A model generated the notes under the pieces. The model did not search any database and was not told the DNA's origin. It worked only from the letters and a program-made list of their open reading frames with translations. Position numbers and translations under genes: made by a program. Positions 1 to 64,000 of a stretch of DNA of 64,000 nt are shown here, piece after piece. Location: NCBI GenBank assembly GCA_036268875.1, contig DATATI010000087.1, positions 62,001 through 126,000 on the forward strand, read 5' to 3'. Source of the DNA: Polyangia bacterium. Lineage in GTDB: Bacteria; Myxococcota_A; Polyangia; Fen-1088. Position 1 is the first letter of the stretch, and every line of letters begins with the position of its first letter.

Positions 1-1597
1 TGATCTGATCGACCGGCACCCCCATTTGCGTGCCTTCGTCCACCAGACGGGCCATGGGCTGATTGGCGGCGACTTCGTCGTCACGGAACGACCACACGAA
101 GAGAAGATTACTGATGAGGCCATCGAGGAGAATGGCCCGCAAGAGGCGCAACCCGGCGGCGTCGATCCATTGCACATCGTCGAAGAACAGCACGAACGGC
201 TGGCCGAAGCGGCAAAACAACCGCACGAATCGCCGGAAGGTGGCGTTGAAACGGATCTGCGATTCTTCCGGATCAAGGGCGGGCACCGCCGGCTGCCCGC
301 CGATGATCGATTCCAGCTCGGGCACGATGTCAATGATCACCTGGCCGTTCGGTCCCACCGCTTCGAGGATCGAATGCCGCCAGCGAGCCAGGCTCTCGGC
401 GCTCTCGCTTTCAAGCTGGCGGATCAAATCGCGGAAGGCCTGGGTGAACGCCGCGTACGGGATGTTGCGGTTCAGCGCCTCGCACTTGCCGGCCACGAAG
501 AAGCCGCGGGTGGCGGCGATCGGTTTTTGGACTTCCTGCACCAACGCCGACTTGCCGATGCCCGACGGACCCGACACCAGCACCACCCGTTTGTCGCCGG
601 CGCTGGCCCGATCGAAGGCGCCGAGGATGATCTCGGTTTCGCGCTGCCGGCCGTAAAGCCGATGCGGAAGCTGAAAGCGGTCGGAAGCGTCGTTTTCGCC
701 CGGCGTGAAGACGGAGATGCGGCCCAGGTGCCGCAGTTCTTGCAGGCAGCGCCGCAGATCGGCGCTGAGGCCTCCGGTGCTCTGGTAACGCTCCTCCGGC
801 GTCTTGGCCAAGAGCTTGAGGACGATCGCGCACAGCGATTCGGGGATCTGCTCCCGGCGGGCAGGCGGGATCTGCGGCCGGCGCGCGATGTGGTCGTAGA
901 CCAGTTCCAGCGGATCGCGCGCCTCGAACACCGGCGCGCCCATCAACACCTCGAACAGGATCGCCCCCAGCGAATAAAAATCGCTGCGGTAATCGACCGG
1001 CCGGTTGATCCGTCCGGTTTGTTCGGGCGCGATGTAGCCCAGCGTTCCTTCCAGAGCGTTCGGCGCCACCACGTCCTGCGTCTCGCGGCCCACGCGCGAG
1101 GCGATTCCAAAGTCGATGATCTTCACCGACGACCGATCGGGCGCCACCAGGATGTTGCCGGGGTTCAGGTCCTTGTGAACGATCCCTTCCTGGTGAATGG
1201 CGCCCAGGCCCTCCAGCACCAGCAGGAACAGGGACAGCGTGCTTTGCAGGTCGGGCGGATCGGCGCGCGGCAGGGCGTGCAGCGGAACGCCCGGGTAATC
1301 GTCGAAGACCAGATAATGGCGCTGGTTCCGCTGCGAAAACTCCAGGGCCCGCGCGACGAATGGATGGTCGATGAGCTGGGTGATCTCGTATTCGTTGCGC
1401 AGGCGGGCGATCTGATCAGGCGTCGGGTACTCGGCGCGCAGGAACTTCAGGACCACGGGCGCACCATCGCTGATGCGCACGCCGCGATAGGCGATGGTGC
1501 GCGCGCCCTCGTCAACCGGCTCGTGGATCTCGTAGCCGCCGAGATTCGTGGCGGTGGGCGGCGGCGGCGGCTCCCCTCGGAGAGGGGACGTGGTCAC
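1..1597 (-). CDS. Ser/Thr protein kinase with AAA-type ATPase domain (partial)
   Basis: Reads leftwards from a GTG whose first bases overlap the stop of the aldehyde dehydrogenase gene (GTGA), so the two are probably translationally coupled; it runs off the left edge, leaving about 532 codons. The N-terminal 270 residues are a Hanks-type kinase: a Lys in VVLKFL, the catalytic loop HKDLNPGN, a DFG in IIDFGIA and GTLGYIAPEQ. After a linker comes a P-loop (SGPSGIGKSALV) and a Walker-B-like LFFDDVQWID, as in AAA_16/BREX-like ATPase modules. Family knowledge: such proteins commonly continue into GAF and histidine-kinase domains ('trifunctional' kinases of Myxococcota and Cyanobacteria); that part is not in the window. 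Likely a cytosolic signalling protein; its substrate is unknown. Confidence 0.9.
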   Translation of the reverse strand, partial: MTTSPLRGEPPPPPTATNLGGYEIHEPVDEGARTIAYRGVRISDGAPVVLKFLRAEYPTPDQIARLRNEYEITQLIDHPFVARALEFSQRNQRHYLVFDDYPGVPLHALPRADPPDLQSTLSLFLLVLEGLGAIHQEGIVHKDLNPGNILVAPDRSSVKIIDFGIASRVGRETQDVVAPNALEGTLGYIAPEQTGRINRPVDYRSDFYSLGAILFEVLMGAPVFEARDPLELVYDHIARRPQIPPARREQIPESLCAIVLKLLAKTPEERYQSTGGLSADLRRCLQELRHLGRISVFTPGENDASDRFQLPHRLYGRQRETEIILGAFDRASAGDKRVVLVSGPSGIGKSALVQEVQKPIAATRGFFVAGKCEALNRNIPYAAFTQAFRDLIRQLESESAESLARWRHSILEAVGPNGQVIIDIVPELESIIGGQPAVPALDPEESQIRFNATFRRFVRLFCRFGQPFVLFFDDVQWIDAAGLRLLRAILLDGLISNLLFVWSFRDDEVAANQPMARLVDEGTQMGVPVDQI

Positions 1598-3090
1598 AGC
1601 GCTACGCACACCGCCTTGATCTGGGTGTAAAGCTCGATGGTCTCCGGGCTGCTCTCGCGGCCCCACCCCGACTGCTTGTACCCGCCGAACGGCAGCGCCG
1701 TGTCGAAGATGTTGTAGCAGTTGATCCAGACCGTGCCCGACTTCAGCGCGGCGGCGGTCTTGTGCGCCTTGCTGATGTCGCGGGTCCAAACGCCGGCGGC
1801 CAGGCCGTACATGGTGTTGTTGGCCTCGGCGATCACCTGGTCGGCGTCCTTGAAGCGCGCCACTGTCACCACCGGACCGAAGACCTCATCGGCGACGACC
1901 TTCATGTCGGGCGTGGCGTTGGTGATGACCGTCGGCTGCACGAAGTAGCCGGGGCGTTTCACCCGTTCGCCGCCGGTGGCGACCTTGGCGCCGCCGCGGC
2001 GGCCGGACTCGATGTACCCGCACACCTTGTCCAGGTGCTCGGGGGTGATGAGCGGGCCCATCTGGGTCGACTCTTCGATGCCCGCGCCCACCTTCAGATC
2101 GGCGGCGTACTTCACCAGGCCGTCGACCACCTGGTCGTAGATTTTCTCCTGCACGAACAATCGCGCGCCGGCCACGCAGCATTCGCCCATGTTGACGTAG
2201 GCGGCGAAGCCCGCGCCCTGCACGGCGGCCGCCACGTCGGCGTCGTCATAGACGATATTGGGCGAGTTGCCGCCCAGTTCCAGCGTGACCTTCTTCAAAT
2301 TTCCCGACGCCGCGCGCACGATCGAACGGCCCGCTTCCGTTGATCCGGTGAAGGCGATCTTGTCGACCGCTTCGTGGGCGGCCAGAGCGGCGCCGGCTTC
2401 TTCATCGCCGGTGACGACATTGAACACGCCCTCTGGGAACCCGGCTTCCAGGGCCAGCTCGGCCATACGCAGCGACGAGGCCGGGGTGCGCTCGTCGGGT
2501 TTCAGCACGATGGTGCAACCGGCGGCCAGCGCCGGCGCGATCTTCATCGCCCCCAGCAGCATCGGGAAATTGAACGGCGTGATCAGACCCGCCACGCCCA
2601 CCGGCTCGCGCGAGGTGTACGAGTGGTACTGCTGCCCCGGCGTGTACGGGCAAGAGATGGTCATGGTGTTGCCGCGCACCTTGGTGGCCAACCCGGCGAA
2701 GAAATGAAACTGCCCCAGCGTCAGCGGCACGTCGACGTAGCGCGAGGCCATGATCGGCTTGCCGGTGTCCAGCGTCTCGATCTCTGCCAGCTCGCCTTGG
2801 TTCTTCTCGATCAGATCGGCCAGCTTCAGGATCAAGCGACAGCGCTCGTATGGCGTCATCTTCGTCCACGGACCGGAATCGAACGCCTTGCGTGCCGCCA
2901 TCACGGCGCGGTTGACGTCCTCGGCGGCGCTTTGCGGCGTGCTGGTCAACACCTCGGCGGTGGCAGGATCGTACACCTTGATCGTCCGCCCGGAGGTTGC
3001 CGGCAGTCGCTCCTTGCCGATGATGTTCATTTGGGGACGGGACAGGAAATTCCTGGCCGCCGATTTGGAGCCTGCGCTGGTCGTGTCCAT
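1594..3090 (-). CDS. NAD(P)-dependent aldehyde dehydrogenase
   Basis: 498 residues, the normal length for the ALDH superfamily, which oxidises aldehydes to carboxylates with NAD(P)+. Visible signatures are the cofactor-site NFP (Asn174), the general base Glu271 in TLELGGNSP, and GECCVAG with the nucleophile at Cys305, followed by the C-terminal EVFGPV and PFGGYKQSG blocks. The substrate cannot be read from sequence; the overall pattern is like the class 1/2, betaine- or phenylacetaldehyde-type enzymes. An AAGGAG box lies 8 bases before the ATG. Met21 is an alternative start, but it lacks that spacing. The stop overlaps the GTG of the downstream kinase gene. Confidence 0.93.
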   Translation of the reverse strand: MDTTSAGSKSAARNFLSRPQMNIIGKERLPATSGRTIKVYDPATAEVLTSTPQSAAEDVNRAVMAARKAFDSGPWTKMTPYERCRLILKLADLIEKNQGELAEIETLDTGKPIMASRYVDVPLTLGQFHFFAGLATKVRGNTMTISCPYTPGQQYHSYTSREPVGVAGLITPFNFPMLLGAMKIAPALAAGCTIVLKPDERTPASSLRMAELALEAGFPEGVFNVVTGDEEAGAALAAHEAVDKIAFTGSTEAGRSIVRAASGNLKKVTLELGGNSPNIVYDDADVAAAVQGAGFAAYVNMGECCVAGARLFVQEKIYDQVVDGLVKYAADLKVGAGIEESTQMGPLITPEHLDKVCGYIESGRRGGAKVATGGERVKRPGYFVQPTVITNATPDMKVVADEVFGPVVTVARFKDADQVIAEANNTMYGLAAGVWTRDISKAHKTAAALKSGTVWINCYNIFDTALPFGGYKQSGWGRESSPETIELYTQIKAVCVAL

Positions 3091-3154
3091 GAGCTGTCTC
3101 CTTGAGTCGCGGGGAGTTTACTTTAGTATCATCATCAGCATTCTAATCCAGACT

Positions 3155-3182
3155 CTTGAGCCTGAAATGTAAACGGCTCAAG
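3155..3182. promoter_or_regulatory. Perfect inverted repeat between divergent genes
   Basis: CTTGAGCC and GGCTCAAG, 8-bp arms with a 12-base spacer, lie between the divergent aldehyde dehydrogenase and HATPase genes. No T-tract follows on either strand, so an operator is more likely than a terminator. The right arm covers a possible GTG start of the HATPase gene. Confidence 0.4.
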
Positions 3183-3208
3183 TGCGTTTTCCCGGCGCCG
3201 ATGGTTTT

Positions 3209-3703
3209 ATGACGGTGATGCCTTCCAGTGTGTGTGGATTACGGTTACAGCTCCGACTGGACGCCGATCCAGTGTTGGTGTCCGTCACCCGCCGTTTCAT
3301 CGAGGAGGCCCTGAAGCGTTTCGTGAGCGACCGCGATCTGGTTTCGAGGGTAGCGATGACCGCCCACGAGCTTCTGGAGAACGCCGCCAAGTACGCCCGC
3401 GACCGCAACGCCGAGCTGGCGGTCTCGCTGGACAGCAACGGCGGCAAAAACCAGGTCACCCTGCGCTTGTCGAACGATACAACACCGGCCCACATCGATC
3501 GGCTGCGCCAGATCTTCTCCGAGCTGGACGCCTGCCGGGATCCTCTTTCGCTGTATGTGGAGCTGATGCGCCGGAACGCCCGTCGCACCGACGTTTCCGG
3601 CCTGGGTCTGGCCCGCATCTTGGCCGAAGGCGAGATGACCTTGGGTCTTTCCGTCGATGGAAGGACGGCCACCATCGTGGCCCGCGCGCCGGTGGGGACG
3701 TAA
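3209..3703 (+). CDS. RsbW/SpoIIAB-like ATP-binding protein (anti-sigma type HATPase)
   Basis: About 164 residues with a GHKL ATPase fold. The N-box is HELLENAAKYA near residues 52-62 and a G-box-like SGLGLARI lies near residue 130. Proteins of this type are serine kinases that bind and sequester a sigma factor or another target, and are countered by a STAS-domain antagonist. The STAS-like gene starts 3 bases after the stop, so this is probably a partner-switch pair. The start is uncertain: GTG at 3182 lies inside an inverted repeat, and ATGs at 3209 and 3218 have no clear ribosome binding site. No sigma factor gene lies beside it. Confidence 0.75.
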   Translation: MTVMPSSVCGLRLQLRLDADPVLVSVTRRFIEEALKRFVSDRDLVSRVAMTAHELLENAAKYARDRNAELAVSLDSNGGKNQVTLRLSNDTTPAHIDRLRQIFSELDACRDPLSLYVELMRRNARRTDVSGLGLARILAEGEMTLGLSVDGRTATIVARAPVGT

Positions 3704-3706
3704 ATC

Positions 3707-4084
3707 ATGGCTGACGACGTACTTACCGCTTCCGCTTTCGATTTCAACGCCAACGCCTCGTGCGGCGAGGACGGCATGAACGTCAAGATGGTCGGGACCG
3801 CCGACATGGCGGTGCGCCCGGTGCTGGATGATTTCTTCGCCCGCATTCACGCTTCAGCCGTTAGCCATCACGTGCGCGAAACCATCCTGGATCTCCGCGG
3901 GCTGGCATTCATGAGTTCGTCCTGCCTGATGGGCGTGGCCTTTTGGATCAGCAAGATCCAGGAACTGCCGACGCTGGACCGTTACCAGCTGATCTTGGTT
4001 TCGAACCCCGAGGTGCCCTGGCAGAGGCGAAGCTTCAATGCGCTCTCACGCCTGGCCAGCGACCTGGTCAGCGTGCGCCTCTAG
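3707..4084 (+). CDS. STAS-like protein, putative anti-anti-sigma partner
   Basis: 125 residues. The core ETILDLRGLAFMSSSCLMGV fits the STAS pattern of a hydrophobic strand followed by the phosphorylatable Ser stretch (usually DSSG; here SSSC). The match is remote and the usual Asp is missing, so the phosphorylation switch may differ. It starts 3 bases after the HATPase gene on the same strand, which is the strongest support for a partner-switch antagonist role. The last 40 residues have no recognisable motif. Confidence 0.6.
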   Translation: MADDVLTASAFDFNANASCGEDGMNVKMVGTADMAVRPVLDDFFARIHASAVSHHVRETILDLRGLAFMSSSCLMGVAFWISKIQELPTLDRYQLILVSNPEVPWQRRSFNALSRLASDLVSVRL

Positions 4085-4106
4085 TCCGAACGACCGCCGC
4101 GCGCGT

Positions 4107-4571
4107 TCACTGGCGATCGCGGCGGGTCAGATCCGGCCTGACGAATTCGATCACCTTCGGTGACGGCCCGCGAAAGTCGCTGTAGCGGATCCAGGTCGGT
4201 TTCACCCGGAAATACGTGATGTCCGGCCAGCTCTCCCGCGTCCGGCCGTCGGGGAAGTGGGCGAAGTACGCCGCCTTGACCGCGACCAATTCGGACCCTA
4301 CAGGCTCGTCGGCGATACCTTCGTACTGGACGGTCTGCTGGTCATCCCACCCAATCACCACGGCGATGCGTGGGTCGCGACGCAGGTTCTGGCATTTGCG
4401 GGTGGGAATGTTGGTGTCGAAGCACAGCTCGGCGCTTTCGCTGATGGCCACACCGATCACCGCCGCCTGGGCGGCGCCCGACAGCGACGTCGACGCTTGC
4501 ACGGCCCACCGGTGTCGGCGAATGAAGGCGATCAGTTCCTTGGCATCCACACCATGATGGTAGCGCGCCAT
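4107..4571 (-). CDS. Pyridoxamine 5'-phosphate oxidase-family protein
   Basis: 154 residues matching the split-barrel FMN-binding fold. The pattern is AVQAST near the start, the strand AAVIGVAIS, ELCFDT, then TRKCQNLRRDPRIAVVIGW, typical of PNPOx-like proteins, and a Trp/Arg-containing ITYFRVKPTWIRYSD at the end. Members bind FMN, F420 or heme; the substrate is unknown and a role in vitamin B6 synthesis should not be assumed. It is a single gene between the partner-switch module (convergent) and the broken patatin gene (divergent, 64 bases away). Confidence 0.8.
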   Translation of the reverse strand: MARYHHGVDAKELIAFIRRHRWAVQASTSLSGAAQAAVIGVAISESAELCFDTNIPTRKCQNLRRDPRIAVVIGWDDQQTVQYEGIADEPVGSELVAVKAAYFAHFPDGRTRESWPDITYFRVKPTWIRYSDFRGPSPKVIEFVRPDLTRRDRQ

Positions 4572-4635
4572 CCACCGCGTGCGCGGGAATATGGCGACCG
4601 CCCCGCCGCTGAGACACCTGGGGGGAAAGCGAACG

Positions 4636-5652
4636 ATGAGTCACGTTCATATGGCGATCCTGCTGGGAATTGCGCTGCTGCTGGCTCTGCTCATCGCCTG
4701 GTTCCAGACCCGCCGGCTGTCGCGCCCCGATCTGACGCTTGAGCGCTGGCGCGAGGGCGTGAGCGCGGGCTGGCGTCCGACCCAGATCCTCAACGTCACC
4801 ATCGCCGAGACCGGCGAGCGTCTGTTGCTGGGAGCGATCGACTGCCCGACCCACGCCTGCGCGCAGGGCGGCGCTTCCTGGCGCGGACAAAGCATGCTGG
4901 ATCTGTACGGCGCCGGCCGACGGCGGCGCGCCTGTCCGCGACGTTTCCCTGGGTCACGCCGCTGTCGCGGGCGCCCGACGGCAACACCGGCTATCACCTG
5001 GCCGACGGCGGTTACTATGACAACTTCGGCGTCGTCACCGCCATCGAATGGCTGACCAGCGTGCATGCCGCCCACAGCCTGGCCGATCTGGTCGACAAGG
5101 TCTTGCTGGTGCAGATCCGCGCGTCGGAGGACACGCGGCAAGAACCGGCGGGTGGGCGCGGGTGGTTTTACGCCACGCTGGGACCGCTGGTGACGCTGGT
5201 GAACGTCAGCACCACCAGCCAGCGCAACCACAACGACGCCCAGTTGATCGGCCTCAAGGCGCTGCTTTCCCAGCAGGAGATCCCGCTTGAGACCGTCGAG
5301 TTCGAGCTGGACATCAAGGCGCCGCTGTCCTGGCACCTCACCGAGCACGAAAAAAATCGCATCACCGCGCAGTGGTCGCGCAGCCCGGGGATCGCCGCCA
5401 AGCGCGAAAGGCTGGCCTGCCTGTGGCGGAACCCCGCGGCGCGCTGGTCCGACGAATGCCACACCCGATCCACCCATCGACTTGCAAAGCCAGAAGGGCC
5501 CGGCACAGCTTTTCAAGCAAGTCGAGTCAGCGGCCGCGCAAGCAAGCCCGTGTCGCTGGACAGCCCGCCCGCCGACGACGACGAGCGCGACGACGACGGC
5601 ACCGTCAACGCGGCCAGCGCGGGTGCCCTTCAGGCGTCGGCGCCGGCGTTGA
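4636..5652 (+). pseudogene. Patatin-like phospholipase remnant, deleted and frameshifted
   Basis: It starts with a membrane segment (residues about 6-22, LLGIALLLALLIAWF). Within 50 residues it is already at the mid-patatin strand RPTQILNVTIAETGERLLLGA. The oxyanion GGxR and nucleophile GxSxG regions that should come between are absent. Near 4900 the reading frame switches: AARLSATFPWVTPLSRA and the catalytic DGGYYDNFG (Asp of the dyad) lie in another frame, followed by LSWHLTEHEKNRI, a typical C-terminal block. The tail after about 5455 is unclear and may hold further shifts; the end given is approximate. With the nucleophile gone, lipase activity is not expected. Confidence 0.7.
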
Positions 5653-5677
5653 CCAGGAACCCGCATGTCCGCGGCGA

Positions 5678-7321
5678 TCAGTGTGTAGCCGCCGAATGTC
5701 CGGGGAGCGAAAGCCTTTGGAGCTGGGCGGCGATCTCGGCGTCGGCGGGGGCCAGCCCAGTGGCGCGTTCCAGGACGGCGATCGCCTGGTCGTGACGACC
5801 AAGTTGCACGTAGACGTCGGCCAGGTTCTTGTGGGCGTTGACGTTCGTTGGATCCAGCAGCACCGCCCGCTCGAACTCGGCCAGCGCCTCCAGCGGGCGA
5901 CCAAGCCGGTGGGCAATGGCGCCCAGATCGTTGCGGACCAGCGCGCACAGGCGTTCGACGTCGGTCAGCGTTCGCAGCAGACGGGCGGCCGCGTCTAGCT
6001 GGCCTATTTCCGCCAGCGCCACCGCGCGCTGATAGGTGGCCTGGGCAGATGCAGCGGGCGCGGGCGCGGCGATCGGCGGCGCCACGTTCGGCGGCGCAGC
6101 TTTGCCCGGGGTAGCAACGCCGGGCGAGACGCCGTCGATCTCGATGATCTCGGCGTTGCTGCCAGCGAGAGATTCCGTCGGAGCTTGCCATTGCGGCAAA
6201 CCCGCGCGGTGCGGCCAACGTTCTTTCTTCGGCACGAAGACCCGGGGAAGGGGCGATGATCGGGCCAGCGTCGCGCGGATGGCCGCTGTCACCACCGCCG
6301 GTGAGATGTCCTGCACACAGTGGACGGTGGCATAGCGGCAACTCCACCGGCAGCCGTAACAATCCAGCGGCAAGCTGACCACCGAGGTCTGCGGCGCGTA
6401 CGGCAGGAAGCGTCCGTGATACCCGCCGCCGAGAACGATCACGTTGGACGTGCCCACCGCGCAGGCGAGGTGACCAAGGCCGGTCTCACCACCGACGGCG
6501 ACGCGGCAACGGCGCAGGATGGCGGCGCTCTGTCGCAAGGTGGTTTGCCCGGAAAGATTGTGGGCGATCTCCGCCTCGGCGGCGTCCAGGTTGGCCTGGT
6601 TCGCCGTTATGTCCTGGGCCGCGCCCAGCGCCACCACGCCAAGCTGTTGCTCGCGGCACAACTCGCGCAGGGCGACGCCGTAGTGTTCATAGCGTTGCAC
6701 GCCGCTGGCGGCGCCGCCGAACAAGGCGACGGTGCGATGCGGGTCCAGGGCGTTGTCGCGGAAGAAAGCCTCGGCGAACCGTTCGTCCTCGTCGGTCAGC
6801 CAGACCAGCGGCGCGGCCAGCGGCGCGGCCTCGATGCCGATGCCGCGTAGAAAAAAGTCGTGGCGCGCCAGCTCGGGCAGATGCGCCGGACCGTTGGCGA
6901 CGAGATCGGTGTAAAGGCGGTTGTTCTTGTCGCGCACCTCGGGCGGCATATTTTCCAGCCCGCCTTCGAACGCCACCCGACGCGCTGCCTGCGTGGCGTA
7001 GCTGACAAAGTCGGTCAGCGCGGTCCGCGAATACACCGAGTTCAAACACAGATCGGCGGCGCGCGCTTGCAGGCCATGGATCATCGCCTCGCGATAGGCC
7101 GCCTCTCGTTCGAACTTGACCAGGTTGAAGGTGACGATCTCATCGACGAACGGGCAGGTCTGGTAAAGCTCGGCGGCGATGTCCTGGCAGAACACGCTGA
7201 TCCGCGCGTCGGCGAAAGCGGCGCGGATGTGGGGCAGCATCGCTGTCGCCAACACGTTGTCGCTGACCGCGTCTGGACGAACCCAGAAAATATGGCGCGG
7301 GGACGGAAAGCGAAGATCCAT
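5678..7321 (-). CDS. Glycosyltransferase family 9 (heptosyltransferase-like) with TPR tail
   Basis: 547 residues. The first 350 look like a GT9 enzyme: IFWVRPDAVSDNVLATAMLP at the N-terminus, the mid-protein ALFGGAASGVQRY, and the nucleotide-sugar site CRVAVGGETGLGHLACAVG. GT9 enzymes add heptose or related sugars to LPS cores from ADP-heptose. A Cys cluster (CYGCRWSCRYATVHC) follows, as in many Myxococcota homologues. After a Pro/Ala linker, residues about 435-535 form two to three TPR units. Such GT-TPR proteins are thought to act in surface polysaccharide or glycoprotein assembly at the inner membrane. The acceptor is unknown. Confidence 0.85.
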   Translation of the reverse strand: MDLRFPSPRHIFWVRPDAVSDNVLATAMLPHIRAAFADARISVFCQDIAAELYQTCPFVDEIVTFNLVKFEREAAYREAMIHGLQARAADLCLNSVYSRTALTDFVSYATQAARRVAFEGGLENMPPEVRDKNNRLYTDLVANGPAHLPELARHDFFLRGIGIEAAPLAAPLVWLTDEDERFAEAFFRDNALDPHRTVALFGGAASGVQRYEHYGVALRELCREQQLGVVALGAAQDITANQANLDAAEAEIAHNLSGQTTLRQSAAILRRCRVAVGGETGLGHLACAVGTSNVIVLGGGYHGRFLPYAPQTSVVSLPLDCYGCRWSCRYATVHCVQDISPAVVTAAIRATLARSSPLPRVFVPKKERWPHRAGLPQWQAPTESLAGSNAEIIEIDGVSPGVATPGKAAPPNVAPPIAAPAPAASAQATYQRAVALAEIGQLDAAARLLRTLTDVERLCALVRNDLGAIAHRLGRPLEALAEFERAVLLDPTNVNAHKNLADVYVQLGRHDQAIAVLERATGLAPADAEIAAQLQRLSLPGHSAATH

Positions 7322-7487
7322 TTGAGCTCGACGGATCGCAGCAAGGGGGGTGCCAGTCTCGGCGGCCAGTAACGCCCGAACCTTTGCGGTCTTTCGAAAA
7401 GTCGCGGCGTCAAAATTGCGACGAGCGCCAAAGGTCTGACGACATTCGCCGCCGTCGCGAGCGGCGCTGGCCAGGTAGACTGCGCCG

Positions 7488-8372
7488 GTGAGCCGCCGTC
7501 CTGCCGCCGTCGATCCGTTGCGCGATCCCGCCGTCCCCGAAGGATTGTCGATCGATCTGCTGAAGGACCTGCACCTTTTGACCCGGGACGGTCAACTGAA
7601 CGCCGACGCCCGCCGCAAGCTGAAGCAGATTCGTCACTTCATCGGTTTGCTGAAGCCGGCGCTGGACGACGTTTTCGCCCGTCATCCGGCGCCGGCCATC
7701 GTCGACTGCGGAGCAGGCAAGAGCTACCTCGGCTTTCTTCTGTACGAGCTGGTGATCGGCCCGGCCGGGCGCGGCCAGCTGACGTCCATCGAATCGCGGC
7801 CCGAACTGGTCAGCGACGGCGCCGCGCGCGCCGCCCGCTATGCGCAGGAACGGTTCCGATTCGTCAGCGGCCACATCGCCGACGCCGGCGTTGTCCTGCC
7901 GGCGGCGCAGGTGGTGGTGGCGCTGCACGCCTGCGACACGGCTACTGATGACGCACTGGCCGTGGGGATCAGCAAGGACGCCGATTATCTGGCGGTGGTT
8001 CCTTGCTGCCAGGCCGAAGTGGCGCGCCAGCTGGAAGCGCCGTTGCCGCCGCCTGCCGCGCGCGCTCTCAGCGACCAAGCCATCATCCAGCATCCTCTGC
8101 AGCGGCGCGAGTTCGGTTCCCACCTGACCAATGTCATCCGCGGCCTGTGCCTGGAGGCGCTTGGTTACAAGGTCACGGTCACCGAGTTGGTGGGCTGGGA
8201 GCACGCGCTGAAGAACGAGCTGATCCTGGCCAGGCGCGTGCGGCGATTCGATCAGAGAGCCGCGCAGACCCTCGACGAGTTGCTGCGGCGCTGGCAGGTG
8301 CGGCCGTCATTGGTGGAAAGTCTGCGCCGGCAGGGGCGCGATCCCACGGCGCCAGCCGGCGCGTCGCCTTGA
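7488..8372 (+). CDS. Class I SAM-dependent methyltransferase (Methyltransf_32-like)
   Basis: 294 residues. Motif I is IVDCGAGKSYLGFLL, the acidic residue of motif II is in TSIESRPELV, and there is a characteristic VVALHACDTATDDAL followed by VVPCCQAE. These are shared with the Methyltransf_32/GSTCD-type family, suspected to act on nucleic acid or tRNA, but the substrate is not established. The GTG start lies only 6 bases after a TAGACT hexamer with no Shine-Dalgarno box, so the transcript may be leaderless. Confidence 0.8.
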   Translation: MSRRPAAVDPLRDPAVPEGLSIDLLKDLHLLTRDGQLNADARRKLKQIRHFIGLLKPALDDVFARHPAPAIVDCGAGKSYLGFLLYELVIGPAGRGQLTSIESRPELVSDGAARAARYAQERFRFVSGHIADAGVVLPAAQVVVALHACDTATDDALAVGISKDADYLAVVPCCQAEVARQLEAPLPPPAARALSDQAIIQHPLQRREFGSHLTNVIRGLCLEALGYKVTVTELVGWEHALKNELILARRVRRFDQRAAQTLDELLRRWQVRPSLVESLRRQGRDPTAPAGASP

Positions 8373-8399
8373 CGGTAGGGCGCTGGTGTTTCTATTTGA

Positions 8400-8912
8400 A
8401 TGGTCATGACTGAAACAGAAATCACCCAGAAGTCCGAGGCTGTCTCGCCGCTTGCCGCTGATCGGCCCATTAACCTGAAAGTGGTCGGCGCCGATTTGCT
8501 GCTGGCGGGACGATTTGATCACTGGCGCCCAGTGGGCGTGAGCAACTGGGACGACGGCCGCGCCAGCGCGCACCTTTTGTTTGATGCCACGGCGACGTCG
8601 GGGCGCGCGGCCACTCGCGTGAATCCCGATCTCTTGTCGTTCGTGGCCAAGACCGTCGAGCCGGTCGATTCGAACACCTATAAGGCGAAAGGCATGCTGC
8701 GCGCCGACGGAAGTCAGCGTGCGGCGGACGCGATCATCCAGACCCCGACCGGACATTCGCCGTTCTTCTTTCTGACGCTGGGCCTGGAGCGCCAGGCCTT
8801 CTCGGGCCTGTGGACCGAGCTGCAAGTGCTGGCCAGTCAAACGGCGACGGACGGCGAAGCGGAGATGCGCCCGCGCGCCTGGCTGCGCCTGCCGGTGCTA
8901 GCCGCCGCTTGA
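8400..8912 (+). CDS. YceI-like domain protein (tentative)
   Basis: 170 residues, no signal peptide or membrane segment. The order of features resembles the YceI lipocalin-like fold: an early 'GRFDHW' strand, a central LLFDATATSG, a TYKAKGMLRADGSQR strand corresponding to 'GdLTiRGvtr', and aromatic strands near the end. The similarity is by eye and weak. YceI proteins bind isoprenoids and are usually periplasmic; this one lacks export signals. It begins 27 bases after the methyltransferase gene and could share its transcript. Confidence 0.55.
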   Translation: MVMTETEITQKSEAVSPLAADRPINLKVVGADLLLAGRFDHWRPVGVSNWDDGRASAHLLFDATATSGRAATRVNPDLLSFVAKTVEPVDSNTYKAKGMLRADGSQRAADAIIQTPTGHSPFFFLTLGLERQAFSGLWTELQVLASQTATDGEAEMRPRAWLRLPVLAAA

Positions 8913-8971
8913 TGCTTTAGGGCGCGTCGGCGTCGCGTGCGATTCGATGGCCTCACCGTGGCGCGGTGATG

Positions 8972-9637
8972 TCACGGCGCGACCTGCGGCTTCGGTCCTG
9001 CGTGGCGGATCACGCTGAGCACGCGATGCCCGGTCTTCCACACTTCGTCCAGCATGCCGGGCGGTTCGTACCCGACCAACCGCACCACCGCCGCCTTGCG
9101 TCCGTCCTGCATGAAGGTGGACACGCTGGCCAGGCGCATGCCGTGGCGCTGCGCCAGTTGCACCGCGAAGGCCACCGCGTCTTCGGTCTGGGTGACGTCA
9201 AAGGACAGGCGCAGGCCGCTTTGATCTTCTCCCAGCAGGGCGATGAAGGCACGAAATAGATCCGAACGCGTCACCACGCCGACCGTGAGGTCGCCTGAGA
9301 GAACCGGCAAGACGCCGATCTTGCAATCGTTCATCAAGCGGGCGGCGTCCTCGATGGCCAGGTCCGACGGCACGCTGATCACCGCCTTGGCCATCGCGTC
9401 GCTGACCGGCGTTTGCAGATTGGCAGCCGGGATACCCAGCGGCGTGAAGGGATCGACGCCCGCCGGTGCCGCGCGCAGCACGTCACTGCGGGCCAGCACG
9501 CCCAGCAGGCGGCCGTGGTGATCCTGGACCAGCAGGCGCCGCACGTGATAGCGCACCATCCGCTCGACGGCGACGGCCAGTGTATCGCCGGGAGCGATGG
9601 CCAGCACGTCCCGGGTCATCCACTGGTTCACCAGCAT
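8972..9637 (-). CDS. Tandem CBS-domain protein
   Basis: 221 residues. The two CBS motifs (residues about 1-60 and 75-135) are seen as WMTRDVLAIAPGDTLAVAVE with GRLLGVLARSDVL, and ISVPSDLAIEDAARLM with VGVVTRSDLF. CBS pairs bind adenosyl nucleotides such as AMP, ATP or SAM and act as energy sensors. The last 75 residues (SVSTFMQDGRKAAVVRL) resemble an ACT-like regulatory domain. It is the third gene of the histidine kinase / response regulator operon, 10 bases after the regulator. Confidence 0.85.
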   Translation of the reverse strand: MLVNQWMTRDVLAIAPGDTLAVAVERMVRYHVRRLLVQDHHGRLLGVLARSDVLRAAPAGVDPFTPLGIPAANLQTPVSDAMAKAVISVPSDLAIEDAARLMNDCKIGVLPVLSGDLTVGVVTRSDLFRAFIALLGEDQSGLRLSFDVTQTEDAVAFAVQLAQRHGMRLASVSTFMQDGRKAAVVRLVGYEPPGMLDEVWKTGHRVLSVIRHAGPKPQVAP

Positions 9638-9647
9638 CGGCGCTTTT

Positions 9648-10421
9648 TCAGTCTGCCCGCTCGGGCGCAGTGAATTTGTAGCCGGAGCCGCGCACGGTGA
9701 CGAAGAAGCGCGGGCGGTCGGGGTCGGCCTCCAGCTTGGCGCGCAGCTGGCCGACGAAGTTGTCGACGGTGCGCAGCGTGCAACCGTTTTGCATGCCCCA
9801 CACCGCGCGCAGAAGCTCTTCGCGCGAAAACACCTTGTCGCGGCTGCGGCAAAAGAACGTCAGCAATTGAAATTCCAGATGGGTCAGGCGCACCGGCGCG
9901 CCACGCCGAGTGACCGAGCGGGCGTCGAGATCGATCACCACCTCGCCGAAGGCCGTTGTCTTTCCCCCGGGCGCTGCCGTGGCTGTTGACTCGCCGGCGG
10001 GCAGGCTGTCGGCGCGCATAGCCACCTGGCGCGCCCGCCGCAACACCGCCGCCACCCTGGCCAAAAGTTCGGCCAGGGCGAAGGGCTTGGTCACGTAGTC
10101 GTCGGCACCCAGCTTCAGCGCCGCCACCTTGTCGAATTCGTCCTGGCGCGCCGACAGCACGATCACCGGCACGTGATCGCCTGCCTCGCGCAGACGTTCC
10201 AGCACCCACAGGCCGCTCTGCTTCGGCAGCGAGATGTCCAGCAGCACCAGCGCCGGGGCGGTGGCGGTGATGCGCTCGTGCGCGGTCTCACCGTCGGCGG
10301 CCACTTCGTAGCGATAGCCTTGCAACTTGAGGTTCAGGGCCAGTCCGGCGGCGATGGCGGCGTCGTCCTCGACGATCATCACCATCGGCCCGGGTGCGGG
10401 TTCGCCGGCGGGCGCGCTCAT
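9648..10421 (-). CDS. OmpR-family response regulator
   Basis: 257 residues. The receiver domain (about 12-128) has the acidic pair in VEDD, the phospho-acceptor Asp62 in LLDISLP and Lys112 in DDYVTKPF. The C-terminal winged helix (about 155-250) has LTHLEFQLLTFF, the recognition-helix region RTVDNFVGQLRAKLE and the end VRGSGYKF. It regulates transcription after phosphorylation by the adjacent kinase; its ATG overlaps the kinase stop by four bases. Confidence 0.95.
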   Translation of the reverse strand: MSAPAGEPAPGPMVMIVEDDAAIAAGLALNLKLQGYRYEVAADGETAHERITATAPALVLLDISLPKQSGLWVLERLREAGDHVPVIVLSARQDEFDKVAALKLGADDYVTKPFALAELLARVAAVLRRARQVAMRADSLPAGESTATAAPGGKTTAFGEVVIDLDARSVTRRGAPVRLTHLEFQLLTFFCRSRDKVFSREELLRAVWGMQNGCTLRTVDNFVGQLRAKLEADPDRPRFFVTVRGSGYKFTAPERAD

Positions 10422-11347
10422 GCCGCCTCACCTTCCCAGCGCGGCAGGACGATGCGGAATTGCGCGCCCCGATTTAGCTGCGAACGGACCTCGATCTTGC
10501 CCCGGTGGGCTTTGACGATCGCCTGCACAATGGCCAGGCCCAGGCCGCTACCGGTGGTGCCGCGATCGACAGCTGCCGACCCGCGTTCGAATTTTTCGAA
10601 GATGATGTTCTGCTCGTTGGTGGGGATGCCGATCCCGTTGTCCGTGACGGTGATCCACACATGACGGCTGTCGGCGCCGGTGGTGACGTCGATGCGTCGG
10701 GTCTCGGCGTCGGTGTACTTCCACGAGTTCGCCAGCAGGTTGGCCACCGCCTGGCCGAGGGCGCTGCGATCGCCGTGCACCATCAGATCGGGCGCCACCT
10801 TGACGTGCAGGTCGACGCCGCTGCCGACGCTGATGGCCTTGAAGGCCACCAGCGCCTCGTCGATCACCTCACCCAGCGCCACCGGGCGGCGATCGAAGGC
10901 GGCCCGGCGCGACTCGATCTTGGACAGAGCGATCAGCTTGCCGACCAGCGCATCCAGACGGGTGAGCTCCTGGTGCACGACGCCTAAGCAGCGCTGGCGC
11001 TCTTCCGGATCGCTGATGCGTTCTTCGCGCAAGGTGTCGATGAACAGGCGAATCGAGGTCAGCGGCGTGCGCAGCTCGTGCGAGACCGACGAGAGAAACT
11101 CGTTCTGGATGGCGGCCAGCCCGGCGCCGCGGGTGACGAAGATGGTGCCCAGGACGTACCCCGCCAGCGACGTCGCGCAGAAGGCCAGCACCAGGATGCC
11201 GGAGACAATCGCCACCGACTTCGATCCGCCCGTGACCACCAGCAGGACGCCCACCAGCGTCATCAAAACGGTGGGGACCAGCGCGGTGATCATGAAGATC
11301 AGCTGCGCGCGACGGAGGAAGTAGGCGGCGGGAGAACGAAGCCTCAC
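10418..11347 (-). CDS. Membrane sensor histidine kinase
   Basis: 309 residues from a GTG. Two membrane segments (about 16-38 and 47-70) enclose almost no periplasmic loop, so the sensor probably reads a membrane or cytoplasmic cue. The HisKA box FLSSVSHELRTPL carries His90. HATPase motifs follow: N-box LANSWKYT, G1 DNGIGIP and G2 GSGLGLAIV. A longer frame continues upstream, but it is only the antisense of the desaturase gene; GTG at the first membrane-domain residues is the sensible start. Cognate partner of the overlapping OmpR-type regulator. Confidence 0.92.
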   Translation of the reverse strand: MRLRSPAAYFLRRAQLIFMITALVPTVLMTLVGVLLVVTGGSKSVAIVSGILVLAFCATSLAGYVLGTIFVTRGAGLAAIQNEFLSSVSHELRTPLTSIRLFIDTLREERISDPEERQRCLGVVHQELTRLDALVGKLIALSKIESRRAAFDRRPVALGEVIDEALVAFKAISVGSGVDLHVKVAPDLMVHGDRSALGQAVANLLANSWKYTDAETRRIDVTTGADSRHVWITVTDNGIGIPTNEQNIIFEKFERGSAAVDRGTTGSGLGLAIVQAIVKAHRGKIEVRSQLNRGAQFRIVLPRWEGEAA

Positions 11348-11418
11348 GGCTTTCAGTTTGCCAGGAAATTTACATCGTGGGGATGACAGGCGACGGTTTG
11401 CGCCGCGGTCGGACGGCC

Positions 11419-12348
11419 CTAGCCGATGGCGGGCGGCGGCTGGGTCAGCGAATCGACCACGCTGGCTGGCGCAGGGGCGGACACTTCGGCGTCGGCGGTG
11501 GCGGCCACCAGATCGGTCGGCGGGCGGCGCAGATCCCAGATCAAGCCCAGTGCTGCCCACACCCGCAGCACATAGTACGTGACGTCGATCTGCCACCAAT
11601 GAAACCCCTGGTTGGCCGAGCTTTGATAGTGGTGGTGGTTGTTGTGCCAGCCTTCGCCGGTGGTCATCACCGCCAGCATCCAGTTGTTGCGCGAAAGATC
11701 TTCCGTGGCGTACGGCCGGTTGCCGAACATGTGCGACAGCGAATTGATCGAGAACGACCCGTGCCACAGCAGCACCGTCGAAACGAAGAACGCCCACACC
11801 AGACCGAACGCGCCGCCGACGAGGTAGCAACCAAGTGCCAGCGCCACCGCCGGCAAAAGACAAACGTTCGACCGATTCAGAAAGCGCAGCTCGGGAAAGC
11901 GCGCCAGATCGGCCACCGCTTTTTCGTCGGTGGCGTTCCAGGTGCTGCCCAGGATCCAACCCACGTGCGAGTACATGAACCCGGTCAACTTGGCCGAGTG
12001 CACGTCCAGCGCGGTGTCCGAATGCTTGTGGTGCCAGCGATGGTGGGCGGCCCACCACAGGGCGCCTTTTTGCGCCGCGCTCTGGGCGCCCAGCGCCAGG
12101 AGGAACTGAAACGCCCGCGAGGTCTTGAACGATCGATGAGAGAAGTACCGGTGATAAGCGGCGGTCACCACCACCATCCGGCAGAAGTACGACAGCACGG
12201 CCACCGCCAGGCCCCACCACGACCAGCCGACGTAAAAGATGCCGGCGATGGCGGTGGCGTGAATCAGCCAGAAGGGGATGGTGACGGGGCGAAAATAAAG
12301 CCGCCAGCTCGTGTCAGGAAGCGCAGGGGATTGTGCAGCGGTTTCCAT
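11419..12348 (-). CDS. Acyl-CoA / fatty acid desaturase (SCD type)
   Basis: 309 residues with the diiron membrane desaturase pattern. The three His boxes are HRYFSH, HHRWHH and HNNHH, with four hydrophobic segments placed around them (about 24-60 and 165-200). These enzymes put a cis double bond, usually delta-9, into acyl-CoA or lipid-bound chains using O2 and an electron donor, adjusting membrane fluidity. No electron-transfer partner gene is adjacent. The C-terminal 35 residues are Ala/Pro-rich and unlikely to be catalytic. Confidence 0.93.
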   Translation of the reverse strand: METAAQSPALPDTSWRLYFRPVTIPFWLIHATAIAGIFYVGWSWWGLAVAVLSYFCRMVVVTAAYHRYFSHRSFKTSRAFQFLLALGAQSAAQKGALWWAAHHRWHHKHSDTALDVHSAKLTGFMYSHVGWILGSTWNATDEKAVADLARFPELRFLNRSNVCLLPAVALALGCYLVGGAFGLVWAFFVSTVLLWHGSFSINSLSHMFGNRPYATEDLSRNNWMLAVMTTGEGWHNNHHHYQSSANQGFHWWQIDVTYYVLRVWAALGLIWDLRRPPTDLVAATADAEVSAPAPASVVDSLTQPPPAIG

Positions 12349-12461
12349 TTTCCCTTGATATCGCGAAGGGTGTCACCGATGGGCCATCCGTTGGTCACGG
12401 TTCTGTCATGAGCCGCCGGATCGTTTCTGACCTGCGTGGCATGCAGCAGGGGACCGAAGCC

Positions 12462-12490
12462 AAGCCGAATTTGTATATGATCTTCGGCTT
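12462..12490. terminator. Possible terminator hairpin
   Basis: AAGCCGAA and TTCGGCTT form a perfect 8-bp stem with a 13-base loop between two leftward genes. The short T-tract (TTTT) lies on the right, so on the leftward strand the hairpin lacks the run expected of an intrinsic terminator. Confidence 0.3.
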
Positions 12491-12508
12491 TTGTCCAGCG
12501 ACCTCGGC

Positions 12509-13072
12509 CTAGGGCTTGGCCAGGGAGCGCCTGTGGGACTTGGCCGCGGCGGGCTTTTCCGGCTTGGGATCGTCGGCCTTTTTTTCGCCGGCGTTGTCGC
12601 TGGTCTCGTCGGTGTCGTCATCGACGGAGTCGCCGCTGGAGGGTGGGCCGGCATCGGCGCGGGCGGCGGCGGCGGCGCGGGCGGCGGCGGCTTCGGCGGC
12701 GGCTTCATCGGCCTGGCGTTTCTTCTCGTCGTCCTGGGCCTTCTTGGTTTCGGCGGCGATCTCGCGCTGCATCTCTTTGGCTCGTTTTTGCTCGCAGGCC
12801 ATCGGTTCGCAATCGCCCGGGCACATACATTTTCCGTTCTTGTCGCCGCAGAAGCAGGCGCCGGCTTCGGTGCGATAGCAGCCGCAGGCGTTCACAGTGA
12901 CGCCGGCCGGGACAGCGGGCGAAGAGGCCGAGGTTTTTTTCCCTTTCGCCACTTTGGGCTGCGCGGCCACTTTGTCGCCGCTGTCTTTGGCGGCGCCGAC
13001 CGAGGCCCGACCGCCCACGACGCCCACGGCGATCGCCAGCAGCAAGATCGTGGTTACCAGGCTTCGCTTCAT
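12509..13072 (-). CDS. Small secreted Cys-containing protein of unknown function
   Basis: 187 residues from an ATG with GGGAGA upstream. An N-terminal signal peptide (KRSLVTTILLLAIAVGVVGG) is followed by a Lys/Ala stretch, then a compact Cys cluster at about residues 58-92 (ACGCYRTEAGACFCG and CMCPGDCEPMAC, nine Cys), which could bind metal or form disulfides. The second half is a charged Ala/Glu/Lys helix (likely coiled coil) and a low-complexity Asp/Lys/Pro tail. I do not recognise a family. It stands alone upstream of the desaturase gene. Confidence 0.75.
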   Translation of the reverse strand: MKRSLVTTILLLAIAVGVVGGRASVGAAKDSGDKVAAQPKVAKGKKTSASSPAVPAGVTVNACGCYRTEAGACFCGDKNGKCMCPGDCEPMACEQKRAKEMQREIAAETKKAQDDEKKRQADEAAAEAAAARAAAAARADAGPPSSGDSVDDDTDETSDNAGEKKADDPKPEKPAAAKSHRRSLAKP

Positions 13073-13194
13073 GACACTGTCTCCCAACTTCGCGACCGCA
13101 TGACTTAGGTTTGACCTACGTCTAACACAGACGCTTGTTTCTGCGTAAAAGAGACGAGGAATGGGAGGCTTCTTCCCGCCCAACTGTCGCCGAA

Positions 13195-14283
13195 TCAGCC
13201 CGGCGAGCGGGGACGGCCCGAGGTTGTCTTCATCGAACGTCCGCCACTGACTTTCAACAACGCTTCTGGCCGCGGCCCGTCATAACCCAACACTTCGCAC
13301 AGTCGTTTGACCATCTCTGAAAATGCCGCTTGCAGCGACTGTTCGTCGCGAATGGGGCCGAACAGCCGGGCGCCGGCCATGGTCCCGTGCCCGCCGGCGG
13401 CGCCGTCGCGCCCCACGATGTGGCGCATCACTGATCCAGCGCGCGCCTCACTGGCTTCGGTGCGCAAAGACAGATAGGCACTGCCGTCATATTGGCCCAC
13501 ACACAGGACAAATCGCGCCGACTCATACGACAGCAAGAGGTCGGCGATCTCGGCCACCAGGTCGGGATAGCCCAGCGTGCCCAGGTTGACGGCGACGATG
13601 TCCTGGAAGACCTGCGCCGATCGCAGCGCGCGATCCAGCGCCACAAAATGCGCCCGCGGCACTTTCGGGTGGGTCATGCGGTAAAGCACGTTGTGATCGA
13701 CCAGCGGAACCAGTTCGATGTAAGCGGAGCGTTCGGCTTCGGTTGACTCGCGGCCGAGGTCCCGGGTCTCGGTACGCAGCGCGAAGAAGAACGCCGTGGC
13801 CAGACGAGCGTCGATGAGGATGTTTCGCTGCCGCAGGTATTCGAAGATGATCGTCGACGTCGCGCCCAGCGCAGGCCGGATGTCACACCAGGGCGCTCGC
13901 GCGCTGCTGGACCGCGGCGGGTGGTGGTCGACGACCACGTCGATGCGGTGGCCGGTCGGCAGCGAGTTGTTCCCGGTCTCGGGCTGGCTGTCCACCAGGG
14001 CGATGGCGTCAAAGCCGTCGGGATCGACGCTTTCCACCGGCGTCAGATTGATGTGCAAGTTGTCGACCATGGCCCGGTTCTGAGCCCGGCCGACGATTCC
14101 GCCGTGGGCCAGCGTGGTGACGGTACCCAGTTCATGATCCAGCAGGTACTGCAGGCCCAGCCCGGCGGCCAGCGCGTCGGGATCGGGGTTGTCGTGCATA
14201 TAGATCAGCGCGGACTTTCGCCCCTGCAGTCTGGCCAGCGCCTGTTCCAGGTGAAACGGTTCGCTGACAGCCGGGACCGTCAT
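13195..14283 (-). CDS. DHH-family phosphoesterase (nanoRNase/pAp phosphatase-like)
   Basis: 362 residues. DHH motifs are present: the metal site HDNPDPDALAAGLG, Asp in ALVDSQPETG and the name-giving DHH in VVVDHHPP. The DHHA1 end shows GRDGAAGGHGTMAG, the GGGH-type substrate loop. NrnA-like enzymes degrade short oligonucleotides, 3'-phosphoadenosine phosphate or cyclic dinucleotide products; which of these applies is not clear. Cytosolic. Confidence 0.85.
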   Translation of the reverse strand: MTVPAVSEPFHLEQALARLQGRKSALIYMHDNPDPDALAAGLGLQYLLDHELGTVTTLAHGGIVGRAQNRAMVDNLHINLTPVESVDPDGFDAIALVDSQPETGNNSLPTGHRIDVVVDHHPPRSSSARAPWCDIRPALGATSTIIFEYLRQRNILIDARLATAFFFALRTETRDLGRESTEAERSAYIELVPLVDHNVLYRMTHPKVPRAHFVALDRALRSAQVFQDIVAVNLGTLGYPDLVAEIADLLLSYESARFVLCVGQYDGSAYLSLRTEASEARAGSVMRHIVGRDGAAGGHGTMAGARLFGPIRDEQSLQAAFSEMVKRLCEVLGYDGPRPEALLKVSGGRSMKTTSGRPRSPG

Positions 14284-14323
14284 GACAGTCGGCTTTGTTG
14301 GGGCGACGGAGGTGGTTCTGACT

Positions 14324-14971
14324 TCATGGGGTCAGCGGACGGATAGAAAGGTTGTCGAAGTATACGTCCGCTTCCCAGTCATTGACGGCCAGGTACTCGT
14401 GGCCGGGCCCGTTCAGCGGTTCGGGATCGGTCCAGGTCAGGAACGGTTGGCCGTCCAGCTTCCAATCCAGCAGGCCGCCTCTGCGGGTGATGGTCCAGTG
14501 GTAGACGCGCCCTGGTTCGACCCGCACGTCCTTTCGTTCGGCCTTGCGTCCTTGGTCGTGCTCGTTATTTCGGCAGATGACATCCAGTGAGTTGTGCCAG
14601 CCGCCGAAGATCATCACGTAGCCGGTGGATTCATAAGCGCCGCGATCGGCGGCCGCGGATTGCCCGTCGCCGTAAAGCTCGACCTTGAGGTCGCCGGCGG
14701 CGCTCTTGGACATCACATCGACGTCGATGACGGCGTTGACGGGCAGCTTGCGACGCAGCCAGGCTGGGTGATTGTAAGCGTTCTTGACGTTCAGGCGGCC
14801 GTCGCTGATGCGGTAGTCGGCGCCGGTGTTGTTCCAGGTGGCGCCGAGATCGATCCGCTCAAAATTATCGATGAACGGTTCGTTGATGGGCGGGTCCTTC
14901 GCCCGACAGGCAAGGCCGCTGCTCAAGGCTCCCAGAAGAGCCAGCCCGACGCGCACACCCTTCCCACGCAT
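14324..14971 (-). CDS. Lipoprotein with LamG/glucanase-like beta-sandwich
   Basis: 215 residues from an internal ATG, chosen because it gives a lipoprotein signal (GLALLGALSSGLAC). The body shows the repeating strand pattern of concanavalin-A-like proteins of the DUF1961/3-keto-disaccharide hydrolase type: IDNFERIDLGATWNN, VIDVDVMSKS, VYHWTITRRGGLLDWKLDGQ and the closing VYFDNLSIRPL. Probably anchored in the outer membrane and binding or cleaving a glycan. No catalytic residues can be assigned. Confidence 0.75.
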   Translation of the reverse strand: MRGKGVRVGLALLGALSSGLACRAKDPPINEPFIDNFERIDLGATWNNTGADYRISDGRLNVKNAYNHPAWLRRKLPVNAVIDVDVMSKSAAGDLKVELYGDGQSAAADRGAYESTGYVMIFGGWHNSLDVICRNNEHDQGRKAERKDVRVEPGRVYHWTITRRGGLLDWKLDGQPFLTWTDPEPLNGPGHEYLAVNDWEADVYFDNLSIRPLTP

Positions 14972-15038
14972 TTCGGCTGACAAAATACCGTCGGCGGCTG
15001 CTTCCAGCAAGCCGGATGGTCGGCCTTGACCGTCGGGT

Positions 15039-16064
15039 TCATGCGCGGCGGGCGGCGTCGCGCATTTCGAACAACAGACCCCAGCGAATGCCGCGATCAC
15101 TGACCCGCAGCGCGGCCACGTCCGCGCGCTGGGCGATGCCGCGCAGGATCAGGCCACCCGCGAAGATGACGTCCGCTCGGCGCGGGTCGAGACCGACCAT
15201 CCGTTCGCGCTGGGCCTGCGTCGATCGCCCCAGGCGCAAGAGCTGTTCGTCCAGGGCGTCGGCGGTCAATGCGAAGCCGTGCACGCGGGTCGCATCGTAA
15301 GACGACATCTGCATGGCCATGGCGGCGAAGGTGGTCACCGTGCCCGCCACGCCGACCAGGGTCAGCGTCTCGCGTGGACGGAGCGCGGGCTTTCCCCGAG
15401 CGGAGTCCGTCGCGGGAGGGTTCGGGAACCCTTCCAGGGTGCCTGACTGGATGGGCGGAAAGGGCACCGGGGCCAGGGCCGCGCCGATTTCATCTTCGAT
15501 CGTTTTTCGTTCGTCGGACTGCACTGGGTCGTGGTGAATGTAGCGTTCGGTCAGGCGCACCGATCCCAGCGGCAGGCTGGTGTGAAAGCGGACGTCGTTC
15601 TTGTGGGCGAGGACGATCTCCGTCGAGCCGCCGCCGATGTCCACCACCGCCAGCCAGCCAGCCGCCGCCTCGGCGGGGAACGATTCCAGCGTGGCGCGGA
15701 AGGTGAGGGCGGCCTCGCGATCGCCGCCAATGACCTCGATTGGCTGTCCCAGAATGGCGGCGGCCGGGCGCAAAAAATCGTCGGCGTTGGCCGCGCGGCG
15801 CAAACCTTCGGTGCCGATGGCGGCGATGGTGGCGTGGTGTTGCTGCGCAATCGCCGCATACGTGCGCAGCGCCGCCAGCGTCGCTTCGATCCCTTCGTCA
15901 CCAAGTTTTCCCGGCGATCCGCTGCCGCTGACGTTACCGATGCCGCGGCCGAGGCGGGTGATCTCGGCGCGTTCGTCCAGCACGGTGACCGCACCGCCGG
16001 CGTCCACCTGAGCCACCAGCAGCAGCGTGGTGTTGGTGCCGATGTCGATGGTGCCGAGATTCAC
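15039..16064 (-). CDS. Ppx/GppA family phosphatase
   Basis: 341 residues from a GTG with AGGAAGG upstream. The ASKHA ATPase fold shows in GTIDIGTNTTLLLVA at the N-terminus, VVDIGGGSTEIVLA mid-protein and VGVAGTVTTFAAM. Members hydrolyse polyphosphate or pppGpp; short single-unit forms like this one cannot be assigned to either by eye. It follows tolB by 14 bases and probably shares the tol transcript. Residues about 208-231 are encoded by a dispersed repeat (15373-15443) that inserts PPATDSARGK-type sequence without breaking the frame. Confidence 0.87.
   Translation of the reverse strand: MNLGTIDIGTNTTLLLVAQVDAGGAVTVLDERAEITRLGRGIGNVSGSGSPGKLGDEGIEATLAALRTYAAIAQQHHATIAAIGTEGLRRAANADDFLRPAAAILGQPIEVIGGDREAALTFRATLESFPAEAAAGWLAVVDIGGGSTEIVLAHKNDVRFHTSLPLGSVRLTERYIHHDPVQSDERKTIEDEIGAALAPVPFPPIQSGTLEGFPNPPATDSARGKPALRPRETLTLVGVAGTVTTFAAMAMQMSSYDATRVHGFALTADALDEQLLRLGRSTQAQRERMVGLDPRRADVIFAGGLILRGIAQRADVAALRVSDRGIRWGLLFEMRDAARRA
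15373..15443 (+). repeat. Dispersed two-hairpin repeat, copy 1 (inside ppx)
   Basis: About 71 bp, roughly 80-85% identical by eye to 59786-59857. The core AGTCCGTCGCGGGAGGG is identical in both. Each copy has two inverted repeats: one around CTTTNCCCGAGC and one of ACCCT/AGGGT with a 3-base loop. It lies in frame inside a conserved gene. Confidence 0.7.
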
Positions 16065-16078
16065 GCCTGACCTTCCTG

Positions 16079-17425
16079 TCAGCGGCCGCGCGGCGCGGCC
16101 GGGGCCGGGCCCCACGACGGCGAGGCGGCGGCTCCGCGCCAAATCTGCACCTCGTGGCGGGTCTCCGGATTGGCCACGAACAAGCCGCCGCGCGACGACG
16201 CGTACACCAGCAAGCGTCCGTCGGGCGACCAGGCCGGATCCATGTTCGAACCTTTGCTCTGGGTGACGCGGTCGATCTTTCCGGTGCGCATGTCGAGGAT
16301 GAAGATGTCGAACACGCCGCGTTCGTCGCGACCGGTGAAGGCAATCAGGGGTTTGTCCGCACGCGGGTTCCAGCGCGGCGTTTGATTGTATTTGCCCTGG
16401 AAAGTGACGCGCTTGGGGGTCCCTCCCGACGACGGCATGACGAAGATCTGCGGCGTGCCCTGGCGGTTCGACACAAATGCGATCTGCGCGCCGTCGGGCG
16501 AGAACGAGGGCGAGCTGTCGATCGATGGGCTGCTGGTCAGCTTGCTCTGGACGGCGCCGTCGCTGGCGTTGATGCGGTAGATCTCTGAATTGCCTTCGAA
16601 GGACAGCGTCAGCGCGATGCTGCGCCCGTCTGCGGACCAGGCCGCGCCGGTGTTCAGCCCTTGCTTCTGTGACAGGCGACGGGCCCGCCCGCCGCCCGCC
16701 GGGACCACCCACAAGTCCGGGTTGTTGCGCAGGAACGACGTGAAGGCCACTTCGTTGCCGCTGGGGGAAAAGGCCGGCAGCACGCAGTCGGCGCCCATCT
16801 TGGTGAGCACGCTGACCCGCCCGCCGTCCATCTCCAGGCTGGCGATCTCGTGCGACGAGCCGGTGCCCGACAGCGCCACGGCGATGCGCGAGCCGAAGAC
16901 GCCGCGCTGGCCGGTGAAGTACTCGACGACGTCGTTGGCGAACAGGTGCACGGTGTCGCGCACGTCGCCGGCGCGGTAGGCGCGCGAGATCACCGGCGCG
17001 TCGCCACGGCCCAGGACGTAGAGGCGCGCCTCGGTCTCGACGCCGCCGCCGGCACGCGATGATTTCATCTTGGCCACGCCCTGCGCGCCGACCTGCGACC
17101 ACAGCGCCGACGAGAAGCCCAGACCCTCGGCCTGCAGCTGAGCCGGAAACGACGTCGGATCCAGCAGGCGAAACAGGCCGGTGATGTCCAGATCGCGGTT
17201 CAACCCGTCCAGCGCTTGCTTGGCCAGATCGCTGTCGCCTTGCGCGTTCGGCAAGGCCAGGCGAAACAGATCGCGTCCCGGATCGGTGATGCGAATGTGC
17301 GGCAGGTCGTCATCGCCGCCGGTCGCCGAAGGTGGTTGCTGCGCGTGCGCCGTGGTCGAGACCAGCAGGGGCGCCGCGGCGGCCACCACCAGGCAAGCAA
17401 ACAAGGCGGAGCGGGCAACGTTCAT
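16079..17425 (-). CDS. tolB: TolB, periplasmic beta-propeller of the Tol system
   Basis: 448 residues with a Sec signal peptide ending near AHA-QQ. The N-terminal D1 domain contains FRLALPN and DLDITGLFRLLDPTSF. The six-bladed propeller shows repeated blades such as PAFSPSGNEVAFTSF, AAWSADGRSIALT, PSFSPDGAQIAFVS and PAWSPDGRLLVYAS. TolB links the inner-membrane TolQRA motor with Pal at the outer membrane during division. It overlaps the tolA-like gene by four bases. The usual downstream pal gene is not here; a phosphatase gene follows. Confidence 0.95.
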   Translation of the reverse strand: MNVARSALFACLVVAAAAPLLVSTTAHAQQPPSATGGDDDLPHIRITDPGRDLFRLALPNAQGDSDLAKQALDGLNRDLDITGLFRLLDPTSFPAQLQAEGLGFSSALWSQVGAQGVAKMKSSRAGGGVETEARLYVLGRGDAPVISRAYRAGDVRDTVHLFANDVVEYFTGQRGVFGSRIAVALSGTGSSHEIASLEMDGGRVSVLTKMGADCVLPAFSPSGNEVAFTSFLRNNPDLWVVPAGGGRARRLSQKQGLNTGAAWSADGRSIALTLSFEGNSEIYRINASDGAVQSKLTSSPSIDSSPSFSPDGAQIAFVSNRQGTPQIFVMPSSGGTPKRVTFQGKYNQTPRWNPRADKPLIAFTGRDERGVFDIFILDMRTGKIDRVTQSKGSNMDPAWSPDGRLLVYASSRGGLFVANPETRHEVQIWRGAAASPSWGPAPAAPRGR

Positions 17426-18150
17426 TTGATGTCCTTTCCGGCGAAGTCGATGGCGAACCCTCGGGCGGCCAGTTTTCGCACGGCGGGCGGCGGAGGCGGA
17501 ACTTTTCGAGTGGCGGTGATGGCGGCGGTACAGGAATCGTCGAAATAACTGTTACCCGACGGATGCAAGAGGCGGCTGTCGGTGATGGTGCCGTCGGCGC
17601 CGACGCGGATGCGGATCTCCGCGGTCAGCCGGGCCAGCTCGGCGTCGGAGACCAGGCCGCTGGGTTCGGTCCAGTTGCGGCGGATCGCTTCGAAGATGGC
17701 GGTGGCGTATTCGTCGCCGGCGCTGGCCTCGTTGGCGGTGCCGCGCTCGGAGCCGTTGAGCTGGCCTTCGTCGGGTTCGGGATCGGCCAGAGCCTCCAGC
17801 TTGCGCGCGCGGTCCAGGGCGCGCCTCAGATTCTTGGAGATCTGCGGGTTATCCGGCCGCGGGGCTTCGGGCGGGGCTTTGACGGCGTTGGGATTCTCCG
17901 ACACTTTCAGCACCGGCGGCGGCGCTTGCGGCGTCGGCGGCTCCACCACGCGCGGCAACCAAAATTTTTCACGCGGCTTTCCCAGCTTGACCAGCTTGGC
18001 GACCACGAAGTCGCGCGGGATTTCCAGGGGCGGCGGCGTCTGGCTGTGGGCATAGCGAACCGCGCCCAGGACGGCCCCGTGCAGGACCAGGGTCACCAGC
18101 AGCCCAGCAAAATTGCGCCGCGGGGCGCGCCGATTGGTCCGTTCAGGCAC
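17422..18150 (-). CDS. TolA/TonB-like energy-transducing protein
   Basis: 242 residues. One membrane helix near residues 14-32 (FAGLLVTLVLHGAVLGAVRY) is followed by a Pro-rich periplasmic arm (PPTPQAPPPVLK). A TonB/TolA C-terminal domain (about 145-240) has YATAIFEAIRRNW, the strand ITDSRLLHPSGN and FDDSCTAAI. Its place between tolR and tolB makes it the functional TolA, although the C-terminal domain is of the general TonB_C type. It sits 4 bases after tolR. Confidence 0.88.
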   Translation of the reverse strand: MPERTNRRAPRRNFAGLLVTLVLHGAVLGAVRYAHSQTPPPLEIPRDFVVAKLVKLGKPREKFWLPRVVEPPTPQAPPPVLKVSENPNAVKAPPEAPRPDNPQISKNLRRALDRARKLEALADPEPDEGQLNGSERGTANEASAGDEYATAIFEAIRRNWTEPSGLVSDAELARLTAEIRIRVGADGTITDSRLLHPSGNSYFDDSCTAAITATRKVPPPPPAVRKLAARGFAIDFAGKDIK

Positions 18151-18154
18151 GCGC

Positions 18155-18565
18155 TCACTCCAGCGGGTCAGTCACCATGGCCAGCTTGTCGACGCCGGCT
18201 TGCTTGACGGCGGCCATGATCTTCACGACGTCGCCGTAGATGAGGTTGCGATCGGCGTGCAGGTACAGCTCGTGATCGGCGTTCAGCTTGGCGTTGCCGC
18301 GCAGGACCTTCTCGACATCGTCCCAGGGGATCTGCAGCTTGCCCAGAAAGACCCGCTTGTCCTTGGTGACGGTGAGGATCAGCTTGCCCTCGTCGTCGGG
18401 GATGGTCTGCGCTTTGGCCTCGGGCAGATCGACGTCGACCCCGGTTTGCAGCATGGGCGCGGTGACCATGAAGATGATCAGCAAGACCAGCATGACGTCC
18501 ACCAGAGGGGTCACGTTGATCTCCGTGAGCATCGACCCCTGGGTGTTGCCGCCGCTCATGGCCAT
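18155..18565 (-). CDS. tolR: TolR/ExbD biopolymer transport protein
   Basis: 136 residues. A single membrane helix (about 17-40) holds the conserved proton-pathway Asp in NVTPLVDVMLVLLIIFMV, followed by a periplasmic domain with VTKDKRVFLGK and the closing YGDVVKIMAAVKQAGVDKLAMVT. With TolQ it converts proton motive force into motion of TolA. Its ATG overlaps the tolQ stop (TAATG). Confidence 0.95.
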   Translation of the reverse strand: MAMSGGNTQGSMLTEINVTPLVDVMLVLLIIFMVTAPMLQTGVDVDLPEAKAQTIPDDEGKLILTVTKDKRVFLGKLQIPWDDVEKVLRGNAKLNADHELYLHADRNLIYGDVVKIMAAVKQAGVDKLAMVTDPLE

Positions 18566-19281
18566 TAGAAGAACCTCCGGCGCACGATGTTCAGAAAATC
18601 GCTGGAGAAGGCCTCCATGTCCGACGAGATGACCCGGATGCGCCTTGAGAAAAAGTTGTAAGCCATGACGGCCGGAATGGCGGCGACGAGGCCGATGGCG
18701 GTGGCCACCAGCGCCTCGGCGATGCCGGGCGCGACGGTGGCCAGGTTGGCGGCGCCCTTCGATCCGATGTTCCGGAACGAGTTCATGATGCCCCACACCG
18801 TGCCGAACAGACCGATGAACGGCGCCGCGCTGGCCGTGGTTCCCAGCAGCGGCACACGGCTTTCCATCTCGGTGATGGCGGTGGTGCGCGCGCGATCCAG
18901 GGCGCGCTGGATGCTTTCGATGTCGCCCAGCATGGCCTCGCCGGCGGGCTCGGCGGACTGCTCTTGCCGGCGTTTTTGCAGCTTGGCCAGCTCGGTGTAG
19001 CCGGCGCGGAAGACCTCGCCCACCGGCGACGGCGGCGACGCTTCGGAGATGCGCCAGATCTCGTCCAGGCGGCCGGTCTTCCAGAACACGTCCTGGAATT
19101 TCGTCGACCGAGAGGCGGCGTTGGACAGGTACATCGTCTTCGATCCGATGACGAACCAAGACGCCACCGACATCAGGATCAAAAGCCCCAGCACGCCTTT
19201 GACCACCGGCGAGGCGCCCAAAATCAGCGAAATGATGTCCAGGCGCGTCTCGGCCCCGGCCTGCAAGATGAGCGGCAACAT
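18565..19281 (-). CDS. tolQ: TolQ/MotA/ExbB proton channel protein
   Basis: 238 residues. Membrane helices lie at about 30-50, 135-160 and 175-200, with the family block LLGTTASAAPFIGLFGTVWGIMNSF and IAEALVATAIGLVAAIPAVMAYN. It is the first gene of the tolQ-tolR-tolA-tolB-ppx run, all leftward with overlaps or gaps of at most 14 bases. No ybgC precedes it; a divergent lipoprotein gene does. Confidence 0.95.
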   Translation of the reverse strand: MLPLILQAGAETRLDIISLILGASPVVKGVLGLLILMSVASWFVIGSKTMYLSNAASRSTKFQDVFWKTGRLDEIWRISEASPPSPVGEVFRAGYTELAKLQKRRQEQSAEPAGEAMLGDIESIQRALDRARTTAITEMESRVPLLGTTASAAPFIGLFGTVWGIMNSFRNIGSKGAANLATVAPGIAEALVATAIGLVAAIPAVMAYNFFSRRIRVISSDMEAFSSDFLNIVRRRFF

Positions 19282-19332
19282 CAGCGAATCACCTCCGTGC
19301 GTGCGCGATGAGAATCCATTGCCCGTCGCAGT

Positions 19333-19361
19333 TTGACACGAGGGCCGCTGGTTCCTAGTTT
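19333..19361 (+). promoter_or_regulatory. Sigma-70-like promoter, very short leader
   Basis: TTGACA, 17 bases, then TAGTTT. The hexamer ends 9 bases before the ATG of the first lipoprotein gene, so transcription should start within a few bases of the start codon. Confidence 0.5.
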
Positions 19362-19370
19362 CCTGGCAAC

Positions 19371-19922
19371 ATGAGTACCAGAATCTCCACCAGCTTGGGA
19401 CCTGTCCTGCGTTTCCGCAGGGCGGCGACGGCGACGGCGACGGCGGCGATGCTGGCCTCCGTCGGGCTGGGTGGCGGCGTCGGGTGCGTCAGCATCGATG
19501 GCGGTTCGGTCGAGTTTTCGTGGGTGCTGCGCACCGCCGACGGTCGCGCCATCGGCGACTGCGGCTGCAGCAACCCGCCGGTGGCCAGCGTGAGGCTGAA
19601 CCTGCGGCTGGTCAGCGCGGCCGGCACCGACGAAGGCGCCATGCCCTGTGCCGGCCGGACCCAATGTCAGTTTTCCTGCCAGCGCCAGACCGGGGCCACC
19701 CCGTTTGACATTCCCGAGACCAAACCCGACCAGCTGTACCTGGTCTCCATCGACGCCCTGGCCGCCGACGGCTCCGCCCTGCCGACGATCAAGACCCCGC
19801 CGCCGGTGGCGCGAAGCGTGGTCAGGGGGCAGCCGACCGACATGGGCGCCTTACTATTGGTGACGGAATGCGCGGACGCATGTTCGGGTGTGAATGGTCA
19901 GGGGGTGTGCGCCCGTCCATGA
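19371..19922 (+). CDS. Lipoprotein, first of three related small proteins
   Basis: 183 residues with a lipoprotein-type signal (ASVGLGGGVGC). The mature part starts with a strand pattern VEFSWVLRTADGRAIGDCGC, then VASVRLNLRL, six further Cys, and a Pro-rich region (IKTPPPVA). The same 'polar-W-strand / DG / C / VRL' order recurs in the next two genes, so all three are probably diverged duplicates with an immunoglobulin-like or carboxypeptidase-regulatory-like fold. Function unknown; likely outer-membrane anchored. No Shine-Dalgarno box. Confidence 0.7.
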   Translation: MSTRISTSLGPVLRFRRAATATATAAMLASVGLGGGVGCVSIDGGSVEFSWVLRTADGRAIGDCGCSNPPVASVRLNLRLVSAAGTDEGAMPCAGRTQCQFSCQRQTGATPFDIPETKPDQLYLVSIDALAADGSALPTIKTPPPVARSVVRGQPTDMGALLLVTECADACSGVNGQGVCARP

Positions 19923-19977
19923 AAATGACGAACGACCGTTGTGATCGCACAATGCGAATCAACCATAGGAGACGGCC

Positions 19978-20370
19978 ATGACACGGGCGACGTTTGGAAA
20001 GCTTGGGGCGCTGGTGCTGATCGGTGTGACCGCGACGGCGATTTCGGGGTGCGGAGGGGGAGGCTGTCACGGCGAGGTGGACATCACCTGGACCGTGGTG
20101 GATTCCAACAACACGCCGATCACTTGCGAGCAGGCGGGCGCCGCGACGGTCTTGCTAAAAATGGACGACCACGTGTCGCCACCGTTCCCGTGCAACGCCT
20201 ACCAGGGGCGGGCACCGGGACTGGCGGTCGGAACGTATACCGCCGCTCTGCAGTTGCAGGACGTCAATGGCAATGTGTTGTCGCAGACGCCCGACATGCA
20301 AGTGCCAATCAACGCCGCTTGCGGCGCGACGGTTCTGCCGCAAACGGCTTTCGAAGTAGCGACGCCCTGA
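19978..20370 (+). CDS. Lipoprotein, second of three related small proteins
   Basis: 130 residues with AGGAGA before the ATG. The lipobox is TAISGC after a 20-residue hydrophobic segment; the mature protein opens GGGGCHGEVDITWTVVDSNN. It shares with its neighbours the Trp-containing first strand, a Cys after the 'NTPITCEQAGA' turn, and the later GTYTAALQLQDVNG strand. No known catalytic motif. Confidence 0.7.
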   Translation: MTRATFGKLGALVLIGVTATAISGCGGGGCHGEVDITWTVVDSNNTPITCEQAGAATVLLKMDDHVSPPFPCNAYQGRAPGLAVGTYTAALQLQDVNGNVLSQTPDMQVPINAACGATVLPQTAFEVATP

Positions 20371-20396
20371 GCCCGCCGGTGCTATAAGCGGCGGCC

Positions 20397-20999
20397 ATGC
20401 AAGCGGGCATGCGAGTTTGGGCGGCCGTCGCGGCGGTTCTGGCGCTGGCGGGCGGCTTCGGCTGTCACAGCGACGGCAGCTATCAGATGACCTGGTCGTT
20501 TTCCGCCGCCGCCGACGGAACGCCAGTCATGGCGGACGCTTTGGCCTGCGCCAGCAGCGGCGTGTTCTCCATTCGCGTCGTCGGGACCAGCACGGAAGGC
20601 GACGGCGACGAAGTGGAGACGCCGTGTGCGCCGGGCCAGCTGACGCGCGGGGTGCCTCCCGGGACATGGTCGTTCACCGTGACCGCGCTGGACGGCCGCG
20701 GGCGCTACCATGGCGATCAGTTTCCCGAGCCATCCGCCGACGCCGACGCCGAGGCAGATGCTGGCATCATCGACTACTTGCAAGCGATGGCGGGTCCCGC
20801 GACGGTGGTGCGCGATCAGACCGTGACAATTCCGGTCGTCATGCTGACACCCGGGCCGACCTGCAGCGACGGCGTCGACAACAACGACGATGGCCGTATC
20901 GACCTGGACGATCCGACCTGCAGGGGCAATCCCGACGGCACCGAGGGCGCCGCGCTGCCGCTGCCGCCCTCGGACGCCGGGGCCGACGAATCTCCTTGA
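20397..20999 (+). CDS. Lipoprotein with Asp-rich calcium-type motif
   Basis: 200 residues. The lipobox is in LALAGGFGC. The N-terminal half repeats the pattern of the two preceding genes (YQMTWSFSAAADGTPV, then VFSIRVVGT). The C-terminal half adds CSDGVDNNDDGRIDLDDPTC, a motif common in Myxococcota surface proteins, whose Asp spacing resembles thrombospondin-type-3/dockerin calcium loops. The start is 26 bases after the previous stop and 8 bases after a TATAAG hexamer. Function unknown. Confidence 0.72.
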   Translation: MQAGMRVWAAVAAVLALAGGFGCHSDGSYQMTWSFSAAADGTPVMADALACASSGVFSIRVVGTSTEGDGDEVETPCAPGQLTRGVPPGTWSFTVTALDGRGRYHGDQFPEPSADADAEADAGIIDYLQAMAGPATVVRDQTVTIPVVMLTPGPTCSDGVDNNDDGRIDLDDPTCRGNPDGTEGAALPLPPSDAGADESP

Positions 21000-21062
21000 G
21001 GGAGGGCTGCGGGCAGGTGCGCCGCATCTGGCGCCCCGTGGTCATTGGGTTAAGCTTGACGT

Positions 21063-21818
21063 ATGCCTGAGTTGCCGCCGGGGCGGCGCCCCTCGTCCCC
21101 CTCGGGGTATCCGTCGTGGACCCGCCCGATCCGCGAACGCTTGACCCCCGCCATCAAGGCGCTGGTCATCGTCCAGGTTCTGTTGTTCGCGTTCTACAAG
21201 CTGGTGCCGCAAAGCCACACCCTGTTGGCCGAGCATCTGGCCCTTGGTCCGGGGCTTTTCGCGGGCGAAGTCTGGCAGCTTATGACGTCGCTTTTTCTTC
21301 ACACCGACGGCGTGACCTTGCTCTTGAACCTGATCGGCCTTTGGTTCGTCGGGGCGTTCACGGAGCGCACCAGCGGGACACGCCGGTTCCTGCTGCTGTT
21401 CCTGGGCGCCGGGGTGCTGTCGAACCTGGCGATGGCCGGCGTGGCGCGCCTGGGGATGTATCAAAACGGCGAGATATTCTTCGGCGCTTCGTACGCCATC
21501 CTGGCCTTGTTCGTGGCCTACGGACGCACGTTCGGCCGAGCGCAGACGCAGATCCTGGGCGGCCTTTTCATGCAGGCGCAGAACCTGTCGCTGCTGCTGG
21601 TCGGATTTTCGGTGGTGATGAATCTGTACCAGCGCGACTGGGCAGGATTGGCCGGCAGCCTGACCGCCGCCGCTGTCGGGTACTTCATGGCCGGCGGCAA
21701 CCTGCGCGAGATGGTGGGCGCCGTGCGCCGCTGGGTTCCGCGCCGGGCGCGCCGCCGCTACCGGGTCCTGGATGGCGGACAGGCGAGCGCCGGTAAGCGC
21801 CAGAAGTACTGGAATTAA
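21063..21818 (+). CDS. Rhomboid-family membrane protein, probably inactive
   Basis: 251 residues with about six membrane helices. Rhomboid landmarks are WQLMTSLFLHTDGVTLLLNL (helix 2 region, with His80), GLWFVGAFTE and the nucleophile loop FFGASYAI with Ser143. The last helix should carry the catalytic His in an 'AHLGG' block; here it reads WAGLAGSLTAAAVGYF with no His. The protein therefore probably lacks serine-protease activity and may be a rhomboid-like chaperone or pseudoprotease. The C-terminus is Arg-rich and cytosolic. Confidence 0.75.
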   Translation: MPELPPGRRPSSPSGYPSWTRPIRERLTPAIKALVIVQVLLFAFYKLVPQSHTLLAEHLALGPGLFAGEVWQLMTSLFLHTDGVTLLLNLIGLWFVGAFTERTSGTRRFLLLFLGAGVLSNLAMAGVARLGMYQNGEIFFGASYAILALFVAYGRTFGRAQTQILGGLFMQAQNLSLLLVGFSVVMNLYQRDWAGLAGSLTAAAVGYFMAGGNLREMVGAVRRWVPRRARRRYRVLDGGQASAGKRQKYWN

Positions 21819-21834
21819 AGCGTCCCGCCCGTAG

Positions 21835-23757
<1,923 letters not shown>

Positions 23758-23768
23758 GCCCGACCTTG

Positions 23769-24155
23769 ATGCGCGCCTGGCGGACCATTTCGCGGCCTTT
23801 TTGCCCGGGGGCGCTGCTTCTGGCGGCGGCCCTGGTCGGGGCCGGCTGCAGCAGCGCGGGCGATGACCCGGGGCCCGCTGTGCCGGTGCAACCGGCAGGC
23901 ATCTACGCCCAGATGTGCGCCCGCTGTCATGGCCCCGGCGGCCACGGCGATCCGGAGATCAAGAAGACCTTGCCCAACGTGCGCGACTTCGCCGACCCGG
24001 TTTTTCAAGCCCAATCCAGCTATGAAGAGATCGGCCGGGTGATCATGACCGGCAAGGGACAGATGCCCGCTTTCGGCGCTGCGTTGAGCATGCCGAAGAT
24101 TCAGGCCCTCTCAGGCTACGTCAAACGCCTGGGCAAACCGTCGGCGCCGCACTAA
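23769..24155 (+). CDS. Cytochrome c lipoprotein
   Basis: 128 residues. The signal ends in a lipobox (LVGAGC), and the mature protein is a single class I cytochrome c domain: heme site CARCH and distal Met ligand in GKGQMPAFG, followed by the final helix IQALSGYVKRL. It probably carries electrons in the periplasm, anchored by lipid. It starts 11 bases after thiC. Confidence 0.9.
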   Translation: MRAWRTISRPFCPGALLLAAALVGAGCSSAGDDPGPAVPVQPAGIYAQMCARCHGPGGHGDPEIKKTLPNVRDFADPVFQAQSSYEEIGRVIMTGKGQMPAFGAALSMPKIQALSGYVKRLGKPSAPH

Positions 24156-24168
24156 AATCCGCGGCGAT

Positions 24169-24966
24169 ATGCGCGTGCGCGTTCGCTTACGGCGTAGGCC
24201 GTGGTCCTTGATTGTCATCGGTTTGCTGATCGCCATCTTCGCTGCCGGCGGGGCGGCACGCGCTGGCGACTACGGCAAGGTGTACGCGGAAGGTTTGCGG
24301 CACTCGCGCAAGGGGGCGGCGCTGGCCGGCGTCAACAACTGCAAGGCGGCGGTGCCGGAGTACACCAAGGCGTTCAAGATGCTGAAGGATCCGGTGCTGC
24401 TGTTCAACCGCGCCGAGTGCTTCCGCGCGTTGGGACAGAACGACAACGCGCTCATCGACTATCGTCAGTTTCTGGCTCAATTGCCGACGGCGCCGAACCG
24501 GGCGCAGGTCGAGGCCCAGATCGGCGCGCTGTCGTCCACGCCGGGTGTCGCGGCGCCCGCGGCCAGCAAAGACACGCCGGCCGTTCCGCCGATGGTGCCG
24601 CAGCCAGGCGATTCGTTGGCTCCGTCACCGGCCGCCGGCAGCGCCCCCATCGTCGGCGAGGGACCCGACGACAAACAACCGGCAGCCGACGCCGTGGTGG
24701 CAGCGCGCGACGACTCGCCGCCGGCCTTGCCGGCGCAAACTGCCCCCGAGCTGGACGTCGTTCACATGGATCCGGCGACCATGCCGCCTGAGACAGCGCC
24801 GTCGAGCCCGAAGCTGGACCGCCCGGCGCACCGCTCTGTCCTGTCGCGCTGGTGGTTCTGGACCGTCGCCGCGATGGTGGTGGGCGGCGGCGTGGCCGCC
24901 TATTTCGTTTTGCGCTCGGACAAGAACGACGTTCCCCCCTCAAAATTAGGCAACTTTCAATTCTAG
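24169..24966 (+). CDS. TPR protein with C-terminal membrane anchor
   Basis: 265 residues. The N-terminal hydrophobic segment (about 14-30, ending ARA) is a signal peptide or anchor. Residues about 35-115 form a TPR-like repeat (AVPEYTKAFKMLKDPVLLFNRAECFRALGQ, NALIDYRQFL), the type common in Myxococcota envelope proteins. A long Pro/Ala/Asp-rich linker leads to a membrane helix near 222-245 (WWFWTVAAMVVGGGVAAYFVL) and a short tail. The layout matches that of the PEGA protein at 48534. Function unknown. A TAAAAT hexamer ends 10 bases before the ATG. Confidence 0.75.
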   Translation: MRVRVRLRRRPWSLIVIGLLIAIFAAGGAARAGDYGKVYAEGLRHSRKGAALAGVNNCKAAVPEYTKAFKMLKDPVLLFNRAECFRALGQNDNALIDYRQFLAQLPTAPNRAQVEAQIGALSSTPGVAAPAASKDTPAVPPMVPQPGDSLAPSPAAGSAPIVGEGPDDKQPAADAVVAARDDSPPALPAQTAPELDVVHMDPATMPPETAPSSPKLDRPAHRSVLSRWWFWTVAAMVVGGGVAAYFVLRSDKNDVPPSKLGNFQF

Positions 24967-24973
24967 GACGGAC

Positions 24974-25462
24974 ATGACCGCACTGACTTTCCGATCGCCG
25001 GGCAGGTGGCTGACGGGGCTGGCTCTGACCGGCGTGCTGTGCGCGGGCTGCTTTGATCCCAACACGTTCGTACACGTCACCGTCAGCGGCGACGTGCAGG
25101 GAATCGCCCAGCTCCGGGTCATTCTCGACGCCGGCGGGTTGTCGACGATGACGTTCATCCCGAACACGCCGGACGCCATCTCGCTGCCCACCGATTTCAC
25201 CATCGAGATGGATCGCAGCCGCAGCGGCGAGTTGATGATGATGATCGACGCCTTTCCCTCTGACGCCCACGTCGCTGAGCCGCCGCCCAGCCTGGGCAGC
25301 GGCAGCGCTGACGTGCCGGCCCTGATGGTTGGCCAGACCAACGAAGTGTCGGTCGAATTGACCCCTGCGCCGCCGCCGGACACCACCGGCACCGACGGCG
25401 GCACTGCCGACGGCGGCGATCCGGGCGCGGGCGCTGATGCCAGCGACAACACCGGCGTTTGA
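24974..25462 (+). CDS. Lipoprotein of unknown function
   Basis: 162 residues. The lipobox is LTGVLCAGC. The mature part has a short beta-type domain (VHVTVSGDVQGIAQLRVILD) and ends in a Pro/Gly/Asp-rich low-complexity tail (PPPDTTGTDGG). It starts 7 bases after the TPR/TM gene and is probably co-transcribed with it. No family recognised. Confidence 0.65.
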   Translation: MTALTFRSPGRWLTGLALTGVLCAGCFDPNTFVHVTVSGDVQGIAQLRVILDAGGLSTMTFIPNTPDAISLPTDFTIEMDRSRSGELMMMIDAFPSDAHVAEPPPSLGSGSADVPALMVGQTNEVSVELTPAPPPDTTGTDGGTADGGDPGAGADASDNTGV

Positions 25463-25493
25463 ACCATCGACGCCAGAGGCTGGGAGTTTCTGC

Positions 25494-26651
25494 ATGACCA
25501 TCGCTCTTCGCGTGCTGTCCGATACGCCCGAGACCAGGGATCGCCCTGACGACTGGCGCTGGCAGCTGCGCCATCGCATCACCACCAAGGACGAGATCGC
25601 CGCCCGCTTGCCGCTGACGCCCGAGGAAGAGGCCGGTCTGGACGCGGCGCCAGGGCATTTCCGGGTGGCGGTGACGCCGTATTATTTTTCGCAGATCGAT
25701 CGCGACCACCCGTCGTGCCCGGTGCGCATGCAGGTGATCCCGCGCGGGCGCGAGCTGATCAACGAGCCAGGTGATCTGATCGATCCGCTGGGCGAGGACG
25801 CGCACTCGCCGGCGACAGGGATTTTCCATCGCTACCCCGATCGCTGCCTGCTGCTGGCCCTGGATCGCTGCGCGATCTATTGCCGCCACTGCAACCGGCG
25901 CCGGCTGGTCGGGCAGGAAGAATCGCCCATCACGCGGGAGAATCTCTCGGCGGCGCTGGACTACATCCGGCGGACGCCGGCCATCCGCGACGTGCTGATC
26001 TCGGGCGGCGATCCGCTGACCCTGTCGACCAACCGCCTGGAAGAGATCGTGGCCGGCGTGCGCGCCATCCCGCACGTCGAGATCGTCCGCATCGGAACCC
26101 GCGTTCCGGTGGTGCTGCCCATGCGCGTCGACGACGAGCTGTGCGCCATGCTGCGCCGTTATCATCCGCTTTTCATCAACACCCACTTCAACCACCCCAA
26201 AGAGCTGACGCCGCTGGCCCGCGCCGCCTGCGAACGCCTGGCCGACGCCGGCATTCCTCTCGGCAACCAGACGGTGCTCTTGCGCGGGGTGAACTCGTCG
26301 GCGCGGGTGATCCGCAAGCTGTTTACGGAACTTTTACGTTGCCGGGTGCGGCCGTACTATCTGTTTCAAGGCGACGTGGCCGCCGGCACCTCGCACCTGC
26401 GCACGTCGGTCGAAACCGGCATCGAGATCATGCAACAGCTGCGTGGCCACATCTCCGGCCTGGCCGTGCCGCATCTGGTGATCGACACCCCCGGCGGCAT
26501 GGGCAAGGTCAGCATCGGCCCCGATTACGTGGTCGCGCGCGGCGACGACCACTGGACCTTGCGCAACTACGAAGGTCGGCTGGTCGACTATCCGCAGCCG
26601 ATGGAGAAAGACGCCACCTGCGACTATGACCGCGTCTATTTCGGCGACTGA
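25494..26651 (+). CDS. KamA-family radical SAM aminomutase
   Basis: 385 residues. The radical SAM cluster is CAIYCRHC (Cys126, Cys130, Cys133); ISGGDPLTLS, the PLP-family HLRTSVETGIEIMQQL and the substrate loop VIDTPGGMGKV place it with lysine 2,3-aminomutases. Members convert L-lysine to beta-lysine with SAM and PLP; the related EpmB acts in EF-P modification, but that form is shorter. No partner gene (epmA, efp, ablB) is adjacent, so the exact substrate is open. The start has GGGAG 9 bases upstream. Confidence 0.9.
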   Translation: MTIALRVLSDTPETRDRPDDWRWQLRHRITTKDEIAARLPLTPEEEAGLDAAPGHFRVAVTPYYFSQIDRDHPSCPVRMQVIPRGRELINEPGDLIDPLGEDAHSPATGIFHRYPDRCLLLALDRCAIYCRHCNRRRLVGQEESPITRENLSAALDYIRRTPAIRDVLISGGDPLTLSTNRLEEIVAGVRAIPHVEIVRIGTRVPVVLPMRVDDELCAMLRRYHPLFINTHFNHPKELTPLARAACERLADAGIPLGNQTVLLRGVNSSARVIRKLFTELLRCRVRPYYLFQGDVAAGTSHLRTSVETGIEIMQQLRGHISGLAVPHLVIDTPGGMGKVSIGPDYVVARGDDHWTLRNYEGRLVDYPQPMEKDATCDYDRVYFGD

Positions 26652-26659
26652 GCCTGGCG

Positions 26660-27361
26660 TCAGCCTTCCAGGCCGGCGCTGGGACAGAACGGCGCCAGCG
26701 TGCACGACGCGCAGTTCGGTTTGCGGGCGAAACAAACCCGTCGGCCGTGCCAGATAAGCTGGTGCGAAAAGCGGATCCAGTTTTCCTTCGGCACCACCTT
26801 CATCAGGTCCTGCTCGATCTTTTTCACCTCGTTCGAGCGGGTGAGGCCAAGCCGCATGCTCAGGCGCTGGACATGGGTATCGACGACCACGCCCTCGGCC
26901 AGGCCGAAGGCGGTGCCCAGCACCACGCTGGCGGTCTTGCGAGCCACGCCGGGCAGCTTGGTCAGCTCGGCCAGCGTGCGCGGGACCTGCCCGCCGTGAA
27001 GCGCGACCAATCCCTGCGCCGTGCCCTTCAGGCTCTTGGCCTTTTGTCGGTAAAAACCGGTCGAACGGATCAGGCCCTCCAGTTCGGGCAGGCGGGCCTT
27101 GGCCATTGCCGTCGCGTCGGGGAAGCGTTGGAACAGCGCGGGCGTCACCTTGTTGACCCGCAGGTCGGTGGTCTGGGCCGACAGGATGGTCGCGCACAAG
27201 AGCTGAAATTCGTTCTGGCGATCCAGCTCGCAGTCGACCTCCGGATAGGCTTCTTCCAGGCCATCGACGATCGAGCGGACGCGCGCCGGATCCGGCGGCC
27301 ACCGTCCGCGGCGCGGCTTGCGCGTGGCCTTGGTGATCACCTTCGTCAGTCCGCGGGGCAT
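26660..27361 (-). CDS. nth: Endonuclease III
   Basis: 233 residues. This bifunctional DNA glycosylase/AP lyase removes oxidised pyrimidines. The helix-hairpin-helix is LPGVARKTASVVLGTAFG with catalytic Lys142, and Asp161 lies in VVDTHVQRL. The C-terminal [4Fe-4S] ligands are CX6CX2CX5C (CFARKPNCASCTLAPFC). The basic N-terminal 20 residues are an extension. The start chosen (MPRGL) leaves 25 bases to the divergent gene; the alternative Met nine codons earlier would overlap that gene. Confidence 0.95.
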   Translation of the reverse strand: MPRGLTKVITKATRKPRRGRWPPDPARVRSIVDGLEEAYPEVDCELDRQNEFQLLCATILSAQTTDLRVNKVTPALFQRFPDATAMAKARLPELEGLIRSTGFYRQKAKSLKGTAQGLVALHGGQVPRTLAELTKLPGVARKTASVVLGTAFGLAEGVVVDTHVQRLSMRLGLTRSNEVKKIEQDLMKVVPKENWIRFSHQLIWHGRRVCFARKPNCASCTLAPFCPSAGLEG

Positions 27362-27386
27362 GTCCGGCGTTATAACATCGCTGCCC

Positions 27387-27737
27387 ATGGACGAATCGCC
27401 CGAGGAGTTGGAGCAGATCCGCGCGGAAGCGGCGCGCATCGACGTGCACCAGTACCGCAACCGCTTTCGCGTTTTCAAGGCCGTCGGCCTGGGGGCTTTC
27501 CTGGCCGGCCTGGTTTGGCTGATCCTGCTGATGCTGGACAGCCGGCGCAACCCCTGCGAACGGGTGCGTGACCACTTTTGCCGGCAGGATGTGAAAAGCC
27601 TGGCCTGTCATACCTACGAAAGCGTCTTCGACGAATCGGCGCACGACGAAAGCGAAGCCATGCGGGCCAACATCCGGTCGCAGTGCCAGTCGAAGATCGA
27701 TCGACTGAAAGAAGAAGACGGCGTCACCGTCCGCTAA
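27387..27737 (+). CDS. Small single-pass membrane protein
   Basis: 116 residues. A charged, probably cytosolic N-terminus (about 1-28) is followed by one membrane helix (GLGAFLAGLVWLILLML) and a C-terminal domain of about 65 residues with four Cys (PCERV, HFCRQ, LACHTY, SQCQSK), which would be periplasmic and could form disulfides. Unrecognised family. It is divergent from nth. A TATAAC hexamer ends 10 bases before the ATG and there is no Shine-Dalgarno box. Confidence 0.65.
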   Translation: MDESPEELEQIRAEAARIDVHQYRNRFRVFKAVGLGAFLAGLVWLILLMLDSRRNPCERVRDHFCRQDVKSLACHTYESVFDESAHDESEAMRANIRSQCQSKIDRLKEEDGVTVR

Positions 27738-27898
27738 GCGGCGGGTCAGCGGCGAACGGCGCTGCACGCCGCGCGCTAGAATGCCGCTCCTTTGCCGGAC
27801 AACATTGCCCATGGATCGCCGAATCCAGGCCCTATCTGATCACGCTCCTTAACGGCCGCGGCAAGGTCGAATGGGTGAATGACCTTTTCGGCGACATA

Positions 27899-27953
27899 CA
27901 ACCGGCACTGAGAAAACGCCGGTTGTTTACAGCGCCGATACACCGCTATAGAT
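27899..27953 (+). promoter_or_regulatory. Promoter-like region with inverted repeat
   Basis: CAACCGGC/GCCGGTTG (8-bp arms, 27899-27925) runs into TTGTTT (27923) and TATAGA (27947) with an 18-base spacer, 15 bases before the next gene. It could be a promoter with an overlapping operator. The hairpin could instead end the preceding transcript, since TTTA follows it. The rest of 27738-27898 shows nothing recognisable. Confidence 0.4.
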
Positions 27954-27967
27954 AGCATCGGACCACG

Positions 27968-29458
27968 ATGACAATACCCGGCATGGAGACCGTCAAGGAC
28001 ACCCACTCGAAAGCGCTGCGCATCAACCTCGATCAGCGACGGTACGGCACCTTCGCCGAGATCGGCGCCGGACAGGAAGTCGTCCGCTGGTTTTTTCACG
28101 TCGGGGGCGCCTCCGGGACCATCGCCAAGAGCATCTCGGCCTATGACATGGCGGTCAGCGATGCCATCTACGGCCACGCCGAGCGGTACGTCTGTCGCCA
28201 GCGCCTGCAGGCCATGCTGGACTACGAACACGAGCTGACGCTGGCGCGCTTGCAAGAGAGCCGCGGACAGACGACGGCCTTCTTCACCTTTGCGGACACG
28301 GTGTCGGCGCGCAATTACAAGGGCACCAACGAATGCCACGGCTGGATGGGCGTCAAGTTCCAGTCCAGGCCGCGCGACCAGGACAGCCAGATCATCATTC
28401 ACGTGCGCATGAAGGATCGCGAAAACGCCCTGCAACAGGAGGCGCTGGGCATGGTCGGCGTGAACCTGCTCTACGGCGCGTTCTTTCTTTTTCACGAGCC
28501 GGAACTGCTGATCGAATCGCTGCTGGATAACCTGACCACCGACCGCATCGAGATCGACATGATCGAATTCTCCGGCATCGAGTTCCGGCAGGTCGACAAC
28601 CGCCTGATGAGCATGAAGCTGGTGCAGCTGGGTTTGTCGGGCGCGGCGATGTTCGGGCCGAACGGCAAGGTCCTGCAGCCGTCGGAGGTGCTGTACAAGA
28701 AGAACGTCCTGGTCGAACGCGGCAGCTTCCGTCCGGTGTGCCACGTTCACCTGGACATGTTACAAGCCGCCGAGGCGCAGTTCCGCGCTGACCTGGGCGG
28801 CACCGACGAGGAGATTATCCCGGTCATGGAATTGACCATGCGCAACCTGCGCGACGACGGCGGCGAAGTGAACCGCGCCGACTTTCTCGCCCGCGCTGAC
28901 ATGCTGGCGGCGTCGGGGATGACAGTGATGATCTCCGATTACTTCCGGTACTACCGCCTGGCCGCGCACCTGTCGCAGTTCACCAAGAAACGGATCGCCT
29001 TGGTGATGGGCGCCGGCAGCTTGGTCGACGTGTTCGATCCCAAGTACTACACGGATCTCGACGGTGGCATCCTTGAAGCGCTGGGGCGATTGTTCAAAGA
29101 CAACCTGCGCCTTTACGTCTATCCATTTCAGGATCCCAAAGGCGCGTCGCTGACGACGGTCAATAACCTGCAGCTGCCGCCGAACATATCCAGGCTGTAC
29201 AGCTATCTGGTCGACGCCGGCAGCATCCGCGCCCTGGAGCAGTTCACCAAGGAATACCTGCTGATCAATTCGCGCGAGGCCTTGCGCCGTATCCAGACCG
29301 GCGATGCCTCGTGGGAGATCATGGTCCCGCCCGAGGTGGCCCGCCTGGTCAAAGAGAAGCGCTTCTTCGGCTACCGCCCCGCCGCCGAGCACGCCAGCGG
29401 CGACCACAGCGACCCTATCGGCCGCGCCGCCCGTCCCACCATCGGCGAGCCGAACTGA
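27968..29458 (+). CDS. Conserved protein of unknown function, about 500 aa
   Basis: 496 residues with no signal peptide or membrane segment. The opening RRYGTFAEIGAGQEVVRWF and VGGASGTIAKSISAYDM is strongly conserved-looking, and I recall near-identical openings in proteins from Cyanobacteria and Bacteroidetes whose database names vary and are not trustworthy. Other visible blocks are GTNECHGWMGVKFQ, SGIEFRQVDNRLMSMKLVQ and MISDYFRYYRLAAHL. The last 35 residues are polar. Because a nucleotide- or cofactor-binding signature is not evident, I assign no function. Confidence 0.8.
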   Translation: MTIPGMETVKDTHSKALRINLDQRRYGTFAEIGAGQEVVRWFFHVGGASGTIAKSISAYDMAVSDAIYGHAERYVCRQRLQAMLDYEHELTLARLQESRGQTTAFFTFADTVSARNYKGTNECHGWMGVKFQSRPRDQDSQIIIHVRMKDRENALQQEALGMVGVNLLYGAFFLFHEPELLIESLLDNLTTDRIEIDMIEFSGIEFRQVDNRLMSMKLVQLGLSGAAMFGPNGKVLQPSEVLYKKNVLVERGSFRPVCHVHLDMLQAAEAQFRADLGGTDEEIIPVMELTMRNLRDDGGEVNRADFLARADMLAASGMTVMISDYFRYYRLAAHLSQFTKKRIALVMGAGSLVDVFDPKYYTDLDGGILEALGRLFKDNLRLYVYPFQDPKGASLTTVNNLQLPPNISRLYSYLVDAGSIRALEQFTKEYLLINSREALRRIQTGDASWEIMVPPEVARLVKEKRFFGYRPAAEHASGDHSDPIGRAARPTIGEPN

Positions 29459-29462
29459 CGCC

Positions 29463-29606
29463 TCAGCGAGATTTCGAACGCTCTCGCGACCTCAAGATCA
29501 GGGTCGGTGTGTCGTCTAACAGAGCGCCGGTGGTGATATAGAACGTCAGCGTTCTTCCTTCGACGGTCTCGACTGCGAAATGAAGACCGTCATAGCCTTG
29601 GTACAT
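29463..29606 (-). CDS. Small protein of 47 residues (possible)
   Basis: It begins MYQGYDGLHFAVETVEGR and ends with a basic RSRERSKSR tail. AGAAGGA lies about 8 bases before the ATG. Codons are less GC-rich at third positions than in neighbouring genes. The frame stays open upstream but passes through a terminator, so the short form is preferred. It may be a real small gene or the end of a lost longer one; I do not recognise it. Confidence 0.4.
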   Translation of the reverse strand: MYQGYDGLHFAVETVEGRTLTFYITTGALLDDTPTLILRSRERSKSR

Positions 29607-29621
29607 CCCCCATTCCTTCTG

Positions 29622-29662
29622 AAAAACAAAAAGCGGAAGCGCCTGTGGGGGCACTCCCGCTT
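29622..29662 (-). terminator. Intrinsic terminator after the ErpA-type gene
   Basis: On the leftward strand AAGCGGGAG pairs with CTTCCGCTT (8 of 9 pairs, 14-base loop) and is followed by TTTTTGTTTTTC. It lies 75 bases past the stop at 29736. Confidence 0.8.
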
Positions 29663-29735
29663 CGAAAAGGTCGAAGCCGCCGCGTCCAAGAACCAGCCCG
29701 GGCGCAGAGCCTCGCTTACATCTTCGGCAGAATCC

Positions 29736-30131
29736 TCAAGCGCTGAAGCTGCTGCCGCAACCGCACGTCGACTTGACGTTCGGGTTGTTGAACTTGAAGC
29801 CGGCGCCGTGCAGGCCCTCGACGTAGTCGATCTCGGTGCCCGCCAGGTACATCAGGCTCATCTGGTCGCAGATAAGCTTTACGCCCTTGACGTCGAACGA
29901 TTGGTCGGTCTCCTGGGGTTGGTCGAAAAACAGGTCGTACGAAAAACCCGAGCAACCGCCGCCCTGAACCTTCAAGCGCAGCGCGTAGCTGTCCTCGATG
30001 TTCTCTTCGCCGCGGATCTCCTTGACCTTCTCGGCCGCCTTGTCGGACAGGCCGACAATCGAAGGAGCTTCGTCGGCGGCCGGCGCCGCTTGTTCGGTAT
30101 TGGTCTTCTCTTCGGTGATCGCTACAGACAT
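29736..30131 (-). CDS. Iron-sulfur carrier, ErpA/IscA (HesB) family
   Basis: 131 residues from an ATG preceded by AAGGAG. The A-type carrier Cys ligands are Cys60 in GGGCSGFSY and Cys123/Cys125 in STCGCGSSF. The first 25 residues are a Glu/Ala-rich extension. Such proteins receive Fe-S clusters from a scaffold and pass them to target enzymes. No isc or suf genes are adjacent, which favours an ErpA-like rather than IscA-operon role. It has its own promoter and terminator. Confidence 0.92.
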   Translation of the reverse strand: MSVAITEEKTNTEQAAPAADEAPSIVGLSDKAAEKVKEIRGEENIEDSYALRLKVQGGGCSGFSYDLFFDQPQETDQSFDVKGVKLICDQMSLMYLAGTEIDYVEGLHGAGFKFNNPNVKSTCGCGSSFSA

Positions 30132-30149
30132 CGTGTCTCCTTGTCGGGA

Positions 30150-30178
30150 AGTATAGTGGACGCCGAGGAAAGGAACAA
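30150..30178 (-). promoter_or_regulatory. Sigma-70-like promoter of the ErpA-type gene
   Basis: On the leftward strand TTGTTC, 17 bases, then TATACT, ending 18 bases before the ATG. The short leader holds the AAGGAG box. The rest of this roughly 215-base divergent region has a weaker TTGATT...TACAGA candidate for the rightward gene near 30229. Confidence 0.6.
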
Positions 30179-30346
30179 CGTCGCACGGCGCGCGTTGCCC
30201 CGCGGGCACCGCTGTGTTGTATATCTGATGCTTGATTGGCCGGGCCGTTCCCTACAGAATGCGCGCCTCGTTGTGACCCCGGGGGGGCGACAACATCCCA
30301 GGGTAGCCCGCCAGGCACGACACAAGCGAGGGCAGGAGTCAGCGAC

Positions 30347-31540
30347 ATGAGCTTCGGAAGTTACCTCAAGGACGTCAAAGCGCGCATCCGGGAAACCGAC
30401 GTTGAATCGGTGCGCAAGGTGGTCGAGTCCAGCAAGGGCCAGTCAGGCGACGGCAACGGCGCCGGCCCCATCCTGGTCGACGTTCGCGAGAAGGATGAAT
30501 GGACCGAGGGTTTCATCCCCGGCGCGCGCTGGATCCCACGCGGTTTCCTCGAGCTGCGCATCGAGGATCAGGTGCCCGAAAAATCGTCGGAGATCATCCT
30601 CTACTGCGCCGGCGGCACGCGATCGGCGCTGGCCGCGCAGGCGCTGGAGACCCTGGGTTACACCAACGTCAAGTCGATGGCCGGCGGCTTCACCGCCTGG
30701 AAACGAGCAGGCCTGGGCTACGACCGTCCGTACGTGATGACCCAGGAGCAGTCGCTGCGCTACGCCCGCCATACCATGCTCCCGGAGGTTGGCGAGGCGG
30801 GGCAGGTCAAGCTGCTCAAATCGAAGGTGCTGTGCCTGGGGGCGGGCGGCCTCGGTTCGCCGTCGGGTTTGTACCTGGCCGCGGCCGGCGTCGGCACGCT
30901 GGGCTTCGTCGACGACGACGTGGTGGATGCGTCCAACCTGCAGCGCCAGATCCTCCATTCGACCGAACGGGTGGGCTTGCCCAAGGTGGAATCGGCGAAG
31001 AAGGCCATCGCCGGCCTGAACCCCGACGTCAAGGTGATCCCCCACCAGACGCGCCTGTCGTCAGAGAACGTCATGGACATCATCAAGGACTACGATGTCA
31101 TCGTCGACGGGGCCGACAACTTCCCTACGCGTTACTTGTTGAACGACGCCGCGCTGAAGCTGGGCAAGCCGGTGGTCCACGCCAGCATCTATCGGTTCGA
31201 AGGCCAGCTGACGTCGTTCATCCCCAACCAAGGGCCGTGCTATCGCTGCCTGTACCCCTCGCCGCCGCCGCCGGACATGGCGCCGTCGTGCCAGGAGGCG
31301 GGCGTGCTGGGTGTCCTGTGTGGCGTGATCGGTACGCTGCAGGCCAATGAAGCCATCAAGATCATCCTGGGCATCGGCAAGTCGATGGCGGGCCGCCTGT
31401 TGATGTTCGACGCTCTGGGACTGAAGTTCCGGGAGCTGAAACTGCGAAAAGATCCTCACTGCCCGACCTGCGGCGAGGGCATCAAGCCGGAGAACATTGA
31501 GCTCATCGACTACCAGGAGTTCTGCAACGTCCGCCTCTAA
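30347..31540 (+). CDS. Rhodanese-MoeB/ThiF fusion (sulfur-carrier adenylyltransferase)
   Basis: 397 residues with AGGAG before the ATG. Residues about 40-120 are a rhodanese domain with active Cys87 in YCAGGTRS. Residues about 133-397 are an E1-like adenylyltransferase with ATP loop LGAGGLGSPSGLYLAAAGVG, VDDDVVDASNLQRQ, catalytic Asp in DGADNFPTRY and Zn-binding CYRC and CPTC. These enzymes adenylate the C-terminal Gly-Gly of MoaD/ThiS-type proteins and the rhodanese provides sulfur. The rhodanese is N-terminal here; in the better-known MoeBR/MOCS3 form it is C-terminal. The carrier protein is not encoded nearby. Confidence 0.92.
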   Translation: MSFGSYLKDVKARIRETDVESVRKVVESSKGQSGDGNGAGPILVDVREKDEWTEGFIPGARWIPRGFLELRIEDQVPEKSSEIILYCAGGTRSALAAQALETLGYTNVKSMAGGFTAWKRAGLGYDRPYVMTQEQSLRYARHTMLPEVGEAGQVKLLKSKVLCLGAGGLGSPSGLYLAAAGVGTLGFVDDDVVDASNLQRQILHSTERVGLPKVESAKKAIAGLNPDVKVIPHQTRLSSENVMDIIKDYDVIVDGADNFPTRYLLNDAALKLGKPVVHASIYRFEGQLTSFIPNQGPCYRCLYPSPPPPDMAPSCQEAGVLGVLCGVIGTLQANEAIKIILGIGKSMAGRLLMFDALGLKFRELKLRKDPHCPTCGEGIKPENIELIDYQEFCNVRL

Positions 31541-34500
31541 TCACTTCGACGTCGACGGCTCGCGCTTGCGGGCCGGCGTCGAGCGCATCGGGTTCGACAA
31601 GTTCAGCTTTGCGGGCGGCCAGGGGAAAGCCCCTCATTCCGCCGAGCGAAACTTCGCGCTGGGCATCCCGGGGTTCCACTACGCCGATCTTTTTGATCCG
31701 GCGCAGCTGGCGGCTCTGGACGTGCGCTTTCGCGAGGCGCTCGCCGCCGCCGAAGCGCCGCTGGCGGCGAAGTACGAAGCGTATCGCTCGGGCGCGGCGC
31801 CGCTCGGTGGCCCGGAAGAATCCGAGCTGCTGATCGCCGTCTCCCGCGTGCTGTCGGAATTCGTCGCGCGCCTGTTTCGCGTCGAGGCGCCGCGGACCGC
31901 GCTTCTGGCCGAGGCGGCGCGCGAGCAGGCGATCTTTCGTTTCAAAGAATTCGTTCTCCGACGGGCGAGCAAGAAATACCCGGCTTCGACCTGGCCGGCC
32001 AGCGACGAGACCACCCGCCAGGCGATCGCCGCCCGTGCCGACGTTCGCGCCCTGGCGGAGGCGGCCTTCCCCGAATCCGTGGCGGCCGGCGATGAAGAGC
32101 TGACCGTGGCGCGCGTGACGGCTGCGCTGCTGGACATAGAAGATCCGTATCGCCGCCTGGCCGAGAGCCAGACGACCGATCCCGTTCCGGCGGCGATGGT
32201 CGTCCGGCTCGATCAGATCGTGGCGCGCGTCGGTGGCGGCGTCACCGCCGATCTGGCGGGGGTGCGCGCGCTGCTGGACAGATTTGAGCGGTTTGCCTCC
32301 GTGCACCGCTTCGATGCCCACGCCCACCACACGCTGCACGGCTGGGTGTCGCTGCATGTTCCGCACACCCTGGATTACGACCACCTGGTTCCGCTGCGCC
32401 GGCCGAACGAACGCCTGGCCAACGTGATGGAAGGCCCGGCCGATCACCTGCGCCGCCGCGACGGCTTTGCCATCACCGACCGTCGGATGTCGCCGCGCGA
32501 GATCGCCAACGAGGTCGACTATTGTCTTTACTGCCACGACCGCGAGAAGGATTCGTGCTCGCACGGCATGCGCGACAAGCAGGGCGCGCTGAGGAAGAAC
32601 CCGCTCGGCATTCCGCTCAAGGGCTGCCCGCTGGACGAACGCATCAGCGAGATGCACATCCTGAAAAAAGGCGGCGATTCGCTGGGCGCGCTGGCCCTGA
32701 TCTGCATCGACAACCCGATGCTGCCCGGCACCGGCCACCGCATCTGCAACGACTGCATGAAGGGCTGCGTCTATCAGAAGCAAGAGCCGGTCAACATCCC
32801 GCAGACCGAGACCGCCACCCTGACCGACGTCCTGAGGATGCCGTGGGGTTTCGAGATCTATTCCTTCCTCACGCGCTGGAACCCGCTCAACCGCCGGCGC
32901 CCGTACGCGCTGCCGTACAACGGCAAGAACGTGCTGGTGGTCGGCCTGGGCCCGGCCGGATACACGCTGTCGCACCACCTGGTGAACGAAGGCTTCGGCG
33001 TGGTGGGCATCGAAGGTCTGAAGATTGAGCCGCTGCCGTCGGATCTGGTGGGCGCCGACGCCTGGCCGCCGCGCGCGCTGGAGCGGTTCGAAGACATCGA
33101 GGCCGAACTGGACAACCGCATCCTGGGCGGCTTCGGCGGCGTCGCCGAATACGGCATCACCGTTCGCTGGGACAAGAATTTTCTCACCACCATTCACCTG
33201 GCGCTGACCCGCCGGCAGACGTTCCGCGCGTACGGCGGCGTGCGCTTCGGCGGCACGCTGGACGCCGACGACGCGTTCAAGTGGGGCTTCGACCACATCG
33301 CGCTGGCGGCGGGCGCCGGCAAGCCGACCATCATCGACATGGAAAACAACCTGATCCGGGGTGTGCGCAAGGCCTCGGACTTCTTGATGGCCCTGCAGCT
33401 GACCGGCGGTTTCAAAAAGGATTCGCTGGCCAATCTGCAGGTGCGCCTGCCGGCGGTGGTGATCGGCGGCGGCCTGACCGGCATCGACACGGCCACCGAG
33501 GTGGCGGCGTATTACCCGGTGCAGGTCGAGAAGTTCCTCGAGCGCTGGGAGACGCTGTGCCACGACAGCGACGGTGAAGACTCCCTTTACAAGATGTACG
33601 ACGACGAAGAATTGGCGGTGGCCCGCGAGTTTCTGGCCCACGGGCGCGCCATTCGCGCCGAGCGCGAGCGCGCGACGGCCGCCGGCGGAACGCCGAACTT
33701 CGCGCCGCTGGTCGATGCCTGGGGCGGGGTCTCGCTGGTGTACCGGCGAAAGATGCAGGACGCGCCGGCGTACCGCTTGAACCACGAAGAGATCTCGAAG
33801 TTCTTCGAGGAGGGCGTGCGCTTTATCGAGAAGCTATCGCCCATCAAGTGCGTCCCCGACGAAAATGGCGCCCTGGAAGCGGTCGAGTTCGAAAAGCTGG
33901 AAGATCAGAACGGCATGCTGGCCCCGACCGGCGAACGGTTGACGCTGCCGGTGCGGAGCCTGTTCGTCGCCGCCGGCACGCAGCCCAACATCACCTATGA
34001 ACGCGAACGCGAGGGATCATTCGAGATCGATCCCAGGGCGAAGGCTTTCAAGAGCTTCAAGGCGGTGCGCGACGCCGACGGGAAATTGCAGTTGCAGCTT
34101 CCGGCTGCCGGCGAGGTGGGCTTCTTCACCTCGATGAACCGCGACGGCAAGCTGGTCAGTTTCTACGGCGACAATCACCCGGTTTACGCCGGGTCGGTGG
34201 TCAAGGCGATGTCGTCGGCCAAGCACGGCTACCCGCACGTCGTCGCGCTGTTCGAGCCCGAGCTGCAGGCGCTGCGCGCGCAGGATCAACCGGCGCGCGA
34301 TGCCGCCTGGCAGACGCTGGCCGCGCACCTTGATCGTGAACTGCGCGCCACGGTGGTGAAGGTGAACCGTCTGACGGCGACCATCGTCGAGGTGGTGGTG
34401 CGCGCCCGGGCGGCCGCGCGCCAGTTCGAACCCGGGCAGTTCTTCCGCCTGCAAAACTTCGAGAGCCTGTCGCCGGTGCTGCCGGCGTCGGACCGCGCCC

Positions 34501-35336
34501 ATCGACCGAGCCGCTTGCAGATGGAAGGCATGGCCTTGACCGGCGCCTGGGTCGACGAAAAAGAAGGTCTTTTGTCGATGATCGTCCTCGAGATGGGCGG
34601 CAGCTCGCGCCTGTGCGCGGCGCTGGCCCCCGGCGAGCCGGTGGTGGTGATGGGCCCGACCGGTACACCGACCGAGATCCCGGTGCAAGAGTCGGTCGTG
34701 CTCTGCGGCGGGGGCCTCGGCAACGCGGTGCTGTTCTCGATCGCCCGGGCCATGCGCGACGCCGGCAGCCGCGTGTTGTACTTCGCCGGTTACCGCCGCA
34801 AGGACGACATCTACAAGGTCGAAGAGATCGAAGCCGCCACCGATCAGGTCATCTGGAGCGTCGACGACGGCGAGCTGCCGGAGGCGCACCGCCCGCAGGA
34901 TCTGGTCTTCCGCGGCAACATCGTCGCGGCGATGGACGCCTTTGCGCGAGGACAATTGGGTGAGGTGGTGATTCCCCTCAGCTCGTGCAGTCGGATCATC
35001 GCCATCGGCAGCAACGGCATGATGGCCGCCATCCAGCGGGCGCGCCACGCCCTGCTGGCGCCGCACCTGCATCCCGAGCATGTGGCCATCGCGTCGATCA
35101 ACTCGCCCATGCAGTGCATGATGAAAGAAATCTGCGCCCAGTGCCTGCAAAAGCACATCGATCCGGTGACCGGCAAAGAGGTCGTGGTGTTCAGCTGCTC
35201 GAACCAGGATCAGCTGCAAGATCGGGTCGACTGGAAGAACCTGGGCGCGCGCCTGCGGCAAAACACCGTGCAGGAAAAACTGACCGACCGCTGGGTGCGC
35301 CACATCCTGGCGCGCCACCGCTTGGCGCTGGTTTAA
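31497..35336 (+). CDS. Large iron-sulfur flavoprotein, single-chain Nfn/GltD-PyrK-like oxidoreductase
   Basis: 1279 residues from a TTG with GGAG upstream, overlapping the MoeB-like gene by 44 bases. Residues 1-320 match nothing I know. Next is a Cys-rich segment (from about 341, DYCLYC; then ICNDCMKGCVYQ) like the Fe-S N-terminus of GltD. An FAD site follows near 481 (LVVGLGPAGYTLSHHL) and an NAD(P) site near 656 (VVIGGGLTGIDTATEV). From about 949 comes a ferredoxin-reductase-like part (EPGQFFRLQNF; VVLCGGGLGNAVLFSIA) ending in CX5CX2C plus a later Cys (CMMKEICAQC), like PyrK/NfnA. GltD-like plus PyrK-like is the composition of NfnBA transhydrogenase. The true electron partners are unknown. 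Cytosolic. Confidence 0.75.
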   Translation: MSSSTTRSSATSASNHFDVDGSRLRAGVERIGFDKFSFAGGQGKAPHSAERNFALGIPGFHYADLFDPAQLAALDVRFREALAAAEAPLAAKYEAYRSGAAPLGGPEESELLIAVSRVLSEFVARLFRVEAPRTALLAEAAREQAIFRFKEFVLRRASKKYPASTWPASDETTRQAIAARADVRALAEAAFPESVAAGDEELTVARVTAALLDIEDPYRRLAESQTTDPVPAAMVVRLDQIVARVGGGVTADLAGVRALLDRFERFASVHRFDAHAHHTLHGWVSLHVPHTLDYDHLVPLRRPNERLANVMEGPADHLRRRDGFAITDRRMSPREIANEVDYCLYCHDREKDSCSHGMRDKQGALRKNPLGIPLKGCPLDERISEMHILKKGGDSLGALALICIDNPMLPGTGHRICNDCMKGCVYQKQEPVNIPQTETATLTDVLRMPWGFEIYSFLTRWNPLNRRRPYALPYNGKNVLVVGLGPAGYTLSHHLVNEGFGVVGIEGLKIEPLPSDLVGADAWPPRALERFEDIEAELDNRILGGFGGVAEYGITVRWDKNFLTTIHLALTRRQTFRAYGGVRFGGTLDADDAFKWGFDHIALAAGAGKPTIIDMENNLIRGVRKASDFLMALQLTGGFKKDSLANLQVRLPAVVIGGGLTGIDTATEVAAYYPVQVEKFLERWETLCHDSDGEDSLYKMYDDEELAVAREFLAHGRAIRAERERATAAGGTPNFAPLVDAWGGVSLVYRRKMQDAPAYRLNHEEISKFFEEGVRFIEKLSPIKCVPDENGALEAVEFEKLEDQNGMLAPTGERLTLPVRSLFVAAGTQPNITYEREREGSFEIDPRAKAFKSFKAVRDADGKLQLQLPAAGEVGFFTSMNRDGKLVSFYGDNHPVYAGSVVKAMSSAKHGYPHVVALFEPELQALRAQDQPARDAAWQTLAAHLDRELRATVVKVNRLTATIVEVVVRARAAARQFEPGQFFRLQNFESLSPVLPASDRAHRPSRLQMEGMALTGAWVDEKEGLLSMIVLEMGGSSRLCAALAPGEPVVVMGPTGTPTEIPVQESVVLCGGGLGNAVLFSIARAMRDAGSRVLYFAGYRRKDDIYKVEEIEAATDQVIWSVDDGELPEAHRPQDLVFRGNIVAAMDAFARGQLGEVVIPLSSCSRIIAIGSNGMMAAIQRARHALLAPHLHPEHVAIASINSPMQCMMKEICAQCLQKHIDPVTGKEVVVFSCSNQDQLQDRVDWKNLGARLRQNTVQEKLTDRWVRHILARHRLALV

Positions 35337-36937
35337 CCGGTTCTTTCTTCGGCCCAGGTCGGGTGCAGGCGGCTGGCGACGGCGTTGTAGACGCGTAGTT
35401 CGTCGGTCTTGCCTTTGACCCGCACCGGCGGCAGCGGCACCGCCGAGATATGGGCGGCGACCTTGCGATAGGTGGCCTCCGACAAGATCACCTGACCGGA
35501 CTGCGCCACGCTGCACAGGCGCGAGGTGGTGTTCACGGCGTCGCCGATGGCGGTGTACTGCAGCGCGCGCGAGCTGCCGATGGCCCCGGTGACCACCGTG
35601 CCGGTGTTGATGCCGATGCCGATCTTGATCTCGTGCTGGCCCTCGGCCAGGCGGGTGCGGTTGAACTCGGACAGCACGCGCATCATGTCCAGCGCGCACT
35701 CGACGGCCTTGAGCTCGGGGTTGAGCAGCGGAACCGGGGCGCCGAAAAGGGCGATGATCTCGTCGCCCACGAACTTGTCCAGGGTGCCTTCGTGCTTGAA
35801 GATCACGTCGACCATCAGCTCGAAGTATTCGTTCAACATGCGGACGATCTCCTGCGGCGCCCGCGATTCGCTCATCGAGGTGAAGCCGCGGATGTCCGAG
35901 AAAAGCAGGGTGATCTCCGACAGGGCGCCGCCTTTTTCCAGCTGCAGTTTGCCCTGCACCACTTGATCGACCAGGTTCGGCGACAGCAAGCGCTGGAACT
36001 GCGCCCGCGTCTTCGCCTCCTGTTCAATGGCCCGCGCCAGGGTCGAATTGTGGATGGCCACCGCGGCCTGACTGGCCACGCCGCCGAAGATCTGCAGATC
36101 CTTCTCGGTGAAGGCGTTGGTGGCGATCATCGAATCCAGGTGCATGACGCCCAAGAGGTTGTCGTGGTGAAGCAGGGGAACGGTCATGGTCGACCGGATG
36201 CCCTGCATGATCACCGAGTGCGCGCCGGAGAACCGGCTGTCCATGGTGGCGTCCGACGACAGCACCGACGCCTTGTTGTTCACCACCTCGTTGATGATCG
36301 AGGTCGACAGGATGATCTGTTCGTTCTTGCCGTCGCGGGTCTTGGCCACCTTGGGGCGCGGCACGCCGTCTTCCATCAGCAAGATCACGCCCCGGTCAGC
36401 GGGCAGAAGGTCGAAGGCCTTCATGATGATCTTTTCCAGTAGCAGCTCGAGGTTGACCTCGAGGCCGATCGATCGCCCGAGTTCATTGGCCAGGCGCAGC
36501 TTCTCGTAGTCGCGCCGCAGGACCTCCACGTCGAAGATCTCCCGCTCGGGCAGGAACTCGCGCGAAGCCGGCGGGGCCTGGATCTTCTGGCGGATCAGCG
36601 CCTCGGTGGACGACGGGGCGATGGTCACCCGCTGCAGCAGGGCCTCGGACGCCGATCGTTCTTGAAATCTCAGCGACGTCGACCCCAGCATGATCTCGTC
36701 GCCGTCGCGCAGCAGGTGTTCGTTGACGCGTTCGCCGGCCAGGAACGAGCCGTTCAAGCTGCCGAGGTCGCGGAACAGAAACCGCCCGTCGGGCTGTCGA
36801 ATGATCTGGGCGTGCTCCTTTGACACGATGCGATCCAGGATCTGCAGCGTGTTGTCGGGGTGGCGGCCGACGGTGTTGATGCCTCCCAGCTCGTATTCAC
36901 GCTGCTGGTCGTTGCCGATGACAATGATCTTGGCCAT
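35333..36937 (-). CDS. FHA-GAF adenylate/guanylate cyclase
   Basis: 534 residues. The FHA domain (about 1-95) has the phosphothreonine-binding pattern VGRHPDNTL, VSKEHAQI and LGSLNGSF. The GAF domain (about 165-315) contains LLPADRGVILLMEDG. The class III cyclase domain (about 340-515) has both metal aspartates (LLFSDIRGFTSM and FVGDEIIALFGAP) and the transition-state pair in YTAIGDAVNTTSRL, so it should be active. It probably makes cAMP in response to a phosphoprotein and a GAF ligand. It converges with the Nfn-like gene, overlapping it by four bases. Confidence 0.93.
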   Translation of the reverse strand: MAKIIVIGNDQQREYELGGINTVGRHPDNTLQILDRIVSKEHAQIIRQPDGRFLFRDLGSLNGSFLAGERVNEHLLRDGDEIMLGSTSLRFQERSASEALLQRVTIAPSSTEALIRQKIQAPPASREFLPEREIFDVEVLRRDYEKLRLANELGRSIGLEVNLELLLEKIIMKAFDLLPADRGVILLMEDGVPRPKVAKTRDGKNEQIILSTSIINEVVNNKASVLSSDATMDSRFSGAHSVIMQGIRSTMTVPLLHHDNLLGVMHLDSMIATNAFTEKDLQIFGGVASQAAVAIHNSTLARAIEQEAKTRAQFQRLLSPNLVDQVVQGKLQLEKGGALSEITLLFSDIRGFTSMSESRAPQEIVRMLNEYFELMVDVIFKHEGTLDKFVGDEIIALFGAPVPLLNPELKAVECALDMMRVLSEFNRTRLAEGQHEIKIGIGINTGTVVTGAIGSSRALQYTAIGDAVNTTSRLCSVAQSGQVILSEATYRKVAAHISAVPLPPVRVKGKTDELRVYNAVASRLHPTWAEERTG

Positions 36938-37060
36938 GCCGGGCAGCCCGATCCCGGGATAATACCCCTAGACCCTGGTCGGGCGGCCGACATTCCGCGC
37001 CGGAACGTCACTTTTGGCGGACATTCCAGGGCCAATCAGCGGGGAGCATCGGGTAGACTC

Positions 37061-40000
37061 GTGACCCCCGTGAACTTGCTGACCCCCACGCCGGTCGTCT
37101 TAGGGTCTGAGACCGACGACGATCTGCTTGAGGTGATGACGCCGGCGCTGGAGGAGGCGCCCCCGCCACGGCCTGTCGAGATGACGCCGGCGGCGTGGGA
37201 GCGGGAGGTCGCCGCCATCGACGAGGAGGCCGAGGCGCGCGAGGGTGCGGCAGCGGGGGCGCTGCGATATGCAGCAGCACGCTTGCTGGAAGATCGCCTG
37301 GGCGACACCACCGCTGCGGTCGACCACCTGCACCTGGCGCTCGAATCGCCGGCCCGGGCGACGTTCCCGCCGGTGCTGCGCGCGCTGCGCGTGCACGCCC
37401 TCGAGGTGGGCAGCATCTGGTCGGCGGTCGATCTGCTGGACGTGGAGATCGAAGCGCGCGCCTCGGCCGGTGATCGGGCGGCGCTACTGGTGGAGAAGGC
37501 CTACCTGCTGGAGGATCGCTTGCTGGCGCCGCTGCCGGCCCGGCGCGCGCTGGAAGAAGCATTGCAGACAGCGCCGCACCACCGCGGCGCGCTGGTCGCC
37601 GCGCAAGCCATCGCCGAGCGCACGGCGGACGCCGCGTTCTTGCGTTCGGTGCTGGAACGCCGGCTGGCGGCGGCGCGGCTGCCGGCCGAACGGGCGCGTG
37701 TATTGTGCCGACTGGCGCTGCTCGCCGAAGCGGAGACCTCGCGCCTCGGCGAGGCGCTGACCCTGTTCGGGCGTTCGCTGGATGAAGACGCGCTGGGCGA
37801 CGCGGCGGCGGTGGCGCGCGCCGGTCTGCGCCGGGTGGGCGCGCGGGCCGGCAAGGACCTCGAGCTTCTACGCGGCATCTCGCTGGAGGCGGAAGCGGTG
37901 ACGGCCGGGCCGGCGCGGGCGGCCTGGCTGGCGGCGGCGGCCGCTCTGCACCGCTATCGTCTGGGCGCGGCCGAGCGCGCGGCGGCGGCGATCGATCAGG
38001 CGCTGGGTGACACGCCCGACGATCTGGCCCTGCTGGCCACGGCCTGCGACGACGACGCGGCGGCGGGGCGCTGGCCGCGCGTGCTGCAACTTTTGGATCA
38101 CCAGGCCCAGCTGACCAGCGATCCCGAATGGGCGGCGGCGCTGTTCAGCCTGGCCGGCACGGTCGCCGAACAACACTGCGGCGACGACGCGGCCGCGGCG
38201 GAACGGTTTCATCGCGTGCTCGGCACCCGGCCGCACAGCATGAGCGCGTTGCACGCCCTTGAACGCATCGCCGCCCGCACCGGCGACGCGGCGGCGCAGG
38301 CGTCGCTGGCGGTGGCGGCGGTCGGACGGGCGGCCGATCCCGCCGAGCGCGCGGCGCTGGCCCTGCGCGCCGCCGAACTGAACGAGACCGCGCTGCACGC
38401 TTTGCCCGAAGCGGCCGAGCTGGCCCGGCAAGCCCTGGACGCCGTGCCCGGCTATCCGCCGGCGTTGCACCTTTTGGAGCGGCTGTACCCGGCGCTTGAA
38501 CGCTGGGACGATCTGGTCGGCGTCATCGAAAGCGAAGTACAGGCCTTCGAGTCGGGGGCCGCGTCCGGCGCCGCGGTGACCGACAGCGACGACGCCGACG
38601 GCCGCCGGCTGGAGCGTCTGGGTCTGCTGCACGAAGAACGCCTGGGCGATCCCAGCCGCGCGATGGCCTTGTTCGCCGAGTGGGCCGATCGGGGCAAGCG
38701 GCGCGCGCCGGCTTTGCGGGCGCTGCTGCGCGCGGCGGAAAAAGCCGGCGACGCGCTGGTGGCCGCCGAGGCGGCGCTGCGCCTGGGCACCGAGATCGTC
38801 ACCGCCACCGACGACGAGCGGGTGGCCTGGCGGTTTCGCGCCGCCACCTTGTTCGAGGAGCGCGCCGCCGCTGACGGCGAGGCGATTCGCGCCTACGAAT
38901 CGGTGCTGGAGCTGGCGCCCTCGTTTCGGCCGGCGCTCGAAGGCCTGGCGCGCTCGCTGTACCGCCGCAAGAGCTTCGAGGGGCTGGCCGGTGTGCTGTC
39001 GCGCATGGCGGCCGGAACCAAAGCCGGTCCCCAAGCGAGCGCCCTGCAACTGGAGGCGGCGCGCGTGCAAGCCGAACTCTTGGGCCAACCGGAGGTGGCG
39101 CTGGGCTCGGTGAGCCGCGCGCTGTCGGCGGATCCGGCCAGCGTCGATGCCGCCGACTACTACGCCCGGCTGTTGCAGCGTCTCGGTCGCGTCGAGGAGC
39201 TGGGCGCGGCGCTGGGCGCGCTGGCCGAGCGCATCGGCGATCCGGCGGCCAAGGCGGGCACGTATCGCCGCCAGGCGGAAGTCTACGAATGGCAACTGCG
39301 CCGCCCGCGCGAGGCGCTGTTGATCATCGAACGCAGCCTGGGCGCCGGGGCGGCCGCCAGCGGAACCGCGAACCGCGCCGGGGTTTTGTCCACCGGGCGC
39401 CTGGCCGCACTTTTGGTGCAGGAGCGTTTGTTCCAGCTCCTCGGTCGCGGCGCCGACGTGGCGCAACTGCAGACGCGGCGCCTGGGCATTCCGCAAGGGC
39501 GCGCGGTCGAGGACGCCGCCCAGGGTTTGAACGGCGCGCGCATCGATCTGGCGCTGCGCTTGCCGGACGCCGAGCAAGGCGCGCTGCTGCTTGGTCGGGT
39601 GCTGGACGATGCACCGGGCGAGGTGCTGGCCCTGGAAATGCGGGTGGATATTTTGCGGCGCCTTGGCCGCGATCGCGAAGCGGGCGTGGCGCTGGAACGA
39701 CTGGCCGAGGTGACGCGCGAGCCAGAGGCGCGCCTGGCGTTGTGGCGGGCGGCCATCGCCGCGCGCGAACGCACCGGCGGTGCCGCCATCGAAGCGCTGC
39801 CCTTGTACGAACGGCTCGTCGAAGGCGATCCGGCCGCGGATGCTTTGGCCTTGTTCGAACGGTTGGCGGCGCGGCGGGGCGACTGGACGCGCGTGGTGCT
39901 GGCGCGGCGGACGCTGGCCGAACGGGCCAGCGCTGCCCAGGTGCGCGCGGCGCTGCTGTGGGAGCTGGGACTGGCCCGCGCCGAGACCGGCGATCTGGCG

Positions 40001-42208
40001 GCGGCGTGCGCCGATCTGGAAGCGGCGCTGGGCGCCGACCAGACGTTCTTGCCGGCGTTGGGCGCGCTGGCGCGTCTGCGCGAACGCCTGGGCGACGCGC
40101 GCGCGGCCGCCGAGCTGTACCGACTTGAGGCGCGTGCCAGCAAAAGCCCGGAGCGCGCCGCCGACTGTTTCCGCCAGGCGGCGCGCCTTTTCGCCAACGC
40201 GGTCCGCGACGATCAGGCGGCGGCGTCGTGCCTGGAAGATCTGCTGGCCCTGGATCCCGACGCCGAGGTCGACTTTCAAGTTCTGGAAGTCATCCTGCGC
40301 AACCGTCACGAAGAAGCGCGCCTGGTCGACGTCTTGCGCCGGCGCGCCGCCGCCGGCACCGGCGAAAAGCGGCGCGATCGCCTGTTGCACCTGGCCGGGT
40401 TGCTGCACGATCTGGGCGCCGTCGGCGACGCCGCCATTGCCCTGGGCGATGCGGTGCAGACGGATCCAACGTCGGTGGTGGCGCTGTTGCGCCTGGCCGA
40501 ATTGCTGGTCGAGCGCGGGCGGCCGACCGAAGCGGTGGAAAATTTCCGGCGGGCCATCGCCGCCTCGGCGGATCCGGACACGGTCAGCGCGGCGTGGATT
40601 CGCGTCGGCGAGATCGCGGCCGCCGAGCTCGGCGATCAAAAATTGGCCACCGCGGCCTATCAAAGCGCGCTGCTCTCGGCGCCCGACGACGTCAAGGCCC
40701 TGGGCGGTCTGGTGCGCGCCCTGGTCGGCCAGCACGAGCACACCGAGGCGGCGCAGGTCTGGCGCCACCTGGCCACCGTCGATCCGGATCGCGGGGCCGC
40801 GGTGGCGCACTGGGTGGCGCTGGGTGATCTGCTGGCCGGTCCGGCGGAAGATCCCGAGGCGGCGGCCGAAGCGCTGGAAGAAGCGCTGGCCCTGGATCCG
40901 GTGAACGACGCCGCGATTGATCGGCTGGATGGAATTCTTACTCACCTCGACGAGCCGTCGCGGTTGGCCGAGGCGCTGACGCGGTATCTGGAGATCGATC
41001 CCGCCTCCGCCGCCCGCCGGGTCCAACTGGCCGGTCTGTGGAGCGGCCCGCTGGTGTCGCCCCACCGGGCCATCGATGAACTGCGGGTGGTCCTGCGCAG
41101 CGCCCCCGAGGACGTGGCGGCGCGCGCCGAGCTGGCGCGCGTGCTGGAAGAAGCGTTCCGTCCGACCGAGGCGGTGTCCGAACACCTGGCTCTGCTGCGC
41201 ATCGATCCGCTGCGCTTGACGTCGATTCGCGCCCTGCGCCGGCTGTTCGAACGCACCGGCGAGCGCGATCGCGCCGACCGCGCCCTGGGCGTGCTGGTGG
41301 CGCTGGCGGCGGTGGATCCCGGCGAGGCCCGGGCGGTGCGCGAGGCGCGCCTGCGCTGGTCACCCGACCTGCGCAACCCGATCAGCAGCGTCGATTTCGA
41401 CGCCGTCATTCGCCACCCCGACGAGCACCACCCGGCGACCGCCCTGCTGGCGGCAATGGCCGAGGTGGTGCCGCGCCTTTACGGGGCCAGCATCGAGGAC
41501 TGGGGCGTCACCAAGGCCGATCGCCTGGGCGCGCGCTCGGAAGATCCGGTGCGGGGCACGGTGGCGGCGGTGTCCAGCGTGCTGGGCCTGGGCGACGGTG
41601 TCTTCGAGATCTACCTGGCGCGCACCGGCGTCACCCAGGTCGAGATCGACGCCACCCAGCCGCCTGCGCTGCTGCTGCCGGCGAACGTCGCCGCGCTGCC
41701 GCGGCAAGAATTGTTCGGACACCTCGGGCACAAGCTTGGTCGGCTGCGCGCCGGGACCCACGTGGCGGCGCGCATCCCCAGCAAAGAACTGGGTCTGGTG
41801 ATCGTCGCCGGCGTGCGCACCGTTTACCCCGACTACGGACGCGGGGCGCTGCCCGAGGATCGTCTGACCGACATGAGCCAGAAGATCGCCCGCGCGCTGC
41901 CGCGCCGCCACCGCCGGGCCTTCGAACAGGCGGCGCTGTCGTTCCGCGACGGTGGGGTGTTCGACAGCGATCGCTGGCGCGCCGGGTTGGCCCACACCGG
42001 CCAGCGCGCCGCCCTGCTGATCGCCGGCGACGTAGTCGGCGCCTTCGAACAGATCGTCCGCGTCGACCGCAACCTGGCCGGGGCTTCCGCTCGTGGCCCG
42101 GAGGATCTGCTGGCCGCCGCCCGCCTGAACATCGAAGCGGTCGAGATGATCAACTTCGCGCTCGGCGACGAACTGGCCGCCCTGAACGCCCGCCTGGCCG
42201 CGGGCTGA
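37061..42208 (+). CDS. Giant TPR-repeat protein
   Basis: About 1715 residues. An acidic, Pro-rich start is followed by some 1400 residues of Ala/Leu/Arg-rich helical repeats of TPR/SEL1 type, for example LGDTTAAVDHLHLALESP, LLEDRLLAPLPARRALEEAL and LGDQKLATAAYQSALLSAP. The last 300 residues form a different domain (YGASIEDWGVTKADRLGAR, VFEIYLARTGVTQVEID, LFGHLGHKLGRLRAGTH) that I know only as a conserved C-terminal module of myxobacterial TPR proteins. No signal peptide or membrane helix is visible. The start may be GTG at 37061 or 37070; neither has a good ribosome binding site. Probably a scaffold. Confidence 0.85.
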   Translation: MTPVNLLTPTPVVLGSETDDDLLEVMTPALEEAPPPRPVEMTPAAWEREVAAIDEEAEAREGAAAGALRYAAARLLEDRLGDTTAAVDHLHLALESPARATFPPVLRALRVHALEVGSIWSAVDLLDVEIEARASAGDRAALLVEKAYLLEDRLLAPLPARRALEEALQTAPHHRGALVAAQAIAERTADAAFLRSVLERRLAAARLPAERARVLCRLALLAEAETSRLGEALTLFGRSLDEDALGDAAAVARAGLRRVGARAGKDLELLRGISLEAEAVTAGPARAAWLAAAAALHRYRLGAAERAAAAIDQALGDTPDDLALLATACDDDAAAGRWPRVLQLLDHQAQLTSDPEWAAALFSLAGTVAEQHCGDDAAAAERFHRVLGTRPHSMSALHALERIAARTGDAAAQASLAVAAVGRAADPAERAALALRAAELNETALHALPEAAELARQALDAVPGYPPALHLLERLYPALERWDDLVGVIESEVQAFESGAASGAAVTDSDDADGRRLERLGLLHEERLGDPSRAMALFAEWADRGKRRAPALRALLRAAEKAGDALVAAEAALRLGTEIVTATDDERVAWRFRAATLFEERAAADGEAIRAYESVLELAPSFRPALEGLARSLYRRKSFEGLAGVLSRMAAGTKAGPQASALQLEAARVQAELLGQPEVALGSVSRALSADPASVDAADYYARLLQRLGRVEELGAALGALAERIGDPAAKAGTYRRQAEVYEWQLRRPREALLIIERSLGAGAAASGTANRAGVLSTGRLAALLVQERLFQLLGRGADVAQLQTRRLGIPQGRAVEDAAQGLNGARIDLALRLPDAEQGALLLGRVLDDAPGEVLALEMRVDILRRLGRDREAGVALERLAEVTREPEARLALWRAAIAARERTGGAAIEALPLYERLVEGDPAADALALFERLAARRGDWTRVVLARRTLAERASAAQVRAALLWELGLARAETGDLAAACADLEAALGADQTFLPALGALARLRERLGDARAAAELYRLEARASKSPERAADCFRQAARLFANAVRDDQAAASCLEDLLALDPDAEVDFQVLEVILRNRHEEARLVDVLRRRAAAGTGEKRRDRLLHLAGLLHDLGAVGDAAIALGDAVQTDPTSVVALLRLAELLVERGRPTEAVENFRRAIAASADPDTVSAAWIRVGEIAAAELGDQKLATAAYQSALLSAPDDVKALGGLVRALVGQHEHTEAAQVWRHLATVDPDRGAAVAHWVALGDLLAGPAEDPEAAAEALEEALALDPVNDAAIDRLDGILTHLDEPSRLAEALTRYLEIDPASAARRVQLAGLWSGPLVSPHRAIDELRVVLRSAPEDVAARAELARVLEEAFRPTEAVSEHLALLRIDPLRLTSIRALRRLFERTGERDRADRALGVLVALAAVDPGEARAVREARLRWSPDLRNPISSVDFDAVIRHPDEHHPATALLAAMAEVVPRLYGASIEDWGVTKADRLGARSEDPVRGTVAAVSSVLGLGDGVFEIYLARTGVTQVEIDATQPPALLLPANVAALPRQELFGHLGHKLGRLRAGTHVAARIPSKELGLVIVAGVRTVYPDYGRGALPEDRLTDMSQKIARALPRRHRRAFEQAALSFRDGGVFDSDRWRAGLAHTGQRAALLIAGDVVGAFEQIVRVDRNLAGASARGPEDLLAAARLNIEAVEMINFALGDELAALNARLAAG

Positions 42209-42220
42209 CCGCCGCCGCCG

Positions 42221-42628
42221 TCACCACTCGACGCGGGCGGCGTCGGTTTCGACCTTGGGGTTCATGTCGAGGTCGTAGGTCTTGTCGACGCCTTTGAGGC
42301 TGAGGGTGGCTTTGTAGCGAGCCTCGACGGAGATGTTCTTGGCGCGGGTGACGAGGACCTGCAGCTTCGGGTCGGTGACGCCGATTTTTTTCAGCGATTC
42401 GACCAGCTCGTCGTGGATGCGGGCGATGCCTTCGGTGGAGGTCGGTTCGGGCAGCAGGTTCGCCTTGTAGGCGCGCGGGAGCGCTTCGCCGAGTTCGTTC
42501 TTCACGTTGCCACTGAGCGCGATGAGCGGCCAGGCGCTGATGCCCAGCCAGGCGGCGGCGCCCAGGAACAAGAACAGCGTCACCGACACGGCGTTCAGGC
42601 GCCTCGGCTGCTTGTAGTGGGTCGCCAC
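42221..42628 (-). CDS. Small membrane-anchored protein of unknown function
   Basis: 135 residues. A basic N-terminus precedes one membrane helix (about 14-38, VSVTLFLFLGAAAWLGISAWPLIAL). The soluble part (about 60-135) alternates helix and strand and ends SLKGVDKTYDLDMNPK. No family recognised. It is the last gene of the leftward set with the UPF0104-type protein (11 bases upstream) and the pseudokinase. Confidence 0.7.
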   Translation of the reverse strand: MATHYKQPRRLNAVSVTLFLFLGAAAWLGISAWPLIALSGNVKNELGEALPRAYKANLLPEPTSTEGIARIHDELVESLKKIGVTDPKLQVLVTRAKNISVEARYKATLSLKGVDKTYDLDMNPKVETDAARVEW

Positions 42629-42639
42629 GCGACCTCAGG

Positions 42640-43599
42640 TTAACGTTGCGGCGCGTTCGCGTCAAAAGCCTGGGCGGTGTCGGCGGCGTGCGAGGCGGTG
42701 CGCAGCTCGCGGCCGGCGCGGCTGCGCAGACAGGCCAGGCCCACCACCACCTGACAGGTCAGGGCCAGCACTTGATTGACCAGGCTGGCGGCCAGCACGG
42801 CGGCATCTTGAGCGGTCTTGTCGCCCGGGGCATAGCGGGCAAAAAAGAAAACCATCGCCGCTTGCGTGGTGCCGAGACCCTGCACGGAGATCGGAAGCAC
42901 GCTGATGAAGAACACCACCGGCAGACAGACGATCGCCTGCACCAGCGGCACCGCCACGCCGAAGGCGCGCAGGGCGGCGGTCTGAAACGCCACCAGCGCG
43001 GCGATGTGCGGCAGCCGGACCAGCAACGCTTTCAGGTGACCGCCGAGGCCCGCGGACAGCAGCACGTCGAAGATCGGCCGCTGGGCCAGCCAGCGCGGGC
43101 GGGCCACCACCACGGCGATGTACACCAGCAAGCCGGCATAGGCGGCGGTGATGATCACCCGCAAGCTGGGCGGCGCCTGGGGCGCGAACACAAGGCCGCC
43201 GCTGGTCAGAAGCAGCAGGGCCAGCACGTTCACGCCCATGATCAAAAGGACGGTGGCCACCCCGCGCATCACCGGCACGCCGCGCGCGCGGTTGACGAAA
43301 TAGATGATCGCGCCCTGGCCGACGTTGTAGTTCACGGCGGCCAGCAAGTAGGTGGCGCCACGAACCAGCAAGATCTGCCCGAAGGAAAACGGCGCCAGGA
43401 ACCAGCCGAAGGTCTTCCACATGGCGAACGAGTCGCCGAGGTAGACGCAGCCGAACAGCAGCACGGCCACCGGCACGGTCCAGGGTGCGGCGGCGCGGGT
43501 GGCGTGCCAGACGTCGGCGAACGGCGTGCGCCAGAACAGCCAGCCCAGCAGACCGAGGGTGATGATCCAGGCCGCCGCCTTGGCCAGCTTGCCGCGCAT
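42640..43599 (-). CDS. LPG_synthase_TM (UPF0104) family integral membrane protein
   Basis: 319 residues from an internal ATG with about eight membrane helices. Family landmarks are AAVNYNVGQGAIIYFV near the middle and VVFFISVLPISVQGLGTTQAAMVFFF towards the end. The family includes the flippase half of lysyl-phosphatidylglycerol synthase and many stand-alone proteins thought to move lipids or lipid-linked sugars. No aminoacyl-transferase domain is fused. It lies 26 bases after a kinase-like gene, which may regulate it. Confidence 0.82.
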   Translation of the reverse strand: MRGKLAKAAAWIITLGLLGWLFWRTPFADVWHATRAAAPWTVPVAVLLFGCVYLGDSFAMWKTFGWFLAPFSFGQILLVRGATYLLAAVNYNVGQGAIIYFVNRARGVPVMRGVATVLLIMGVNVLALLLLTSGGLVFAPQAPPSLRVIITAAYAGLLVYIAVVVARPRWLAQRPIFDVLLSAGLGGHLKALLVRLPHIAALVAFQTAALRAFGVAVPLVQAIVCLPVVFFISVLPISVQGLGTTQAAMVFFFARYAPGDKTAQDAAVLAASLVNQVLALTCQVVVGLACLRSRAGRELRTASHAADTAQAFDANAPQR

Positions 43600-43625
43600 A
43601 AGAAGGAAGGCCGTCGGTTCGGGGG

Positions 43626-44678
43626 TTAAAAGCCGTGCAGGGCGGCGTAGGTGGCGATGGCGGCGGCGCAGGAGAGGGCGGCGATCACCGTGGCCTTGGC
43701 CAGGCGGGTGGCGGGTGGTTTGTTGGGGGCGGCGCGGCGGTCGTCGTCGCGGCCCACCACGCCCTCGGCGGCGAAGGCGATCAGGCGGCGGCTGGCGCTG
43801 CGGCACTGCTCGACGGCGACAGCCAGGTCAGCGACGGTGGTGTAACGACGGTCAGGATCTTTTTCCAGCGCCCGCATCACCACGCCGTCGATGTCGGCGC
43901 CGATGTCGAGATCGGGCCGGCGCGTGCGCATCGGCAGCGGCGAGTCTTGAATGTGTTTATTGATGACGTCGACGACGGAGCGTCCTTCGAAGGGCGGCGT
44001 GCCGGTCAGCATCTCGTACAGCAGGCAGCCGAGAGAATAGATGTCGGCGCGGTGATCCGCCGCCTGCGCCAGCGCCACCTCGGGCGCGACGTAGGCGGGC
44101 GCGCTGCAAAGCTGGCCCGAGCCGGTCTCGCCTTCCTCCAGCGCGGCGGTGGTCAGCGTGGCGACGCCGAAGTTCAGCAGCTTGACGAAGTCGCGCGTGC
44201 CGTTGCGGCCGGTGAGGAAGATGTTTTCCGGTTTGAGATCGCGGTGGACGATGCGGTGTTCGTGCACCGGTCCGAGCGCGGCGCAAAGCTGGCGCACGAT
44301 GGCCTTGGCCCGCCCGAGCGGCAGCGGCCCTTCGCGGCCCAGCAGCGCGCGCAGGTTCTCGCCTTCCAGGTACGCGGTGGCGACGAAGACAAAGTCGTCG
44401 GGGGACTGGCCGCAGCAGAAGATCTCGACGATGTTCTCGTGGCCGATGCGGGCGATGGTGCGGGCCTGGTCCAGGAAAGCGCGCAGCACGTCGGGGCGCC
44501 GCACCTCGGGCAGGATGATCTGCAGGGCGACGTTGCGATTGACCAGTAGGTGCTCGGCGAAGTAGAGGCCGGCGATGCCCGGCTGGCCAAGCTTGCGGAT
44601 GATGCGGTAGCGGTCGGAGACCACGCGTCCGATCAGCGAGTCAGGCGTGCGAAGAAAGTGCGGGTGTCGATGCTGCAT
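43626..44678 (-). CDS. Ser/Thr protein kinase homologue lacking catalytic residues (pseudokinase)
   Basis: 350 residues: a kinase fold to about 310, then a basic linker and a C-terminal membrane helix (AKATVIAALSCAAAIATYAAL). The fold is clear (HRIVHRDLKPENIFL, YVAPEV, DIYSLGCLLYEML, DPDRRYTTVADLA). However, the ATP-anchoring Lys of VAxK is Gln53 (NVALQIIL), the helix-C Glu is Gln71 (FLDQARTI), and the DFG Asp is Asn169 (LLNFG). The glycine loop is also atypical (GQPGIAG). Phosphotransfer is therefore unlikely. ATG is chosen over an upstream TTG. Confidence 0.88.
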   Translation of the reverse strand: MQHRHPHFLRTPDSLIGRVVSDRYRIIRKLGQPGIAGLYFAEHLLVNRNVALQIILPEVRRPDVLRAFLDQARTIARIGHENIVEIFCCGQSPDDFVFVATAYLEGENLRALLGREGPLPLGRAKAIVRQLCAALGPVHEHRIVHRDLKPENIFLTGRNGTRDFVKLLNFGVATLTTAALEEGETGSGQLCSAPAYVAPEVALAQAADHRADIYSLGCLLYEMLTGTPPFEGRSVVDVINKHIQDSPLPMRTRRPDLDIGADIDGVVMRALEKDPDRRYTTVADLAVAVEQCRSASRRLIAFAAEGVVGRDDDRRAAPNKPPATRLAKATVIAALSCAAAIATYAALHGF

Positions 44679-44794
44679 GCGCGTCGGCCAAAGCCAGTCG
44701 CGAGCCGGAAGAGGCCACAACTTAGTGCGATCGCGTGTGGCGTGCAAGACAGAGTTTTCCCCTGAAAATGCAGCTCCGCGGCACGGACGGTGGG

Positions 44795-47700
44795 TCAGGG
44801 AGCGGGGGTCAGACGCGACGTCGGGATGACGACGAAGTCGTTGGTATTGCCGTCAGTATCGCTGGTATTGCTGCTCCACAGAAGATGGACCTTAGCGTTG
44901 CCAGTGTTCTCGAAATATTCGAGCCGTATGGAGACCGGTTGGTTCGCCGTTAAGTTGACGGCGCCCGACGTGAATCGTAGATCGCCCCCCTTCAAGGTCT
45001 CTTGGGCGATGATCGGGTTCACCAAGTCCTTGACCCATAACGATACGCCATCATCGCTGAAGGTTTGGAAGAAGAACGTGCCGGACGCCGTCGACGTCAG
45101 GGTGCCGGTCCAACGAGCGGTGAAGCCGTCGTTGGGGAAGGCGACGTCGGCGGTTGACGGATCGGTGTTGCTTAAGAAAGCTGCGCCCGGCGTGAATGGG
45201 GAACTGCCTCCAAATTCGAAGTCGATGTTTCCGTCGACCCGAGTGTGAGTCGGGGTGCCGCTCCAGGTCGGTGTGTTGATGTCACTGAGCTTGAAGTAAT
45301 CGCCTTTGAGTCCGCCGCAGAGTGCGCCGAAGCACTTGTTCGTGCCAGCGCAGTCGTTGTCGGTCGCGCAGTTTTTGAGGCAGCCGGTGGTGTTGCAGGT
45401 GTAGTCGCCGCACGATGTCCCGGTTGCCGTTTGGCAGGTGTGGGCGCTACAGGTGCGCGCCGGCGTGAACGTCGAGCCAGAGCACATCGCGCCGACGCAC
45501 GGAGTCCCGTCGGCGTAGAACTGGCAGGCGCCCGAACCGTTGCAAGAGCCGTTGGTGCCGCAGGTCGCCATGCCCTGATCCATGCACTGACCGGCCACCG
45601 CCGGCGACTGGCCGGCCGTCACGTTCTTGCAGGTGCCGACGCTGTTGGTGATGTTGCACGATACGCAGGTGCCGTTGCAGGCGGTGTCGCAGCACACGTT
45701 CTGAGGCGAGCAGAAGGTGGACACGCACTCGACGCCGCTGCCGCAGGTCTGGCCGTTCGACTTGCCGCCGCCGCAGGCGCCGTTGATGCACGTGCTGGGT
45801 GAGACGCAATCGGTGTTGCTGGTGCAGGTGGTCTTGCACATGGCGTTTGTATCGCACGCGAACGGCTTGCACGACGTCGACGAGCCGGTCACGCAAGCGC
45901 CCGAACCGTTGCAGGTGCTGATACCGACGACGTTGGCGTTGGTGCAGGTCGCGGGGCCGCAGGTGAGGCCCGAGGCGTATTGCTCGCAGTTGCCGGCGCC
46001 GTCGCACAGGCCGTCGTGCTTGCAGCTGGTCTGGCCGTCGTCGGTGCAAGCGCCGGCCGAGCTGCCGTGCGCCGGCACGTTGATGCAAGCTCCAGCCTTG
46101 CCGGGCACCGCGCACGACCGACAGGTGCCGGTGCAGGAGCTGGCGCAGCACACGCCTTGCTGGCAGAAGCCCGACGCGCACTGATCGTCGCTGCTGCAGG
46201 TGGTGGCGATGTCTTTCTTGCGGCACACGCCGCCGATGCAGACGTTGGGGCTGGTGCACTGGTTGTCGGCCGTGCAGCTCTGGCGGCACATGTTGGTGGC
46301 GGTGTCGCACTGGAAGGCCTGGCAGCTGGAGGTGCTGGCGGTCGTGCAGACGCCGACGCCGTCGCAGCTGCGCGCCGGCGTGAGGGTCGAGCCCACGCAG
46401 CTGGCCGGGGCGCACTGGGTGGATCCGTTGTACAGGCGGCAGGCGCCCTTGCCGTTGCAAAGACCGTCGGTTCCGCAGGAAGCGGCGCCCTTGTCCATGC
46501 ACGTGCCTTGCGGATCGGCGGCGCCATTCAGCACCGCCGAGCAGGTGCCGACGCTGCCGGACACCGCGCACGACATGCAGGTCCCGGTGCAGGCCGAATT
46601 GCAGCAGAAGCCTTGGGCACAGAAGCCTGAGCCGCACTCGCTGTTGCCGGCGCAGGCGCCGCCGATCGGTCGCTTGCCGCAGCTGGCGTTCACACAGACG
46701 TTGCTGGCGCTGCATTCAGTATTGATGGTGCAGGTCATGTTGCACGCTCCGCCGCTGGCCGCGCAGGAGTAAGGGGCGCAGTCCTGCTGGGTACCGGCGA
46801 CGCACGCGCCGCCACCGTTGCAGCGACTGGCCAGGGTCTGCGTGGCGCCGCTGCAAGCACCCGGGCCGCAGACGGTGCCGCTGACGTAAAGCTGGCACGC
46901 GCCGTTGCCGTCGCACCTCCCGTTGGTGCCGCAGCCGTTGGCGCCGGTATCCGCGCACTGGCTTAGCGGATCCTGGCCGGGAGGCACCGGCGTGCAGGTG
47001 CCGGCGAACCCGGCCAGATTGCAGGCGCGGCAGCCGCCGGTGCACGAACGGTTGCAGCAGACGCCCTGCTGGCAGAAGCCGGTGGCGCATTCGGGGTTGG
47101 CCAGGCAGGCGGCCCCGGCCGATTTCTTCACGCACGTGCCGCCGATGCAGACGAAATCGGTGCCGCAATCGCTGGATGAGGTGCACGCCGACAAGCAAGT
47201 GCCGCTGGCGCCACAGGCGAAGGGTTCGCAGGGGCGGGTGGCGCCGGCCAGGCAGGTGCCGTTGCCGTCGCAACGGCGGCTGCCACTCTCGGTGCCGGCG
47301 CTGCAGCTGGTGGCCGCGCACACGGTACTGGAAGGGTATTTGCGGCAGGCGCCGGCGCCGTTGCAGGTTCCGTCGGTGCCGCAGGTGGCGGCGCCGTTGT
47401 CGGCGCACTGGCCCAGCGGATCTTGGCCGGCGGGCACGGTCGAACAGGTGCCGGCCGTGCCGGGCAGCGCGCACGACTTGCAAACACCGTCGCAGGCGGT
47501 GCCGCAGCAGGTGCCTTGCTCGCAGAAGGCCGAGTTGCACTGGTCAGCGGTGGTGCAGGCGCTGCCCAGGGGCTTCTTGCCGCAGCTGCCAGCCACGCAG
47601 GTGTTCGGCGACGAGCAGTCCGCGTCGGTCTTGCAGGTGGTGCGGCACATCAGGACAGTGGCGTCGCAGGTGAACGGCGCGCACGACTGGGAAGCGGTGG

Positions 47701-48304
47701 GGACGCAGGCGCCGCTGCCGTCGCAGCGGGAGACCAGGTTCATGGTCGATCCGCTGCAGGTGGAGGCCAGGCAGGTCACGCCGGCCGGATATTTGCGGCA
47801 AGCTCCAGCGCCGTCGCAGGCGCCGTCGGTCCCGCAGCTGGCCAGGCCCTGGTCGGGGCACATGTCGCGCGGGTCGGTCCCGATCTCGGCCGGGGTGCAG
47901 GTGCCGACGCTGCCGCTGACCGCGCAAGAAAAGCAGGCGCCGTCGCAGGCCTGGCTGCAGCACACGCCGTCGACGCAGAATCCGCTGCGACATTGATCGG
48001 CGCTGGTGCAGGAGATGCCCAGGGTCTTGCGCGGATCCACCGGGGGAGCGCCGCTTGCGTCGGGGTCCTGGCCGCCGTCGTCGTTCGTTCCCGGCGGTAC
48101 GTCCGTCGTCATTGCGCCGCCGTTTCCTGAAGCGACGTCGGCGGCCACGTCGGTGCCCGGCGCGGCGATGTCGGTGCCGCTGTCCGTGCCGCCCGGCTTG
48201 GCGCCGGAGCCGGCGCACGACGAGAGCAACCACGCCAGCCCCAGGAGTGGCATCCAGCGAGTCCTTGAGAGGTCCTTCGAATTGTAAAAGGCGCCGCTGC
48301 TCAT
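44795..48304 (-). CDS. Large Cys-rich repeat lipoprotein with C-terminal PA14 domain
   Basis: 1169 residues. A lipobox-type signal (LLGLAWLLSSC) is followed by an Asp/Gly/Thr-rich linker. Six tandem units of about 150 residues then follow, each with the order QCxSGFC, GVCC, SCAxxGxxGTC, CGTxGxCxGxGACR, CxP and CGKK. The last 150 residues are a PA14-like beta-barrel (LKGDYFKLSDINTPTWSG, GFTARWTGTLTSTASGTFFF, FSDDGVSLWVKD). Such Cys repeats are disulfide-rich adhesin or stalk modules in myxobacteria; PA14 domains often bind glycans. Met39 is an alternative start. Divergent from the PEGA gene. Confidence 0.85.
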   Translation of the reverse strand: MSSGAFYNSKDLSRTRWMPLLGLAWLLSSCAGSGAKPGGTDSGTDIAAPGTDVAADVASGNGGAMTTDVPPGTNDDGGQDPDASGAPPVDPRKTLGISCTSADQCRSGFCVDGVCCSQACDGACFSCAVSGSVGTCTPAEIGTDPRDMCPDQGLASCGTDGACDGAGACRKYPAGVTCLASTCSGSTMNLVSRCDGSGACVPTASQSCAPFTCDATVLMCRTTCKTDADCSSPNTCVAGSCGKKPLGSACTTADQCNSAFCEQGTCCGTACDGVCKSCALPGTAGTCSTVPAGQDPLGQCADNGAATCGTDGTCNGAGACRKYPSSTVCAATSCSAGTESGSRRCDGNGTCLAGATRPCEPFACGASGTCLSACTSSSDCGTDFVCIGGTCVKKSAGAACLANPECATGFCQQGVCCNRSCTGGCRACNLAGFAGTCTPVPPGQDPLSQCADTGANGCGTNGRCDGNGACQLYVSGTVCGPGACSGATQTLASRCNGGGACVAGTQQDCAPYSCAASGGACNMTCTINTECSASNVCVNASCGKRPIGGACAGNSECGSGFCAQGFCCNSACTGTCMSCAVSGSVGTCSAVLNGAADPQGTCMDKGAASCGTDGLCNGKGACRLYNGSTQCAPASCVGSTLTPARSCDGVGVCTTASTSSCQAFQCDTATNMCRQSCTADNQCTSPNVCIGGVCRKKDIATTCSSDDQCASGFCQQGVCCASSCTGTCRSCAVPGKAGACINVPAHGSSAGACTDDGQTSCKHDGLCDGAGNCEQYASGLTCGPATCTNANVVGISTCNGSGACVTGSSTSCKPFACDTNAMCKTTCTSNTDCVSPSTCINGACGGGKSNGQTCGSGVECVSTFCSPQNVCCDTACNGTCVSCNITNSVGTCKNVTAGQSPAVAGQCMDQGMATCGTNGSCNGSGACQFYADGTPCVGAMCSGSTFTPARTCSAHTCQTATGTSCGDYTCNTTGCLKNCATDNDCAGTNKCFGALCGGLKGDYFKLSDINTPTWSGTPTHTRVDGNIDFEFGGSSPFTPGAAFLSNTDPSTADVAFPNDGFTARWTGTLTSTASGTFFFQTFSDDGVSLWVKDLVNPIIAQETLKGGDLRFTSGAVNLTANQPVSIRLEYFENTGNAKVHLLWSSNTSDTDGNTNDFVVIPTSRLTPAP

Positions 48305-48533
48305 TCCTTGCCTTGGAAACGGGGGAGAGAGTCGAGACAATAACAGCCGGGCGGCGATCAAGACCAATGAAAGCCGCGGGATCTCATAGAACTTTGTAAC
48401 GCAGAACCCCGTTGACTGGTCGCTCCCAGTCCGTTCGGGGATCGGCCGGGAGATTTCTTATGTTAACGCCTCGCCAGGACGGCCAGTGCGGATGGGCCAG
48501 ACCGGCCGGATAGTGTGATAAGAAGAGGCCCTT

Positions 48534-49607
48534 GTGCGAGCCGCGGCGAAGACTGTTTTGGGCGGGGTTTTCTTGGCGGCGGCAATCGTGCGGCAGTCGC
48601 CGGCGCGCGCGGCCGACGTCGAAAATGCCGAGGCGCTGATTCGCCAAGGCGTCGAGCTGCGCCACCAGGCGCACGACGAACGAGCGCTGCCGCTGTTTCA
48701 AAAAGCGTACGATCTGGCGCGCACGCCCCGCACGGCAGGACAGTTGGGGCTGTGCGAGATGGCGGTCGGTTACTGGCCGGAAGCCGAGCGCCATCTATCG
48801 GAAGCGCTGGCCGTCCCCGAGCACCCGTGGGTGGCGAAGAACCGCAACGATCTGACCGGGTCCCTGGCGGCCGTGCGCAGGAACATCAGCGACGTGGTCG
48901 TCGATGGCGGCCCGCTGGGCGCGGAGGTCTTCGTCAACGGTCGCACCGCCGGACACTTGCCATTGCCGGGACCGGTGCGCCTGGGTAGAGGCATCGCCGA
49001 CGTCGAGCTGCGCGCGCCCGGTTACACCTCGGCGTCGCAGCCGCTGGTGGTCACCGGGGGCGCGCAAATGCACGTGCGGATCGATCTGCAACGGGTGCCG
49101 GGCCCAGCGGCGGTCGCGGACGCGACGCCCAGCACCGGCGGTGCCGCGGCAGCCGAGGCCGCGTCGCCCGACCCAGGCATTCCGTCGGGGACCAACACCG
49201 ACGGGACCGATGCGGCGCCCATGAATCGAAGGCGGGTGGCGGCCTGGGCCACGGCCGCGGGTGGAGGTGTGGCGCTGGTGCTGGGCGTGGTCGAGACGCT
49301 GGCCTGGGTCAGCAAGAAGAACCAGTTTGATGATCACGTCGGCCCGCTGGCCGGCGATCCGTCCCTGACCGGCAAAAACTGTGGCAGCGCCGATCAGAAC
49401 TTTGGCGGGCCCGGGTGCCAGGGCCTGCACGACGATCTATCGCAGGCTCGGTTGGTCGCCATCATCGGCTATGGATTGGCCAGCGTGCTGGGCGCGGCAT
49501 CGGCGATCCTGTTCGCAACTTCGCCGGCGGCGACGCCGAAGACCACGGCGATGACCTGCGCTCCACAACTTGATGGGCGAGGCGCGGCATGCGCGTTCTC
49601 ATTTTGA
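48534..49607 (+). CDS. TPR/PEGA-domain membrane protein
   Basis: 357 residues from a GTG with AAGAGG upstream. A signal peptide ends near ARA. A TPR-like region (about 30-120, RALPLFQKAYDLARTPRTAGQL) is followed by a PEGA domain (about 122-190, ISDVVVDGGPLGAEVFVNGR, IADVELRAPGY), a Pro/Ala linker and two C-terminal membrane helices (about 237-257 and 305-325). The PEGA fold is usually a surface or peptidoglycan-facing module. It is followed after 11 bases by a Cys-rich lipoprotein gene, so both are probably made together. Confidence 0.82.
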   Translation: MRAAAKTVLGGVFLAAAIVRQSPARAADVENAEALIRQGVELRHQAHDERALPLFQKAYDLARTPRTAGQLGLCEMAVGYWPEAERHLSEALAVPEHPWVAKNRNDLTGSLAAVRRNISDVVVDGGPLGAEVFVNGRTAGHLPLPGPVRLGRGIADVELRAPGYTSASQPLVVTGGAQMHVRIDLQRVPGPAAVADATPSTGGAAAAEAASPDPGIPSGTNTDGTDAAPMNRRRVAAWATAAGGGVALVLGVVETLAWVSKKNQFDDHVGPLAGDPSLTGKNCGSADQNFGGPGCQGLHDDLSQARLVAIIGYGLASVLGAASAILFATSPAATPKTTAMTCAPQLDGRGAACAFSF

Positions 49608-49618
49608 GGAGGCGCGAC

Positions 49619-51541
49619 GTGAAACGGCGATTCCCGGTGGCGATGTTGGTGGGGCTGATGGCGGTGGCAACCGTCGTCAGCTGCGGCGGGCGCGATCACG
49701 CGTTGGACGCCTTCGACAGTGGCGGCGGCAAGAAGCCTGACGGCAGCACACCGGTGACGGACGCCAAAGGGAGCGGCGGCGGTGGTGGCGTCATCGATGC
49801 GCCGCTGGATCATGCCGCGCCCGATCCGGACGCGGGCGATGCCGGCAAGGCGGCCGGCGCCACCTGCACCACCGGCGCAGAGTGCGAACAGGGCATCTGC
49901 GCCGACGGCGTTTGCTGCCGGACCAGCTGCGCCGATCTCTGTCATTCCTGCAACATCAGCGGCAGCGCCGGCACCTGCGTGGTGGTCCCATCTGGCCAAC
50001 CTGCGCGTGCCGGCGAGTGCGCCGGCGACGGATCAAAGTGCGGCAAGACCGGCGCCTGCGACGGCGCTGGTGCCTGCGCGTACGGCGCCAAGGACAGCGT
50101 TTGCGCCGACGCCGTTTGCGATCCGACGACCTATCAAGTGACCGCCGCTTCCCAGTGCGATGGCAAGGGCGCCTGCGTGGCCAGCGGCCAGAAGGTGAAC
50201 TGCGCGCCCGCCAAGTGCAACGCCGGCCACACTGGCTGCGCCAACCCGTGCGCCAGCTCGAACGATTGCGTGGCCCCCAACCTTTGCCAGCAGGGCACGT
50301 GCGGCCAAAGCGCGATCGGCGTTGTCTGCACGGGGGCCAGTCAGTGCCAGACCGGCAACTGCGTCGACGGCGTGTGCTGCGACAAGCCCTGCGCCGGCCA
50401 GTGCGAGGCCTGCGACAACAGCGGCGCGCTGGGCACGTGCAAGCCGGTGAGCGGGGCGCCTCACCACGCGGCCACGCCCGCGCGAGCGGCCTGCGGTGGC
50501 GATCCGGCCTGCGCCGGCAAGTGCGACGGCAGCAACGGCACGGCGTGCGCCTTTGGCGCCAACGTTTGCCGATCCTCTTCGTGCGCCAGCGGCGCCCAGG
50601 TCAATCAGGCAACATGCACAACCAACGGCGCCTGTCCGGCGATGACCACCACCAGCTGCCAGTTCGTCTGCGTCGCGGCCACCGGCATGTGCGGCGGCAG
50701 CTGCAAGCCGGGCACGAAACGCTGCGCGACCAACGTGCAGACCTGCGCTGCCGACGGCGTCACCTGGACCGACAGCGAAGTTTGCGGCAGCACGAAGGTC
50801 TGTTCGAACAACGCCTGCGTCACAGCGTGCGTGGCGGGCGTCGCCTGCACCGACGGCATCGGCCCGTGCCGCGCCGGCAAAACCGCCTGCGCCAGCCCCA
50901 CCAGCGCCGCCACCTGCCAGGACTCCGGCGCCGACGACAACCACAACACCTGCACCGGCGGAAAGATCTGCAGCGGCGGCGCGTGCGTCACGGCCTGCGT
51001 GGCGGGGGCGGCCTGTCGCCCATCCGCCTGCCATTCGGGTAAGACTGTCTGTTCGTCGCCGACCGCCACCCCGACGTGCAGCGGATCGACGGTCGACGAT
51101 ACTCAGGGTGGCTGCAGTGGCGGCAACATTTGCGTCAATGGCGGGTGCGTCGCGCCCTGCGTTCCAAAGTGCGTGAACCCGAACGTGGCGCAGAGCTGCA
51201 ACGGCAACAACCCGGTCATTGTGGTCTGCGATTCGACCACCATGACGTGCGATAGCGACTCGAAGACGTGCGTTCCGTGCGGGCAGATGTGGGGTCAGAA
51301 ATGTTGCCCGGCTCAAAACGAAGGCGACAACTGCATGGCCGGCCCGGAGAGCTTCTGCCTGAGCGGCATCTGCACCTCGACCGGTCACCTCGGTGAGCCG
51401 TGCATTCCGGGCGGGACCTGCAAGTTCGCGACGACGGTGTGCAAGAACAACATGTGCATCACCTGCGGACCCAACGCCGGCGCCACCTGCTGCGATCCCA
51501 ACAAAGACGACACGCCGCCGAACGGCTGCACGCCGCTGTAG
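49619..51541 (+). CDS. Cys-rich repeat lipoprotein
   Basis: 640 residues from a GTG with a strong GAGGAGG box. The lipobox is AVATVVSC. An Asp/Gly-rich linker leads to units related to the 44795-48304 protein: TCTTGAECEQGICADGVCC, then GSAGTC, and again QCQTGNCVDGVCCDKPC. The middle has CxxG repeats (TACVAGVACTDGIGPC, repeated as TACVAGAACRPSACHSG). The C-terminus contains CCPAQNEGDNC and CCDPNKDD. It lacks the PA14 domain. Probably a disulfide-rich outer-surface protein made with the PEGA protein. Confidence 0.83.
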   Translation: MKRRFPVAMLVGLMAVATVVSCGGRDHALDAFDSGGGKKPDGSTPVTDAKGSGGGGGVIDAPLDHAAPDPDAGDAGKAAGATCTTGAECEQGICADGVCCRTSCADLCHSCNISGSAGTCVVVPSGQPARAGECAGDGSKCGKTGACDGAGACAYGAKDSVCADAVCDPTTYQVTAASQCDGKGACVASGQKVNCAPAKCNAGHTGCANPCASSNDCVAPNLCQQGTCGQSAIGVVCTGASQCQTGNCVDGVCCDKPCAGQCEACDNSGALGTCKPVSGAPHHAATPARAACGGDPACAGKCDGSNGTACAFGANVCRSSSCASGAQVNQATCTTNGACPAMTTTSCQFVCVAATGMCGGSCKPGTKRCATNVQTCAADGVTWTDSEVCGSTKVCSNNACVTACVAGVACTDGIGPCRAGKTACASPTSAATCQDSGADDNHNTCTGGKICSGGACVTACVAGAACRPSACHSGKTVCSSPTATPTCSGSTVDDTQGGCSGGNICVNGGCVAPCVPKCVNPNVAQSCNGNNPVIVVCDSTTMTCDSDSKTCVPCGQMWGQKCCPAQNEGDNCMAGPESFCLSGICTSTGHLGEPCIPGGTCKFATTVCKNNMCITCGPNAGATCCDPNKDDTPPNGCTPL

Positions 51542-51598
51542 GAGTGATCGCAACTTTAGGCAGCGTTCACCGAAGACTCGCCCGAGGATGAACCGCCG

Positions 51599-52462
51599 AT
51601 GAGAACCGCTGCCGACTATCTTTATTCGGGCGAATACGACAAGGCGAAGTTCACCAGCGCCTACGAATCGTTGTTCGCGCATGTGACGAAATTCAACAAG
51701 CCGTCAATTCCCGATCTCATCTTCGTTCTCGGAAAGATCGGCAGCGACAAGACGATAACGGATACGCGCTGGGCGGCCTACATGCTGGCGACGATGTTCG
51801 TCGAGACCAGCCATACGATAAAGTTGAAACAAGCGGCTCCTGGTGGGCAGACCTCCCACGTTCACAAAGCGTGGCGAAATTTCACGCCTGTGAAGGAGGT
51901 GGGCTCCGGAAAAGGACATGGCTACCATTTTCCGGTAAAGGTTGATCGCTTGCCCAATGGCGACGCCAATGTCACCGAATGGGATGGAGACCAATGGGTC
52001 GTCTCATCTTCCGGCATCGCGCAAAAGGTTCAGCCTTCGGCGATCGCCGGGATGAGAAACCCTCGATTGGCAGAGAGTCCTTTGTTTCGGCAGGCCATGG
52101 GTCAAATGAATCAGTACTACGGGCGTGGATATGTCCAGCTCACCTGGTGGTACAACTATATTTCGGCGGGTATGGCCACTGGGCAGGGCCTGCTGTTCCT
52201 TTTTGATCCGGACAAGATGCTCGATCCCACCAGTGCCTATTCGATCATGTCCGTCGGAATGGTGACCGGAAAGTCTTTCGCGAATCGACGGAAATTTTCA
52301 CAATATTTCATAGGCGGGAAGACCGACTATTTGAGTGCGCGAGACATGGTGAATCCGGGCGCATCGCTAGCCAACAAAAAGGAGTTGGCGGACATTGCCA
52401 TTCGTTTTGAGGCCGTGTTGTTTTCTGCTCGGGTCCAGCAGCAAGGTGGCAAAAGACCGTGA
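51599..52462 (+). CDS. GH19-like lysozyme/endolysin, putative antibacterial effector
   Basis: 287 residues. It resembles the GH19 (chitinase class I-like) muramidase domain of phage endolysins: a helical start with DTRWAAYMLATMFVETSH, where Glu69 sits at the catalytic acid position, the hallmark YYGRGYVQLTWWYNY at 173-187, and a closing DYLSARDMVNPG region with an Arg/Asp pair. Expected action is hydrolysis of the peptidoglycan glycan backbone. There is no signal peptide, membrane segment, holin or spanin gene. The stop overlaps the start of an LprI-domain gene (GTGA). Local GC is lower than in the flanks, suggesting transfer. It could instead be a stray phage gene. Confidence 0.75.
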   Translation: MRTAADYLYSGEYDKAKFTSAYESLFAHVTKFNKPSIPDLIFVLGKIGSDKTITDTRWAAYMLATMFVETSHTIKLKQAAPGGQTSHVHKAWRNFTPVKEVGSGKGHGYHFPVKVDRLPNGDANVTEWDGDQWVVSSSGIAQKVQPSAIAGMRNPRLAESPLFRQAMGQMNQYYGRGYVQLTWWYNYISAGMATGQGLLFLFDPDKMLDPTSAYSIMSVGMVTGKSFANRRKFSQYFIGGKTDYLSARDMVNPGASLANKKELADIAIRFEAVLFSARVQQQGGKRP

Positions 52463-53253
52463 AAAGTTGGAGCGCGCTGTCGCCCGGTGCGTTGACACTC
52501 ACCGCCCTTTGCTCCCTCGGACCGCTACACGCGAAAACTATGGAGCCCCCCGTGCCGCTCAGAGGTGTCTGGGATGTCGAGCATGTCGCTCTCGATAAGA
52601 AAGACACCATTCATCACACATATCAGCCCGACGATCCGGAACTGATGGCGGCGAGCCTGATTATCGGTACGCCAGACGTGCGGTTCTCGATCGGGCACCT
52701 TGAATGTTCCCAGACGAATTGGCAGGCACGCGTTACGACATGGCGAGATCTGTTCGCCAAGGCATTTGTTCGATCGAATTCAGCCAGCCAATCCAAGTTT
52801 CCTACTCCCGACGATTTTGGAATCGCGGTTGGGCCGGAGAAGGCGACGGCTTACTCTCTTTGTCCCGATTCTAGGTCTCGATTTCCGAAGAATTCTTGGG
52901 CGGCGCTCAAAGAGGCAGATGTCTTGCTGCTTCGGTACGACGAGCAGTTGCTCTTCGTACTGAGACGTCGTAGCGAGAACGCTGAACCAAAACCTTCTTT
53001 CGATTGTGGCAAGGCGGTTCAGGCCGCAGAAAAAGCGATCTGTAAGGACTTCGAACTTGCGGCTATGGATCGCGCGCTCGATCTGGCTCGTCGCCAGTTG
53101 TTGGAAGCTTTGCCCGAAAAGAAAGACTCACTCGGAAAAACGCAAACGCAGTGGCTGAAGGAGCGCGACGCCTGCGGAAACGATCCCAAATGCATTGGCC
53201 AGTCCATCAGGCGCCGAATAGAAACTCTTGTCTGGGAACGGCGGAACGGGTAG
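52459..53253 (+). CDS. LprI-domain protein, putative periplasmic immunity protein
   Basis: 264 residues from a GTG overlapping the preceding stop. A Sec signal peptide is likely (ALTLTALCSLGPLHA). Residues about 33-165 are an uncharacterised domain (GVWDVEHVALDKKDT). Residues about 183-258 match LprI/DUF1311: CGKAVQAAEKAICKDFELA, MDRALDLARRQLL, QTQWLKERDAC and CIGQSIRRRIETL, with Cys183, 195, 239 and 245 placed for disulfides. Mycobacterial LprI inhibits lysozyme. Coupling to a lysozyme-like gene without export signal suggests it protects the producer's own wall (inference). Confidence 0.78.
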   Translation: MKSWSALSPGALTLTALCSLGPLHAKTMEPPVPLRGVWDVEHVALDKKDTIHHTYQPDDPELMAASLIIGTPDVRFSIGHLECSQTNWQARVTTWRDLFAKAFVRSNSASQSKFPTPDDFGIAVGPEKATAYSLCPDSRSRFPKNSWAALKEADVLLLRYDEQLLFVLRRRSENAEPKPSFDCGKAVQAAEKAICKDFELAAMDRALDLARRQLLEALPEKKDSLGKTQTQWLKERDACGNDPKCIGQSIRRRIETLVWERRNG

Positions 53254-53272
53254 TCGACCCGGGCTCGAGGAG

Positions 53273-54304
53273 TTACGGCATCGCTGGTGGATTGGGGCAG
53301 GGGATCTCTTGCTCGCCGAAGGCCAGATCGTCGACCCAGAACTCGATGTCGACGTTCGACGTTGCTTCGTTGTAGATCGTCCAGCCGAAGCTCATGTTCT
53401 TCCAGGGGCCGGCCGGCCACTTTTCGCCGCTGGAGTTGGCGCCGGTAAAGTCCCCTTTGTCCACCGCGACACCGTCGACCTTGACCGTATAGGTGTTGTC
53501 CATGCCGGCGCCGGCGTCTTTGAATCGCCATTGCAGGCAGAACCATTTGCCGGTGGGGAACTTCGTCTTCGAATCAAGTCCGTGGTCCGGCGGATCGCAA
53601 ACCAGTTCGAACACGCCGGCTTGCCCGCCCACTTCCCACTGGGTGTCGCCGCCCGTCGCGCTGAAATAACTGTAAAGCATGTCCCAGTGATTGCCGTTGG
53701 TGGGGACGCGGCTCATGTAGACCATCGCCCGCCCGTTGAAATCGGTCATCGGGAATTGCTTGGTGAAGAGCAGCTGCGCGGTGGGGCCGGGCTTGGGAAT
53801 ATTGAAGTGCAGCGACTTCGTCCCGTCGAAGGGCTTGGTGGAGTCCACCAGGATCGAGCCAGCTGGGACAGCAGGGCCATTCGCGCCGCTGAAGGTGAAC
53901 GCGCCGGTCGGCGGCTGGCCTGTCGTCTGGGTCTCGAAGTCTTCGCAGAATTTGGTGGTGACGCCGCTCGGGCAAGCGGCGCCGACCATGCCCGTCTCGG
54001 CGCTGCCGCCGTCCGGATTGCCCGTGGGTTTGTCGACGGCGGCGTCGGTGCTGTTGCTGCCGCCCGAGCCCGTGGCACCGCCGCTGCCGGCGACGATGGT
54101 GCCGCCGCTGCCGTTGGTGGACATATCACCGCCGCTGCCAGTGCTGCTGTTGCCGCCGCTGCCGTTGCTGTTCGTCCCGCCGCTGCCGCCGCTGGCGCTG
54201 CCCGTGGCGCCACCGCTGCCGGTGACGGAGCCGCCGCCCCCGGCGGCGCAGCCAAGAGTCCAAGCCGAACCGACCATGACACAGCAGAGCAAGAGCCGTC
54301 GCAT
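53273..54304 (-). CDS. Lipoprotein with Gly/Ser/Asn linker and beta-sandwich domain (paralogue A)
   Basis: 343 residues from an internal ATG giving a good signal (RRLLLCCVMVGSAWTLGC). A linker of about 75 residues of Gly/Ser/Thr/Asn leads to a globular domain starting TTKFCEDFETQTTGQ. The domain contains FDGTKSLHFNI, GVFELVCDPPDHG, KWFCLQWRFKDAGAG, YTVKVDGVAVDKGDF and VDIEFWVDDLAFGEQEI, the pattern of a concanavalin-A-like or polysaccharide-lyase-type fold. Likely surface-exposed glycan binding or cleavage. About 60% identical to the next gene. It converges with the LprI gene. Confidence 0.8.
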   Translation of the reverse strand: MRRLLLCCVMVGSAWTLGCAAGGGGSVTGSGGATGSASGGSGGTNSNGSGGNSSTGSGGDMSTNGSGGTIVAGSGGATGSGGSNSTDAAVDKPTGNPDGGSAETGMVGAACPSGVTTKFCEDFETQTTGQPPTGAFTFSGANGPAVPAGSILVDSTKPFDGTKSLHFNIPKPGPTAQLLFTKQFPMTDFNGRAMVYMSRVPTNGNHWDMLYSYFSATGGDTQWEVGGQAGVFELVCDPPDHGLDSKTKFPTGKWFCLQWRFKDAGAGMDNTYTVKVDGVAVDKGDFTGANSSGEKWPAGPWKNMSFGWTIYNEATSNVDIEFWVDDLAFGEQEIPCPNPPAMP

Positions 54305-54378
54305 CCACACAAACAGTCGGAAGCGGCCCGGATCTTCACCGCCCCGGGGCACAGGATCTTGCCCGGATGATCAGGCGG

Positions 54379-55356
54379 TTACGGCGCGGCGGGGCAGGCG
54401 ATTTCTTGTGCGCCGAAGGCCAGATCGTCGATCCAGAACTCGATGTCCACGTCGGACCCCGAGCTTGGGTACGTCACCCAGCCAAAGCTCATGTTCTGGA
54501 ACGTGCCGGCCGGCCACTGGTTGCCGGTGAAGTCGCCCTTGTCCACCGCGGTGCCGTCGACCTTGACGGTGTACGTGTTGCCCGCGCCCATGCCGTTCTT
54601 GAAGTGCCACTGCAGGCACACCCACTTGCCAACCGGGAACTTTGTCTTCGAGCTGTTGTCCAGCTCGGGCTTGTTGCCGCCCGGATCGCAGACCAGCTCG
54701 AAGACGCCGCTTTGCCCGCCCAGCTCCCACTCGGTCTGGCCGAAGTACGAGTACAGCAGATCCCAGTGATTGTCGTTGCCCGGCACCCGCGTCATGTACA
54801 TCATTGCGCGGCCAAAGAACTCGTCCATCGGAAATTGCTTGGTGAAGGAAAGCTGAGCCGTCGGTCCCGGTTTGGGCAGCTTGAAGTGCATCGACTTCGT
54901 GCCGTCATAGGGCTTGGTGGTGTCGACCACGACGCTGCCGGCGGGGCCGTTGATGGTGAAGGTGCCGGTCGGGGCCTTGCCGTCGGTCTGCATCTCGAAG
55001 TCGTCGCAGTACTTGGTGGTGAGTCCGGTGCACCCGGCCGCCGGCACGCCCGTCTCCGAGCTGCTGCCGCCGTCGGTGCCGGCCGGTTTGTCGACCGCCG
55101 CGTCCGCCGCGCTGCCGCCTGAACCCGAGTTGCCGCCGCTGCCAGCGACGGTGCCGCCGGTGCCAGTGGTGGACGACGCGCCGCCGCTGCCGGTCGTGGC
55201 GCCGCCCGACCCGCTGCTGCCGCCAGTTCCCGAGCTACCGCCGCTGCCGCCTCCCGTCGTTCCGCCACTACCGGTCGCCGAGCCGTTGTCCGACGACGCG
55301 CAGCCCAGGCCCAGAACCGAAGCCATCGCGACGCAGCACCAAAGACGAGATCGCAT
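54379..55356 (-). CDS. Lipoprotein with Gly/Ser linker and beta-sandwich domain (paralogue B)
   Basis: 325 residues with GAGG 8 bases before the ATG. The lipobox is SVLGLGC. A Gly/Ser/Thr linker (SGGSSGTGGSSGSGG) leads to the same domain as its neighbour: TTKYCDDFEMQTDGK, YDGTKSMHFKLPKPGPTAQL, GVFELVCDPGGN, KWVCLQWHFKNG and VDIEFWIDDLAFGAQEI. The linkers differ far more than the domains, as expected after tandem duplication. Same strand, 74 bases apart, probably co-transcribed. Function unknown beyond probable glycan contact. Confidence 0.8.
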   Translation of the reverse strand: MRSRLWCCVAMASVLGLGCASSDNGSATGSGGTTGGGSGGSSGTGGSSGSGGATTGSGGASSTTGTGGTVAGSGGNSGSGGSAADAAVDKPAGTDGGSSSETGVPAAGCTGLTTKYCDDFEMQTDGKAPTGTFTINGPAGSVVVDTTKPYDGTKSMHFKLPKPGPTAQLSFTKQFPMDEFFGRAMMYMTRVPGNDNHWDLLYSYFGQTEWELGGQSGVFELVCDPGGNKPELDNSSKTKFPVGKWVCLQWHFKNGMGAGNTYTVKVDGTAVDKGDFTGNQWPAGTFQNMSFGWVTYPSSGSDVDIEFWIDDLAFGAQEIACPAAP

Positions 55357-55463
55357 CAACACCTCACGTTCGGGGAATGTCTGAACCTTCACCCGCCGCC
55401 GCCCACGGAATTTCCTTTAGTAGGCTGGTCAGGCCAATTTCGATCAAAGAAAATTGCGGCGGG

Positions 55464-56150
55464 TCAGACGATCAGGTGCTGCTTGACCAGGTCGTCGTCC
55501 AGTTGGGCGATCTCGCCGCTGGCGACGGTGTGGCCGCGGTCCATCATGCAGAAGGTGCGGGCGACGCGGCGGGCGAAGGGGAGTTTTTGTTCGACCAGCA
55601 GGACGGCCAGGCCGGCGGCGTTCAGCTTCAGGATCACGTCGCCGATCTCGTGGACGATGTTCGGTTGAATGCCCTCGGTCGGCTCGTCGAGGATCAGCAG
55701 CTTCGGATCGGTGACCAGGGCGCGGCCGATGGCCAGCTGTTGCTGCTGGCCTCCGGACAGATCACCGCCCCGGCGGTTCATCATTTTTTCCAGCACCGGG
55801 AACATGGTGAAAATTTTTTCCGGCACGGTGGTGGCGCGTCCGGCGGCCAGGGCGACGCGCAGATTTTCGGCCACCGTCAGATCGGCGAAGATCTCTCGCC
55901 CCTGCGGAACGAAGCCGATGCCCAGGCGAGCGCGCCGCTCTGGTTTGGCGCCGGCCAGCTCCTGGCCGTCGAACTTGATGCTGCCCGAGGTGGTCGGCAA
56001 AAGGCCCATGATCGATTTCAGCAGCGTGGTCTTGCCGACGCCGTTGCGGCCCATCAAGCACACGCAGCCGCCCGCCGGCACGGTCAGCGTGGCATCCCAC
56101 AGCGTGTGGCTGCTGCCGTAGAACTGGTTGACGTTCGAGATCTCCAGCAT
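55464..56150 (-). CDS. urtE: Urea ABC transporter ATP-binding protein UrtE
   Basis: 228 residues of the branched-chain amino acid/urea (LivF-like) ABC family. Walker A is GRNGVGKTTLLK, the signature DLSGGQQQQLAIGRAL, Walker B LLILDEPTEGIQPNI and the H-loop region is VLLVEQK. The phrase EPTEGIQPNIV is typical of UrtE. It energises uptake with UrtD. Last gene of the urt run, 8 bases after urtD. Confidence 0.93.
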   Translation of the reverse strand: MLEISNVNQFYGSSHTLWDATLTVPAGGCVCLMGRNGVGKTTLLKSIMGLLPTTSGSIKFDGQELAGAKPERRARLGIGFVPQGREIFADLTVAENLRVALAAGRATTVPEKIFTMFPVLEKMMNRRGGDLSGGQQQQLAIGRALVTDPKLLILDEPTEGIQPNIVHEIGDVILKLNAAGLAVLLVEQKLPFARRVARTFCMMDRGHTVASGEIAQLDDDLVKQHLIV

Positions 56151-56158
56151 CGCCGCGC

Positions 56159-56925
<767 letters not shown>

Positions 56926-56929
<4 letters not shown>

Positions 56930-58128
56930 GACGGCTTGCCGCTGCCCTTCCACCGTCGCAGCAGCGCCATCAAGCCGCCGACGATCCCTTTCGGCAGAAA
57001 CAACGTCACCACCACGAACAACCCGCCCAGCACGTAAAGCCAGGCCGACGGAAAAGCCGCGGTGAGGAAACTCTTGGCGCCGTTGATCACCCAGGCGCCG
57101 ACCAGCGCGCCCACCAGCGTGGCGCGTCCGCCCACCGCCACCCAGATGGCCATCTCGATCGAATTCGAAGGCTGCATCTCGCTGGGGTTGATGATCCCCA
57201 CCTGCGGCACGTAAAGCGCGCCGGCCAGCGCGCACAGCATCGCCGACAGCGTCCACACGAACAGCTTGTAGTGGGTGGATTCATAGCCGCAAAAGCGCGT
57301 CTTCAATTCGGCGTCGCGGATCGCCGCCAGCACCCGGCCGAGCTTGCTGGTGACCACGAACCGACACAGCAGATAAACCAGCACCAGCGTCGCCGCCGAC
57401 ACCACGTACAGGGCCAGCTTGGTCGACGGCAGCTGCAGCGGATAACCGAGAATGCGTTTGAAGTCGGTGAGGCCGTTGTTGCCGCCGAAGCCGGTGGCGT
57501 TTTGAAAGAACAGCAGCATCGCCGCATAGGTCAGCGCCTGCGTGACGATCGACAGATAGACGCCACGGATGCGCGACCGAAACGTCAGATAGCCGAACAC
57601 CAGCGCCAAAAGGCCCGGCACCACCAGCGCCATGGTGATGGCGAAGGGGAAGTTTTCGAAGCCGCGCCAGTACCAGGGCAGGGTCTTCCAGTCGAGAAAA
57701 ACCATGAAGTCGGGCAGGTCGCTGCGGTACACGCCTTCGCCGCGGATGGCCCGCATCAGGTACATGCCCATGCCGTATCCGCCCAGCGAGAAGAACAGCG
57801 CGTGCCCGAGGCTGAGGATGCCGGCGTAACCCCACACCAGATCCATGGCCAGGGCGGCGATGCCGAAGCACAAAAATTTCCCGAACAGCGGGATCAAATA
57901 ATCAGGGACGTGCAAGAACGATCCGCGCGCGGGCAGGGCGTTCAGCAGCGGAATCAGCACGCCGCCGGTGAACGCGGCGATCGCCACCGCGATCCAGGCG
58001 CGGCCCGAATGCAGCTGGCGCAGCCGTTCAAGCACGGCGGCCAGTCTCTCATTTTTTGCCGACGGTGCGACGGGCGTCGTGGCCAAGACTTGCTGCGGCT
58101 GGGAGGCTTCCGTCGAGGGAGGGGCCAC
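56926..58128 (-). CDS. urtC: Urea ABC transporter permease UrtC
   Basis: 400 residues, LivM-like, with eight to nine membrane helices. Landmarks are MDLVWGYAGILSLGHALFFS, GGYGMGMYLM, RGVYLSIVTQALTYA and VGIINPSEMQPSNSIEMAIW. The cytosolic N-terminus of about 45 residues is a Pro/Ala/Gln extension. It forms the membrane channel with UrtB. 4 bases after urtB. Confidence 0.94.
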
Positions 58129-58132
58129 GGTG

Positions 58133-59783
58133 TTATGCCTCCACGCGTCCTTTGATGGCGAACAGTCCCTGCGGCCGGCGCTGGATGAACATGATGATCA
58201 GCACCAGCACGGCGATCTTGCCCGACACGGCGCCGGCGGCCGGTTCGATCAGCTTGTTCAGCACGCCCAGGCCCAGCGCCGCCGCCACCGCTCCGGCCAA
58301 CCGACCGACGCCGCCCAGGACGACGACCATGAAGGAATCGATGATGTAGCCTTGACCCAGCTCCGGCCCGACGTTGCCCAGCTGCGACAGGGCCACGCCC
58401 CCCAGGCCAGCGATGCCGGAGCCGAGGCCGAACATCCAGGCGTCGATGCGCGCGGTGGAGATGCCCACGCAGGCGGCCATGGCGCGGTTCTGCGTCACCG
58501 CGCGCACCTGCAGTCCCAGGCGCGTTCGCTGCAACAAGAACCAGACGCCGAAGGCGACCACGATGACAAAGACGACCACCCCGATGCGGTTGTAGGGAAG
58601 CACCAGTCCGTGCGCCAGCTCGACGCCGCCGGCCAGCCAATCGGGGTTGGCCACGGCGACGTTCTGGGCGCCGAAGATGAGACGCACGGTTTGAATCAAG
58701 ATCAGGCTGATGCCCCAGGTGGCCAGCAAGGTCTCGAGCGGCCGGCCGTAAAGGTGGCGGATGACCGTGCGCTCCAGCAGCACACCGACCAGCACGGTGA
58801 CGATGAACGCCACCGGGATGGCCGCCAGCAAATAGAAGCGCTGCGCGCCCGGCAGATACGACTGAAAGAACGATTGCACGGAGTAGGTCGCGTACGCGCC
58901 CAGCATCAGCATCTCGCCATGGGCCATGTTGATGACGCCCAGCAGACCGAACGTCACCGCCAGACCGAGCGCCGCGAACAACAGCACGCTGGCCAGGCTG
59001 AGACCGTGCACCAGGCTGCCGACCATGCTGACGAAGCGTTGCTTGGACAGGAAGGCGTTCACCGCGCGCTGGGCGACGGCGCGCACGCGCGCGTCGGGTT
59101 CACCGCTGGCTGACGACAGGCGCTGCAGATCGGCCAGGAAGACGTCGTTGCCGTATTTGTCAATCACCTCGACCGCGGCCAGGCGGGCGGCGGCGTCGGG
59201 ACTTTGTAGATCGACGCGGGCGATGGCCAGCGCCAAGGCTTCGTGAACGGCCGGATCTTTCTCGCGGCCAAGGGCCTTGCGCAGCAGCACCGACGCTTCA
59301 GCGGCGCCGCTTTTGGCCAGCTCCTCGGCGGCCGCCAGGCGCACGGCGGTTTGCGGCGCGCCCAGCTCCAGCTGCGCCAGCACCGCCGCTGCCACGCGCC
59401 GGATCTCGTTCGACACGTCGACTTCTTTCATCTCGCCACCGGGCTGCGGCGACAGCGCTTGCTCGGAGATCGGATCGCAAAGGACGCGCTGCTTCGAATT
59501 CCAGATCAGCGCGCGCCCGGCGGGACCAACCCGCAACCGATCGTCGGTCAGCGCGTCCAGGGCCGGAACGGCGCGCGGATCATCAAGAGCGCCCAGTTGA
59601 TTGACGCTCTTGATGATCTCGTCCTCGGAAGACGCCGCCAATCCATGGACGGCGTCCTCCAGAGCTCCGGCGCGGACAGGCTGACAAAAGACGACGGTGA
59701 GAAGCAACCCCCCCCCGAGCGCTGCCCCCAGTCGTCTTCGTCCTCCTGCCCGCGCCGCGCCCCAGACCTTTGAATGCGTCCAT
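58133..59783 (-). CDS. urtB: Urea ABC transporter permease UrtB, start disturbed by a G tract
   Basis: About 550 residues. The periplasmic N-terminal part (about 40-250) has HEAT-like helices; the rest is a LivH-like permease (INMAHGEMLMLGAYATYSVQ, RAVTQNRAMAACVGI, GLGSGIAGLGGVALSQLGN). The start is unresolved. The ATG at 59783 (MDAFKGLGRG) gives a good signal peptide only if the nine-G run at 59708-59716 were eight. With nine, the frame is open to a GTG at 59836 inside a dispersed repeat. The ATG frame has more GC-rich third positions, which points to an extra G or a slipping tract. Confidence 0.85.
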
Positions 59784-59785
59784 CG

Positions 59786-59857
59786 CGTGGAGGGAGCTCG
59801 GCCTTTGCCCGAGCAGAGTCCGTCGCGGGAGGGCACGGGAACCCTCTCAGGGTTTCC
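59786..59857 (+). repeat. Dispersed two-hairpin repeat, copy 2 (urtA-urtB gap)
   Basis: About 72 bp filling nearly all of the 85 bases between urtA and urtB. Hairpins are GCTCGG/CCGAGC with a 7-base loop and AACCCT/AGGGTT with a 3-base loop. Related to 15373-15443; the leftward translation reads PPATDSAR in both. Confidence 0.7.
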
Positions 59858-59868
59858 GTCAAAATGTT

Positions 59869-61254
59869 TCACTGCTTGGCCGCGACCTCGGCAGGCGCGC
59901 CGTACTTCGGTGCCGTGCAGTTGCCGCAGACCCACGGATAGGTCCAGTCGGCGACCTTCTTCGCGCTGTCCGGAATGTACGGGCTCCACGCTTGCGCGCG
60001 GATCGGGCCTTCGGTCTTCCACACCACGTGGAACTGACCGTCGCCCTTGATCTCGCCGATGAACACCGGCTTGTGCAGGTGGTGGTTCTTGGCGTCCATC
60101 TCGATGTCAAAGCCCGACGGCGCGGCGAAGTGCTGATACCCCATGGCCTGGCGAACGGCGTCGACGTTGATGGACTTGGCCTGCTCGGCCGCCTGCGCCC
60201 ACATGTGAATGCCGATATACGTGGCTTCCATCGGATCGTTGGTGACCCGCTTGTCGCCGCCCGGCAGGTTGTTGGCCTTCACGTAGGCCATCCACTTGTC
60301 GATGAACGCCTTGTTGGCCGGCGTGGGGATGGACATGAAGTAGTTCCAGGCCGCCAGGTGGCCGACCAGCGGCTTGGTGTCGATGCCGCGCAGCTCTTCT
60401 TCACCGACGGAGAACGCCACCACCGGGATGTCGGAGGCCTTCAGGCCCTGGTTGGCCAGCTCCTTGTAGAACGGCACGTTCGAATCGCCGTTGATGGTCG
60501 AGACCACCGCGGTGCGCTTGCCGGTGGCGAACTTCTTCACGTCGGCGACGATGGTCTGGTAGTCGCTGTGACCGAACGGGGTGTACTTCTCCATGATGTC
60601 GTCGTCGGCGACGCCCTTCGAGTGCAGGAAGTAGCGCAGGATCTTGTTGGTGGTGCGCGGGTAGACATAGTCGGTGCCCAGCAGGACCCAGCGCTTGGCG
60701 CCGCCGCCCTTCTTGCCCATCAGGTACTCGACCGCCGGGATGGCCTGCTGGTTGGGCGCGGCGCCGGTGTAAAAGACGTTGAAAGACGACTCTTCGCCTT
60801 CGTATTGCACCGGGTAAAAGAGCAAGCCGTTCAACTCTTCAAAGACCGGCAACACCGACTTGCGGGAGACCGAGGTCCAGCAGCCGAACGTGACGGCCAC
60901 CTTCTGGTTCTGGATCAGGTCGCGGGCCTTCTCGGCGAACAGCGGCCAGTTCGACGCCGGATCGACCACCACCGGCTCCAGCTTGCGGCCGAGGACGCCG
61001 CCGGCGGCGTTGATCTCCTCGATGGTCATGAGCGCGACGTCTTTCAACGACGTCTCGCTGATGGCCATGGTGCCGGACAGTGAGTGCAGGATGCCGATCT
61101 TGATCGGCCCTTTGTCGTCGGCCGGCGCCGGGGCCGGCGCTGCGGGTGCCGCCGGGGCGGCCGGCTCCGTGGCCCTGGGTGGCTCGGCCTTCTCGCACGC
61201 GAGCAGAGTGCCGAGTGAACTGATGGCCAGAAGGCCCATGAATGATTTACGCAT
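59869..61254 (-). CDS. urtA: Urea ABC transporter substrate-binding protein UrtA
   Basis: 461 residues. It has a lipobox (ISSLGTLLAC, Cys20), an Ala/Pro linker, then a LivJ-like bilobed binding domain: IKIGILHSLSGTMAISETSL, FGCWTSVSRKSVLPVFEE, LLFYPVQYEGEESS and LLGTDYVYPRTTNKI, all typical of UrtA/FmdD. It captures urea or short amides in the periplasm and delivers them to UrtBC. The C-terminal WVCGNC is also usual in the family. Confidence 0.96.
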   Translation of the reverse strand: MRKSFMGLLAISSLGTLLACEKAEPPRATEPAAPAAPAAPAPAPADDKGPIKIGILHSLSGTMAISETSLKDVALMTIEEINAAGGVLGRKLEPVVVDPASNWPLFAEKARDLIQNQKVAVTFGCWTSVSRKSVLPVFEELNGLLFYPVQYEGEESSFNVFYTGAAPNQQAIPAVEYLMGKKGGGAKRWVLLGTDYVYPRTTNKILRYFLHSKGVADDDIMEKYTPFGHSDYQTIVADVKKFATGKRTAVVSTINGDSNVPFYKELANQGLKASDIPVVAFSVGEEELRGIDTKPLVGHLAAWNYFMSIPTPANKAFIDKWMAYVKANNLPGGDKRVTNDPMEATYIGIHMWAQAAEQAKSINVDAVRQAMGYQHFAAPSGFDIEMDAKNHHLHKPVFIGEIKGDGQFHVVWKTEGPIRAQAWSPYIPDSAKKVADWTYPWVCGNCTAPKYGAPAEVAAKQ

Positions 61255-61295
61255 GACTTATGTCTCCCCTTCCCGTGGTTGGTCTTTGAAGCGAA

Positions 61296-62552
61296 TTAAA
61301 AGAAGATCGCCTGCGCGCCGAGCTGAATTGAATTGGCGGTCAAGTCGGTAGGATTGAGTTTGGTGTGGCTATAAGTGGCGTTGATTCGCAGCGCCGGGCC
61401 TTTGATCAGGTAAGACACGGCCGCGTCGATGTTCCACGGGTTCGAACCGGTGTTGGCCTTCACCTTCTCCCACTGGTAGCGAACCATGGGCTGCAGAAAG
61501 CCAGCGTTCATCATGGGGATGGCATACGCGGCCAGCACATACATCGAATCGCTGATCCCGCCGTCCAGGACGCCGAAGTGGTAATAGGCGCCTTCGGCGG
61601 TGACAAAGCCGGCGGCGGGGATCTTCTTTTCAAACAGCACGTCGGCGTTGACCTCTGAGTAGTCCTTGTCCATGGCCGGCACGGCGCCCATCATGGCGAC
61701 CGAGCTGCCGTGCTTCTGGAACTGCCCGCCGACATTGATCGAGAAAAGATCCTTGTCGCCGAAGTAGCTGCCGTTGCCCCAGAAGCCGGGCTCCGGGTCG
61801 AGGAGGGCCAGCCGCAAGCGCCCGGAGAAGAGCGGGCTGGTGCCGATGTTGGCGTTGTCGAAGACGCCAGCGAAGTACGACATCATGCCGCCCGCGACGT
61901 CGCCCCACACCACGGCGCCGTTGTTGCGTCCCGACGGTCCTTCTTTCGGAGCGGAGACGCCCGCGAAGAAGCCGGGGTAGTTCCAGGGGATCATGAAGAA
62001 CGGCCCCGAGGCATTCGAACGGTCGACGGGAACCAGGAGGTGACCGGCCCACAAATGAAACTCGTCCAGGAAATCGAACGAGATGATCGCGTCCATGACT
62101 GCGACACTGGCGGCGCTGAAGTTGGTCATGTTGGCGTTCAGGTTCAGCGTGACGCCGACCTTCTTGTGGACCTTGCCGCCGGCGTGCAACTCGACGTAGG
62201 CGTTGTCCATGTGCCAGTCGTTCATCTTGCTCTTGTCCGATGCGCCCTGAAAAACTCCGCTCACGCGCGTCCAGGCGCCGACGTCGATCGGCGGCAGCAC
62301 ATCGGGTCGGGTGGCGGCCATGGTCTCGGTCGCGGTGGGCGGCTTGGTTTCAACCTGGACCGCCGGCGGCGGCGCCGGTACGGGCGGTGGCGGCGGCGGC
62401 ATCTCCATGGGCGCGGGCGGTGGAGCCGCCGGTGGAGCATCAGCGGGCGGCGCCGGCGTCTGGGCGACCGCGGGCAATGCCCACAAGGCCAGCGCCATCG
62501 TCGTGGCAACAACGAAACCCTTACTTCGCGCGCGCACCGTCCGGTCTCTCAT
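61296..62552 (-). CDS. Outer-membrane porin linked to urea uptake
   Basis: 418 residues from an ATG with AAGGA upstream. A signal peptide ends ALPAVAQ. A Pro/Ala-rich periplasmic stretch (about 33-80) is followed by alternating amphipathic strands typical of a beta-barrel: VELHAGGKVHKKVGVTLNL, FHLWAGHLLVPVDRSNASGP, VQPMV-like MVRYQWEKVKAN and a terminal aromatic (GAQAIFF). It sits 41 bases upstream of urtA on the same strand, so it is probably the entry channel for urea or amides. Selectivity cannot be read from sequence. Confidence 0.82.
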   Translation of the reverse strand: MRDRTVRARSKGFVVATTMALALWALPAVAQTPAPPADAPPAAPPPAPMEMPPPPPPVPAPPPAVQVETKPPTATETMAATRPDVLPPIDVGAWTRVSGVFQGASDKSKMNDWHMDNAYVELHAGGKVHKKVGVTLNLNANMTNFSAASVAVMDAIISFDFLDEFHLWAGHLLVPVDRSNASGPFFMIPWNYPGFFAGVSAPKEGPSGRNNGAVVWGDVAGGMMSYFAGVFDNANIGTSPLFSGRLRLALLDPEPGFWGNGSYFGDKDLFSINVGGQFQKHGSSVAMMGAVPAMDKDYSEVNADVLFEKKIPAAGFVTAEGAYYHFGVLDGGISDSMYVLAAYAIPMMNAGFLQPMVRYQWEKVKANTGSNPWNIDAAVSYLIKGPALRINATYSHTKLNPTDLTANSIQLGAQAIFF

Positions 62553-62747
62553 GCTGTTCCTTAGTCTCGTGATTGCGCTGGGCGCGCCGCTGTCGTTTGG
62601 TGAGATCACCAGACGTCGGTCGTCGCCGGTTGGTCGCCGGCCCCCTGCAATCACGCCTCTGGCGGGGCCGACGTTCACTTTCCTGTAACTCGGCGACAAC
62701 ATATCGGACGGGTGTAAACGCATGGTTTCGTGCCCAACAGTGTTTCG

Positions 62748-64000
62748 TTAAATCGGACTGCCTGTGCTCTGGTAAGCGCGCCAGCCGCCGAAAGACGAGA
62801 TGTCTTTCGCGCGGGCGACGGCGTACGGCTCGCAAAGAAATCCGCTGACCCGCGTGCCGTCCTCCATCTCCACTTTCCCGATCGCCAGCGGCGGCGGCAC
62901 CCGCGCCACGAAAGCGCCGAACGCCGCTGGTGGCAGCGACCAGACTTCGACGTCGATGGCCACGCCCTGTTCGGCGGCGCCGGTGCGCACCAGGCCAGGT
63001 TTGGGCGGCGTGGTGTCGGGCAGGGCGAACAACCGATAGGCGGGCGCGGTACGACCGGCGCGCACGAAACCGCCGCCGGCGTCGGTCAACTGATGATTCA
63101 GGGGCTGGCCGGACAGGTGCGCGCCGACGACGGCGATGGGCAAGCGATCGGCTGCGGTGATCGTTTCGCCCGTCGACAACGGCGCACCGACCGTCGACGC
63201 CAGCGGCGCCTTGGTGGCGCCCATGGTCTCGCTGGTCGCCCGGTGCAGGCGATCGGCGAATCCCGCCAGCCGTCCGTCCTGTCCGAAGGCGCCCACCACC
63301 GTTATCCCGAACGGCAGACCATCACCGCGCAACCCTGCCGGCACCGCCACCGCCGCCAGATCCAGCAGATTGACGAAGGTGGTGAACGTGCCCAGCGTGA
63401 AGTTCAGGCGCAACGGATCGGCGGCGATCGCCGCGACGGTGTAGATGGTCGGTGCGGTCGGCACCAGCAGAAAATCGATCCCGGCCAGCGCCACCTGCAC
63501 GTGCCGTTTCAAGAGGCGCAAGCGGTGCAGGGCGCGGAACGCCGACGCGGCGTCGTTGCGCGCCGCCTGCTCCATCAACGTGCGGATCACCGGCAGCAGC
63601 GCCTCCGGGTGTTTGGCCAGCAGATCGCCGGTCGCTTCCAGACGCTCGGCGATGAAGGGACCGCCGTAAAGCAGGGTGCTCGCTTCGCGGAACGGCGCCG
63701 GATCGATCGTCACCGGTGTTCCACCGAGCTGGCGCGCCGTCGCCGTCGCCGCGGCGAACGCCGCCCGCGATTGCTGGTCGCCGCAGAAATCCAGCTCGGC
63801 TTCGGGAAAAACGCCGTAGCGGAACGACGGCGGCGCCGGTTGCAACGACAGCGACAAGGAGTCGGCCTCGGGGCGCGAGAATGGATCGGCGGCGTCGAAC
63901 CCGCGCGCCAGGTCGGCCACGCACGCGCCGTCAGCGACGGTCAGCGCGAACACCGACACGCAATCGAAGGATCGGCAGGCTGGCACCACGCCGCTGGTGC
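62748..64000 (-). CDS. atzF: Allophanate hydrolase (partial)
   Basis: About 417 codons, entering from the right edge. The first codons read TSGVVPACRSFDCVSVFAL, the block after the catalytic Ser of AtzF/DUR1,2 amidases. Residues such as LVPTAPTIYTV and DLAAVAVPAGL are the amidase-signature end. The last 170 residues are the C-terminal allophanate hydrolase domain (VVGAHLSGQPLNHQLTDAGG, FVRAGRTAPAYRLFALP, GTRVSGFLCEPYAV). It hydrolyses allophanate to ammonia and CO2, the second step after urea carboxylase. The start and the Ser-Lys site lie outside the window. Confidence 0.92.
   Translation of the reverse strand, partial: TSGVVPACRSFDCVSVFALTVADGACVADLARGFDAADPFSRPEADSLSLSLQPAPPSFRYGVFPEAELDFCGDQQSRAAFAAATATARQLGGTPVTIDPAPFREASTLLYGGPFIAERLEATGDLLAKHPEALLPVIRTLMEQAARNDAASAFRALHRLRLLKRHVQVALAGIDFLLVPTAPTIYTVAAIAADPLRLNFTLGTFTTFVNLLDLAAVAVPAGLRGDGLPFGITVVGAFGQDGRLAGFADRLHRATSETMGATKAPLASTVGAPLSTGETITAADRLPIAVVGAHLSGQPLNHQLTDAGGGFVRAGRTAPAYRLFALPDTTPPKPGLVRTGAAEQGVAIDVEVWSLPPAAFGAFVARVPPPLAIGKVEMEDGTRVSGFLCEPYAVARAKDISSFGGWRAYQSTGSPI

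Follow-up and report, generated by a model that had tools for sequence, protein, structure and literature searches.

The open reading frame on the reverse strand at 43626–44678 of the window (the whole stretch of 64,000 nucleotides analysed here) probably encodes a lineage-specific, catalytically dead, PknB-like paralogue of the myxobacterial Ser/Thr kinases, which the cell would keep for binding without catalysis on the inner side of its cytoplasmic membrane. The protein has lost the ATP-positioning Lys-Glu pair, the Mg-binding Asp, and two glycines of the Gly loop, and it keeps the kinase fold and the residues of the regulatory spine. The initial annotation had the frame, coordinates, and strand of this gene right, and the ATG at 44678 is a start consistent with where the closest canonical kinases begin. 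The product matches Pfam Pkinase (PF00069) with an E value of 9e-40 (137 bits vs a gathering threshold of 31.7), and among proteins of solved structure it is closest to M. tuberculosis PknB and S. aureus Stk1, with approximately 32–34% identity. Membership in the PknB PASTA kinase family (NF033483) was rejected because the protein scores 237 bits vs a curated threshold of 450, matching in the kinase part only. The features discussed below are collected in Table 1.

Table 1. Positions of the pseudokinase, its neighbours in the window, and further kinase-like domains encoded in this genome that have lost catalytic residues.
Feature	Position	Strand	Remarks
Hanks-type pseudokinase (350 aa); motifs GQPGIA / VALQ / LDQAR / HRDLKPEN / NFG / APE	43626..44678	-	Pfam, alignment, model
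C-terminal hydrophobic helix, residues 329–347, predicted tail anchor	43638..43694	-	mean hydropathy 1.89 over 19 aa
UPF0104 / LPG_synthase_TM (PF03706) membrane protein	42640..43605	-	above Pfam cut-off; family-conserved
135-aa single-TM protein, no Pfam family	42221..42628	-	conserved UPF0104 partner in family
FHA-GAF-nucleotide cyclase	35339..36937	-	after UPF0104-small pair in most relatives; here TPR gene (other strand) between
Cys-rich protein of similar repeat blocks, C-terminal PA14 domain	44795..48367	-	co-directional, upstream of kinase
Catalytic-residue-losing kinase-like domain, same genome	L166:2-3082	-	
Catalytic-residue-losing kinase-like domain, same genome	L214:785-2662	+	
Catalytic-residue-losing kinase-like domain, same genome	L226:1432-3270	+	
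Catalytic-residue-losing kinase-like domain, same genome	L233:1180-2754	+	
Catalytic-residue-losing kinase-like domain, same genome	L234:1261-3333	+	

Residues were compared on an HMM-anchored alignment that brought together 204 kinase domains, taken from this genome, from related genomes, and from GTDB loci. All three substitutions described in the initial annotation were borne out by this alignment. The beta3 Lys of the VAxK motif is Gln (Q53) in a column that holds Lys in 196 of 197 filled rows, with Gln in the pseudokinase only; the helix-C Glu is Gln (Q71) where 196 of 198 rows have Glu; and the DFG Asp is Asn (N169) where 196 of 199 rows have Asp. The combination of Q53, Q71, and N169 occurs in this one domain out of 204. 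The Asp of HRD (D147) is kept, as also described before, and so are N171, the Glu of APE, D220, and R280, together with the spine residues F170, H145, and D212. There are further losses beyond those first noted. In the Gly loop, G52 is replaced by P33, which is unique among the 204 domains, and G55 by A36; the gatekeeper Met has become Thr, the hinge Glu has become Ala, and the Gly-Thr of the P+1 loop has become Ser-Ala. Where the ATP shell is assigned by us from PKA numbering, 9 of its 14 highly conserved columns deviate in the pseudokinase vs 5 of 26 elsewhere (Fisher p 0.006). When a pseudokinase is defined as a domain lacking at least one of the beta3 Lys, HRD Asp, and DFG Asp, Q53 and N169 place the protein in this class. 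The sequence thus strongly supports the pseudokinase reading, and the protein would not be expected to transfer phosphate.

An active enzyme that works by a non-canonical route, such as metal-independent or WNK-like phosphotransfer, AMPylation, or glutamylation, seems extremely unlikely to us. The complete HRDLKPEN loop is consistent with such an activity, and SelO and SidJ are pseudokinase folds with other activities (PMC12599244). However, both of these retain a Lys and a DFG-type Asp at the corresponding places (PMC12599244, Table 1). In the protein described here the DFG Asp is lost, the Gly loop contains a Pro, no alternative Lys or Arg that could rescue ATP binding in a WNK- or DYD-like way was found in beta2 or the Gly loop, and there is no Arg in beta3.

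The protein also does not belong to the bacterial pseudokinase families with which we compared it. The DYD family is marked by a beta3 Arg and a DYD motif, and the DLHK family by three Arg in the active site and the absence of a TM (PMC12599244). Both resemble our protein in having altered ATP- and metal-binding motifs, and DLHK also keeps the HRD Asp. We rejected membership in DYD because of the beta3 Gln and the NFG motif, and membership in DLHK, which needs arginines in beta2 and the catalytic loop and no TM, because of the predicted C-terminal TM helix and a beta2 with no Arg or Lys. The initial annotation drew a parallel to MviN, FhaA, and CwlM of mycobacteria, which holds as an analogy only. 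CwlM is an amidase homologue and not a pseudokinase. In M. tuberculosis the pseudokinase domain forms part of the MviN protein and belongs to the ActPs3 family, which has VALT and neither HRD nor DFG (PMC12599244). Our protein is likewise a membrane-linked bacterial pseudokinase, and a binding role is suggested by that analogy; however, it is a separate protein, it keeps HRD, and its VALQ, HRDLKPEN, and NFG motifs led us to reject membership in ActPs3.

The divergence of the pseudokinase from its canonical relatives differs between regions of the domain and is greatest in the N-lobe and the activation segment. From beta3 to alphaC the identity of the pseudokinase to canonical relatives is 0.38–0.47, compared with 0.71–0.88 among the canonical kinases, and in the activation segment it is 0.28–0.41 compared with 0.69–0.91. 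By contrast, the region from the catalytic loop to beta8 is little changed (0.62–0.77 vs 0.62–0.85 among canonical kinases), and helices F–I are modestly lower (0.36–0.47 vs 0.43–0.74). This regional pattern is what would be expected of a fold kept for binding, and not of uniform decay. AlphaFold2 gave a confident kinase core (mostly pLDDT >85) with a disordered activation loop at residues 171–190; a structure match of this model returned PknB on top with the full bilobal fold, where the input alignment consisted of active kinases and biases the model toward a kinase fold. The C-terminal helix was predicted with low confidence and falls where the tail is most hydrophobic.

As a comparison, Hanks kinases of the PknB/Stk1 type (M. 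tuberculosis PknB, PDB 3ORM/1O6Y) share with the pseudokinase the whole kinase fold and a membrane helix that follows the kinase domain. They differ in that the pseudokinase lacks the Lys, the Glu, the DFG Asp, and two Gly-loop glycines, and has no PASTA or other extracytoplasmic domain. The L002 group, made up of a canonical paralogue from this genome and the orthologues of that paralogue, is 41–46% identical to the pseudokinase. Common to both are a similar N-terminal lead-in (DxLxGxVxSDRYRI), the motifs GQSP and RRPDLDI, and a hydrophobic segment that follows the kinase domain. The group differs in having intact catalytic residues, in evolving slowly, and in carrying at its C-terminus a long region rich in Pro and Ala, which ends near ELKNPF and is absent from the pseudokinase. 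We dropped a sister placement with this group, which is nearest by identity, because the long branch of the pseudokinase leaves the trees unsettled.

These observations suggest how the protein might act. With its Gln-Gln pair and its Asn, the domain may stay in a closed, active-like shape while lacking the charges required by ATP-Mg, and the single C-terminal helix would tether the protein to the membrane. There it could dock one of the cell's own active kinases through a PknB-type N-lobe contact, or a kinase substrate through the C-lobe. The 86 domains of the genome with all three key residues intact would offer ample possible partners. The partner need not be the neighbouring UPF0104 protein.

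We then consider whether the gene has been kept by selection. Searches of 17 other family genomes, 317 class genomes, and 377 genomes sampled across the phylum (the class and phylum sets overlap), and of plasmids, found no orthologue. The best matches in the searched genomes were at most 46% identical and came mostly from one slow-evolving canonical orthogroup. The terminal branch of the pseudokinase, at 2.3–2.4 changes per column, is the longest in the trees, and its position is not fixed. With no orthologue and so long a branch, the gene may be young and on its way out. A functionless, recently inactivated duplicate that is decaying under relaxed selection is, in our judgement, possible if rather doubtful. 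It agrees with the singleton status and the branch length, with the codons at the three key sites (CAG, CAG, and AAC), each one base from a Lys, Glu, or Asp codon, and with the kept HRD Asp and catalytic-loop Lys and Asn, which are also what a recently dead kinase shows. Against decay, there are at least five separate active-site changes, the changes cluster in the ATP site and activation segment and are not evenly spread, the frame is intact, and codon bias is strong. Codon usage of the gene is 0.487, near the best of the kinases in this genome (median 0.40, maximum 0.53). When neutral drift was simulated from the closest paralogue to 46% identity, ignoring indels, the domain stayed free of stops in 2% of runs, which rejects neutral drift across the whole branch and not across its last part. 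The open frame and codon bias indirectly favour constraint through most of the history of the gene, and not necessarily after the last change. The earlier claim that the fold is under selection without phosphotransfer thus gains indirect support from an intact frame at 46% identity, region-specific relaxation, and normal codon usage.

The initial annotation placed the kinase at the head of a leftward set of three genes and held plausible a regulatory binding role like that of the MviN/FhaA-linked pseudokinases of mycobacteria. On this view the protein would regulate the adjacent UPF0104 lipid-transport-like protein in the way that the MviN pseudokinase domain recruits FhaA. The order with the PF03706 gene and the small TM gene is real, and first place is uncertain since the PA14-domain gene, which has the same orientation, is located 116 bp upstream. 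The gap between these two genes has one weak terminator-like match, in a region with three such matches vs 2.1 expected. This PA14-domain gene was not found beside the UPF0104 gene in relatives. The likely ATG of the UPF0104 gene is near 43598, approximately 27 bp past the kinase stop, and no promoter-like site was found in this gap in a scan that covered the sigma-70 type only. Co-transcription is therefore plausible from this one genome, and it would not be evidence of shared function.

Regulation of the UPF0104 protein seems quite unlikely to us, even with the short gap, the predicted membrane helix in the pseudokinase, and an FHA protein in the same neighbourhood. All 17 other family genomes have the UPF0104 gene, and none has a kinase at this spot, where the upstream genes vary. 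No UPF0104 homologue was found near the kinase loci examined. These data argue against a functional operon of the two genes, the order of which is not kept. The small gene adjoins UPF0104 in most of the 17 genomes, where contig ends or divergence may hide the remainder, and its product has 12 invariant positions over 12 relatives. The FHA-GAF-cyclase gene comes directly after the UPF0104-small pair in most relatives, and it associates with this pair and not with the kinase. Because relatives keep UPF0104 and, in most cases, the small gene and the FHA-cyclase without a kinase there, the conserved unit is made of these genes and the kinase is a lineage addition. Together UPF0104, the small gene, and the FHA-cyclase look like a conserved module in most family members. 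We know of no description of this module, and the literature on PF03706/UPF0104 gave no direct lead. In relatives, FHA-GAF-cyclase loci were seen at L157:5798-7405 and in L149, L151, L152, and L154–L156. The intervening gene in the window (36860–42208, forward strand) encodes a very long TPR-repeat protein (up to 1782 aa), which lies on the opposite strand beside UPF0104 in two other family genera as well. We regard as highly improbable the more specific proposal of a neutral-amide pseudokinase (Lys to Gln, Glu to Gln, and Asp to Asn, with a Gln-Gln pair that keeps an active-like shape) placed before this module to control membrane lipid transport.

The genome that carries this gene belongs to the Myxococcota, as its relatives indicate, and is rich in kinases. 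It has 104 kinase matches and approximately 90 protein-kinase genes; the kinase census was made from individual stretches. A second kinase domain lies in the window itself, in a long open reading frame near its start (713–1456, reverse strand), and is not listed as having lost key residues. In the alignment, five other domains of the genome lack at least one of the beta3 Lys, HRD Asp, and DFG Asp, so pseudokinases are an ordinary category in this genome (about six of roughly 90). In M. xanthus, 11 of 99 Ser/Thr kinases are pseudokinases, several of them developmentally regulated (PMC6791715); these belong to the same phylum and are likened to our protein by category, not by individual sequence. 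The set of charge-neutral replacements is distinctive, yet this is no new kind of protein. Myxococcota have very large Ser/Thr kinomes, in which pseudokinases with no assigned role make up as much as a tenth. With its near-canonical scaffold, charge-neutralised active site, and small size, the protein described here is a clean case, and it might be used to test in a simple way whether the pseudokinases of myxobacteria dock to active kinases.
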